In this document: positions 1 through 64,000 of the stretch, piece after piece
How positions within the stretch are numbered: position 1 is the stretch's first letter
Layout of the letters: each line of letters opens with the position of its first letter
Source of the DNA: Clytia hemisphaerica
Lineage: Eukaryota > Cnidaria > Hydrozoa > Leptothecata > Clytiidae
DNA length: 64,000 nt
Reading direction: 5' to 3'
Assembly (NCBI GenBank): GCA_902728285.1
Contig: CACVBU010000998.1
Location: forward strand, 310,001 to 374,000
Position numbers and translations under genes: made by a program
Notes under the pieces: model-generated
What the model saw: only the letters and a program-made list of their open reading frames with translations
Database searches by the model: none
What the model was told of the DNA's origin: nothing

Positions 1-438
1 GACAAACACTTGAATTAAAATGATCTTAAGTATACATCACTGTTTCAGTGACCCCATGAAAACTTTTAGTCAGTGGGGATAGAATGTAGTCGCTAAATTT
101 CAAAAGGGGCGGAATTTCTCTAATTTTCAACGAGTAGGGATTTAAGATTCTATCGTTTTAAAGGTCAAAAATACATTTGAAGGATCAAAACTCAGTTTTG
201 TCCTTTTTTACAAATTGTTCTCTTCGAAGAATAAATTCTAGCTTAAGCTTTCCAGTTTTGATGAAATTTCAGAGTATTTTTCATCGACATGATTTTGGGG
301 CGCATAATTTCAGTGGGTAGGAGTCCCAGCGGGATCACGCGTCTCCAATCTTGGTCCATACGAAAGCTAAAAGAATACCAAAGAATTTCTCATAACATTT
401 AAATGCCAACAGTTTAAGACCCTCTATTTTTATTCTAG

Positions 439-3400
439 ATTTCCCCTTGTCATTTTCCTCTTAATCAATATGGCGGCCATTATTGTGGTTCTGAGTAACA
501 TATTGATCGGTCAAATCAGTGCACGTTACGAAGACGCTGCAAAAGATGCGAAAATCCAAAGTGACATTGCAAAAGCGAAAGTCATCTGTAAAATCGAGAA
601 AAGCCGATTCGTTTGGAGGGTAAGTTTCCATTTTGTATTGTCCAATTTCACCTCAGAAATAAGATACTGTATACGTCACAGAAAACTCGGGTGATTGACG
701 TTAGCTAATTGTAAGTTTGATTTGCACAAGTAAAAATGAAGCTCATCTTTCCGTCAGCGGATGCAGGCATAATTTAATGGCTAAGAATAATCTTATTATT
801 CAGATTCGGTACCAATATGATTTGAATCATTTTTCTCTATTGATGGAAAAGATTTTTTGTTCTCTTTAGAATCTGAGAATCAAACATTACATGCCGGGTG
901 ATCACGTGACTGATGAGGCTCTAGTCAAAGGTAAAATTCTCAATTTTAAATTCATCAACAATGTAATTTTTCTAATGTAAAATACAGTAAAACCACAGAT
1001 CTGTAAAGCCCGAAGGGCTAGATTTGCGGCTTTTATCGAAAAGTGAAGCCTAGGTTTGGAAGGATTTCCTACCAAAGTCACGTGACTAAAATATGCAATT
1101 TCACCGGTTTAAGAGATGTGAAATAGCGTTTGCCGCCTACTTTTTTTGATCTCGCGCTCCGAAAACAATTAAAATGCTAGATCCTATCCATCGGCACGAA
1201 ATTTAAAAAGTCAAATTTTTGCTTCACTTTTTTTTGCTGGAGAAAGCTTAAAGTTGCCTATCTAGCCCTTCGGGCTTTACAGATATCTGTGAGTAAAACT
1301 GCTTGCTAAAAACATTTTAATATTTACATGTCAATTTCTTTTCTCTATACTAACATTACAAATACACGTCAACTCAAAGAATTTTTGTTGGTAAAATATT
1401 TTTAACGTCAGATACCTAAGATTTTAGCTCAATCCTTTACTGGGGATTTATTAGTCTGCGAAAATATGTCTGGATTTAGTAAACTCGCATTTCCGGCGGA
1501 AAAATTATCTAAACTATCCACTTTCGAAAACGAGTTGCCTGCACCAAGCGCATCCGGGAAATCAAATTCTCGCGAAATCTTTTCAAAACAAATGTTTTGC
1601 GAATCGTTTTCTCCCGAAATTTAATCCAACCAAGGTAATGCTTTACCTCAATATTATAATTACCCATTAAGCCCCTCTTCTAAAGTTATTTCTTAAAATA
1701 TTTTATTGTTTTTTAGAACGATTATCAGAGTGGTACGAACTGAAGAAAGATTCTGATTCGAATAGAAATGCAATCAAGTAAGCAAGAGAGGTTTTTATTA
1801 TATAGCGGGGGCAATCATTAAGATGCTTAAGTTTTTTAATCGGAAATCAGGCATGGAAAAGGTTGATTTGGCCCAAAAAACTGACGTTACAGGTCAACAA
1901 CACGAGTGAGGAAATATACTTTTTTCAAAGTTGAATTCAACAAAAAAAGATTGATACCATCGGATGGAGCATGAAATTTGAAACGAAAATATACACCACA
2001 ACAAGTCTTGTACTCATTGGGCATTAAAATATTAGTTCTATCATGGCTTGACGTCAATCTTTTTTTCCTAGAAAATTACAAGAGGGTATGAAAAAGTCAG
2101 ATACAGTCACCATGGAGACTCGCATGAAAGGTTAGTACTTAAAACATACAAACGAACTTCCGCAACTATTTCTTTGTTCGAGGATCGCTCCTCCAAAATG
2201 TAGAATTGAGTTGTTTTTGATTTCATTTCTTGTAAATTTAATTGTTGAGATTTCGTAAACTGAGGCTCAGCATATGATTAGCCAATGTTTTTCGAGGTTT
2301 GCTTATAAGCGTTATGCTTCTAGAAAAAGAAATTTTCAATTAGAGCGAATTATGATATCTTGTACATGGAATTTAAAGAAAATAAATCAGCGCGAACAAT
2401 GTCAATATCGGGTACCTAATAAGCGTCCCCCCTCTAATTAGTTTTTCGAAAATTTTCCACCCAGGACATTCTTATTCCACCCACCCCGCTTATTAGGTAC
2501 CGGAGAGTAGTGTTGGTAAATCGAATGTATACTTAAGTAACAACAAAAAGGAGATTTAAAGTTTTATTTTGTCTTTTTTTAGAAATGCAAACCGAACTGC
2601 AAGATACAAAGAGATTACTAGTGTAAGTGCTCTTCATGTTACCGTAAGTCTGGTTATAAGGCGCAAGTCTGACATCAAGTCTAAAATGAAAAATAGTCCA
2701 AAGCACGCATTGTGCATTAAATTTTGATTACTTTGCTAAGTACAACAAGTACAACTTATGATTTCCTTTTTGAGAACTAACTCTATTGGTACTAATTTTC
2801 TGTTTTGGGTGTTTACCGTGAGAATTAGCTCCGCGAAATACGATTTTATTTGATTTCGCGGTTTAGCCATTTTGGTGTGTTTCGCGGAATTTAACTTCGC
2901 GAATTACGCCCAAATTCGCGAAATTAAATTCTGCGAAAATTTCTTCTCGCAAAAATTTCTTCCTTTAGTGAACTTCCGGGTGGTTCTTTTGGATTAAAGA
3001 TATTTGTTAAAAAGTTTTTGCCGAAAAACGTCTAGCAGTTGGTGTCAAGAGAGGAAATAAGCTACTCAAAAAACGCCAATCTCACGCCCTGGCACTGCGA
3101 AATTGATTTGCCAAATTTAGCTTCTTTAACCCTATTAGCCCCAAGCTTTTTTGGCTTTGGTATCCCCAGGGGGGGGTAGAATCTACCACCCTCGATTATT
3201 TTTGATCTAGAAGAGCTATGGTCATGAAATTTGGTACAGATGTTCTCCATCATGAAACAAATTTCCAGGAAGAAAAAAAAATTGATGACGTCATTCAAAA
3301 ACCGATGACGTCATCACAAAATTTCCACTTGTCGGAAAAAAGCCCAAATATATGGTTTACTAAACTGTCTATTACAATCGTACCAATAAAGATATTTAGA

Positions 3401-4145
3401 TTCTGTTTAAAGATTCAGAAAGATAAAAGGTTGTTCTTTAACATAATTGCTGGTTTTAAGTTTTCCACGAAGACTTTTTCCTAAAATCTATGCTGAAGAT
3501 GAGTATAATTTTCAAAATTTGATGACGTCATAAATGATGACGTCATCATTATCAAATTTTTTTTTTCAATTTTTCAAATTTATATTGTCAATGCCTATCA
3601 CGTGTCAAAATTTGAAAATAATTGAATAAATAGTTCAAAAGTTATCAGCACTTTAAAATTTTGAGTTTTAAGCGGTTTTAGCTGGGTTTTATGTCATGTT
3701 TCACAATAAAGCCATAAAACCTGATCTGAGCAACCTATAACCCTAAAACTTTGCCCAAGTACTCTTAATAAGATTTTGTTAAAAGTCAGAAAGTTTCAAG
3801 TCGTTTAAAAAAATTTTCTCAGAGATATTCACAAAAGAACTCCAGCGTGGTAGATTCTACCCCCCCCTGGGGCTAATAGGGTTAAGGTTTCTTTCAAATC
3901 TTGCTTTCTTCTACTTGGAATGTCAAAATCTCATTGATGACTTTTCTGACCTCTTTTGGCAATTTCATTTTGAGCTATAATCTAAGAAAACCATTTCTAT
4001 ATCTGAAAACTTTGGGGGACTGAATTTGGCTGAAACTTTGCACACTTGTTGATATGTACTAAATAATAGGAGTAGATTCATCATTCATTATTTCGATTTC
4101 TTTTTCAGAGAATTGATGGAAAGGCTCCCGGCTGCTGACAAGTAA
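439..4145 (+). CDS. 3' end of an ion-channel gene, probably TRP-like (six exons)
   Basis: Six exons join in phase: 439-619, 870-930, 1717-1777, 2072-2130, 2583-2622 and 4109-4145, each with AG/GT borders. The first encodes a hydrophobic helix (FPLVIFLLINMAAIIVVLSN) followed by ILIGQISARYEDA. This matches the last pore helix (S6) of TRP-type channels, where a Leu/Ile/Asn-rich helix runs into a cytosolic tail. The remaining exons encode a charged, coiled-coil-like tail (KKLQEGMKKSDTV, EMQTELQDTKRLL) ending LPAADK and a stop. The ATG at 470 lies inside the helix and is not the start; earlier exons lie before base 1. The family call rests on the helix and tail only, so another six-helix channel family is possible. 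The short exons sit in introns that hold three inverted-repeat elements. The gene converges on the minus-strand gene ending at 5461. Confidence 0.6.
994..1291. mobile_element. hAT-like MITE with 8-bp target duplication
   Basis: The ends are inverted repeats (CACAGATCTGTAAAGCCCGA at the left, its complement with a 2-base indel at the right). They are flanked by the direct repeat AGTAAAAC at 986-993 and 1292-1299. An 8-bp duplication is typical of hAT transposons. The element has no coding capacity and lies in an intron of the channel gene. Related copies are at 13300-13544 and 63198-63445. Confidence 0.75.
2410..2502. repeat. Short foldback element (GGGTACCTAATAAGCG ends)
   Basis: GGGTACCTAATAAGCG at the left end is answered by CGCTTATTAGGTACC at the right. 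The interior carries a CCACCCAGGACATT segment shared with the longer element at 6173-6923, so the two belong to one family. Single ends of the same kind appear near 43711 (CTCGGGTGTCTAATAAACG) and 62744. No clear target duplication was found. Confidence 0.5.
3130..3881. mobile_element. piggyBac-like MITE with TTAA target duplication
   Basis: The element starts CCCTATTAGCCCC and ends GGGGCTAATAGGG, flanked on both sides by TTAA (3126-3129 and 3882-3885). TTAA target use together with CCC...GGG ends is the hallmark of piggyBac-type transposons, though Kolobok elements also use TTAA. A second inner inverted repeat (GGGGTAGAATCTACCAC type) lies just inside. There is no transposase. It contains four copies of GATGACGTCAT and sits in the last intron of the channel gene. 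Confidence 0.7.
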
Positions 4146-4158
4146 ATGGAGCATTGTG

Positions 4159-4182
4159 AATAAAAGTCGAACTTTCAATAAA
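4159..4182 (+). promoter_or_regulatory. Polyadenylation signals of the channel gene
   Basis: Two AATAAA hexamers occur at 4159-4164 and 4177-4182, just after the stop codon at 4143-4145. This implies a very short 3' untranslated region. Confidence 0.5.
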
Positions 4183-5460
4183 GGCCAAAAAGACCTTTAC
4201 GAAAAAACTTTCGTTATTGTTAATCGAAATCATTTATGTTCGTGCAGTTATATTGAAAAAAAATAAGTCGGATATCAGCCTTCCTTGGCTAAAACAAGAT
4301 TCGCTGTCTCGAAAAAGGAACAGCATTTTTTTCTAAGATGCTTCTTGCTTGTTTATAAGCATACGAGAAAATCGGTTCGAGGCTCAGTATGCTTAGCAAA
4401 ATCTCATTTCCACCCTCAATTTATGCTTATTTATATGCTTAGACTTCTTTTTGTAGATTTTCTTTTAATTTTTAAGTAGGAACATTGATTCGGCTCAAAA
4501 AATTACAGTTTTGTGTTGTAATTTGGCGCCTTAGGAGAAAAGCTGCACAATTTTTTTGCATTTCAACTATGCTTATTTTTTACCGAGTTTGAGCCTGCTA
4601 AGTATGCTTATAAACATTATGCTCACAAAAAAGAGTGTAATGTGATTGCTTCGCTATCTCATCTTTTACAAACATACATACTATTTTACTTTTTAAACTC
4701 TTCTATGGTTCATTGTGCCTAGAAAGTATTATCACAAATCATTTGATTGATTTTTAATGTAACAGAAACACTTTTAGATAATTTTGTATTGAAATATTTT
4801 GTAAGTTTTATCTTTATTTTTTCTACATACACAACTTTTTAGTTTTTTAATGTTTTCCTTTTAGCAATTGAAATTTTACTTTATTTTTTTACCTTGCAAG
4901 ATTGTAGCTTATTAACAATATATTTAAGAATGAACGAAAAAAAATCTAAATTCGAATGATTACAGTTCTTATAATTGTTTGTATTAATTTTGCAGTTTTG
5001 GAAAAGTCTGTCCCAAAAGTATGGAGCCACGATTTCTCAGCATGTATTACTTTAATGGGATTAATTTTCGCGGTTATTTTATTTTGGTTATCATCCGCGA
5101 AAATAAGTCCCAATGGAAACCTGAAAATGTCTTATCCGCGAAAGTATTTCGAAAAAAAATAAAATATGCTTGACTTTTCGCTAGAAAGATGTTCTTGAGA
5201 GGAATAATCTAAAAGATGAAATATATTTGAAAAGTTGCAAACTAAAGAATAAAAATGAAGATTTTTTCTACTTGTTCAAAAATTGTGTCAGACTTTTTAG
5301 AACTTTTAACCCTTGCTGATTTCTAATATGTATAGGCTAGAGTTTTTATATCATTCGTAGGCCTTTGTGTATGTTATTAAAGGCGTATGGCTTGAAAGAT
5401 TTTATCACCCGAGGAACTCAAGTATTTTCGCTTAAATATTATCTTTCTATTTCATAAAAG
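4183..5460. other. Convergent intergenic gap
   Basis: AT-rich sequence between the convergent channel gene and the coiled-coil gene. It includes TATGCTTA-type words near 4350-4640 and a TTTTCGCGG...CCGCGAAAA inverted pair near 5065-5105. I see no convincing gene; the short open frames here look like chance. Confidence 0.4.
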
Positions 5461-8400
5461 TTATTTGTTACAATTTTCTACATTATCGTTATTTTCATTC
5501 TTATTATTGTTGGTCAGAAGTTTCCGAGACACCAGCCACTCGTTGATGTTGTTCTCTGATGTGTCAACGATGTGTTTTGCGAAGAACTGAAATGAAAAGG
5601 TTTTCATAAAAAAACACTAATGATTAGGTTAATTCAATTAGCAATGAAATTATCCATTTATAGATAAGTTAGACTCTTCAATCTTTTCAAAAAAACAATC
5701 TTAATAAATCTTAATCTAAATAAAAGGTTGAAACACAACCACACAGTTTTGAGATGATTTTTTTCGAAAGTATGTCTCTTTACCTTTGCCGCATCTTGCA
5801 TTGGAACTTTACAAATTTCGTACGCCGGTAGCGATAAAACCAACAAACACAGTTTCGCTTTCAATACAGCTGAGCCTTGAGTATCCACGTATTTTCGCAA
5901 CTGTTGAAATTTTGCTCCCATACCAGCGTCGTTCTTTTTGATACCAAGTTCTTTTTGTTCCATCTTCAAAAGTTCCATCCTGAGATAAAAGCAATCATAT
6001 AATCAGATAAATATCACCAGAATGAGGATGTACAATCCTGGACATAACTATTTGTCACTCCCTCTCCCATCTTCAGTGTTAATTTGGAGTCAGTGGGGGA
6101 AGGGGGAACTCAGCATAGGGAAATGAGTAGTCAGACGCAATTCTGTCAACGATTGTAGTACGATTGAGAATAACTCTCGGGTACCTAGCCGGGGGGGGGG
6201 CGCTAATTAATTTTTTGAAAATTTTTCACCCAGGACATATTCCAATCCCCCCTCCGCTTATTGATTTTTGGGAATTTTTTTTTGAAATTTCCCTCTTTTG
6301 CTCTAATTCTGCTGTATTAATCTCCTTTTCAAAAATAGTCGAACGTGCGCAACGCACTGGGCTCAACTTCAGTGGCTTTAAATTATTCATAGGCCCAATT
6401 GTAGACCCCCAGATATTCACCCAAGGAACAAGTGTGCAAATTTTCAGCCGAGTCCGACCATTTTTGAAGTCTCCAGGCTGCCCCAAAGTTTTAGCCTCGT
6501 TTTGGCGAAAAACTCGTCTTCAGGCCCCAAAAATCTAAATAAAAAAAAAAAAAGTGTGCCAAATTTCAGCCAAATCCGACCATTTTTGAAGTCTCCAGGC
6601 TGCCCCAAAGTTTTAGCCTCGTTTTGGCGAAAAACTCGTCCCCAGGCCCCAAAAATCTAAATTTTCAAAAAATGAAAAAATGCCCCCAGATATTCACCCA
6701 AGGAACAAGTGTGCCAAATTTCAGTCAAATCTAAGCATTTTTGAAGTCTCCAGGCTGCCCTAAAGTTTTTATGACAGACAGACACACAGACAGACATTGT
6801 CAGATTGTAGCTCAACTGAAGTTGAGAATTTTCCACCCAGGACATTTTTATTCCAACACCTCCCCCTGCTTATTAAGTTTTGAGATTTTTTCCATTCCCT
6901 CCGGCTATTAGGTACCCGAGAGTACTTCCTGGAATTTTATCACCACTATAAATTATGAGAATCCTTACCGAATTTAAGGCTATTTCCATTCCCATTGGCA
7001 TTCAGCTCCCTAGTAATTCCCCACACTGACTGAAATATTCTTATCATCCTGATTCACTGAGACAGGGGTGTCAATCTTTAAATTGTAACAAGAATTTTCA
7101 CAATATGTGACCTTTACACCTTTATTCACGAATTGTTCCACTGCAATGACTTTATTAAGCCCACTTGTCTTTGTTGGATAAAACGTTACCGCCCGAAGGT
7201 ACGAAATATCTGAACACAGATTTGAAATTTCTTTTTGATTTTTCTTCAAGATTTCAAAGTCTTTACTTTTCTAGATTACTCTCCTTAAAAATATCTTTCC
7301 AACGGTGTATAGCTTTTTTATACAACATAAAACATGCTTAAAAATTGTCAAAAAAGTACAGTGCCCAGATACTTTTGAGACAGACTCTAAGTATTTAATT
7401 CTAACTTTTGTAACACCAATGTTAAATCGGATTATAAATATAGATTCTTTTGTAAAAAATGACAAAAGATCGAAAAATATTGCAAGGGTGTATATCCCGA
7501 ATAAGGGCACAAAGGAATATGTGAGGGGTGTGACAACCTCTCCTTGCAAGAAGAATCAACTTCTTCAAAATAAAACATTTCCATACCATGTGGGAGGTCG
7601 TGCACTTTCTGCATTGATCAGTTGTCTCCATTCTTGGACACGTGTGCGCATGCGCTTCAAATCTTGTTCTTTCAAATGTGTCGCAGCGATCGCATCGTAT
7701 TGCACTTGGTAAGCACTAAAAACAAAAGAACCTTGAAAAAATAAAAACAGTCACAATAGGCATTTTCATAAATTACGTCACGAGCAACGCTCACCTCATT
7801 TTTATAATATAGCTTAAAAGTAATTAATTCCCAGAGGTATTTGTTATAAAAAATCTAGCCCTGCATGCATGCATTCATTTATTCATTCATTACAGAAAGC
7901 CCGTAACATCTAAGAAGGATTTAAAAAGTAGAATTTTTCTTCATACTCTGCTCTATTGATTAATTCTTTTTCCACTTTGTCAGCATATTTTTTCTTGGTC
8001 TTCTCAAAACCGTTCACCAAACTGGACAAAAGTTCTTCGTGCTTTTCCGAGGACGATTTTCTAAAGAGAGAGAATCATTTGGTCAAACCGAATACCAGTA
8101 TCGGTACTCAGATTTTGGTAGGTGGTGATTAAACTAAAGTGGAAGTGAGCCACTGTTTAAGGCAAAGTTTTGTCACATTTTTGGTCACACATACGTCTTT
8201 TAGAATCGAACACCCCGCTGATGAGGACTTTCCTGCAATCGCATAGCATAATTATATAAACTAAGAAATCACTCGTGCGCCACAAAGAAAAGGTCGGAAA
8301 TTTGTTGAAAGATACATTGATCGCAAGCGGAATGCGAAATTTCAACAAGGATGAAAAATATTCACAACCTACCCTTGCTTCTTTGCGTTAGCGTTCTGTA

Positions 8401-11400
8401 TATCTAAAAGTGAGTTAAAGAAAGACTAAATGAGCGTCATTTTAGCAAAGCAATACCGATTTAAACTATGCATGATCAATAGGAAAGTTTTTACACACCA
8501 CTTGCTCACAATCCAAGTGAAACTTTTTCTCTCAGTGGGGATAAACATTTCTATCGAAATCCAAATGAGGATAGAAAATCTATTTTTCAAAAAGTTCAAC
8601 AACGTCAACAGAGATGGTTTTGGAGTGCAATTTAAACCGCCTAATTTCGAATGGGAATAAAATCGTTGAGGAATTTCTTCCACCGGGTAAGATTTTTGGC
8701 AAGTTTTTGCAGTTGGTCATTCCGTTTTGGGTTTGTGACACAGGGTCGTTTTTACAAATTACTATCCTGAAATCTGTTCTTCCTGGAGCAAATCAATTGT
8801 ACAAAGGTGTCAATATCCCAGACAGAACTTAACTTTTCGAAATCGAATGCACGATTATATCATATCATCGATTATGAAATCGTCTGAATCGCAAACTACT
8901 ACTCTACAAACCACACCGAACCAAGATTAAATTTTAAAAACCAACCAAACGGTCTGAGAGACGAACCTTTTTCATTGATATCGCGTTGATGACTCTGTTG
9001 AATGATTTTTTGCCACAATGGAATGTTTTCAGTTGTTTGTTTCGTGTTCCACGTGTGTACGCGTTGCCTGTGAAAAAAAGGGTGTTCGGGCTATATAAGT
9101 TGATACTTCTAGGCTAATATATACCGATGCCTATGAAATAACTCGATTAGAAAACAAACGTATGTGCGGACAAAGTTTTAAGATCTCAAACATTGCACAG
9201 AAAATTTATCCGAATTTGGTGCGTTTTTTTAAATTTTCAGTCCATGATCAAGGGCATAATGGTTTATAAATGTTCCACAATTCTGCCTAAAAACTTCGTT
9301 TTTCTCACCATCTTATTTATACCGACCCTTACATTGCACTTTGGGAAGCCTGTAAAACTTACCCTTAAAGACCACATCCAGTAAAGCTTGAGTGCCCAGC
9401 CCATTCTAAAATGTCTATTACAAGAGTTCATTCAGTCCTGATTGCTCTTGAACTGAGCTTTATTTTCGTACGAAAAAATCAGACTAGAAAATATTTCACC
9501 TTTTGAAGCTCATCTGTTGTTTAGACGTGTTCGAATGAATTCCAACTCGAGAGGGTCCTCTCACAAAATTATTATTGACGTCCAGCTGATTTTCAGTCGT
9601 CTCATTCTTATTAGCATTGGCCGCTGCTTGACCCCCTGTTCCAGTTGTTGTGGTACCAGTTTCCATAGAAACAAATTCATCCCAGGTTTCTGGTACTCTG
9701 TATGATTGTTGCTGGGACATGACGGGTGATTGATTTTTGTTGTGTTTGTTATAGATAGTGATTCTAGAGAAAGAATACGTACATAGTTCAACGGGAGAAG
9801 GTCCCACTTTCCGGAAGTAAATCTAGAATTAACTGTATATACATCAGAGACGTACACTAGTCTACATTAGAGAGATTATAAATTACATTCTTAGGGTCAT
9901 TCTTAGGCCCTAAGAATGTAATTTATAATCTCTCTAATGTAGACTAGTGTACGTCTCTGATGTATATACAGTTAATTCTAGATTTACTTCCGGAAAGTGG
10001 GACCTTCTCCCGTTGAACTATGTACGTATTCTTAGGGTCAAAACTACCCAGTCATAGCTGAACTACGCTAGTTGCTCTTGAGATTTCGTAAACTTTAATA
10101 GAGCTATAGCTATACCAATCCTTATAAAAATGCTTTTTGGTTTAAAATAAATTTGTTCTTCCCTATGGATGATCAAAAGGCATTCTTTCCGTTCTTTCGC
10201 CAACTCCCCTTTGAAAAGACGGACTAGGAAAATAAAAGAATAGGTTTTATAGGTTTTAGTAACCAGTCCTCCTGACAGATATCGCTCTTACTTTCTTCTG
10301 GAAGATGTCATAGGGTTGGGACTATTGGAGGCGTTCATTCGGCTGGGCGTTGCGTCTAAAGAGATTGGTGGCAGGGTCTTCGAAGAGTGACGAGCTCTGG
10401 CTACATGCCAAAGCGATGGTTGACGTTGTCTAGAAAAAAATTATGTCTTGCTGATGAGATTTTAAATTAAGGATTTTAGATTTAGAAATCTTTGGAAATC
10501 ATTAGCCGAAGAAACTTATTGTTCATAGGGTCAAAATAAGCTCCAGATCGAATATAGTTATAGAGGTGGAAATACACTTACCTTTTATGACTCATCTGTT
10601 GTCTGGACACATTAGCATTCATCCCGCCATGTCTAGAAGGTGCTACCTTCATCCAATTGTTATTCACTTCTAGTTGTTGGTCTGCTGCTGTCAACGGAGT
10701 TGCTGGTTCCACTGTGATGAAGTCGTCCACATTCTCGACGTGCCGTGAAAAAGAAACGGGCGACAAACGTCGGTTTTGTTTGGAATTCGTTGCTGTACTG
10801 TGGAAGTAAACTTATTTAAATTCTTTGGTGAGGCTCGACTGTTCTCATTTTTCTAGCACTTTGACAATTTGACACCCTCAAATTGTTCTTATCATATTCT
10901 TATTTTTTGATTGAAACTAAAACTTTTTATAGAAAGCGTAGTTACTTTACTTCTATTAACATAACTATGGAATGATCGTGATTGGCTGGCTTACTTACTT
11001 TCTAATTCTGGGTGTGGCGAGGTTTGGGCTACCAATCTCACTATGGCGACTTGTGCTTTCATGAAGATTACTAGCATGTGGTATCTTCGTTCCGGCGTCT
11101 CGGGTTTTGGGCGTTGTGCCATGACTTAACGATTCGTGGCGTTGAGATAGGATGGAAAGACGCCCTGTTCGCCGGTTCTCGTAGAAATTAGAGTTCTTTA
11201 AACTTTTCAGCGCGTCCAGTGAGAGAGGAGTCTATGAAAATCAAAGTTATAGCAATTGAACCTGTTTGAAATTGAAAATTCATGAAATGCATTGCGACGC
11301 GTGAAGACATTGCAAGGGTGCATATCATGATGAATAATAATACCGAAAATCCACTGCTGTAAATAACACACAAATGTGTTTCACAGCCTTGAAGTAGTAG

Positions 11401-14400
11401 AAAATTAAGAATTTCAAGTATGTACTTTTTGAGGTACATTTTATTCAAGCTTGTTTTAAAAAAAAATGGTTAATCTTACATCACTATTAGTTCGAGAGCT
11501 TTCGGCCTTTTTATTAGGTCATAAGCCTCAGAATTTTAACCATCCTCAACGTGTTCGCCGTATCGAATACTGTCAAAAAAGTTTCATCAGATCGAACACT
11601 GGCGGTCTCTTTGATCTCTACGAGCCCAAAAAAGAGGTCAAAAAAGGGCTTAAATCTAGGTCATAAGCCTCGTGGCTGAAATTTTACAGGTGATTAGTAC
11701 AACCCTTAGGGACAATGAAAATCGTAGAGATCAAAGAGACCGCTAATGTCTGATCTGACAAAACCTTTTTGACAGTTTTCGATACGGCGAACACGTTGAG
11801 GATGGTTGATATTCTGAGGCTTATGACCTAATAAAAAGGCCGACAGCTCTCGAACTATATGTATGAAAAAGAAATTAAATTCTATCTTGCACTTTTCCGA
11901 CCCTAAATTTTGGAAACATTATCTTTATTATTACGACCGATCGACTCTTACCTTAGTTTTGAGATCTCTAGGTCGCATGTTTTGTACAATCTTAAAGATA
12001 GTGACTATATTCTCCAATTTCTCAGCGAAATATCGGTAGCTTCTTGTTTCTCTGAAAGAGGAAGTATAACGTGTCCTTTAGGTAGGCTTGAAGAGTTTTT
12101 TTTCCAAGGAAAATAATGCGAAAGTCACACAAAAATCCTGAGTTTGATCAGTTTTTTTTAATAACGAATGCGTTGAAAACTACTGCAACTTGGTAGCCTT
12201 TTCAAAGCCAAAAAATTATGCTTACACCAAAGAAAATATGAATTCCCAATTTTAGCAATGAAATCAACCTTGGCCTAGGGCTTATCGTTAAGCATGCCGC
12301 CTAATTCGAATATTTGGAATATAAAAAATTATCAGAAGAAGTTCAGTTAGTTAAGTAGACCCTAGGTTACGAAAACACAAACTCACGTTTGATTGTCAGT
12401 TTGACCATCACCACTTTGTTTCTCATCATCCGTGGTCAAATTGGTTACAGGGATTGAGTTCTTTTTGCAGGAAGGATCAATCATCACCATATCATCATTC
12501 CAATCTCTCCCTTGTTGTCGTTCAAGCTCCTGAGAAAAGACGATAAATGGGAATCTTTAGTCTAGACGATGGACTTTCTCCTTTGCCACACTCTAACTTT
12601 TGACGAATATTGACAGAAAATCAACTCGTCTCATATTTGGCAATAATTTAGGCCTAATAACAGTGATTAAGTGATTAAAGGAAAGTCTTTTTTGTCTCAG
12701 ATGGAAACAACCTAGCTAACCAAAATTCTTCGAAATTTGTTGAATTTGGAGATCGAAAAACCTCTTTTGTACCTCGCTGAGACAGGAAACTTTGTACATT
12801 ATTGTAATAAAGCTAAATTCCTTTTTTAGAGGAACGTAGAAAGATTTTCCGTTGAATCAGATGATTATTTTCATCCAAGAACAAAACAAAGTACCTTTTC
12901 AGCGTTTTCTTTGACCAGTTGGTCGGCCAATTTCTGTCCGGCTTTGATGAAGGTGATTCGCTTTTCAGCTCTTCTTAACCTTTCCTTGATCAGCGAAAAA
13001 CCATTGTCAATATCACGCTCGTTCTTATTCGACCGTGCGATGGACAGGTGGGATGATTTTTGCTGCTGAAAGGGTGATATCAGTAAATGTAAGTAAGCTA
13101 AGTAAAAGTAAAACTAAGACTAAATCCTTATCTGAGGAGATAATCTCCAAGCCTGTGGAAAATACAAATAGGTTCTGCTGTTGAAGCGAATTTACATCCG
13201 GTAGACTTAGCGGTCTTCGAAACTCACTCACCCACTCACTCACTCTCCTGGCGTTTACTGTCTCTTTAACGGATGATGACATCGATAACAATATATAGCC
13301 ATAGATTTATAAAACCTGAAGGGCTAGATGGAGTACGTACCTTTGCTGAAAAGTGTGTCGTGGTTAGGTAAGAAATCCTACCTAAGTCACGTGACATTAC
13401 AATAGAATTTAAGCGCTTTACCAATAAGAAGCTTTCGCGGGTTTTCGAAAACAATAGCAACAATATTTCTTCAGATATTCACTTTTTTTTGCCTGCGATG
13501 ACTTAAAGTCCGACATCTAGTCCTTGGGGCTTTACAAATCTATGTCTATAGCGGTCTTTTTTATGGGAAGTTTCCTTTATTGCATCTCCTTTATTGTGGC
13601 TGTAGATGTCTGTAATGACTGGAAACACCCATCTATTGATTCAACTTTTGGATTCAATCAAATCAAATGACGACTTTCAGTTGGTTAAGACGCAAAAAGC
13701 TCCACAACTTGAGACAAACAGAAAGACGTAACGGGAGCGCAGTGGTCCTGATGACAAGTGATTTTTTTCGACCGTGAAATACCCTCTAAACCTTACCTGT
13801 TGATTTGCTTGCGTAGTGTCTTTATTTTCTTCTTGACGTGCATTCGAACGGTTTTCATGCTGAAATGAAGATGGAAATGTTTTAGTAAGCAATCAAGCTA
13901 AGTGATTAGACTACGGTGCTCAGGTCGTTAGCACCTTTTGAAGTATACTGGATAACATCTCCAGCATTGACTCCAGTTGGGGGCGTACATGAGTCACCTA
14001 CACAGAAAAAGCGACAGTTTTTTTTAAATAACTGACAAAATCTTAAAATTGAATCGAAAAACCTACAGCTTGTTTCTTCAAACACTGAAACATCGACTTA
14101 AAAAAGACTAATACGTCGAAACACCGTTAAACCCGTACGCTACCTAAATACACGCTTAATAAGTTTACATTACATGTATCCTGATTAGACCTTTACCTTA
14201 TCGGGAAAATTTTCGTCGGGGAAAAATATTCGTCACTTGCTGGTAGTTGGTAAACGCATTTAAGGCCGGGGAAAATTTTCGTCGGGGAAAAATATTCGTC
14301 ACTTGGCCAAAATTTCGTCACTTTTCCCCGACGAAGTTTTCCCCGATAAGGGCAATTAACTTTTGCTGGGAAAATCGGGATTCTGGGAAATTATACTTAA

Positions 14401-14743
14401 ATAATCTGAAGTAAACGGCCTATACCTGAGTATGAAAACTGTTTCCTATTTCTTTTAAACTACTGATGACTAGTTTTTTATTCTTCAACACTACATTTCC
14501 GCATTCCTTGTACTTATAATCGGGCCTTGCAAAAAATCCACAAGATTTCTGTTCCGTTCTTCGTTCTAAGGTTCGTTTCCATTCATTCGCGTCCTTCAGG
14601 AACCCGTCTATGGACCTGTTCTTGATTCCAGGGTCGTTAGCACCTTTTGAAGTACCGGATAACGCATTTCGAACATATCTTACAACCTCTCCAGCATTGA
14701 CTCCAGTATTTGATAAAGGTGTGTTGTTTTGAAGCGTGTACAT
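5461..14743 (-). CDS. 15-exon coiled-coil protein, 780 residues, function unknown
   Basis: Exons in transcription order: 14743-14426, 13859-13797, 13065-12895, 12529-12387, 12051-11952, 11231-10999, 10797-10582, 10429-10292, 9763-9500, 9067-8967, 8403-8373, 8060-7947, 7715-7587, 5979-5784, 5586-5461. All joins have GT/AG borders and keep one frame (2343 nt including the stop). The N-terminus (MYTLQNNTPL) is followed by charged helices, then a Ser/Thr/Pro-rich middle with duplicated exons, then a long C-terminal coiled coil (KSSSEKHEELLSSLVNGF, MRTRVQEWRQL, MELLKMEQKELG) ending in NNINEWLVSRKLL and an Asn-rich tail. I do not recognise the family; a cytoskeletal or centrosomal role is only a guess from composition. 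The join from 7587 to 5979 skips an open frame at 7010-7265, which could be an alternative exon. Exon 1 begins at the only plausible ATG. Confidence 0.7.
6173..6923. mobile_element. Inverted-repeat element with internal tandem repeats
   Basis: Ends are ACTCTCGGGTACCTA and TAGGTACCCGAGAGT. Inside, segments such as CCCCAGATATTCACCCAAGG and a GTTTTAGCCTCGTTTTGGCG stretch recur two or three times. A GACAGACAGACACACAGACA microsatellite lies near 6774. The apparent 124-codon and 86-codon open frames here are products of this repeat. It lies in the intron between the last two large exons of the coiled-coil gene. Confidence 0.5.
9771..10033. repeat. Perfect 126-bp inverted repeat with 11-nt spacer
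   Basis: Left arm 9771-9896 and right arm 9908-10033 are exact reverse complements along all 126 bases, separated by 11 nt. The left arm begins five bases from the acceptor AG (complement at 9764-9765) of the exon 9763-9500. The arms contain no open frame of note. This is either a very recent inverted duplication or foldback transposon, or an assembly artefact. Confidence 0.9.
11490..11855. mobile_element. Tc1/mariner-like foldback MITE, TA target
   Basis: Long inverted arms (about 125 bp each, roughly 90 percent alike) begin GTTCGAGAGCTTTCGGCC and are flanked by TA at 11488-11489 and 11856-11857. The spacer is about 100 bp and there is no transposase frame. It lies in an intron of the coiled-coil gene; the open frame at 11466-11666 is part of the arm and not a gene. 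Confidence 0.7.
13300..13544. mobile_element. hAT-like MITE, second copy
   Basis: Ends CATAGATTTATAAAACCTGA and its approximate complement enclose a body that shares GTCACGTGACATTACAATAG with the copy at 63198-63445. The flanks TATATAGC and TCTATAGC match at 7 of 8 bases, a decayed 8-bp duplication. Intronic in the coiled-coil gene. Confidence 0.65.
13921..13977 (-). pseudogene. Fragment of exon 1 copied into intron 2 side of the coiled-coil gene
   Basis: This stretch repeats part of exon 1 (14630-14707), sharing GTCGTTAGCACCTTTTGAAG and CTCCAGCATTGACTCCAGT but missing about 20 internal bases, which breaks the frame. It lies between exons 1 and 2, is not needed for the reading frame, and looks like a dead partial exon duplication. 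Confidence 0.65.
14196..14351. repeat. Small inverted-repeat element (CCTTATCGGG ends)
   Basis: CCTTATCGGGAAAATTTTCG at the left is matched by a complementary end at the right (CCCCGATAAGG). Inside, TTCGTCGGGGAAAAATATTC occurs twice. It shares ends and inner motifs with the larger element at 62239-62626. It lies in intron 1 of the coiled-coil gene. Confidence 0.55.
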
Positions 14744-17700
14744 CGCGCGTAAATTTGTAAAAAAAAACTTATTCAGAGTGAAGACCTTCTATTGAAGGTA
14801 ACGATCAGAGGAAAATAAAATTGACGTCAAAGATTCATGAGGTGACCACGCCCACTATCTATGCTGTAATCTTCATTAGGGGAAAATCTTAATGTTCCTC
14901 CTGTTGCACAATACCGAGTTTATGTATGTGTGTTTTCCTGCGACGGAGACGGTAAGGTTCTAATTTGACTAGATCCTAACCAACTGAGGATGACGGTAAA
15001 TCAGCACTTTTACCGTCCTCGATTTTGCGGGGCAGAACTGCGGGTTATTCAAAATCGCTTCAGTCACTTTACCGTCCTCAAAAGCGTAAATACATAAACT
15101 CGCTAATGTAAAGGCCCGGTCTCAACTTTCGCGCGAAAAGAGCGAAAACTTTTCAACATTTTTGTAAGGTCGGTTGAAAAATGAAGCAATTCCATTGGTC
15201 AAAATTGACGTAACGGTTGAAAAAAGTAGAACTTCCTTCAACTTTTTTTTTGTTCGCACAAAACTTTTTTATGACGTAATCTTTTCTTTAGGCAAAAGCG
15301 GTTGAGCAAAAAACTGTCGCCCATTTCACGCGAAAGTGGATAACGGCTTTAAGTCTGCGAATATAAAATGTTACTTTCGATATTTAAATTTTGCTGAACA
15401 TCTAAGTCGAGCGTCGATCAATTCGTCTTTGAACTTAAAAAGCTAAAAAATGCAGGTTGACTCTAAGATTGCATGTCTTACCTTAATTATTGAGGTCATT
15501 TTCAATCAGTGAAATTCAAATATTCATCTACAAAAGATGTTTGAAAGGGACATCGCCATCACAACGCGCACTTCATGATGAATTGATAAAAAATCATGCT
15601 AGTTTTATCCTAGAAAGAAATTACTCGAACAATGTTTTCTTGAACTTCTTATCAATCGCGGTTAAAATCACTTTCACTCACTTCTCTTTCAAACTCTTTA
15701 TTCTTTTTAGGATTTGTCTCAGTATGCGTGGAGGAATTTACTTCAAAAACTGAAAAATATGATCATGACTAAAATAAGACTTATAGTATCGTTTGAAAAC
15801 ACCTGTCTGTCGTAAGGAGCTACGTAAAATCTACAAAGACTCTAACGACAACTGATCTTATATCACAATAAAATGTTATTTAAGGGTAACTTAATTCTGC
15901 CGACGTTTTGAAAACAAAGCTAATGATATTTTCCACAATGGTCACGTGTCCGGTAATAATAGTAACCTTAGAGAAAGATCGCTAATTTAAGTTCCAGCCA
16001 CTAAAAGTAGCGGAAGAAATCATAGAAAGAAAAAAATCCAAAAAAACCCTAGACTGGGAATCCATCGTTTAAAACGTTTTTGTTGAAAGCGGGAAATTTT
16101 TATGTCGGGATATGGTTAAAATAAACGACTGGGCTAAGGTGGTTTCCGTAGCTTACGGGAGTTCCAGCAGGGCCCGCAGATTTCTGCGGGGCGAGAAAAC
16201 AATCATATACAACAAAATACATAAACAAATAAAAATTTCAGCCAATGAGAATTTCTAAGTGAAAGAAAGAAAAAAAAACCAAAACAAACCAACAAGACCC
16301 CCTGAAAATGTTATCCAAAAACATGAAAAAAGAGAATTTTTATGAAAAGTTTGTTGTGCACAAAATATTCTAGACGACTATATTGATGCTCCTGACAAGT
16401 TTTCTACTTCCTATTTTTTACTGAGTTAAGTCGTCTAGCATGCTAGACTAAAAAAACCCCAAAAAATCGAGATAAAATAAGTTGCTTACTCTCTTTCAGT
16501 TTACTTCATAACATTTCAAATTCTTTGGGTCACAAATGAATATTGCATCGGAAAAAGCTTTCCGGCATTGAGTTTTGATGAAGCCATTTTCAAAAATCTG
16601 GTTGGTTTACAACATCGTTTGTTCGCCATCCTTTTTTTGAGATGCCTGTATTTACATTTTACTTCTTAAAAAATCAAAATAGAGAATTTGTTATTGTATA
16701 AAAATTCGATGGTGTTTATTACTTAAATTGCCATTGAATCCTAGTTTTAAGAGTCAGAATTAACTAGACACAACTACTAAAAGATCATTTCAAATTGCCA
16801 GAGGGAATGTGATAATAAGCTACTTGCCTCAGAGGTCAAGGTCAGCTTTATCTGCTTTTATTTTCTAAAATAATTGTTCGCAGACAAAAAGCTTAATTCG
16901 AGAAGCCTTCGTGCATCTTCATTTTTTCTCTTAGGAAAGCATCTTGTTGGGGAGAGCTCAAAGTCTTAATATTAACAAGTACTTGGACCTTTAAATTTAG
17001 ACCACTGTTAAATACAATATGATACAATACAAGTGAATTTGTCTCGTTTTTTATAATTCTTTTAAACATATAATCATGCTTTAAGGGGAAGAAATTTTCG
17101 CGGAATTAAATTTTGAAGTTGACAGCTCAAATTTGGAAGTTCCGCGGAATTAATTTCGCAGTTTAGAAAATTTTTAAATAAATCAAAAACTTCAAAAAGA
17201 TACACACGACAATGTCAAACTGAAAGGGAGAATAAAAGAACTAGGAGATCACTTAAAGCAAATTAAATAGCGGTCCCTCAAAACGCTTAGTAACAAGGAT
17301 GGAATATACCGTTATATCATATTCTTTTAAAATTAGCTGTCAGTTAAACTACGGATGAGTTTGATTTGAATTGGATTTATTTTAATCTTTTTTAACATTA
17401 TCGTTTTTTTTATTTTCAATAGTATTCATATCAGTGAATTTTAGAAGATTGTAATTTTCGAAGATATTCAAAATATTTCGATTCAGATACAGCCCTATAT
17501 TGATCACTGTTTGTCTGCAAAAAACGTCAAAGACACCAAAAATTGATTGAAAAAATAGTTTTTTTTGTTTTCTGTTGTAAAAATGGAAGAATCACTCATG
17601 TGGAAAAGGTAATTATAGCAAGCTTCTTCAATTCATCTTCATTTTTTATTAAGATAATATTTAATTTATAATTAACTTTTTAACGATCATAAAATCGTTA

Positions 17701-18022
17701 TTTGCGTTTTTGTAATTTTACTGACAACTAATAATAATATTTGGAACAATGCTATACTTAGGGTCGCCATAAGAAGTATTCTGCAAGATATTATGTTTTG
17801 AGATTGAAGGCAAGAGATTGACAGTTGTGACAAAAGTTTATCAAAATGCGTGTCACTGTGAAGGATAGTAACCCCGCCTACGTATCTCAAGTCTACAATA
17901 AATCGACTTTTTTTAAATCATACACGACAAGAAAGTTAATGCACTAAAAGCAAGAAAACCCAATATGATGTCATTCTCTCAGAAATTTCTTTTTAATCAT
18001 ATTATTCCAGTCACACAAATTC
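14744..18022. other. Gap between coiled-coil and BTB genes
   Basis: About 3.3 kb upstream of the coiled-coil gene and downstream of the BTB gene, both on the minus strand. I see no convincing exon; a possible first exon at 17583-17608 (MEESLMWK then GTAATT) has no visible continuation. Contents include the GTCTAGC repeat at 16356-16446, poly-A/T runs and short TTCGCGG inverted words near 17095-17165. The promoter of the coiled-coil gene must lie at the left side of this gap. Confidence 0.4.
16356..16446 (+). repeat. Dispersed repeat, inverted partner at 22721-22810
   Basis: Starts GTGCACAAAATATTCTAGAC and ends AGTCGTCTAGCATGCTAGAC. A diverged copy in the opposite orientation lies at about 22721-22810, so the two bracket the last two exons of the BTB gene and the large element at 20527-22704. 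Confidence 0.55.
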
Positions 18023-21000
18023 TTATTTCTTGAATTGTTTAATGTACTCTTTCTCACTCCCGTTAAATTTAAAGTCAAAGACAGATTGATCATCAAAAAT
18101 CGACAGAAATCCGCAGTCTTCCTCATTGAACAACATCTTTCGTTTTTTTTCGTCGGAATTTCGAAGTAAAAGCCACATACGTTTTCGAGCAATCAAGACT
18201 TGCATTTTCGAGCTCAACTCCATAAAATCCTTCGACATGTGAATATCAAGGAAATTATCCTCAATTGAGTTAACCAATACCTCACACGGATCGAAATTCA
18301 TTGCTTCACAGAGCAAAATACCTTTCAAAATCCATCTCTTTGTTAAGAATCTTCCTTTATTGATAAAATCTCTAATTTTTTCCAACAACCAATCGACTTG
18401 GTACTCTCTGCAAAGCTGTGATAAGATAAATACATCGGGATAATCTGAAAAAAAGTGAGAGATAAGTTGCAGTAACTATTTTTTTAAAAAAGCAATTAAT
18501 TTTGATATGAATTTATGTATAAAACATCAAATTTGGTCTATTTGTTCCAAAATTACGAGGTTTTTAAGTTTTGCCTGGAAAGGCTTGTGATGACGTCATC
18601 ACAAAAATTTCAACCCTCCATAGCTATTGAAAGGAAGATTTTCAAGGTATGTTTTATACCTCGATTTTCATCAGCAATTTCATGCTCTTTCTGCTGGAAA
18701 AATCAGATTTTGAATATTTTCAAAATAATAATTTTTTTCTTAGCCACCTGATGACGTCATCAGGCAGGTGACCAGGTGGCAAAATTTGGTGTTACTGTTT
18801 AAAATTAAGTTTTATACCCTCTAAGGATCATCTGTGCCAAATTTCATGCTTTTATCACCATCTGAAGTATTCTTACGTTTTTATGTGCTACCAGACCTCA
18901 CTATTACTCTTAGGTTCCAAATAAACGCCCTCCCCCCCGCTTGTTAATTTTTCGAAAATCCCTGGACCTGGATTAATTTTTTAAAGAATTTTTTCAGCTT
19001 TCAACTTTTTTTTGGGATTAAAACTCTACTTTCCAACCGTACTTAAAAATTTCGCAGGGAAATCCCTTTTGTCTCAAATATTTTGTCCATGATTGTAGAC
19101 CATAAATCATAAGAAAAACTTAAATTAAAGAGAGATAAAAAATGAAACCCTACCACAAATATCTCTTAAATCTTGAGGTGAGTGAAGGCATTGGAGAAAA
19201 AAAACTACTTCCAGGTACTTTTTCCCAGGCAACTCTATTCTTCTGTTCTGCCCTTCCTTGAACGAACTCGAATTCAACATGGCTTTGAACACAGGCGAGT
19301 TATTTGTCAAAAGGAAAGATTTGACGTTTATTTCCTGATTTTCAACGATAATTGTGACGCAATCTTTCAAGTCTTTTTCACAAGATATTAATTTGATATC
19401 AACGGAATCTTCAAGGGTAACCTCGTGAAATGGTAAAGTCCACAAACATTTTTTTGCAATTATATTAACAGCCCGGTTCTCGTAAACCATCATATCGAAA
19501 AAATTGAAGATAAATTTCAATTCCATTAATTCAGCATCATAATAGCTTGCTTCCTTGTTACCATCGTTTTCTCTGTAAATGGCACCTTTCAATATCTCGT
19601 AACGTATTTCTTTGTGTAGTCTTTTAAAGCCTACTGTTTCTATCAAATCAAAGCTCTCCAGTTTAGCTCCATATCCATTAGAGAGTAATTTATTTACGAG
19701 AGTGTACATTTCATGGCGTTGTGCGATATTTAAAGAGTCAATGAAATCACTATCAATCTCATCCACCCAGAGATTATCTACAAATTGGTCGATTACATAT
19801 TTCTTCAATGATTTCAGATTTAAAATGTTGGAAATGTGAAGTAACTCATCCAGGGTGGAATCTGAAAAATAAAACCAAATTTAGCTTATTCCAGAAAAGC
19901 TGAAGTCAGAACAAGTGATACTTTTATGGACCTACTTGGTTATGCATTAAGCACATATATAATTGATATCTGCGGGAAGTGATCATTAAACAATCATTTA
20001 GAACACAAATGGTGACGGTCTATTAAAATTAGTCGTTTGTTTCTTATAAAAAAACGTTAAGAAAGCAAAATTTCATGCTCTTGAAATATTCTTTCATATT
20101 CAATAATTTGTGGGCAAAAAAAACATTCATCTCATCAAAAAATTGAGTAATTTGGCTAAGAACATTGATGTATGCTTATTAATAGTGATTCTTATAGATA
20201 AACATGCGTTTTTAAGCCAACAAAATTTTTTTGAAAAAATCTGCTTGAGCCATCTTTTACCTATGATGGTACCCTACTTTCATGCAAATAATCAGAAAAA
20301 GTTTAAAATGATCCAATTTTTCAAACTCCGTTTTTTTAGCCGTTTTTTGGCCCAAATTTGCCCAAACCCCCCCCCCGAAATTCGGCTCCGTCACATTCGA
20401 GGGTTTAAAGTTATGCATCTTTGTGCAAAAGATCATAAAGAATGAAAGCGCCAACCTCGAGTAAAGCTAATACCTAAGTAATTGATAATGTGCTTATAAA
20501 TAAATATTGAATTTGACCAGTTTTTCCAGGGGGGGGGGTCAACATCCAGATACCAGACCCATAGCCGGGTGGTGGTGTCTTTTTTTCCTTTAAAAGTCTG
20601 AAAAGTCAAGTTGGTATTGATGGGGGTGGGTCCCCCTTTTTTTAGAAAAAAAGAGTTATCCTCAGTTGGTATTGATACCAAAATAGGGGGTGGGTGCCCC
20701 TTTTTTTAAATAATACGATTCAGAAAGTTGGTATGTATCCATATCAAAATGACAGTAAAACTTTCCTAATTTTTGCCCTTATAGCTAGAAGATACCCCGG
20801 AGTACATATCAATCTAAACAGGTTTCAATTGGATTTGTTTTAGCTTTTGAGTATAATGACTGTAAATGAGTAATAAGTATAAATGACTTTGAAGTTTGTT
20901 TATTTTGGACTTTTTCGATATTTTCAAGTTTTATTTTTCAAGCCTGAAGCAAAAACATTTTTTCTGTGATAGCATTTGGTAATGAGTGAATCTATTCCGT

Positions 21001-24000
21001 TCTAGAATTATGTACTAATAATAGCTTCTCCTAGTTTTTGCACATCAATTATATTCAGATAATATTGATTCAGATTGATTTTGCTAGCTTCATTGGGTTT
21101 GTTTTTATTATATTGTCAGTTTTCAGTCATTTTCTAGTTTAGCATATGACATTTTTTGTGTTGTGTTGAAGAAAGAATTTCAAAAATGAGTTTTTTTGAA
21201 GTTTCTCTTAGTACCCTGTTTGTGTGGGAGGGGATGGGTCCCCTTTAAACAGCTTTAAACTTAAATTTGTCAGATTGGTATTGGTACTAAATTAGGGGGT
21301 GGGTCCCAGATGCTGGTCAAAAATAGAGGGGGTATTTGTGACATTTTTGTCGAGGTTTACATTTAGCCCCATAAAATGTGCTAAGTTTGAGGTTGACAAC
21401 TGAAACTTTAGTATGGTTAGGCTGAATAATTTTGCTTTCTAGGCATATAAGTATCTTTTTATGAGGTTTACCCTAACTCGAGATACGCTTTTTTGAAGTG
21501 GGAGCCAAAGTTGAGGTTAACATGACCTGAGGTTGACACTGTTGACACCTTGTAAGTTGACTTTTGAATTAGATTTTGGATATGTAATAGCTCTGAAATT
21601 ATCTCAAAGGGTTGAAAATTGCTATGAAGGGTGTTATTTGAGGTTGACATTTATTAAATGGCTCCAAAAATGAGGTTAACATTAGTTTTGTGCATAATTT
21701 TGATAAAGGTAGATCAATATGATGACTTTGGCTTACAAAATATCATTATTGACCATCTAAAAATCTTTTTCCAAGGAAATATCTGTTATTTGAGCAAGTT
21801 TTGAGGTTTACAACAACGTTTATTTCAATGCAAGGTAAAGTGCCTTATGATGGAAACAGCCAGAAGCTCTTTTAAAATCATTTGTAAACCTCAATTATAT
21901 TTGTTTTTAAGACAGAAAGACTATGGAATTGGATTCAAATGATTATTGAAGCGTTTTTTGAGGTTGACAGCCCAAAAAGCCTTTTCTCCCCACTTTTGAC
22001 TCAATACAGACTTTTGCGGCTTGTCAACCTCAAAAACAGCTCATTTTAATGGGTTTTGTTTAAAAATCTATCTTTGCTTAGCTTTTTTGCCTTACTTAAA
22101 ACTTATTGTAATGTTCAAAGTCCAAATTTTGAGGTTTACAGTGCATTTTAATAACTTCGACTTTGTCAACCTCAAATTAGGTAATATAACATGAAATCTT
22201 GGTTCTTTTAACACTTTTTGTCTTGTATAACTATCCAGGAGGCTATTCTCACCATTTTTTACATTTCCTTTTTAGTTCCCTTTTCTGAGGATGACATTTC
22301 CTTGACATTGTCATTTTTGGTCTGTCAACCTCAAACTGGCTCGAATAAGGGAAATACCTATATCCATGGCTTTGTCTTCATTAGCTCTATCACCTCCTGA
22401 AATCTTATTTCAGGATACCAAGATTTGAGAAAGTTATTGACAAAATTCTAAATTTGGTGTTTTTTTGGAGAAATAAAAATGTCACACTATTTTTGACTAG
22501 CATCCCCATGATATTTTGTTAAATTCAAAAAGTCATGTTGGTATCGATACCAAATTAAGGGGGTGGGTCCCCCCTTTTTCTGAAATTTATGATTTTCAAG
22601 TTGGTATCGATACCAATTTTGGGGTGGTGGTGTTAACTGAGCTCAAAAGGTCAAAAGTCAGGTTTTTGGGCTATGGGTTGGTATTATAAATGTTGACCCC
22701 CCTGGTTTTTCTATAGTCTAGCAAGCTAGACGACTAATTTATACATAGTAGAAATAAAGCAAAAAGTAATGAATGGAACAATTTTAGTCGTCTAGAAACC
22801 TTTGTGCACTAACTCCAAACAAAAGAAAAGTGTCAATATGGCAATTATAATTTTTTCCTGCTCAAAATAATTCTTGAGAAAAAAAATATGTGTGGATTTG
22901 TGTATTGAAAGTTTTTCATTTGAGTTGATTTCGTTTTGGGAGTTTGTTGTTGCTTGATAAATTGTTTTCTCGCTACGCAAGTTTCTGCGTAGCTAGCCCC
23001 TGTATCTATAAGGCTGGAACACCGGATTCTTCCAGTCGTTTATACAAACTAAATCCCGTATTACTATTATTATTAGTATTACACGCATGTCTAAACACAC
23101 ACATTCTTCAAAAGTAAGCTCTCATGAGCAAAAAAAACATCTATCTCATAAAGAAATTGAGTAATTTAACTTATAGATAAACATGCGTTTTTTGAGCCAA
23201 CAAAATTTTTTGAAAAAATCTGCTTGAGCCATCTTTTACCTATGATGGTACCAAGGATTTATTATACACTGGATATACAAGTAACAGATTTTTGCGGATT
23301 TCTCGTGTACTAGCTATGTCCGCAGTAATGATATTATTGTTCACTCTCCTTCCCTCATTAAATGTTTTTTCGAAGCATTTTTATTGCATTTCTTATTGAA
23401 AACCACTCATCCAATTCCCAAAAGAGACCTAAAACTTTCCTGTGAGAGTCAGATTATTCCACTTAATTGATAATTATAAGTCGTTATGACGTTTCAAGCT
23501 GTGAGAAAGATGCAAAAGACGTGTTGTGTATAAGAAATTGAATGTTGACACCGGAAATTTTCAAACTTCAACCTCAAAAAAACCACCTTGCAACCACGTG
23601 CCTCCAAAGGATTTTCATACCACAGTGGAGCCAAGACACTCAAGTCTTATGTATGCTAATTTCAGCTCTTCAGGGGACAGTCTTGGAAAGATATTTCCAA
23701 TTGGAAATTTCGTGTCACTATAAGCATTTTGTCTGAATTTCTTGTCTAATGATGATTTTCTCACACCAGATTTCACAAATGTATCCAGCATGGTATGCTA
23801 GCCTTACTTTCAAACTTTATTTTCTGCAAATGTACAAAAATAAAGAGCTAGAGAACTTTTTTAAAATAAGACTGATAAACATTTTTTTAAATCAGACATC
23901 TTCGAGCCACCATAACAGTGGTCCTTTGCGGACAAAGCTTGAACATCAATTGTTTTCTGAAACAATGAAAATACAATGATCGCTCTCCATCGTTTTATGA

Positions 24001-26540
24001 GTCGTTTATCCAGTGTATAATAAATCTTTGATGGTACCCTACTTTCATGCAAAAAATCTGAAAAAGTTAATGATCCAATTTTTTACAAAGTCAAAAAAAC
24101 CCGTTTTTTAGCCGTTTTTTGGCCCAAATTTGCCCAAATTTTTTTTTTCGAAAATCGGGCTTCGTTACATTCGAGGGTTTATAGTTACACAGCTAATGAG
24201 CCAATCACGAGAAAAGCTAATAACGAACGAACGGACGAACGTTCAAAGATTAATTTATAGGACCTCCACCCCACCGGGGTAGGTCCAAAAAGTAATATAT
24301 GGATAGCATAAGTAAAATACAGCTGAGCAATTCAACTTGTAAACAATTTGTAGACCTAATAAAAAGGTAAAGTAAAAACCAAGATAATTTTAAAACAAGC
24401 TTAACTTCATTATATTTCCAACTATATAAAACACCTGACAGTAGGAACTCAAATAATACAGTCTAGCTGTCACCCGGCGTCACACCCGCTGAAGAGTAGA
24501 TAAGCTGAACGCATCATAAGCCCTTTGGATAGTAAAGGGGATACTACAGACTGATTTAAGCACAAGGAACGAAAAATTGCCATTAAGGACCGATCAAAAC
24601 TCGAAAAATCTCAAATTTAATGTCCAAAGACGTCATCGAGTCAATTTGCGAATTTTGAAACTTTTGCGGTCAATGGGCAGCTTATGCCCCAAGAGTCCCA
24701 AAAAAACAAACAAGCAACATGCTGAATGGACCTACCTAATGATTAACATCAGATGAAAATAAGAAAAAAGTGACAATAATTGTACAAAAATTCCGAATGG
24801 AAAAATAAAGCTTGTGTTGAATAATGTAAAATGGTAAAAAGGAATTTCCCCAAATACGAAAATCACTTAAACCATTCAGGCCCAAAAAACCTTTTAAGCT
24901 GTTTTTGGCCCAAATTTGCCCAAAAAGATTTTCCTTAAAAATCTGGCTCCTTCACATTTTGGGCATTGCCATTTTGCATCATTGTACAAAAAATCAGAAA
25001 AAAATTATGAGTCAACATTGAGAAAAGCTATATTTTCTTATTTGGTTAAAGGGAATTTCCCCAAAATACGAAAATCCATCTTTTAAGGCGAATAAGAATT
25101 TTCCAGGAAAAACCACTTCAGCCATTCTTTAGAGAACTTGCCCTCCATCTTTGTACAAAAAATCAGAAAAAAGTAATGACAGGATTTTGCACAAAGTCCA
25201 AAAAACCCTATTTTTAGGCAGTTTTTGGCCCAAATTTGCCCAAATATATATTTTTTCGAAAATCGTGCACCGACACATTTTAGGCATTGCCATTTTGCAT
25301 CGTTGTGTAAAAAACTCAGAAAAAAATAGCGAGTCAACATTGAGAAAAGCTACATTTTCTTATTTGGTTAAAGGGAATTTCCCCAAAAATACGAAAATCT
25401 GTTTTTTAAGGCGAATAAGAATTTTCCGGGAAAAACCACTTCAGCCATTCTTTTGAGAATCTTGCCCTCCATCTTTGTACAAAAAATCAGAAAAAAGTAA
25501 TGACAGGATTTTGCACAAAGTCCAAAAAACCCTATTTTTAGGTAGTTTTTGGCCCAAATTTGCCCAAATAAAATTTTTCTCAAAAATCGGTCTCCGTCAC
25601 GTTCTGGGCATTGCGATTTTGCATCATTGTGCAAAAAATCAGAAAAAACTAATGAGCCAATCCTGAGAAAAGCTGGTAACGGACGGACGGACGAACGAAC
25701 AGACGAACGGACATGGGTTAAATTATAAAACCTCCACCGGGGTACCCGGAGGTAGGTCCAAAAAGATCAATTATTTCCAAGGGAAAGTGGGTTTTTAAAT
25801 TTGCGAAAGATTGACACTGCAAAGACCTCTTCCCTGAAACGCTAATTTTCACACTCTTCTCCTGAACTCTTTCGCTTTGGTTTTCAACCGTTTATTCAAA
25901 CAATCTTTCACGTAACTCTCGAACCCCATCTCAAAAATCCATAATGGTTCCCCCACGGCTCATTCAGAATTAGACTTTTAGTATGTAGAAGACAAGTAGA
26001 AGTATAATAAAGCTACCAAAAAGTTTCACCCTCATTTTGACAAAAATTGACTAACCAATATGACAGAAACATTTGAGATTCAAGCTAAAATTGTGTTGAG
26101 AACTGCAGTTGTGATTAAAACATATAATCTGACAATTGTCTGAGGTCTACAAATTTCCCCCAAAGTAATGTGGGAAAGTTCACATTGTTACTGTTAGAGA
26201 TGGTTAAAACATGAAAAGAATACTTACGTTTAATGTCATCACTTTCTTTCCAGTTCTTTGGGTCATAAAATGATAATGCATGGATCAAATTCTCCGACAT
26301 AACATCAATCATTTTTTTACCAGTAACAAATGCCTTGCTATCTGATGACATCATATTCAAAAAGCTTGATGGTATATGTACAGTTTTATCCTTTGTCATA
26401 ATGATGGTGTCACAGTCACTTTCATCAAAACCAAGAGGTATCAGTTTTTCTTTGCTTTCCTCATTTTGATTGCTTTGTTCACCACTTTTAGTAATTTTTG
26501 TTGTTGGAGATTCCAAGGTTTCTATTTTTCTTTTGACCAT
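18023..26540 (-). CDS. Tandem BTB-domain protein (BTB-BACK-like-BTB-BACK-like), 480 residues
   Basis: Three exons join in phase: 26540-26228, 19861-19154 and 18444-18023 (1443 nt with stop). Residues 1-35 are a Lys/Glu/Ser-rich head. A degenerate BTB fold follows (about 40-104, with DCDTIIMTKDKTVHIPSSFL). Exon 2 opens with a helical BTB end and BACK-like segment (STLDELLHISNILNLKSLKK). A second, better BTB domain sits at about 255-340 (VKSFLLTNNSPVFKAMLNSS, IELPGKKYLEVVFFLQCLHS). Exon 3 gives another helical region and a Lys-rich end. BTB domains mediate dimerisation, often in cullin-3 ligase adaptors; no Kelch, MATH or zinc finger is visible, so the partner is unknown. Intron 1 is 6.4 kb, swollen by transposons. 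The split of exon 1 from exon 2 is supported by matching phase (1) and clean splice sites. Confidence 0.75.
20110..20460 (+). repeat. Interspersed repeat carrying GCCCAAATTTGCCC
   Basis: This region matches 23110-23252 plus 24029-24210: both contain AACATGCGTTTTT, CATCTTTTACCTATGATGGT, TACCCTACTTTCATGCAAA and TTTTTGGCCCAAATTTGCCC. Here the copy is uninterrupted. It lies in intron 1 of the BTB gene. Confidence 0.7.
20527..22704. mobile_element. 2.2-kb poly-G-ended inverted-repeat element, 7-bp target duplication
   Basis: The ends are CAGGGGGGGGGGTCAACAT and ATGTTGACCCCCCTG, flanked by GTTTTTC at 20520-20526 and 22705-22711. Next to the ends are GGTATCGATACC palindromes and GGGGGTGGGTCCCCC words. 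The interior carries at least twelve copies of TGAGGTTGACA or TGAGGTTTACA in either orientation. No transposase frame is visible, so it is non-autonomous. It lies in intron 1 of the BTB gene. A relative with the same terminal motif is at 27829-29035. Confidence 0.8.
22721..22810 (-). repeat. Inverted partner of the 16356-16446 repeat
   Basis: Starts GTCTAGCAAGCTAGACGACT and ends CCTTTGTGCAC, the approximate reverse complement of 16356-16446. Confidence 0.55.
23253..24028. mobile_element. 776-bp inverted-repeat element with 10-bp target duplication (MULE-like)
   Basis: Ends AAGGATTTATTATACACTGG and CCAGTGTATAATAAATCTT are inverted (one indel). They are flanked by TGATGGTACC at 23243-23252 and 24029-24038. 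The unoccupied version of the site is present in this window at about 20260-20275, inside a second copy of the host repeat, which confirms the insertion. A 9-11 bp duplication suggests the Mutator superfamily, but I see no transposase. The short open frames in it are chance. Confidence 0.8.
24953..25680. repeat. Tandem repeat of about 321 bp
   Basis: GGCATTGCCATTTTGCAT recurs at 24961, 25282 and 25606 (spacing 321 and 324). Between copies the whole unit is shared, including GGCCCAAATTTGCCCAAAT and CACTTCAGCCATTCTTT. The block ends in a GGAC/GAAC microsatellite and a CCTCCACCGGGGT...GGAGGTAGGTCC hairpin at about 25680-25760. The similar end of the neighbouring repeat is at 24225-24291. Paired open frames on both strands arise from this repeat. 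Confidence 0.7.
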
Positions 26541-27086
26541 TTTTTTTTCTTTCTACCCTATCTTAACTAAACAAGGAAAAATGGAAAGCATAGATTACGA
26601 AATTAAAACCACCATTGAATTTCATAATTTTGTGATGATTTTAACCTTCAAACTTCTTCAAATCCAATTTTACGGATATTCAATCATAGATTGAAAACTT
26701 TCAACAGCTTTTTACAGCTGAAACGAGATGAAATGAGATTAATTAAACAACATTATAATAATTATAATGATTTGATTGTAGGTCAGGTCATTCTGTGTTT
26801 TACTTTTGAGAGACAAGGATAAAAAAGTCTTTATTTATAAAAATGTGAAAATTATCTGGTGATCTCGGAAATCCATTATCACATTAAAAAATGTTTCAAA
26901 ATGTTGTTGTCAGATGTCTTTCTTTCAAAACGATATCAACATTTAAGGATGTTCTACAGATTTCCCAATTCGTATGAACTCATCCAATGGCATTGCAATT
27001 ACAATCCAGGTGCCTTGCTTTTCAAAGATAGTTGTTATAACTTATTTAAAGGGTATTTACATTACACCTGCAAAAGGGTCCCATAT
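26541..27086. other. BTB gene promoter side / SNRPD2 3' side
   Basis: 546 bp between the BTB start codon and the SNRPD2 stop, both minus strand. It holds the BTB 5' flank and the SNRPD2 3' region. Short open frames here overlap AT-rich sequence and show no family features. Confidence 0.4.
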
Positions 27087-27428
27087 CTATTTCAATGCAA
27101 GAGGGTTTTTCAAAACCAAAATCACTGAATCTCCACGTAGAAACATTTTAGCAATATATCTGTCCTTGTTGATAGGTTTTGCTTTCTTTCCTTTTCCTGT
27201 TTTGGGGATTTCATACCACATTTCTTTAACATTTTCCAATACCATGTTACAATGTCTATCAAAAGCTTTCACACGACCCAATAACTTTCTGTTGTTTCTG
27301 CAGTTTATGAGTACTTGAGTATTATTCTTCACAGATGACATCAAAACAGATAGGGGTCCAGTCTTGAACTCCTCCTCTTCTCGCTGTTTCAATTCTTCAA
27401 ATGTCAGTTCACTTTTTGGTTTCCCCAT
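27087..27428 (-). CDS. SNRPD2: Small nuclear ribonucleoprotein Sm D2
   Basis: Sm D2 is one of the seven proteins of the Sm ring on U1, U2, U4 and U5 snRNAs, acting in spliceosome assembly in the nucleus after snRNP maturation in the cytoplasm. The 113-residue frame carries the family signature throughout: [19 protein letters not shown], the Sm1 region ([20 protein letters not shown] then [16 protein letters not shown]) and the Sm2 motif ([12 protein letters not shown]). It ends NPLALK, close to the usual 118-residue length. A clean acceptor (TTTTCAG) lies just before GTTAATGGGG, so the real start may be in a tiny upstream exon, adding a few residues as in vertebrates; the ATG at 27428 is the alternative. 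The upstream exon was not found. Confidence 0.95.
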
Positions 27429-27828
27429 TAACCTGAAAATTTGAAAAACAGAAAAAAACATTTCACTATCATGACTAAAACCTTCAATTTCGTAGGAAGT
27501 ATTGTTGAATAGGGTTTTCTTTCTGCAGATATTACCAAAGTGCAACTGGTAAACTAAAATAGCAGTGTAAATTGTATAATTTTTACAGACAGTTCATCTC
27601 CATCAGGGCCTATCTGAGAGCAAAGTGCCAAACCCTCCCAGGGAACAGGGTGTCCTCCGTGTGGGGCTGAGCAGCTGCTGGAAATTGTAATTGTGGTTCT
27701 TATTTTGCCCAGTCAATTGAAAATTTGAGATCTACATCTTGATTTTTTTGGGTTGCACTTTTGTTGAGTTTGACAATGGAGACATTATGTAATATTTTAG
27801 TAAATTACTCAATGATTTAGCGTTGTTT

Positions 27829-29035
27829 CAGGGGGGGGTCAAGCAGTTATTACAAGACATCATGCCTACTAAGTGATTCTTTGGAGGAAAGAGGCCACAC
27901 CACCACCCTTTGACAGTTAGTATGAAATATACTAAGTGATTTCAAAGGAAATCCACTAAGGACCACCCCTTAAAACCTATCAAACGAGAGTGTGATATTT
28001 ACTTTTTGTCAAACCATGTTCCCAAAATTGTTTTGAAACAGTTATTGATTTGGTATGATGAATTAAAATGAATCACAAATTTTATTTTAACACAACGCTG
28101 TACAGCGATATATGTACAAGAGTTTCAAATAACGAAGTACTTCTCAATTGATACAATAATGAAACACCGTAAACCAAAAACATAAATATAATATGTAGCG
28201 TTCAATCAAGGCAGAAAAAAATACTTTTCCCACATTCACTGCAAACTTCATCATCTTTGCCACTTGCACTTCCAATTGAATTCGTCTCATCAGAACCAGT
28301 TACATTTTCATTATTATTTTCATTTTCATTATCATTTTTGTTTTCGTTTTTGTTTTCGGTTTTATTTTCGTTTTTATTTTTATCCATTTTCTTTGTCTTA
28401 TTTTTTTCAAATATCATAAATTCCTAATATCGGACTCTCACAGAGGTTTGGCAAAAGCAAAACATTCGAACATTTCTAAGAAAAAGATGCATATTAGACA
28501 AAATAATCATTTCATTAAAAATTATCACTACAACATCAAGCTTTATTCCAACACCGCGTCTATTCTACTAATAACACAAATATCAAACCAATAAGTGTGA
28601 CATCATTTAAACACAAAACTTTTCTTAAGTACAGGGAATTACCCTACGAACATTAGGGGAAAATCAACTTACTTTTTTCTTTTATTTATCAATCTATAGT
28701 TAGGGAATTCCCCTGGTATAGTGTTTAACTAAAGGGTAATACCAAACAAACTCCAAAGGGGAAGACTTAAATGTCTTAGGTTCTTTGATTTCTCTTATGG
28801 AGGGGGATTTCCGTGATTGCTTTTAGTATTTATTTTTAATATTTTTCTAGAAAAGGTAAAAAAGTAGCACTTAGTATTCATTTGTACTAACTGTTTTCCT
28901 AGATTTTTTACTTGACACCACCCTAGCAGTCACTTAGTACCATCAAGTACTAACTGATTTTTGAAAATTTTGTAGGTATACCACCACGGTACTAACCGGC
29001 ATGATGTCTTGTACTAACTGCTTGACCCCCCCCTG
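27829..29035. mobile_element. 1.2-kb poly-G-ended inverted-repeat element, 7-bp target duplication
   Basis: The ends CAGGGGGGGGTCAAGCAG and CTGCTTGACCCCCCCCTG are exact inverses and are flanked by GTTGTTT at 27822-27828 and 29036-29042. The matched region continues inward with gaps (ACATCATGC / GCATGATGT). TACTAAGTGATT/ACTTAGTAC words recur in both subterminal parts. A 71-codon minus-strand frame at 28202-28417 encodes a Lys/Asn/Glu-rich repeat ending CSECGKSIFFCLD; it may be a coding remnant or a chance frame in a TTTTCATT microsatellite. Confidence 0.8.
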
Positions 29036-29278
29036 GTTGTTTGCATATTGGTAGGATACTGTTACTATAAAGGCTCATTATTTAGTGTGTTCTAAGGTAA
29101 AGGTTGATGTCATAGTTTGTTCTAGTTCTAGATTGTTCTAGTACTGTGTCTCTAGTAAAATTTGGTTTGTCATTTAGGATTTTGAGTTGTTAAAATTCAT
29201 TGGTCCTTTGATTCTTCTTATTATGTGGGAAAAGTTTTAGTGTTTTCTGAAATTTGATTAGCTTCTTCAGACACCATA

Positions 29279-29692
29279 TTACTTCGAATAAAGGCCCCTT
29301 TCTTTTAAAAACGCCCCTCCTAAAAGGAGAATAATTTAACAAACACCCCCTCTAATAAACGCCCCCTTCAAATGAACTCTAGGGGAGGGGCGTTTATTAA
29401 AAACTTGTGACTTTTAAATACTTTGATAAAAGCTTTGATTAGGATTGAAAAGGAAGATTTTAGTCTTTTTTGTAACCAGATCAGTTTTGATGCAATTTTA
29501 GTTGCTGACCCAAAAAAATTTGCACTGAAATCCTGGTATAGAACTAAAACTAAAGTAGATTTGCTCTAAATATTCGAGGTTAGACTCAAATAATTTAATA
29601 AACGCCCCTTCTTTTAAACGCCCTCCTCCCTCGAATACGCCCTCCTAAAATCGAAAAAATTAAATATACGCCCGGGCTTTTATTTGAAGTAA
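29279..29692. mobile_element. Tc1/mariner-like MITE, TA target
   Basis: TTACTTCGAATAAAGGCCCC at the left and GCTTTTATTTGAAGTAA at the right are inverted and flanked by TA (29277-29278 and 29693-29694). The interior repeats AATAAACGCCCC words in both orientations. No coding capacity. Confidence 0.65.
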
Positions 29693-29694
29693 TA

Positions 29695-30718
29695 CGGTTA
29701 ATGATTTGAAAAAAATACCCAAGTTAAAATTCGACAAAAGAAACAAAATGTTGATAACTTTGGAATTCCAGGCCAAATGAGATTTTGGCATTAAGTTGTT
29801 GTAAACCTATAAACCCTCAATTAAAAAGTGGTCAAGTTTAAGGGGCGTGGACAAAGCAGAAAGCACAAAGCGATCGAACCTATCAAACTATAATTGAGCC
29901 AAAAACCATGTAGCTGATGTTTTGATATGGTTTTTAATAAGTTTAAAAAGCTGTGTTGTTGAGGAGATTTTATGATAGGTCAGGATAGGTTAAATTATGT
30001 GAAATCCCGTGTCGCCTGGTTTTTCTAACCTGATAACAGGTGTTCATTTTCTTACGCGCACGGTAACCTCTGAAGGCGTTCTGAGGAAAATGGGCCATTC
30101 CAGATCATATTTTTTTCCAGTGGTGGTCCGAAATTTCGATGATAAATTCATGTACTTTGGCAAAATGTGTTGGTAATTCCACCCTTTTTTACTGATTTTC
30201 ATTCAATTGCTTTAGAAATTCATACATTTTTTCTTTCGCCTTGGAAATTTTGAATTTTGATGAAAACTTTTGCCTTCTGAAATCCCGCGTTGATCTTCCC
30301 AATGTTACAGACAAATTCTGGAATGGCCCAATAGTTCTCCTCCAGAAATTCTACAATAAAAATCTTGTTGAGCGCCGGAGAAAAACAAAAATTTTCCTGA
30401 AATAGCGCCCCTAATTTCAAACATTTTCACGCAACTTTGTTGTCATTCCCAGTCCTTTTAGATGAACGCAGTCCTTTTAGATGAACGCAGTCCTTACGAT
30501 TTTGAGATGTATATTAGTTAGGAACATTTGGCGAGTTCCTGTACGCGGCCGCAATAAAAAAAATTGTAACAGCGCTCATTAATTAAAAAGTGGCATTCGT
30601 GTCTTTTCGCACTTTTTTAGCCTAGACGATGTAGCAAACATAGTAAGTATAAGCACACTGTGTTTTTAATTGGCTGAATTTTTTTTTACGGCAAAATTTT
30701 TTTTCCAAACTTTCAGCG
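29695..30718. other. Gap before the signal-peptide exon
   Basis: Contains a small foldback at 30092-30329 (GGGCCATTCCAGA and its inverse, with AAT on both flanks) and a direct repeat of AGTCCTTTTAGATGAACGC near 30450-30490. The minus-strand open frame at 30220-30420 overlaps the foldback and is not convincing. A splice acceptor (AACTTTCAG) at 30716 opens the next exon. Confidence 0.45.
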
Positions 30719-30812
30719 ATGATTGACCAAACTGTTACAATGAAAATTATCCAGCACATTTTTTATCTTCTTACCTTCTTAATTTTCAATGAAGCAATAA
30801 AGTTTACTGAAG
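30719..30812 (+). CDS. Orphan first coding exon with a signal peptide
   Basis: An acceptor (CCAAACTTTCAG) is followed by ATG at 30719. The exon encodes MIDQTVT then MKIIQHIFYLLTFLIFNEA, a typical signal peptide with a positive start, a hydrophobic core and a small residue at the likely cleavage site. It ends at a strong donor (GAAG, then GTAAGC) in phase 1. A 5' untranslated exon should lie upstream. The next exons were not found with confidence. A Cys-containing stretch after the acceptor at about 35427 (CGLNEDCGVDQKILARAICL) could belong here but needs a different phase, so at least one more exon would be required. The LINE at 31263-34707 would sit in its intron. Confidence 0.45.
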
Positions 30813-32610
30813 GTAAGCACAAAAGATATTCTTTTTATAATTAATGATATTAATTGAAACACGCTTCGGCAACTAACTCGCTTTCTGTTGGAAGATTATA
30901 TTGGGCGTTTTGGCGTTACCACCCTTGAAGCAGCGGGTGCCTTTGTCTTTCCGCAACTCTTTCCACCATTTTAGATGGCCTCAACGATAGATTCAAAAGG
31001 GCGCCATAATCTTGGAAGATAATTTGTTTTGGTCTCTGGCTTTGGATTGGGAATAGCAATGTTTTTGGTTGTTTTCGTTGGAAAATGATAAGAAACTTAA
31101 GTTTACAAGTATCATTTAATTTTTGCTAGCTTATAGAATGACAGGATCCTGGATGGTTTCCCTAACTGTATATTCGTCAGATTGTTATGTTTTCACCCAT
31201 CTCATATATAAATAGAGATCTGTACAGAACCTACCAAATCAAAACCAATTCAATCAAATCCATTGTTAATAAACACTTTCGCTTTTTTTAATGTTCAAGG
31301 ACTTTGCCCCCAAACTGTTCCGAGCAAAGTCCCTTTTATAACAAACAATATATGCAAAAATTTATTATTTATTGGACTTTCTGAAACCTGGCTTCATAAG
31401 GGTCATAAAGGTGCAGAACTTCAGATAGAAAATTTTACGTTATTCCGCTTTGACTCTTCAAGAAGGAAGAAAAGCAGAGGAAGACACACTGGTGGAGTTT
31501 GTTTTTATATAAGGAAAGACATCGGAGCATCATTTTGAAGAACTTTATACATACTCTTCAAAAACATTTCAACTTCTCAGTCTATACTCAAAAGCTGAGA
31601 ATATGGCCCTGCTGGTTGTCTACCGTCAACCAGACGATAGAAGCAATGGAAATCCATCAACGGCTAATAATTTTACTACCCCACTCAATGGAGAAAAACT
31701 GGCTTTGACAGCATTAGGATCCAACCCAAGTATAATTTTTGGTGGTGACTCTGGGTGACTTCGACCTGCCCAAAAGCTACATGGCCAGCTGGTACACCAA
31801 AATCTGGCTGTCCTTTGGATGACAGAATCGTACTAAATGCTCTAAATCTATTTTGCAATGACCATTTCATCTCCCAATATGTGGACACTTCCACACATAA
31901 AGATGGAAACATACTTGATCTTGTTTTTACAAACAATGAAAACATTATCCACAACTGCACAACAGTTCCTGTCCTACAAAGCACATCACACCACCAGATT
32001 GTTCTTGTTGAGCTTTTACACAGTAACTCGCAAAACAGAAAGGCAAAAATCAAAGAGGAGTTGCTACAAATTGGGAAAAAGCTGCAAAAATCTTTCAAAG
32101 ACTCAAAGCAATTTGCTGAAAATAAAGCAATTGAATCTATTAAAAAGAATTCCAAGTATTTCTTTGCATACGCCCGCAAGAAAGCAAAAGTAAAGACCAA
32201 AATTGGACCACTGATAGACAACAATGGAAAACTTACAATAAAAAATAAAGAAATGGCTGACTTCCTTTCGAAACAATACTCTAAAGTATTCAGTCGACCT
32301 ATGTCACTAGATGCTGAATCCTTTGATCCGGGAGCAACCAAAATTTCAGAGATAGTGGTTACAGAAGAAAATATAATGAAAGCCATCAATGAGCTTTCTC
32401 CATCCTCAGCTGGCTGGCCCAGATGGCTTCCCAGCTATATTTCTGAAGCATTGCAAAGAGGAATTGGCTTTCCCGATGTGCCATCTATGGAAAACAAGCC
32501 TTGCAAAATTAAAGAAATCAACCATTACCCCCAATCTACAAAGGCGGAAATAAGTCAATGGCTTCAAATTATAGACCAGTTGCACTAACCTCAGGCTTTG
32601 TCATTTGAAA

Positions 32611-33252
32611 ATTCCAGGCGTGTGGTCAATTGCACTCCTAAAAAGTACTTTAGGCGTGTGATAAGGAGTGCTATGCATAACTTTAAGTAGTAAAATCCAA
32701 ATTTATGGTGTGTGATTAATCACTCTCCTCAAAGATTTTAGGTGTGTGTGGAGGTGTGCGCGTGCTATCACACCCCTCAAACGATGCAGCCTGTAACCTC
32801 ACAAAGGACTTTTCTGTTTGCCTTGAAATTCAACATACTTCTTAAACTAAGGTTGAACTACCACTGGTGTAAAAATGAACGTTATAGCATAAGTAGAAAA
32901 AAAGCTCAATTTTTACAATCGCAAATTTAATCGCTAAAAATCGCGAATTTTTCAACCAAAAATACATTCAAATAATATAGCGCTTTTGATTCTTTAAAAC
33001 AAGCAATAAAAATCTCCATAATTATATGTGACTATCAAAAGTTACAGGCATTCTTGTTTCCACTGCCAATTATATCTGGACAGACTTTAACAGATTTTTT
33101 TTCAAAAATGTTTCATTCTCATGGGGGGGGGGAGGACACTATGAAAACCTGTTATACTGTACTTCACCATCAGGAGATAAAATTCAAGAAAAAGATTTTT
33201 TGTTAAAGATTTGTGAGTCCTAATGTCCACTGATTGTCACTTTAAAGATCAA
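32611..33252. repeat. Unassigned repeat-like sequence inside the LINE gap
   Basis: Carries GGCGTGTGGTCAATTGCACTCC followed by variants (AGGCGTGTGATAAGGAGTGC, GGTGTGTGATTAATCACTC), suggesting a GTGTG-based internal repeat. No coding potential recognised. Confidence 0.4.
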
Positions 33253-34049
33253 CGCTACCTTAATTCAAAAGGGGCCTAAGTCCTGTGAGCCTTAATTCAA
33301 AAGGGGTCTAAGTCCATTTGGGTCATTTTGAGAAAATTGCAATTAAAGTTTTTCCTTGATTCTGAAACCATTTTTGATGGTAAAGCTTTGAAGTAAATGT
33401 TTTCTGAAAGCCATAGCTATAAGTTGTTTTTCCAATGAAAAGGCATTCGTTTGAAAGGAATGTATTTTTGTATGTAACAGGTGCAACTTAGTAAATCTTG
33501 CAGAGTGGACTTAGGCCTTTTTTTGAATTAAACATGAATTTTGAAAAACGTGCGAGGGTTAATTTCTGCCTTTTAGAGTTCAAAACCTGCACATATGACA
33601 CTCCAAAATAAAACCACTTACACCTAGATTCAAGATAAAGAGAAAAGACAATCTCAGTAAAATAAAGAAAAACTCAATTAAACTTTTTAGAATGCATGGA
33701 CTTAGGCCCATTTGCAATTCAATTGGACTTAGGCCTCTTCAAAACTTAACAAACTTATTTTGGTGGACTTAGGCCTTTTTATTGTAAAAAGTTGATGGAC
33801 TTAGGCCCTTAATTGTAAAAAGATGATGGACTTAGGCCTCTTTTGAATTAAACATCACTTTTATCAGAGCTTCAGTATGAAGTTTTGAACCTTTTTAACT
33901 TTAAAAACTACTTGTTATGTACATCAAAAGAGAGCAAATGAGCCAGAGATTGAGAAAAACTAAAGATCTCAAATTTCATAAAAATGGACTTAGGCCCCTT
34001 TTGAACTGGGGGGTACCTGGACTTAGGCCCCTTTTGAATTAAGGTAGCG
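33253..34049. mobile_element. Inverted-repeat element with GGACTTAGGCC array
   Basis: The two 31-bp ends (starting CGCTACCTTAATTCAAAAGG) are exact inverses. GGACTTAGGCC occurs in direct form at 33507, 33698, 33725, 33765, 33797, 33828, 33986 and 34019 and twice inverted near the left end. No target duplication is evident. The element ends exactly where the second half of the LINE begins. Confidence 0.7.
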
Positions 34050-34932
34050 AAATTGAAACAACTATTGAAAAAGCCAGAAATCTCATTTCTTGGATATTGC
34101 AAACTTTCACTTGCCACTCATCTCATACTTTGCTTACTCTATATAAATCGCTTGTTATCCCAATTCTGGAGTACTGCTCAGTTCTTTGGAGCCCTGTTGC
34201 TGTCGGCCTTATTCAAAGACTTGAAGAGATATATACAGAAATCTTTTTTAAAGCAAATAAGAGGAACACCTCAAAATTACTGGCAGCTCAAGATATAACT
34301 CACTTCAGAGAAGGAGAGAACGATATAGGATCATATATACTTGGAAAATTCTAGAAAGCATAGTACCAAATATCAATGATGGCTGCAAGGCAAAAGACCA
34401 CTTGCGTCTAGGACGAATGTGTGTTATAAAGTACAATGGTCCAAATAATTTGAAATTACGTGACAGCACCTTAGCAATACATGGTGCAAAGCTGTTCAAT
34501 GCAATGCTAAAGTGCATTAGAAACTTGAAAAATGTTCCAGTTGATAAATTCAAAACTGCACTGGATACCAGTATGGATTCCACAAAATCTCGTGCTGAAG
34601 ATATTTTTCCGTACAGCAAGCCTCACGCCAAGCAAAATTTCTTTTGTACCAACATTCAATTTTTCAAAAAGGGTGCAAGATGGGAAAAGAGGCACCAACA
34701 TGATTAATAAATTGACGCGAGCGTAAGCGAGCGAAAGCAAATTTAGCCAAATGAAAGCTAAAAATAGATGGATTATGGAATCATTCACGCCGAGCTGGAA
34801 TTATTTATTACTTTACGCTAACTTTTCAAACAATCTTTGTAAGTACCCTTACGCCAATGCACCAAAAACGTTTCAGTTGTACGTAGAAGATCTTCGGTGT
34901 TAGTTACACAAAATCCATACTGGACTGGATAA

Positions 34933-35302
34933 CAGTCAGGGAAATCCCTCAATTGCGGTAGTAAATTTATACTGCAATTGCAGTATAAACGTCAATTTTA
35001 CAATTTTCATATACCGCAATTGCAGTACATTCAAGAATCAGAATTCAAGATTCAAGGAAAAAACAGGCAATTTTTGTACATAATTGATCATATCTTTTTA
35101 ACGCACAGACAAAATATTTTTTTCCGTAGATCAGATTCTTTTAATAAAGAAAAGCTTTCTTCTCGTACGATTTTTTATATTCGATGTTTGTTTATCTTTG
35201 TCGACCAGCACTATATATAGTCGTTATAAGCCTTTGTAGGCTAAACACGAATGAAAACTACCGCAATTGCAGTATACCGCAATTGAGGGATTTCCCTGAC
35301 TG
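34933..35302. mobile_element. 370-bp CAGTCAGG-ended element, 5-bp target duplication
   Basis: The first 28 bases (CAGTCAGGGAAATCCCTCAA onward) are repeated in inverse at the right end. The flanks are GATAA at 34928-34932 and 35303-35307. Palindromic units TACTGCAATTGCAGTA and CCGCAATTGCGG recur next to both ends. The short frame at 34978-35220 is internal AT-rich sequence. Confidence 0.8.
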
Positions 35303-35307
35303 GATAA

Positions 35308-36213
35308 GCAGCTCAAAACAATTCCCGATGAACCCCAAATCTGTGTTATACTGTACAGGGTGCAGGAGGGTTGACTCAAACTCAATTTTAGACATGAAAT
35401 CTCTCCGCTGATCCATTTTTCCTTCAGGAATTGTGGATTAAACGAAGATTGTGGTGTGGATCAAAAGATTCTTGCCAGAGCTATATGCTTGAAGACAACC
35501 AAAAGTAACCAAAAGTAACCAAAGTAAAAGTATAGAACTTCAGAAAACAACCAAAATCTGATCTCAGGTTAGGCTTTTCAAGGTCACACAGACTGTACCA
35601 AAAATTCTGTATCAGACTGATCTACAAGCAACAAGCACTTTAATTTTAGAACTTTGTGATCTGAGGTAATTATTGCTTTTTTTTAATTTTGAGTTTGAAT
35701 TCGCAAACCCATTTTAAAATTCGTCAAAATTGCAATCTTCTAGAAATATAGCTGTAAAGTCCATAAACTGATATTTTGAAAAGTAATTGAAGAATATATA
35801 TTACTTACGTAGACATGATTAGATTGATTCTTTCTGATAGCCAAGTCTCTTCGGTTCTAGAATACAACAGCTTTTATCAAAATCTAAAGGCAAATGAAAC
35901 GTTCTGTCTACGATTTTTACCGCGGAATTGATGTACCGGGTTGGCAAATGATCAAATATTGCTAATGATTGATAAAACTGGCTGGACAAAGTTTTACTTT
36001 GATAGCCTACATGGAAAATGTTCGCTACCGTGAAATTTTAGCGAGAAGAATCAAAAATGGCGGATGAAGTTGCGAGAGAAATAAAATCGCATGGTAAACG
36101 TTTTGTGGTCTGCGGTATACGGAACTGCCTTTCGTCTCTGAGTCTTTTTCTGACCTCTGGTGACTTTTCTAACTTATTTACTGCAATTTATGAACTATAT
36201 GAATTGAACTAGC
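35308..36213. other. Possible divergent gene starts
   Basis: A minus-strand ATG at 35815 (MST, then GTAAGT, exon end 35808) and a plus-strand ATG at 36057 (MADEVAREIKSH, then GTAAAC after 36093; also open to a 52-codon frame) face away from each other 241 bp apart. The layout is that of a bidirectional promoter, but no downstream exons were recognised on either side. A CAACCAAAAGTAACCAAAAG repeat lies at about 35496-35525. Confidence 0.3.
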
Positions 36214-36361
36214 TGTATTGTATAAGGGTTGCGAAGCGATCCAGATTCCACCTCAATTCGCAAGTTGAGTTGCTAGCAAAATAAAAGCAACTAGCCGTAT
36301 TGTATAAGGGTTGCGAAGCGATCCAGACTCCACCTCAATTCGCAAGTTGCTAGCAAAATAA
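36214..36361. repeat. Tandem duplication, unit about 82 bp
   Basis: GTATTGTATAAGGGTTGCGA...CCACCTCAATTCGCAAGTT occurs at 36214 and 36296; the first copy has an extra GAGTTGC. Confidence 0.8.
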
Positions 36362-36840
36362 GAGACTCTCTAAAAATCCCTCTTCTAATAAAGCCGCTAT
36401 AGAGACAGGGTCGTAAGAGCCTTAATGCCCCTAAACACATTACATAATCCACGGCGGCACAACACCCGCCGCTGCCCGCGCATCGAACTTTTGTTTTCCT
36501 TCTAGTTATTCTAGTGTAAATGGTGCCTTAATAAAATCGAACGATATTCGTCGAACGATCGAACATTTTTATTCGAATCACGAATCGCCCGTGCCGTCGA
36601 AATCATCACAAACAAAAACAAAAATGTACAAAGATGGCTTGTTGGTTCTTCGGCAGTTTTGATTTATTTCTTGACAAATTCGACAAATTTGATTACCTCC
36701 GTACTTCTTTATCATAGAATATCCACTTGGTTTTGCAAGGTAAGTTTCGTTCACTAAAAGAGCACTCCTCCCACCCGCGCGACTTGCAAAAACCTCTCAT
36801 TGATTGACCTTATTTTTTGATACTTGATACTTGCTGTTAA

Positions 36841-37161
36841 AAGTCAAGGGATGATCCTTTCTGTCACCCTTCAAACTATTTTTTTTTTCATTTAACAGCA
36901 AAATAAACATTAAAAACCGAAGAACCACTGCTTAGATTGCTTAGATGCGTGCCGCCCGCGCGGCAATTTGATCAACTTCAGATTCTAAGTCCGTGTTTCG
37001 GCTTCCGGTAATTTTGTTGCTGTTCACTGCTAGGGTACACCATTTTAAAACAGCATTTTTCGCAGTCCTAGCTACCAAACCGAGAAAGTTTTCTTGGCTT
37101 CAAGCCAAACCATTCAAGGTCATTTTGATAAAATCATCGGTTTGAAGATGTGATTTATATA
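36841..37161 (+). repeat. Dispersed direct repeat, copy 1
   Basis: About 320 bp shared with 39171-39485, including GTCCGTGTTTCGGCTTCCGG, TGCAGTCCTAGCTACCAAAC and CCAAACCATTCAAGGTCATT. The copy here has the GC-rich palindrome GCCGCCCGCGCGGC where the other has GCCCGCAGGGC. Origin unknown; no frame conserved between copies. Confidence 0.8.
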
Positions 37162-37376
37162 ACAAATTTTATAGCAAATTTTCGCTTGGGATAGAAGTTA
37201 AAGGTACGTGCACAATATAGCAAAACTGCTTCGCTCATAAATTCGCTTCGCAAAAAGGGAAGATGATAGAAATTAACCGTCAACCGAACATCCCCTTTCT
37301 GTTTTTCTACTTCCTATCTCTCTATCTCCTTTTCTAATTTCTGACTTTCTGAGACTTGTTTTCTGATTTCTACTAA

Positions 37377-37982
37377 CAGTCAGGAACAGTCGCCTTATTA
37401 GGAGACGCCTCCTGCTGATTTAGGAGACCCGTCTCCTAATCAGGAGGTTCACGTCTCCTAATCAGGAGGCGGGTGTAATTATCTTGTGAACGAGCAAACT
37501 GCGCATGATTTGATTGCTCCCAATGGAAAGAGCACAAAAAATTGATTCCATATGGTGATTTTCAGAAAAATCCACCGGTGGAATCAATCACAATTCTAAT
37601 AATCCATAAGAACCAATCAGAAGTAAGAATATGTCTTCTGAACAAAAGCGTCTCAAAAAGAAAAATGGCGGACATGAAAAAAGTCAATAAGGGGCTTCCT
37701 TGTAGTGCTTTATATTAGGATTGTGATCGATTGCACCGAGAAACTTTGATAAATTTTTTAAAACTTTACCAATTCGAGGCTGCTCTTTCCATTAAAACTA
37801 GTTTCAAAATGCCCGGAAAAGCCTAAAGCCCTTAAAATTGAGATCAAAGTTTTATGTCTCCTAATTAGGAGACGGGTCTCCTAATCAAGCGACCCCAAGC
37901 GACCTACATGTCTCCTAATCAGGAGACGTCTCCTAATCAGGAGGCGTCTCCTAATAAGGCGACTCGCGACTGTTCCTGACTG
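37377..37982. mobile_element. 606-bp CAGTCAGG-ended element with palindromic subterminal repeats, 5-bp target duplication
   Basis: Ends CAGTCAGGAACAGTCGC and its inverse are flanked by ACTAA at 37372-37376 and 37983-37987. The palindrome GTCTCCTAATCAGGAGAC and close variants recur several times just inside each end. The middle carries TTGTGATTGATT/AATCAATCACAATTC words and no transposase. It shares its terminal CAGTCAGG and duplication length with 34933-35302. Confidence 0.8.
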
Positions 37983-38038
37983 ACTAACTTTTTTATGAAT
38001 TTGATATTTCAAACTTTCTCCAAATATCAACCCGACCG

Positions 38039-38049
38039 GGATTCGAACC
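38039..38049 (-). other. tRNA B-box-like sequence
   Basis: The minus strand reads GGTTCGAATCC, a perfect internal promoter B box. The flanks do not fold into a T-arm or a full cloverleaf, so this is a tRNA-derived fragment (SINE remnant) or chance. Confidence 0.3.
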
Positions 38050-38405
38050 ATCAAATGAAAGTATCTCTGATCAGAAACCCAGCTAGCCTGGGAATCCATG
38101 CTATGATTTGTTCTTTGATAAACTGATGGCAAAATGTATAGCATGGTATGGGCTGAGAGTTTGAATTTCTCAGATTCTTATAACGGTTGAAAACATAGCC
38201 AATCAAATTTTGTTATTCTTTTACTGGTCACACTTTCTTAGAGAAAGCGCAACTTTCGAAATTTGGTTTTTATTTTAGTAAGTGAGGACAGCGCTAAATT
38301 CAAATTTCCCACTGTAAAAAATGTGAACAGCTCAAACCCGTCTTGTGTACATCAAATTATAAAAAAACACACAACGGGTCTCCTGTCTAAAACCCAGCTT
38401 GCTAT

Positions 38406-38416
38406 CCGTTGAGCCA
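38406..38416 (-). other. tRNA A-box-like sequence
   Basis: The minus strand reads TGGCTCAACGG in the context GTGTGGCTCAACGGATAGC, like the D-arm of a tRNA, but no matching B box follows at tRNA distance. Probably a tRNA-derived remnant. Confidence 0.3.
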
Positions 38417-39170
38417 CACTCGCACAGGAGAATACAAAATTTGTAAATACTTATAGAATGACAAAAAAGACGGGGGTAATGTTATTATAATATGGGTAAG
38501 AGTACCCCTTTTTACTGCTTTTTTAACATGACTGAAATTCGAGCCGTTACTAGCAACCCTGCGGTTGCCCAAGGCACAGAGTATGCTCCCGGCACAGTGA
38601 CAAGCCGTTACTAGCAACCCTGACCCTACCGAACTGTTAGTTATTCAATTCCAAACAACAAAACCCCCGGAAACACAAAATCGTAGATAGGAAAAAAAAA
38701 CATGTTTGACCCTGCCTAAATCCAACCCCCCCCAAATAACTGCTATGAAAATTAAAAAAATCCTTTTGTGTACAAACAGTCATTCTCCAAGTTGAATAAT
38801 AAACTATTGCAAGAACTCTCGAAACAAAACATCTAACAAGATGACTAATGTCAAGATGTAAATTACTGTAATGTGTTAAAAAAAGTGGGAGTTGTAAAAA
38901 TAATATTATCTCTATTATTCTGAATCCATTGCTCGTGTTTAATACGTTAACAATTTTTTAATAAAAAATTATGTTTTGTATAAGAAGCAATTATTGTTAT
39001 TTGGTTCAATTGGTTCAGTGTATCAAATCTCTCAGTTTAGTTGACACTTTGGTATCTTCGTTGCGTCACAGCGAAAGGTTTGTTTTTATTTTAGTTTGTA
39101 TCTTTGAAAGACCCCATCGGATTTAGGCAGGGCTGTCGGATTTAGGACCACTCACAGTAGTTAGTTTTAA

Positions 39171-39485
39171 AAGTCAAGGAAGATCTGATGAAGATCCTTT
39201 CTGACACCGTCCAAATTAATTTTTCCCATTTAACAGCAAAATAAACATTTAAAACTGAAGAACCATTGTTTAGATGCATGCCCGCAGGGCAATTTGATCA
39301 ACTTCAGATTTTAAGTCCGTGTTTCGGCTTCCGGTAATTTTTTTGCTGTTCACTGCTAGGGTGCCATTTTAAAAGGCATTTTTTGCAGTCCTAGCTACCA
39401 AACGGAGAAAATTTTTGTGGCTTTAAGCCAAACCATTCAAGGTCATTTTGACAAAATCATCGGTTTGAAGATGTGATTTATATAG
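39171..39485 (+). repeat. Dispersed direct repeat, copy 2
   Basis: Second copy of 36841-37161, about 85-90 percent alike by eye, ending GATGTGATTTATATA in both. Confidence 0.8.
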
Positions 39486-39996
39486 CACGGATCTTCAGTG
39501 GATAGTATTAGAAGATTCTTCCAAATTTAGATGAAACTTTTTGAACAGGAAGAACTAGTGTTTCTAATTGGGAGATCCCTTGCTTTAATTAGGCTTAGTT
39601 ACAACTTGATCTTTCTGCTCTTTGGTGTGAAGTGTGACTTCTGAACTGGTTTCAAACTTCCTATTTGGACTGCTTCAAAAGAAATTTGACAATCAAAGCA
39701 AATTTGAATTTTTTTCCCCTGATTAAACCCCTTGAAATTCAATGCTTTATCATCAAAGAATGAGTTTTTGTAGCTTCGCTTAAAATTCATTTATTTCCCA
39801 AACAAAGGGCAGGATTAAATTTCCAAGAATTCAAGCTACTTCTTACTTTATTCTAGTGGTGGATACTATTCATCTACTCTTGTTTATTATACGAAAGAGT
39901 AATATGTTTTTGCCTTCCTTTGTCAATTTTCTTTACCTGGTACTCATTCTTTCTCATTTCTTGTTTTTTAGTGTAGGTACATAAAAAAAGAACAAA

Positions 39997-42347
39997 ATGT
40001 CTTTGGCGGATGAATTATTAGCAGATCTTGATGACATTGAGGATGAAGAGGTTACAGCCAATGTTGAGGATAATGGTGATATCCAGGAAATTATGGAGAC
40101 AGATGATCTCCAACAACAACAAGACAACTCCAAGTCTGTCAGTCACATTGCACGGCTTCGGGACAGCAATGAGTTCAAAGAGACTTTAGAGAAAATGAAT
40201 TATTACTTAGAGAATCCAAGGAGCCGAGACACTGTGATGGGTCCTGTTGAGGAAGACCCTGAATACAAATTGATTGTAACTGCGAATAATTTGACAGCGG
40301 AAATCGAAAATGAAACAAGTATCATTAATAAATATTGTAGGGATAACTATTCCAAACGATTCCCAGAGTTGGATTCTCTTGTCACAAATGCCTTAGAATA
40401 CATACAGACAGTCCAAGCACTGGGTAATGATTTAGATTCAAATAAAATTGACAATTTAGACTTTTTACCGCCAGCTACTCGTATGGTTGTCAGCGTTACA
40501 GCCGCAACCACACAGGGCGAGCAAATCGGACAGAATGAACTGGATAATATCAACGAAGCTTGTCAAATGAATATGGACTTAGTAGATGCTAAAATGAAAA
40601 TTTTCCAATATGTAGAATCGAGAATGTCCTTTATTGCACCGAATGTGTCGGTAGTTATTGGTGCTTCAACTGCAGCAAAACTTATGGGTATTGCTGGTGG
40701 CTTGACCAATTTATCTAAAATGCCTTCTTGTAATATCATGCTGTTGGGATCTCAAAAGAAAACATTGTCCGGATTTTCGACAGCTTCTGCACAAGTGTTG
40801 CCACATACTGGATTCATTTACTACAGTGATATCGTTCAGGTAATATCGATATTATTGCACCGAATTTTCTCTTGTTTTTGTCAACTTTCAGTTTTAACTC
40901 TTTTCCAAACTCAGGAGATTTGAGGAGTTTTACATTTTCTGGAATAAATGATATCTTGTTTTGTTTCTCTTTAGTGATTTTCGATGGGGAAATTTTTTAA
41001 TTTGTTAGAGATACTATATATCGATGTACCTTTACACTTCTCAGGAAGACGTAAGTGGCAAGAAATAAAGTAATACTCTCTGTGTTCAAACTTCTTCCGT
41101 CTCATACGGATTTCCGTCTTAGTGAAGTAAATAAAGAGGTATTTCCGTCTCAGGCGAAAAACATTGGTTTGACCACTGACTAGTCTTGTGATAAAAAAGA
41201 TGACTTTTCTTCTTATCAGGGTTTACCACCATATTTGCGAAAGAAAGGAGCTCGATTGGCATCTGCTAAAGTAACATTGGCCGCTCGTATCGATAGTTTT
41301 CACGAAAATCTTGATGGTTCTGCTGGTCGAAAACTCCTAGAAGAAATCGAGAAGAAATTTGATAAGCTTCAAGAACCGCCCCCAGTCAAGGACGCCAAAG
41401 CTTTACCACGCCCAGATGACGCCCCACGCCAGAAGCGAGGTGGAAAACGGGTCCGCAAGATGAAAGAAAAGTTTGCGATTACGGAAATGAGGCGACAAGC
41501 TAGTCGCGTGACGTTTGGAGAAATTTCTGAAGATGTTTATCAGCAGCATGTTGGATTTGGGATCGGCTCCTTGGCTAAGGAAAGTGCTTCGGGTAAAATC
41601 AGGAACCCTAATGTTGATAAGAAGACGCAAGTTTCGATTTCCAAACGTTTACAGGTATGGATACTTCTTGTCATTATAAATGAGTGTTGCAACTTTCCCG
41701 TCTTTAGGCGGGAATGCGTCCAGCTGAGATTTTTCACTTTAGTCTTCTATAAACCTTGGAAGAGCGAAATTCTTAAATGGTGATTGCAACACTGATAAAT
41801 GACTGTTGCATTTACAGTAACATTTAACAGTGTTAGAATTTCTTCCGATCACAGACAGATTTGCCCCTCAGTGAAGCACATTCCGCTAAAAAATTCGATT
41901 TAAAAAGATCTCATAACAAAAACTTGTGTTTTTTGGTTTTATGTATGCTACAAATAATACAAAACGGTATTTTTATGCGAAAAAGGATACGAGGGGGAGG
42001 GTTCTCATTAATACTTAACATTAATTGTCACTGATTTTTCTTCTTCTTTCACATAACAGAGAAATTTGGCGAATATGAACCAATCGTATGGTGGTAAATC
42101 AACAGTGCGTGGTCAAGTCTCCGGTACTGCGTCTAGTGTGGCTTTCACACCTTTGCAAGGGATCGAAATCGTCAACCCGAAAGCTGCAGAAAAACGTGTT
42201 CAAGAAGCTAATGCTAAATACTTTTCAAATCAAACGGGATTTTTTCGGGTTAAGAAGAAAGATCAAACGAATGGTGAAAGTGCGACAAAAAGTTCAGCTT
42301 CTTCGTCCTCAGCGACTTTTGCTAAACCAGCACCACTCAATAAATAG
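39997..42347 (+). CDS. PRPF31: U4/U6 small nuclear ribonucleoprotein Prp31
   Basis: Prp31 binds the U4 snRNA and the 15.5K protein and bridges U4/U6 to U5 in the tri-snRNP, in the nucleus. Exons 39997-40839, 41220-41654 and 42060-42347 join in phase 0 to give 521 residues (human about 499). The start MSLADELLADLDDIEDE is typical. The NOSIC/coiled-coil and Nop regions include SRMSFIAPNVSVVIGA-like (ESRMSFIAPNVSVVIGASTA), GIAGGLTNLSKMPSCNIMLL, TGFIYYSDIVQ and LPPYLRKKGARL. A nuclear localisation signal QKRGGKRVRKMKEK lies at about 352-365. The C-terminus has the family block GTASSVAFTPLQGIEIVNP and a Ser-rich tail. An acceptor (TTGTTTTTTAG) at 39970 implies a 5' untranslated exon upstream. The frames running on into introns 1 and 2 are read-through and not coding. 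Confidence 0.97.
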
Positions 42348-45300
42348 TTACCATATTTCTGATGGAAATTTACCAAACAGTTGTTTGACTCTTCAAGAAA
42401 AGGTTTGAGAAAAGGTGTCCCGAATGACTACTTAGAGAAAATTGGTTATATATGACGTGCAGCTTGTTAAGGTCCTTTTTCCAAACTTTAAAATAACTAA
42501 ACATGGTTGCAAAATTAACAAATTAAGAAAAGATATTTTAGGTAATTTTTTTAACATTTTTCACTTTAGGTTTTCCTCACTCAGGGTCCAGATTTTGTCT
42601 GTTAGGGTCAGATAGGACACTGGATAGGATTCAAATTTATCTCAACTCCAGCGGCACCCACTTCCCTGTGGATAACTGATAATTTTCTAGGTACCTGTCG
42701 GGAGCACTGTTTGTGGTAAAGGGTTATTTCTAGAATAACCTTTTAAATCATCATCATTAAGTTAAGTTTCCAACCTCACATTTTGAAGGGCCCCATGCTA
42801 GTCTAAATGGATAATATTATTGCTCTTAGCGCATTTGGATAATAATTTTAGGTCTTCACAATGGTTTTTTATTTTTTACTTCCGAGACTTGCTGACTGGC
42901 TTGTTTTACCTCTAATGTACCTTTTATGGATTTTTATCTATAGTGTAATGTATTTTACAATTGCTTAGTTCTTCAAAGATTTCGTTTTTGAAGCTTGATT
43001 TTTTTAACTGTAAGTACAATGTCTTTATCACGAGAAAGCAAAGTTATAAAATCCGAATTCATTAAATTTATATGTATTGCTTTCGCTTCTAACATAAGGG
43101 CAGATGAAAATTATTTGACCACCCAGATTTCACATTTATTCATGTTGCTAAAATGGGATATATTTCAAATCAAATATTTAAAACATTTTGATTTTCTAAC
43201 GGCGCATTTGTATTGGAAGTTTTTATAAATATCAAGTAAGTATTCTTTCCATAATCAATATTAATGATATCAAACCAAAAATACATGAAAAAGGGTCGGC
43301 CACTGTCTCTGTGGTGTCTTCTTGAATGGAGAAATATGAAATGGTAGCCTAGCTAAGAGATCTTTTGATATGGGGAGTCCCCGGTTTCAATAATTCAATG
43401 ATTCAAAGCAAGCTAACCCTCTGAAGACAATTTCAATCTTATTCTCGACTATACACTCTCGAACTACCTTGATCCCTCGAATTTTCTTTTCTCTCTTTCG
43501 AACCTTCAAAATCTGACCTTAAGTATACATACTGTCAAACTTCAGGCAGTGTTTTTTATAATGACTATGCTTCAGGTACCTTGGCTGTTTATCTTATCTT
43601 TTTACAGTAAGAATTTTCAGCCTGGCGGTTGGCAGGAATAGTTTCTTAAATTTGCCAAAAAAGGTGTGCTTTTTTATGAAAATATGAAGGATTATTTTGG
43701 AAAATTACTCTCGGGTGTCTAATAAACGTACATGTACGTTTATTTTTTCTATTCTTCACACCCCAGTTGCTATTTTCAAATAAAATGGAAAAAAAATTCA
43801 TTCATATAATTAATTTGCGCAATTTTTTTGCAAACAATTTCCGATAATAATATTTTATCCCAAACTTTTATTTCTATTCATTTTTTTGCAATTTCATGAA
43901 ATTTTTATTTTCGGAATATGGAAATAAGTAAACAATTTCAATTTTGTTTTGAAATCAGCAGAATATCCCTGCTGGCACTGTTATTTATACCAAAGTCGCC
44001 TGTTGTTAAATAATTTACGAGGTAGTAATACCCTGGTAGAGTTTTACTTTTAGATAAGACGAGAGATAAGATTTGATTCTTGTAACAGAAGCAAAAGAGT
44101 CGATTTCTGATTTTCGATATACATGCCTATTTTTTAGATGTACTATAACTTTAGACGATCCTACACAAGGTCACTAAAAAAGTGAATGCTTTAGGAGGCG
44201 GTTTAAATTTGAAAAAGGAGTTTTGGCCCCCCGTTTTAGCCCGGGCCGGGATAAGCTGTGACTGGGCTGTTAACAACTTGCTCCAAACTCTACCGCCACT
44301 ATTTTTTTTCACAAACCTCCGTGATTGCTGTAATGATTTTCCGCGTCTACTACATTGACTTCCAAGCCCGAGGACTAGACTCGAGATTCCTAGATGGGAA
44401 ATGAAACCACTTATTTCCCATTCAGAACGCCCGCGCGTGGTTTTTACACAAACGCCGGATTAAAACTAAAATCTATATCGCTAGATTTAAAGAAATGCAG
44501 TCCTCGAAAACAAACTATCCGCTAGATATAATCCGGCGTCATGTCGTGATTACGGCGGGTTCTAGGCACGTTCTGAATGGCAAATAAGTGGCTTCACTTT
44601 TTCTTGCCTGGGATGTGGGAAAGGTTAGAGATTCTACTCTAGCCCTTCAGGCTTTAAACTCGATGGTCTAAACGATAGCATCGTCTAATGTAACTTTCGA
44701 AGGCTGCGTCGAGGGATGAGTAGTACATTATAGTCGTTCTCTTTTAAAACTTTTACTACCGTCTGTGAACTATCTATCAACCATCGGTAATTTATTTCCA
44801 AAAGTGTCATATTATCTCATGGGATAAAACCACTCATTTTATTAAGCTGAGTAAGAAATCCACATAGACCACCTTCGAATTTATTTTGATTTTGGCGTAA
44901 CCCAAGGGAATTATTTCTCTCCAGTAATTAAAACATACATAACATGTTCCAGTAAACTTAAGCAAGTCCCACGCAAATGGAGCGTGATTGTCACTGATTT
45001 CACTAGACGATGTTATCGTCCGTTACAGTGATAGTAAAAGTGGGAAATTATGGCGGTTTGGCGTTGTGGCGGTATACGAAAAAAAAATCGGCGGGAGAGT
45101 CTCGAAGGCTGGCAAACTCTACCGGCTGTAAACTCTTTTCAGTAAAAAACCCGTTTGCGAATTTTCTCCGGCTTTGGGCTTATTCCTTAGATAATGATTT
45201 GTTTTAGACTATAGTATAGCATAGTCTATGATTTCACTTGAATTAGGCGGTTTGTTTTCGGATTGATGTATATTTAAAGAACATACAAGATTGTAGAAAA

Positions 45301-45850
45301 ATACTATCAGGGATTTCTCTATAAAAATTTCAAATTTGAATTTGTTTTAATTAAAAGTAAATGATTTTTATTGGAGTGTAACAAAACTTTACGAATTGAA
45401 ACGCGAATGAATGAATTTTCAACAAGAAACTGGAAGCAAAAACATTTCTAAGATATTTCTTTACAGGAAATTCGAAAGACGTTGAAAAGATGTCGTAAAG
45501 TGTCACTTCAAAAATTGAAATTAACCTTTTGACTCAACTTTATTTGTAAATTTCTAATGCATAAATTAATTTGTTTTGAATAATTAAAATTGCTAAATTT
45601 ACATTGCAGAATTTTTTTCAATAATTCATGCATAACTGTGCTGAATGAATGATAGGAAAAGCTTTTCAGGGGGTTTACTCTATTTAAAATTTCGGGTGAC
45701 TTTCAAACTAAAAAAGACGAGAAATCAACCCCCGGTTTTGTCATATGATTCAGAGCGAAGAACTTTTTTGTAATTTTTTCTTCTTTTTTCAAAACTTATG
45801 AAATCATAATATCAATTTGGGCCAGATATTTTCGAAAAGTAAAGAAGGCG
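42348..45850. other. Gap between PRPF31 and the Gln/His-rich gene
   Basis: Begins with the PRPF31 3' region. No exon recognised. A possible old copy of the hAT-like MITE spans about 44360-44660 (AAGCCCGAGGACTAGA ... TCTAGCCCTTCAGGCTTTA). A single end of the GGTACCTAATAAGCG family is near 43711 next to the palindrome ACGTACATGTACGT. The 65-codon frame at 45010-45207 has no support. Confidence 0.4.
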
Positions 45851-48800
45851 ATGGATTTGGAGAGGTAAATTTAGATAATTTGTGAATTAACGTTCATATA
45901 ATTTCTTCAAATTTTCATTTAGATTATACCTTGTTTTGTATGAGTTTATCAATATTCTGACCCTAAGGGAAATAGTAGATTTGAACGTTTACGGGAAAGA
46001 TTTATAACGGTTATAACCTTAGTACACCCCTTCTCATAGACCTGATTGTTTACAGCCATTGGGGGGGGGGTAAAAATAACGGACTGAAACTCGATCGGGA
46101 TTGAGTGTTTTGTATGGTTGGGAATTTGAATTGTTTTCAAGTAACTGTATTTTGCGGGGATATTGAAAAAAATGTACCAATATTTAGGAGTGAGGATTTC
46201 ATTATTTGATAATTTTCAGCGGGGACAAAAATTGGAGTATAACTTTCCACTGGAAGCGATATTTTGGTCAATTCTTCCAATGGGAAAGGGACCATCAAGC
46301 CTGTGAGAAGGAGATTACATTGCGAGTTGTATATGATAGGGTGAAACTTCAAAATTGTAAATGTTGACCTTTTCATTATCTACGCATGTCTCAAAAGTAT
46401 CACCAAATTCTCTACCCTATCTCACTTTCAGTTATTATGGCTCATCCTCCGTCCAGCAACATCAACAGCAAGCATCATTCAAAAATCACATGACTTCAAG
46501 TCAACAATATCACGAATCTATGACTTCAAGTAAAAAAGTCACCAAAAAGACAACCACAACATCGTCCAATTATGAAGATTCATCAAAAACCTCTCGTCAC
46601 ATGGAAGCTCAGGATATTTTGGATGAGGATTTCTTAAAAGAACAAGAGTTTATTGAGAATTACATTGAAAGTTCTCTTAAAGAGAGTCGTGAGCGCTCCA
46701 TAAAGCACAGCCAGAAGACATACACCCAAGATACATCTTTCGAGGAACGCAAAACGAACAACAAAGTGTCAGTCAAAGCGATCAAAGGAACAGTAAATAA
46801 ACAAACCAAAAAAGATGACGTCATCGATGGTTTCCAAAAAGTCACCGTCTCGTCAGGGCCCAATGAAGTCAACCATTTCTCAAGAAGCATATCTCACGAT
46901 CCGGAGAATGACGTCACTAGTAGCAGCGAAGATGACTTTGATGACGTAAGCCGAGAAATGGTAAACGAAGATATGATCGTACCTCAAACAGACCCAATGA
47001 ATGACCTGTCCGGTGAACGGTCTTTCGAAGAGATCTACGGACAAGATCAAAACCATAAGAATGTTTACAAAGAACAGACAGTCAACATCAAACTGCGTAA
47101 AAACGAAGATCAGAAACAATCCAATCAGCAGCAGTTCTTTGATGATCAACCAATCAGAATGAATATTGATGTGTCACGTGATCGAAATCAACATCAGTAT
47201 CATCAAGTGGATGGCCACGATCACCAAGCCAATCAACATCAACAATTCACTAAAAATGAACCAATCAAAATGCAGATCGGTGTGTCACATGACCAACATA
47301 ACCATCACCATCAAGTGGATCATCACAAACACCAACAAACCAATCACCATCAGCACTTCACCAAAAATGAACCAATCAAAATGCAGATCGGTGTGTCACA
47401 TGACCAACATAACCATCACCATCAAGTGGATCATCACAAACATCAACAAACCAATCACCATCAACAATATACTAAAAACGAACCAATCAAAATGCAGATT
47501 GGTGTATCACATGACCACCATCATGGGCACACTCACCAAGATCAATCATTCGAAGAAATCACTTATCGCATACCAGTTGAACACAACCACGGCTATGATC
47601 AACAGGACGGTGTCAGCAACAGACGTGTCCAAGTCATGGTTCGATCACCACGAGATGGACAACCTGATTTCGAAAACCATGGAACAACCACCAAAGACAA
47701 CCGACTTAGTGTCAACGAATCTCAAATCCCTATCGACATTCAAGTCCAGCAAACCAGTACCAGACCTGGTGCGATTCGAGTTATGGTTTCTCCGAATCCA
47801 CATTCTCAAGAGAAATCATCAACAGGCTTCAGACCAATTCAAAAGAAAGATTCACCAGAGTTGCATAATCATCAACATGTGATCACCATCAAACCAACAG
47901 CTGTTCGTAAGAGTTCAGATTCATCAACACACTCCTTGGAGAATCACCAGAGCCATCATCACCAAACAAACAGGCAAACACATAACGTGTACGGTCAAAA
48001 CACATCCTCAGAGCAATACCACAGTCTGCAGCACCAACACAATCGTAAACGAAGTGATGATTCAGAACAAATAGAAATCATCAGAAGTATCCGTAAATCA
48101 AGTCTTCCAGAAGGTTTTGATTCGGATTCAGAATTCCGTCGTGAGACAGATTTACAACTGCAACGACAACGTGACCTTCAACAACGTATGTCACAACGCC
48201 AACACAACGAGGCACGTTCATTACAACGCAATCAACAAAACAGTGAATACTACAAGCAACAACAATATCATCAACAAAAATTGATGCAACACCAACAACA
48301 TTTACAACGCATTCAACAACAACAACAGAAAAGGAAACAACAAAGTGAAGAGAAGCGTTGTGAAGGTAAGGAAATACTTAAAATGTTTGTCAAATGTTTG
48401 TGCCAGCCTCGTCCCCGTGTATCACAGGTTTTATTTACGTTATAAATGAACGCTAGAGTTTTATCTGGCGCTATCAGCAAGCATCAAAAAGCCAATAATG
48501 GACAGGGAACGAACGTCCTTGCAAGTCGTAGTCAGAGATGGCCATGTAATACTTACTTTCATAATCGGTAATTCAAACTAGCCCTGCTCGTTATGTTATA
48601 CTCGTTTATGAGATAAAATACCAGAAATCTCATATCTATATGTTGAATCTTTTCAAAACTTTCAGAACAACTTTTCACTAATAGCCTAAAACATAAAGAA
48701 CTGGGTTGCACATGTTTTTTTATTCAAACCAAAAAAACCCTTCATATTCTTTCATTCTACAGGGGATAAACATGCACATGTTGTTCTAAACGGACGAGTA

Positions 48801-51800
48801 ATGCGACGCCATTCCTTTGATAACTCTTCGCTCACCGAAAGGAAACAGGATGACGAAGAACAAAAATACATTGCAGAACATCAACAAAGAAAAGTCAAAA
48901 CACAGCGCGGTGAACGCCAACAAACGCGCGTCCGTCGTCTGTCGTACGAACAAGAACGAGATAAATTGGAAGAAGAGTTGAGACGCTTACAAAAGAAAGA
49001 GGTTCGAAAACAACAACAAGAAGAAATTAGAAGCAGCAAATCAAAACAAAACTATCAACAAAATGAAAACTACCAACAACAAATTGATCTACAACAACAA
49101 CATCAACAAAGAAGTCAAAGCAGTCAACACTATGAAAATCAAGAAATGTTCCAACAACAACAACATGAGCATCAGCAATCTAAAAATCATCAACAATATC
49201 GTCAAAATCAACAACTCCTCCAACCACATCAACAACGGAGTTCAAAACAACGGGGTCAACAACAAATTCAACAAACCACCACCACCACTACAACAAATAT
49301 TCACGATCATCAAACAAGACAAAATGAAATCTTCAACGACCATCCTCAACAGTACTACAGTCAATCTGCATCAAACACACCTGTCATTCAACGTCGTAAA
49401 CTCCTCCCAGACAACCAACAATATCCAGCATCTGCTAACACAACTCCAAACGTTCAACGTAAACGTGGTAAAATCCCCAACGTTTTGAAAGTTGCATTCC
49501 AGAGTGAAGATATCATAAATACAGGCACACAAAGACGTAAGTCAAACCCAAACATCATTCTTGGCCGAACAGACATCAATAAACAAAGAAATGAAATGGA
49601 TATTACACACCATAGCCATACACTACCCAGAAATTTCGGCACAAAGAAGAAGAACCAGCAGATCAAAACAAACACGGTAAGCTAATCTACAATAACAGTA
49701 GAGTCTCTCTAACTCGAATGTCTCCTTAACTCGAACAAGTTTTCTTATCCCTTCAGTTAATAATGACTTAAAAACCAATCTTCATAACTCGAGATTTCAT
49801 TAACCCAAACAAATTTTTGTTCCCTGTGCGGGTTCGAACTATGGAGATACAAAGCATCTAAGTGGACTAAGTAAAGCGTAGATCAGATTTCGAAGCATCT
49901 TGATGACTTTGATAACACCAAAATCAGTCCATACACCGGGATAAATTGCGGTTCAAAACAAAATGACATAACCTTCAAAATTTATTAGACTGACCAGGTA
50001 CACGCATAATCATTCATCTCTAAAAGAACTTTTTACAAAATCAGAACCACAAATAAACTAAGCTTTCCTGTAATATATATGTAATGCATATCCTCTGTAA
50101 TCAATTTTTGACCCTTTCTCAACAGTTGACAACAACCAGTACAACAACACGCTCAACGCGACCCTCGCGATCCAACAAAGATGTCAAAAGCAGAAGCAAC
50201 AGTTTGGGTAGTTCACATTCCTTATCAATGTCAGTACTTGACGAAAGTCGAATGAATAAAGCTCAACAGAAAATTATTGAGCAACAAAATTCTAATGTTC
50301 AGAATTATATTGGTCAACAAAATAATGTCAACCAACAAGCAATTCAACATCAATACGATCATAATCAACAAGTCAATTCAACAAAAAGCAGACAACAAAA
50401 TGTTGAGAACAATACCAACCAGCAAACCATTCAACATCAATACGATTATAATCAACAAGTCAATTCAACAAAAAGCAGACAACATGTCAAGAACAATGTC
50501 AACCAACAAGCAATTCAACATCAATATGATCATAATCAACAAGTCAACTCAACAAAAAGCAGACAACAACGCGTTGAGAATCGTGTTGGTGTTTCAGTCA
50601 ACAAACAACGACATGTACAACAACAACGTGGTCTCACAACACATCAAATCTTAGCTGAAACTATGAAAGCACAAAACAAACAACAAGCTGTTTCAACAGA
50701 AAATGATGGTCTTACCATAATCAATGGTAGTCATTTCAAGAAAGAGCAACCAATACGAAAAACAAGCACAGCCTTTACCAAGCTGACAAAACCACAACCT
50801 AAACGACCTACACCTAATAAACCAAAGCGTGTTGAACCTGCAAAACCAAGACAAGAGGATGTGTACCAGTCAATCAAAGTGTCCGCAAAAGGGGGTGTCA
50901 TTACATTATTTTCGGACAAAGATTCAAAGAAAGTGGAAGTTTCAGATTCGATGAAACAGAATATCACAACATCAATGTATGGATATCACCAAAGCCATAA
51001 AAGTAAACACACATTCCAAGACTCTAACGAACAACATTCAACTTGTTATATCGAAGATCATGATTCAACCGCTTACCGTGACACCGTACAGTGGAATGCA
51101 GCTCCAGGTTATCAAAACGAGCAAGACACAGAGTTGGTCTACTATACTGTTTGTACACACTTCTTTCATCCTGAAAACAACGATTGGATTCAGAAGATTC
51201 ACCGAATGGGTCAAGCACGTGTTCCCAAGAATCGTCCCCATAACGAGAAGTGTATCTTCTTGAACCATTTGTATGACCCAGATAAAGAGGAAATCATTGT
51301 CCATAAAGTTATCAACCAAAACCAACAGATTATGGGATTGGACCAATCAGACAATGTACCGCAGTATCAAAATAAAAGAAGAGATCCGGTCCTGATTAAC
51401 AACAATTTCGAGCAACAAAGATCCAATCAACATATGCATGAGAACCAGCAATCGATGCAAGGGGTCTACGGACAACACCAACAAAACATGTCTATGGCAA
51501 ACCATGGATCTCATGACCAACAACATTTACCTATACCTTCAGCAGGGTTGAGGAGCAGAGCTGACAGTCATAATAGGAGCTGGGTTGACCAAGCGTTCAG
51601 TGATGCTTACGATACAATGAGTGAACGAATGGATACAACAGGATATTCAACAACATTCGATGAACTGGACACTGCCTTTGATGCTCGATCTATTGATTCA
51701 TCAATCTCATCCAAGAGTGGTTACCAGAATCATACTCAACAACAGAGACAACACTTTCAACAATCTGGTAATTCAGTTCAACAACAAAATCAATATCAAC

Positions 51801-51889
51801 AACAACAACAACAACAACAAAGAAATATCAATAAAGATTATGCAAAGTTTATTAAACAACAAATGAATACTTCATCGGAAGGACGTTGA
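45851..51889 (+). CDS. Large Gln/His-rich repeat protein, 1541 residues, function unknown
   Basis: Exons 45851-45864 (MDLE plus two bases), 46432-48365, 48763-49676 and 50126-51889 join in phase; the tiny first exon is inferred from phase and a GTAAAT donor. The protein is mostly low complexity, rich in Gln, His, Asn and Ser. Three exact-length 37-residue units start at 47249, 47360 and 47471 (TKNEPIKMQIGVSHD then His-rich). Related short strands (QPIRMNIDVSRD, RVQVMVRSP, AIRVMVSP) surround them. Exon 3 has a basic coiled coil (EEELRRLQKKEVRKQQQEE). Exon 4 has 28-29-residue repeats (IQHQYDHNQQVNSTKSRQ). One compact, less repetitive stretch lies at about 50860-51330 (YQSIKVSAKGGVITLFSDKD, YYTVCTHFFHPENNDWIQK). 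I do not recognise the family; a structural or scaffold role is a guess. AATAAA signals follow at 52124 and 52167. Confidence 0.75.
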
Positions 51890-52581
51890 ATTCAACATTA
51901 TTGTCAATGACACAACAGTTTAGCATTGGATGGAGTTAAGTAGGCGGAGAATGGAGGAATCAAAAAGAAAACGCGTTAACAAACCATCTAAAAGACCTGG
52001 TGGTGAACAACGAATATAAGTTGCCAATGAAATTAAAACAGATAGAACATAGAGCGATTACTTGTGTATATATGCAAAACATTTTTAAAAGATAGACTGA
52101 TAGAATTCATATCAGTTCATATGAATAAATGACCAACTGTTCCAGGTTTTACCAATCTAGAAAGGAAATAAAAACGAAAACAAAATTATCAGTTTTGGTA
52201 AACCCATATAAGTTTTTGGATAGAAACACAATTGAATGGCAATCGAGCCAAATAATCTATAATTATTAGATTTTTTTTAAGAATTTAGAGAGAATAATTT
52301 TTATGTGTTTTACTATGTTTGATTTTAAAACATTTATTGTTGTAAATGCTAAATTGTCCATAGTCATGGAACCGTGCTAAGTTTGGGTAGTTTTGGTAAT
52401 GAAATGTGCATGTTAATTGATAGATTTTTTATAAGGGATTATTGTTTACTTTTTTGTAAGTTTTCTATTTATAAATATCGTGAGAAAATTCTGACAATTT
52501 TTACAAAAAAAAAATTATTATACTTAAAAATCAAAGTGACAATACATTCGTACTATCCCGTACTTTCCCTAAATTCTTTGA
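51890..52581. other. Convergent 3' regions
   Basis: 3' untranslated region of the Gln/His-rich gene (AATAAA at 52124-52129 and 52167-52172), then the 3' flank of ALKBH6 on the other strand. The frame at 52374-52637 runs antisense into ALKBH6 and is not a gene. Confidence 0.5.
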
Positions 52582-54141
<1,560 letters not shown>

Positions 54142-54265
54142 CTGAAAAACAGAAAATATTTGATCCTGTTCAGCCTGGCTCGCCATATGAAAACAAGGAA
54201 ATTCTCATCTGAGTGGGTAAGCCTGGCTTATCGGGCCAGTCCACCTCCTTATGAATAGCTTATTA

Positions 54266-54608
54266 CATTAAAGGAAGAAACTTTGGCGGGAATTCAATTT
54301 GGCGGATGGCCGAAAAAGTTTTTTCATACGGAAATTAATTTGCCGATTAATTTGAAAGATTGGCAGGAATTTAATTTGGCGGATGAAGGACGTTTTTGTC
54401 CAAAAGCCATGAAAAAAGGAAAAACTTGTTTTAAAGCCTGAAATAGCACAAATTTGGGGGAATAAATAGAGCAATTCAAATTTGGCGGAAATTTAATTTG
54501 GCGGATGACAGAAAAAATTAAATTTGGCGGGAACTTAATTTGGCAAATTTTGACCAAATCTGCCAAATCTGCCAAATTAAGTTCCCGCCAAAATTTCTTC
54601 CTTTAATG
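54266..54608. mobile_element. Tc1/mariner-like MITE with TTTGGCGG repeats, TA target
   Basis: CATTAAAGGAAGAAACTTTG at the left is answered by its near-complement at the right (CTTCCTTTAATG), with TA on both sides (54264-54265 and 54609-54610). The interior repeats AATTTGGCGG in tandem and inverted form. It lies in the ALKBH6 intron or 5' flank. Related TTCGCGGAATT-type sequence is at 2825-2970 and 17090-17160. Confidence 0.65.
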
Positions 54609-57444
54609 TAGTGGAAATCCACCATTTTGGAAGAAACATTTTAATCTGAAGAGCGATTGTTACGTTTATTTCCTTCGTCTGTAATGACAGAAGATACACG
54701 ATTTAGTCAAGTTAAAAAGTTCTATCAGAAAATAATAAATACAAGACTAGATTTCAAACTTTTTGATGTGTTTTTAGTATATTAAAGGTTTTGTTTTTAC
54801 ATAAGTGTTTCCGTTTCATATCAGACACATATTTCATATCAGGACAGTGTCTTGCTATTGTTATATTATGCTTATATAAGCAAAAAAAAAATTTTTCTTC
54901 CTTTTTCTGACCAATCTTGCCCCGGGGGGGGCACTTAGGCAAAAATAGGTACGGGGACGTGCCGCTGGTCAGGGTACCTTTTTCAGTGTTGCAGAATTAC
55001 TGGCAGGGTATCTAAAATTGCAAAATCCTGATCTGACAGGGGCGCAATTTCATGATGTGTATCTGACAGGGTCTGTTTTCGCTTTTTAACCCCCAGAATG
55101 TAGGTGAAAAGATTCCGTTGCTGAGAGCGAAATTTCAGTATTCATCGGAAAGTTTTGTTCTCTAAGTGAAATTCATACTTTAGAAATATACTCTGACTGA
55201 CAAAAAATTAATAAAGATATTAATTTTATCGTGCTACAAATGATGAAAAGTAAAAGAAAGGACGAAAAGAAGAGACGAGAAAGTTGTTTTTCTTTTGTAG
55301 GTTGAAGATTCTGTGTTAAAATATGTGAATAATGTAACAAAACCTCTGCCTCACGGCCCCGGTGGAACTTTTCCCACATCGGGTCAAAAAATTTCTACTA
55401 AATTCCCAATAGGGATAGAAATTTTATTCTTCAAAACTTAGGCAAATTTTCTGATTGGGCTGGGGTCCCAGCTGGTCTGGGACACGTCGTAAAAGCTTAA
55501 AATGCCAACATTAATCATCCCTCGGGTAATACTTTCATGTTATGAAAGTACAACAAAAACGTTTTATATAATTTAACAGACTTTTTATGTCGGGTTATGA
55601 AGGCTCCCAAATTGAAGGTCAACTAACCCCAAAAAGTAGGTCAAACATTTTGTTAAAATATCTAACTTAGAACAATAAATATTCAAATGGACTATTTTCC
55701 ACATTTCCTTAGTTCATTAGGAACAAGAGCCGCAAAGATGCGGATAAATATTTCCTTTACAAATGATAAAACAAGAGCCGCAAAGATGCGGATAAATATT
55801 TCCTTTACAAATGTTAAAATAATATTGATATCCTCAAAAGATTTCAAAGTGCTTTAAATCTCAGATAACATCAAGCAACACAAGTCCCTAAGAATTTCAA
55901 AATTCCATTTATATTATTGCCAGTACTTACAGGATTATTCATAAGATGACTGTAGGTTCAAAGCTACGGATCACGGAATATATCCAAGCTGAACCCGACT
56001 GAGAACAACAATGCAGTAATCAAATTGGCTGGAACTTTAATTTTCATTAGGTGGACTTTAAATTGATTTTAGTATTATACTAGCGGTCACCCGGCGTCGC
56101 CCCGCCAAGTAGAGTGTTGTTGAACACATCAAAAGACCTGATTATATAATTATCATTTTAAGCGCTGATTTCCAGAAATATTACATAGCCAAAAACTCAA
56201 AAAGGGCAAATATTTAAAATGAAACAATGACAAAAAGGAGGATACTTCACAGTAAGAATACCAAAGAAAATTTTATATATTTTCAAAATGAGATGAAATA
56301 TTTTGCATTATATTTTCATATATAAAATATTGTAAAAAATGTAAAAATTTAAAGTAACTTTTGGAGTTTTTTGAAATAATGTACTACGTGCTAAAAAGTA
56401 AAAATCTTTCAAAACAGGGAAACAATTTCATATTTTCCGACAGAATGCAAAAAAAAAAAAAATCTCATTTTTATATACTGGGAAACATTTCATAATCTGA
56501 AAGAATGTCGATAGGAAAAAATTCCCCTAACAGAAGCCATTTTATGATTTCCAAAAGCATGCTGCAAGAGCAAAAAATTCACTTACTTGGATACACTCAA
56601 AATTTCCAAAAAAATGTCAGAAAATAAAATCAATTGTAAAAGGGGTTACGCACGATACGAAAATCTCGTGTTCGCAAGCGAAAGGTTTTTTACACTACAT
56701 ACCGTAAGATTGCTAAACTTCCTCATTCCCAGCGAAACTTTCCGATTGCTAGTGTACAACGGAAAAGGACCAAAACGCCACAAAAGTAGATTTAACACCG
56801 ATTTTAGCCAGAGACGCCTAGAAGCAAAAAGATCCCTGAGACGGGGCAGATATGTTATTCCGGAAATGAGAAAGTTAGCCATTTTGTGATACAATTTTAA
56901 AAAGTTGTACCCAGCCGTTTGCGTGATGCGTGATCGGGAAATAATTCGAGGCATGATTTGGGCTATTTTCGCGATATTTGCATGGTGAACAAACCTTTTT
57001 TGGTAATTTTCATGATCGTCACCAGAGCAAGGAAAATTTCTATCAATGCATTTTAAACATGTACAAACTATGGTGAACCAAAAGAAAGTTGATATTCTAT
57101 TTTCAAAACAAACTGCTTTTTGGAAGTTTTTTCAACTCAAATATCTTAAAATTTCAACCTAAAATACTTTTTCTCTTTTCTCGTTTTCTTAAATCAGGGG
57201 GTAATGAATATCTACAAAAATTGATCTTGTTCATATCAAAAATTGAGAATATTTTACAATAAGAAAACCAAAGGAGAATTTATATTTTCAAAATAGATGA
57301 AATATTTTGCATATACTTTATATATAAAATATTGGAAAAAAGGTTTAATATATAAAATATTGGAGAAAAGGTAAAATATATAAAATATTGAAAAAAGGTA
57401 AAAAATTACCGGGTGTCCCAGAAAAAAGTCCCCCTCTTTGAAGT
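54609..57444. other. Repeat-rich gap upstream of ALKBH6 exons
   Basis: Holds a direct duplication of ACAAGAGCCGCAAAGATGCG (55725 and 55772). A GCGGTCACCCGGCGTCGCCCC segment at about 56091 resembles CTGTCACCCGGCGTCACACC at 24467. Overlapping open frames on both strands occur at 56587-56954. No ALKBH6 5' exon could be identified. The paired frames look like a repeat and not a gene. Confidence 0.4.
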
Positions 57445-57974
57445 GAATTTTCTCGAGTTCTATGAATCTTTAAAGAATAAATTCTTTTGCATTGGAAAGA
57501 GGAAAGATAAACTTACATTTTAAGGGGTCATTTGTCAAATTTTGTCAATTAGATCAAAAGTTATCGTCTAAATTCTAAAAAAGGCAAAAAATGAGGGTAT
57601 CAAATCGTCAAAGAAAGCACTTCCTTTATAAATTTATTAACAATCAAGTTTTCTATGTTGTCCTTTAAGGTAGACTACACAACTTTTGCAGGGATTGTTA
57701 ATCTTGTACATATAGGTGCTTTGGAAAAAAATGGAAAAATACATTTCCTGATGAATAAAAAAACATTTTTGTGACTTTGTCTTAAATTTAATACCCTCAT
57801 TTTTCGCGTTTTTTCGACTTTTTTGAAAGGTAATTTTTTAGTATTTAGACCATAACTTTTTATCTAGTTGACTAAATTTAACAAATAACCCGTCAAAATT
57901 TAAGTTTATCCTTCCTTTTTCCAATGCAAAAGGATTTTTAATACTTTCAAAGTTCATAGAACTCGAGAAAATTC
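57445..57974. repeat. Long foldback element
   Basis: GAATTTTCTCGAGTTCTATGAA at 57445 and its exact inverse ending at 57974 start two arms of about 140 bp that stay roughly 80 percent complementary inward. The pairing resumes near the centre (ATGAGGGTAT / ATACCCTCAT). No coding capacity. Confidence 0.7.
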
Positions 57975-58679
57975 ATAATTTCAAACATACACTTTTTAAT
58001 ATAAGAACAATTTTATAAGAACAATGAGGTTCGAAATCGCCAAAAAATAAGCACAATTTAAGAACAATGCTGAGCCTGAAACTACTCAATTTCAATCAAT
58101 TTAGGGGTCAAAGTAATAAAAATTGGGTATAATTCCTAAAATAACTGACTTACATCCTATTAATAAGAACATGATAGAAGCTCAAAGTGCAAAAAAAAAA
58201 AAAAAAAGTCGAGGTCGAGGCTCAGAAAAATTTTACTGGTTCTTATATAAAAAAAGTGTAATGCAAAAGAAGAAAAAAAAATCTCATATATACTGGGAAA
58301 CATTTTCATAATCTGAAAGAACGTCGGAAGGAAAAAATTCCCCTAGCAGAAGGCATTTTGTAATTTTCAAAAGCATGCTGCAAAAGTAAAAAATGTCACA
58401 TAATTGGCAATCATAATTTCCGAAATTTCCAAAAAGAAAAAGTCTTCATGCCAGGATATTGCTTGAAAAAATTTTCAATTGAGGCGAAAATAAAAAAATG
58501 TAGCGTTTCTGGAAACCAACCGGGTGAAAAATAATAATTTTCTGATCTGGCCGCAGACTATGGGTTCATCTATATAGTTCATTATAAAAGAAATCAAGTT
58601 GGAGCATTTAAGCTATAAAAGTAGTTTGGTTAGATATTCTCACTTGTAGATCAAGAATTGTTTGTTAGATAGTATATAG

Positions 58680-58930
58680 TTGATACATTAGTATTCAGGA
58701 CACGTGAAAGAAAATGTCCAAATTCACAACCAAAAGTTTTCCACGTTTTAAACGCACATGGAAGAAAATGTCCAAATTCATAACCAAAAGTTTTCCACGT
58801 TTAAAACGCACGTAGAAGAAGATGTCCAAATTCACAGCAAAAATTTCCACGTTTTAAACGCACGTGCAAGAAAATGTCCAAATTCACAACCAAAAGTTTT
58901 CCACGTTACATTTTTAAAACATCAATCATC
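58680..58930. repeat. Satellite array, unit about 60 bp
   Basis: Four copies of AAAATGTCCAAATTCACAACC...AAAGTTTTCCACGTTTTAAACGCACGTG. The 70-codon open frame at 58758-58970 is made by this array. Confidence 0.8.
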
Positions 58931-59865
58931 AATCAGTAAATTTTGCTCTGGGTTTAAATTTTTACATTGAAGCTAACCAGTTCATATCCAACCACAACCA
59001 TTTCCTTGGGTACCGCACCTACCATCTGACATATAAAAAAGTGAGTTCAAAACGTTCAAACGTTTTTGATGTCGCAAGTATTTAATTTTTCAAATATAGC
59101 ATGGTCAGATTTATCCACAAATATTCAGTCAACTGCCTTGTTAGAATTTGTGTAAATATACGGGCAAAATTGAAGTTAGTTTGTTGTGAAAGTTGATAAA
59201 ATGTCCTGTCCTGTTTTTCAAGAGACAGCGAGATTGCATCTCTCATGCTAAACCAAACGGAACATCAAATCCAGGAAGGAATAATAATAAACTTCATCAT
59301 CAACCATTTCTTGTAACAATCACACAAAAAGCATGATCCAATTCAACTCATTAAAGCATGAAAAGCAAAGAAAATAGCGAAATAGCAGTTAGCAACCAGT
59401 TGTTTATTTTTGCCGCCATCTTTGATTTGACTGTTAGAAAGCAGTATGGTCCGATCAACAATACGCTTCCGAACCAGGCGACGTTTCCCGATCGAGAAGG
59501 ATAGTTATATTTTCCACCGACGTTTCTCGAAGAAATGACGTCTTCATCCTCGTAAAAAAAACACCCTACTGTTTATCACGCCGGAGCTCGATTTACAAAG
59601 AGATTTGGAAAAAATCCATTACGTAATGCTTCCAACAGACAGTCGGGTACAGGCGACAATTCTCCATATTAGGACTTAAGACAGTTGCACACGACGACGA
59701 AAGTCTGAATGGAAACGAGGCTGAAAAAGGGTAAAAATCGATTTTATCACTCCGCATATCAGCTTTTTTTCCCGCGCTTTTGCCAAAAGAATCGCACTCG
59801 CTCGCTGCGCTCGCTCATGCGTAATTAATTGTCATGCCAGGAAATCACTCGAGTTTTCTTCATTT
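58931..59865. other. Gap between satellite blocks
   Basis: No gene recognised. A minus-strand ATG at about 59426 in good context (AAGATGGCGGC) opens a 22-codon hydrophobic frame that ends in a stop; without further exons it cannot be called. Confidence 0.3.
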
Positions 59866-60480
59866 TTTAAATGCATGTGGAAGAAAATGTCAAGTTCACG
59901 ACAAAAGTTTTCCACGTTTTGAATGCACGTGTAAGAAAATCTCCAAATTTATCACAAAAGTTTCCACGTTTTAAATGTACATACCGTCAACTGCTTTAAC
60001 TTGGGACGATTGGTCGAAACATGGGACTGTTTGATATATGGTCTGTATTTTCACTAACTTGTTAAATCTCTTTGACAACAAATTTGTTTTGATAACTCCA
60101 CCAAGTTTATCAATCATACTTCCTTTCATAACATGTCCTGATAACTTTCACTGATAGCACTGATTGGTGAATTAGAGAACGCCCGCTGCCTAACCGCCTA
60201 TCGCCCGATGGGATTAACAAATAACGCGTGTGTAACTTGCCGCGCGAGTGACGTCAAACGCTCCATCGTTTTGCCATTTTTTAATACGCCGTTCATTAAC
60301 TCAAATCAAATGACTTTGGAGGTTCGGTGGCCAAATTGCCGTCCCATGTTTTGTCAAATAATAGTCCCAAGTTGGAGCAGTTGACGGTAAGAAAATCTCC
60401 AAATTCATGACAAAAGTTTCCACGTTTAAAACACAAGTTGCAAAAGATCTAAGTTTCCCACGTTGTAAAATGCACGCGGG
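59866..60480. repeat. Satellite array, second block, interrupted
   Basis: Diverged units of the same family (AAGTTTCCACGTTTTAAATG, AAGAAAATCTCCAAATTCAT). A mariner-like element at 59984-60387 splits one unit. Confidence 0.75.
59984..60387. mobile_element. Tc1/mariner-like MITE inserted in the satellite, TA target
   Basis: CCGTCAACTGCTTTAACTTG and the inverse CAAGTTGGAGCAGTTGACGG form the ends, with TA at 59982-59983 and 60388-60389. Removing the element and one TA restores a satellite unit (ATGTACA-TA-AGAAAATCTCC), which supports the boundaries. Confidence 0.85.
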
Positions 60481-60598
60481 GAAGAAATCCGGTTATCAGC
60501 TTTAAAATTTGAAATTTATAACCGCAACAAGTTTTCACTAACTGTCACTAACCCCAGCAGTTAATTCATTGTTGTAGATAAAAAACCAGGCGTACCCA

Positions 60599-60798
60599 AT
60601 CGATGAAATCGATACGGGAAATCAATCGATATTAATCGATTTTCATCGATAATAATCGATAGTGATCGATAACTAATCGATAAACAATCGATAGCCAATC
60701 GATACTAAGACTTTACGTTCTTATCGATTGGATTCGATTGTTATCGATTGATATCGATTAATCGCTGATTGCTTTCGATTGTTATCGATTAATATCGA
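60599..60798. repeat. Helically phased ATCGAT array
   Basis: Perfect ATCGAT occurs at 60599, 60608, 60625, 60635, 60645, 60655, 60665, 60676, 60687, 60698, 60723, 60743, 60753, 60783 and 60793. Near-matches at about 60733, 60763 and 60773 fill the gaps. Spacing is mostly 10 or 11 bp. Left-half units read AATCGAT and right-half units ATCGATT, so the whole array is a loose palindrome centred near 60710. Confidence 0.85.
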
Positions 60799-60829
60799 TT
60801 TCTTTATATTCGCTAAAACGCAACCCTAA

Positions 60830-61288
60830 CGTGGTTTTTCTAATTTAACGCGTGGCAATAAATAATTATTTTCGACGCTAGGCGTGAAAAACTAGAGAAC
60901 AATTAATTACGATATTCAAGTGTTTTAAGTGTACGCGTTTACGTAAAGGTAATAAATAATTATTTTCGAACGCTATGCGGAAAAAACTACGAGAACAATT
61001 AATTACGATGTTCAAGTGTTTTAAGTACGCGTTACTTAAAGGCTTGTGTAATATATATTACATATAGATCGTATAATGTATTAACAAGCATTAGCTGATT
61101 TGGAGGAGCCAGAGGAGGATGACGAAGATCCCTTTAATTTGTGTTTTTGAAAGAAAGAAGTTTATCAAAAATAAAACTTTCCTGTCTAATTTTTCTTGTC
61201 CAAGGCTTGATCACGCGTAATAATTAGAGTAAGATTAATTACGATTTTTCGCCAAAAACAGGGAACGCGTTAAATTAGAAAAACCACG
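60830..61288. mobile_element. 459-bp inverted-repeat element with tandem unit and coding tail
   Basis: Exact 24-bp inverted ends start CGTGGTTTTTCTAATTTAAC. Inside, a 94-bp unit (AATAAATAATTATTTTCG...) is repeated twice from 60857. Then comes a 20-residue acidic frame (LEEPEEDDEDPFNL, stop at 61148-61150) followed by an AATAAA at 61171. It resembles a transposon reduced to its ends plus the last codons of a gene. No target duplication is clear. Confidence 0.65.
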
Positions 61289-62238
61289 GTACACGGTATT
61301 TGGCCATTCCTATTCCCCTGTGCATTAATCCGATTAATACAGTGATTTGTTTGTGTGGTTCTACCCAAGCCCTGGTCGCCGAAGAGGGTTAGAATTTGCG
61401 GGTGGAAAATTCGGAAGTCGAGATAGTTAGTTCGGTGCCGCGGTGGCAAAAAAAAAACCGTGAAATTAAAATGATCGTGCCGCGAAATTTTCATGCAATA
61501 AAGTAGTTACCCGGTCGGCGGAAATTTAGGAAAATTTACTGGCGGAATAGTCCGGCCCACGGGGAATAGTCATTGGCCGTCGGAAAAAAAAGTTATACGG
61601 TCCGCGGAAATAGAGGCCGGGCTAGTTTTTTTTCGAGCTATTTCGGCTTTCGGCGGCCGGACGACTATTCTGACGGCCTACTCTCCGCGGGGCCGAAAAA
61701 AACTATTCTGACGACCGGATCACTATTTCATAATTTCTATTCGTAAAATATAGTTCATTTTAAAATCATTCTGACGTCCTCAAGTTGATATCTAATCGAG
61801 TGTACCCTAATAGTTTTGCTTTATTTGTTTTTTCAGGTTTTAACGTACTGGACATCACTCGGTCAATAAAATGATTGGAACGCGCTGATGAAACTGATTT
61901 GTGGTCTGGAATTGCAAAACGAAAAAAAAAATTGTCGACAGAAATCAGATCCACTGCTGGAGAAAAAAAGAATAACGGGATTTTTTTCTAGAAAAAAAAC
62001 ACATAATCTAGCAAAGTACTCAGTCATTGATTGGAATTCGTCAAAACTGGTCAACAATACGAGATTTTTGATAAGGAATCCTTCCGCACAGCGCGACAAA
62101 AAAGGGACCCTAAAATGCCCTTCTAAAACCGACAAAATAAATATGCTAGTAGCCAAAATTATTATTAGTATGTCGTATTAAGCTAAAAATATACACATAT
62201 TACGAAAAACAACTAGCTGAAGAAGAATTCCATGGTTA
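61289..62238. other. Gap with GC-rich GGCCG block
   Basis: 61500-61720 is unusually GC-rich for the window, with CGGCGG, CCGCGG and GACTATTCTGACGGCC words in both orientations. Overlapping frames on both strands at 61863-62181 show no family features. Confidence 0.35.
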
Positions 62239-62626
62239 CCTTATCGGGGGGAAAAAATGTCAGAGGTTTAATTAGTCTTGGAAATACGGATTGTCAAGAA
62301 AATGGTTGCTGTTGTGGTTTGCTTTTATTTATTTGGTTCTATTTAAGTATTTTATTATCAAAGAACTCGATTGAGAGAAAAAGAAATTTTTATTTGTTCA
62401 ATTAAGAAGCTTCCATGAAAAAGTGCAGAACGAAAAATTACGATAAGAATCCCTTCTTTTCAAATATAAAAATCGGGGGAAAATTTTGTCCGGGATTATT
62501 AAAAAGCGAGTAGAAAATTTCGTAGGACATAAAAAAATCGGGGGTAAAGATTTGTCGGGGAAAAAAAAATTTCGTCACCTCGAAATTTTCGTCAATTTAC
62601 CCCGACATTTTTTTCCCCCGATAAGG
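62239..62626. mobile_element. Inverted-repeat element (CCTTATCGGGGG ends)
   Basis: CCTTATCGGGGGGAAAAAATGTC at the left and CCCCCGATAAGG at the right, with TTCGTCA and TTGTCGGGGAAAAAA repeated inside, as in the small element at 14196-14351. No target duplication seen. Confidence 0.6.
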
Positions 62627-63197
62627 TGCATGCTTTCGCTCGGATACGTAATAGCCGGGGGTTTGGAATATAAGCGAGGAATGGAAAAAATCTTAAAACT
62701 TAATAAGCGGTTCGAATAAAAATGTCCTAGGCGAAACATTTATCGGCTATTAGGTATCTGGGAGTATTCTATAGAGAATAGGATAAGAACAATTTGAAGC
62801 TCGAAGTGCCGAAAAAAATACTGGTTCGTATAAAAGTGTTTTAAAATTGTATTTTCGCATATTGATAACAAAAATAATAGTTTAAATTACAGCTTCTTTT
62901 GAATTTTCGCCTGGTGTTCTCCCGGTGTATATTCCCCATCTCTCTGTCGTTTTCTCGCATTTTGAAACCAAATGACAGCCTAAATGATAGGTAAATAGTG
63001 CTTGATGTCAAAGTGCGGGTTAAGGGTGGTGTCTAGATTTTCCAAATTTTCTAAAATCACAATTCCCAACTTTGAGACCAATAGCAACCATACTCGCTGA
63101 TGAATTTTTTATTGACCCTGCCTAAAAATAGCACGGAGCAAAATCCTCGTCTTTTCGCCCACAACGCAAATTAGCCTATAGGCTCCTAGATTAAAAC
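62627..63197. other. Short gap
   Basis: Contains a single end of the GGTACCTA family near 62744 (CGGCTATTAGGTATCTGGGAG) and no recognised gene. Confidence 0.4.
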
Positions 63198-63445
63198 CAA
63201 CGATGCGTAAAGCCCAAAGGGCTAGATCTCTAGCTTTTGCTGAAAAGTGTGTCGAAGTTAGATTGGAAATCCTATCTAAGTCACGTGACATTACAATAGA
63301 ATTTCAGCGCTTGACCAATCAGAAGCTTTGCCGATTTTTCGGAATAAACAATAGCAGAAAATATTTTTCCCCGGTACTCACTTTTTCTTGCTTGGAAGAG
63401 CTTGAAGCACGCTATCTAGCCCTTCGGGCTTTACAGAAATCTGTG
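63198..63445. mobile_element. hAT-like MITE, third copy
   Basis: Begins CAACGATGCGTAAAGCCCAA, ends GGGCTTTACAGAAATCTGTG, flanked by ATTAAAAC at 63190-63197 and 63446-63453. The body matches 13300-13544 (CTGAAAAGTGTGTCG, AAGTCACGTGACATTACAAT). The open frame at 63203-63469 is the element. Confidence 0.8.
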
Positions 63446-63495
63446 ATTAAAACTGAAAGGCGTGGATAACCACAGGGAAATCATCTTTTACTTAC

Positions 63496-64000
63496 GTTTT
63501 TCGCAGGTATGTCAGCGATTTTAGATAAGGCTTCTTTTGTGTCCTCGTCAAGGATTCCACGTTTTGTTTTGGTAATATTTATCAAGTAAAGCTATTTGAA
63601 CTTTGCTGAACTTGTATGGTTTTGCTGACTTTCTGAAGTCCAATTTTTCTTTAACTAAAAAACAAACAAATAATTCCAAACGCAATCTTACCATCAAGCT
63701 TCGGATCTTAATAGGCAATAGACACGATTTTTCAATAAAATTAGTACAATTATTTTTATTTCATCTTCGAGTTATGTTTTCTTATAGATATAGATTAGAT
63801 AAAAATTAATTACAGAGCTTTAAAAACAAATTCACAATTTTCGCCTGGAGGGAGAGTGTCGTGAGTGGAAATGTATTAGAGGCGACGCTTACATAGAAAC
63901 TTGAAAACATTAGGGCGTGAGTACAAAAAGCATTTCGTTGATCAAAATCATTTGAAATTAAATTTAACTTACCTTCCCGGTTTTTGAAGGCGGTTATCAA
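63496..64000 (-). CDS. Probable exons of a gene entering from the right edge
   Basis: Two minus-strand stretches end at strong donors (GTAAGT): one runs from the window edge to 63973 (ITAFKNREG, phase 1) and one from about 63591 to 63496 (ITKTKRGILDEDTKEALSKI then ADIPAKN). The phases of the two do not match directly, so an unseen exon lies between or the acceptor differs. The peptide is charged and helical; I do not recognise it. The 64-codon frame running through the donor at 63973 is intron read-through. Confidence 0.4.

Follow-up and report, generated by a model that had tools for sequence, protein, structure and literature searches.

A predicted intron on the minus strand of a 64-kb stretch of the Clytia hemisphaerica genome (the window, all 64,000 nucleotides of which were analysed) carries a long perfect palindrome close against a 3′ splice site, which raises the question of how such a structure came to lie there and whether it has any bearing on the exon beside it. 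The first-pass annotation had described a perfect 126-base hairpin with an 11-nt spacer and a stem base five nucleotides from the acceptor AG, and both details were recovered. All 126 nt of one arm (9771-9896) pair with those of the other (9908-10033), giving 100% complementarity across an 11-nt spacer, and the AG lies at 9765-9764 with the stem beginning at 9771, leaving a gap of 5 nt (9766-9770). A detail absent from that annotation is a direct repeat of 13 bp, ATTCTTAGGGTCA, whose two copies lie at 9887-9899 and 10028-10040. The features of the locus are listed in Table 1.

Table 1. Parts of the palindrome and exons of the predicted host gene, in window coordinates.
Feature	Position	Strand	Basis or remark
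Exon-proximal arm	9771..9896	-	Exact inverted repeat; intron positions -8 to -133
Spacer	9897..9907	.	11 nt, tcattcttagg; last 8 bases recur at 9888-9895
Distal arm	9908..10033	+	Exact inverted repeat; inferred new, inverted copy
13-bp direct repeat ATTCTTAGGGTCA, copy 1	9887..9899	+	Sequence comparison
13-bp direct repeat ATTCTTAGGGTCA, copy 2	10028..10040	+	Its ATTCTT part is the putative template-switch return homology
Host intron	9764..10291	-	528 nt, from splice signals and phase; inferred 399 nt before the event
Exon A	10582..10797	-	216 nt; diverged paralogue of exon C
Exon B	10292..10429	-	138 nt; donor at 10291
Exon C	9500..9763	-	264 nt; frame-neutral, adjoins the hairpin
Exon D	8967..9067	-	Acceptor would be used if exon C is skipped
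Further exons of the chain	13065-12895, 12529-12387, 12051-11952, 11231-10999	-	GT/AG borders, open frame

The host gene is a predicted one, its exon model having been read from the sequence alone, and consists of a chain of exons with GT/AG borders and a single open frame, which remains open when exon A, B or C is dropped. Exon C, with the acceptor ...TATTCTTTCTCTAG and the donor GTGAAATA, reads through without a stop and matches the phase of the adjoining exons, which also join in frame when it is skipped; this preservation of the frame is uninformative as to control by the hairpin. Exon C had been taken for one of a duplicated pair, and its paralogy with exon A is well borne out, with a protein score of 93 against a shuffle maximum of 50 (0 of 1000 shuffles reaching 93). 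Across the 65 aligned codons the two exons differ at 25, 20 and 43 sites in codon positions 1, 2 and 3 respectively, a pattern which suggests that both have been maintained at the protein level. Duplication of an exon pair, A-B into C-D, was tried and rejected, as exons B and D score 19, a value reached by 432 of 1000 shuffles, leaving support for the A-C relationship only. Because the exon pair is diverged and the arms of the palindrome are identical, a common origin for exon pair and palindrome is unlikely.

No Pfam family was found for three peptides of the host gene (E up to 0.1), nor a relative of its 455-aa chain in the PDB (E up to 1), and a 178-aa part of the protein gave three matches, all inside the same gene. 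Exon C contains an ATG and, hydrozoans being known to use spliced-leader addition (PMC11067881), it was also considered as a possible new start site or spliced-leader site. Elsewhere in the window there are open frames resembling, by eye, an Sm-D2-type protein (27087-27593, minus strand), part of a non-LTR retrotransposon protein (31749-32588) and a PRP31-type splicing factor (39985-41783, plus strand), as well as glutamine-rich open frames with tandem repeats of 111 and 84 bp (46361-51889).

To place the stem among others of the same genome, stems running without interruption for 14 bp or more, with loops of up to 100 nt, were counted in 214,000 bases, comprising the window and 15 stretches of 10 kb (sets of 10 and 5); this sample is not random, as four of the 15 stretches come from the contig of the window (C692) and large contigs are favoured. 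Twenty-six stems were found, of which the longest is that of 126 bp, followed by stems of 23, 22 and 20 bp, and since it stands so far above the next longest in 214 kb a chance origin is excluded. Imperfect long hairpins are frequent in the sampled stretches. Among the pairs considered, which for three of the ten loci of the first set were the five longest, these include arms of 224 nt with 98% complementarity and a 228-nt loop (L011, 228-903), arms of 246 nt with 98% complementarity and a 95-nt loop (L023, 2326-2912), and 180-nt arms, 82% complementary, separated by only 5 nt (L024). The first two are candidates for young elements or for further fold-back events. What distinguishes the hairpin at 9771-10033 from these imperfect ones is its zero mismatches.

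Two further kinds of hairpin were observed. A dispersed family with ends like TAGACCTTTTTTCAAAGAGG is present in three of the ten stretches (L006 2581-2766, L007 8757-8941 and L012 2044-2226), and an earlier intron of the host gene carries a 92% inverted repeat with 136-nt arms and a 98-nt loop (11488-11857). The latter is a member of an abundant MITE-like family, given that its first arm (11488-11623) has at least 43 matches in the assembly at 87-100% identity, its own two arms included, among the best 40 of 91 candidates scored. This arm served as a positive control for the genome search that the first-pass annotation had proposed for other copies of the palindrome arm.

That search covered the assembly of 417 Mb in 951 contigs, in which the window is positions 310001-374000 of contig C692, and returned the arm at its own two places only. 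Likewise, the whole intron matched only itself (E up to 10), the end motif TGACCCTAAGAATRYRWA has a single occurrence, here, and the paired motif CCCTAAGAAT-N(95-125)-ATTCTTAGGG was found at this locus only. As words of very high frequency are passed over and only the top-ranking candidates receive a score, the lack of further copies is strong but not absolute. It bears most directly on a transposable origin, in which the palindrome would be either a lone member of a foldback or MITE-like family whose inverted ends are long, or the doubled form of a 130-bp element bearing 10-bp ends. The ends of the distal arm do resemble short terminal repeats (CCCTAAGAAT...ATTCTTAGGG) and MITE-like hairpins are common in the genome. 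However, the multiple dispersed copies expected of a MITE or foldback transposon did not appear in the 417 Mb by DNA search, end motif or paired pattern, where the control gave at least 43, and by eye the 263-bp palindrome has no target-site duplication around it (flanks ...tctagaga and agggtca...). Membership of a transposon family was accordingly set aside on copy number, and a transposable origin of any kind seems very unlikely.

An assembly or library artefact, in which the second arm would be absent from the animal, is somewhat more plausible than a transposon, though still unlikely. The arms are identical and exon C lies at one place, so that the assembly offers no internal check; neither a second place for exon C nor a second haplotype lacking the insert was found in it. 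Fold-back reads, on the other hand, usually mirror all of the sequence to the end of the read, and here a different sequence continues on both sides, such that an artefact calls for a pair of joins, of which the second would fall on a 6-bp homology. The perfect identity of the arms had been read as a sign of youth, and this holds with one proviso: 0 of 126 positions differ, giving a 95% upper bound on divergence of 2.3%, which suggests that the arms are young unless gene conversion keeps them alike, a process which could mask their age.

The reading preferred here is that the palindrome probably arose by a recent, local, single-event fold-back template switch, either in replication or in break repair. 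A nascent strand copying the 3′ end of the intron would have halted after 9907, within the second copy of a 12-bp tandem. Folding back on itself through a loop of 11 nt, it would have used 126 nt of its own sequence as template, from 9896 back to 9771. It would then have returned to the original template by means of 6 bp of homology (ATTCTT), with synthesis resuming at 10034 and a net gain of 129 bp. A four-point switch model fits the interval 9601-10400, with the points in the order 3-2-4-1 along the inferred ancestor. The descendant can be composed of a left part, the reverse complement of a nearby tract and a right part, a weak result by itself as it follows from an exact palindrome; by the same token, a letter-for-letter replay of the event is no test, since it follows from the palindrome and its flanks are taken from the window. 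The source tract lies at the same locus, the arm being found here only within the limits of the genome search.

It is the junctions which provide the test, and these show microhomology, with a 3-bp overlap (AGG) of the left and right parts and the 6-bp return homology ATTCTT. When the insert is removed in silico, a perfect 12+12 tandem repeat (TTCTTAGGGTCA twice) is restored in an intron of 399 nt, and this tandem in the inferred ancestor accounts for the 13-bp direct repeat. With the distal arm taken as old, there is no overlap and no return homology, and that reverse ancestry is disfavoured. The exon-side arm is thus probably the old one, representing the original 3′ end of the intron, and the distal arm the new. 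As exon C occurs at one place in the assembly, this ancestry is read from the junctions alone. Reading the event on the opposite strand should, by reasoning, give the same ancestor.

In 200,000 random trials a 6-bp homology arose 121 times at the fixed place and 3,017 times when any site up to 12 bases from point 1 was allowed, so the return homology by itself is moderate evidence for template switching. The inferred ancestral tandem is uncommon but not strange, as 163 of 213,616 positions of the sample start a perfect 12+12 tandem (a count that includes overlapping starts and excludes units of one or two letters). Some features sit less comfortably with the template switch. The fold-back starts nearly without priming homology (by eye, a single C-G and a single G-T pair), the 12-bp tandem must either have pre-existed or have formed in the same event, and 126 nt is long for short-range template switching. 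Self-insertion of a reverse-transcribed piece of the intron with a 13-bp target duplication was also considered and set aside, since only a few bases separate the copy from the sequence it derives from.

The confidence expressed above concerns the origin of the palindrome, and the functional explanations that follow are compatible with a template switch. If transcribed as predicted, the pre-mRNA would carry a perfect 126-bp duplex from intron position -8 upwards, the stem occupying positions -8 to -133 and -145 to -270. The first-pass annotation had placed the stem in the branch-point and pyrimidine-tract zone, which agrees with the pairing of -8 to -133, a span that takes in part of the pyrimidine tract and the usual branch-point zone. 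The predicted fold of 792 nt, exon included, has an energy of -349 kcal/mol, which is 21 sd below the average of 20 shuffled sequences (-175, sd 8.1). These folds are equilibrium predictions for a fragment without proteins, and in them the mean unpaired probability at the intron end is 0.23 with the insert and 0.44 without it over the last 20 nt, 0.12 and 0.35 over the last 40, and 0.08 and 0.40 over the last 60. The A and G of the acceptor have predicted unpaired probabilities of 0.19 and 0.09 with the hairpin and 0.04 and 0.00 without.

Such a fold could, as the first-pass annotation had suggested, make the hairpin a splicing switch that buries the branch point and pyrimidine tract and so sets the usage of exon C. 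In keeping with this are the stem base 5 nt from the AG, the frame neutrality of exon C, the strength of the predicted fold and the lower predicted accessibility of the last 20-60 nt, and the notion that RNA structure can steer which splice site is chosen is well established (PMC4615370). However, the AG is predicted to be mostly paired both with and without the insert, so the predicted effect on splicing is not one-sided, and a switch is considered doubtful, about as unlikely as an artefact. Alternatively, Dicer might cut the duplex to siRNAs, making the locus a nascent small-RNA source and a first step towards a hairpin RNA or microRNA gene. In its favour are the perfection of the duplex and its place inside a predicted intron, but the genome search gave no further long match to the arm and Rfam gave no hits at gathering scores in the 64-kb window, so this role seems highly improbable, a shade more so than a transposable origin. 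Equally improbable is the more far-reaching proposal that one replication slip has produced a hairpin which both masks the 3′ splice site of one paralogous exon and feeds Dicer, that is, a newborn splicing switch or small-RNA gene with its stem still free of mutation. Most likely the insertion is tolerated or does mild harm, and has evolved no role in regulation. It may lower the inclusion of exon C somewhat; without exon C the reading frame would stay open and exon A might compensate in part, two circumstances that could have let the insertion persist.

It should also be mentioned that contig C900 of the same assembly encodes, all in one orientation, nad6-nad3-nad4L-nad1-nad4-cob-cox1, the last being cut short where the contig stops, and fits code 4, which points to a hydrozoan host; this is based on 7,000 of its 14,551 bases, with cox1 assigned by a Pfam model and the other genes named by eye. 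For comparison, contigs with nad6-nad3-nad4L-nad1-nad4 and with cob-cox1 are described for the siphonophore Physalia, and the same source gives a second, sometimes partial, cox1 for Hydroidolina and a nearly identical gene order among trachylines (PMC4655093).

The type of mutation proposed for the palindrome is already known, and the points of interest are the length of the tract and its position at a 3′ splice site. In a brief search of the literature, none of the listed titles and opening lines of abstracts described a case of this kind, a result too thin to establish absence. The locus would be a readable case of a perfect long RNA hairpin from one mutation, with switch points and return homology still visible, and would offer a long tract of 126 nt for a short-range template switch in a non-bilaterian animal. 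The position of the copy on a 3′ splice site leads directly to the question of how much duplex an intron end tolerates.

Small-RNA hairpins arising by inverted duplication are reported in plants and have been proposed for cnidarians (PMC7713132). The present hairpin resembles these in having a perfect long stem within a (predicted) transcribed region, but its source is the gene's own intron end and not a target gene. Closer parallels are found in template-switch mutations, which can make perfect RNA hairpins in one event, an example being MIR633 (PMC8794818), and in which, as here, a reverse-complement copy lies beside its source (PMC7954356, PMC8794818). Events with point 4 before point 1 are described as tending to look like one large insertion, and this likewise matches the order found here (PMC7954356). 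In contrast, the expected copied length in the great-ape model of that source is set at 10, from earlier events, against 126 nt in a cnidarian host, and the direction of the present event is inferred without an outgroup. Double-strand breaks in yeast are reported to yield local inverted fold-back insertions with lengths from 10 to over 150 bp, about 5-34 bp in most cases (PMC11724301), a range which spans the tract described here. As in the event proposed for Clytia, these are local inverted duplications made by fold-back of a 3′ end with the other end joined by a few homologous bases, although the yeast insertions start at imperfect inverted microhomology of 10 bp and are closed by end joining with 0-5 bp, where the palindrome has at most two weak pairs at its start and a return homology of 6 bp (PMC11724301).
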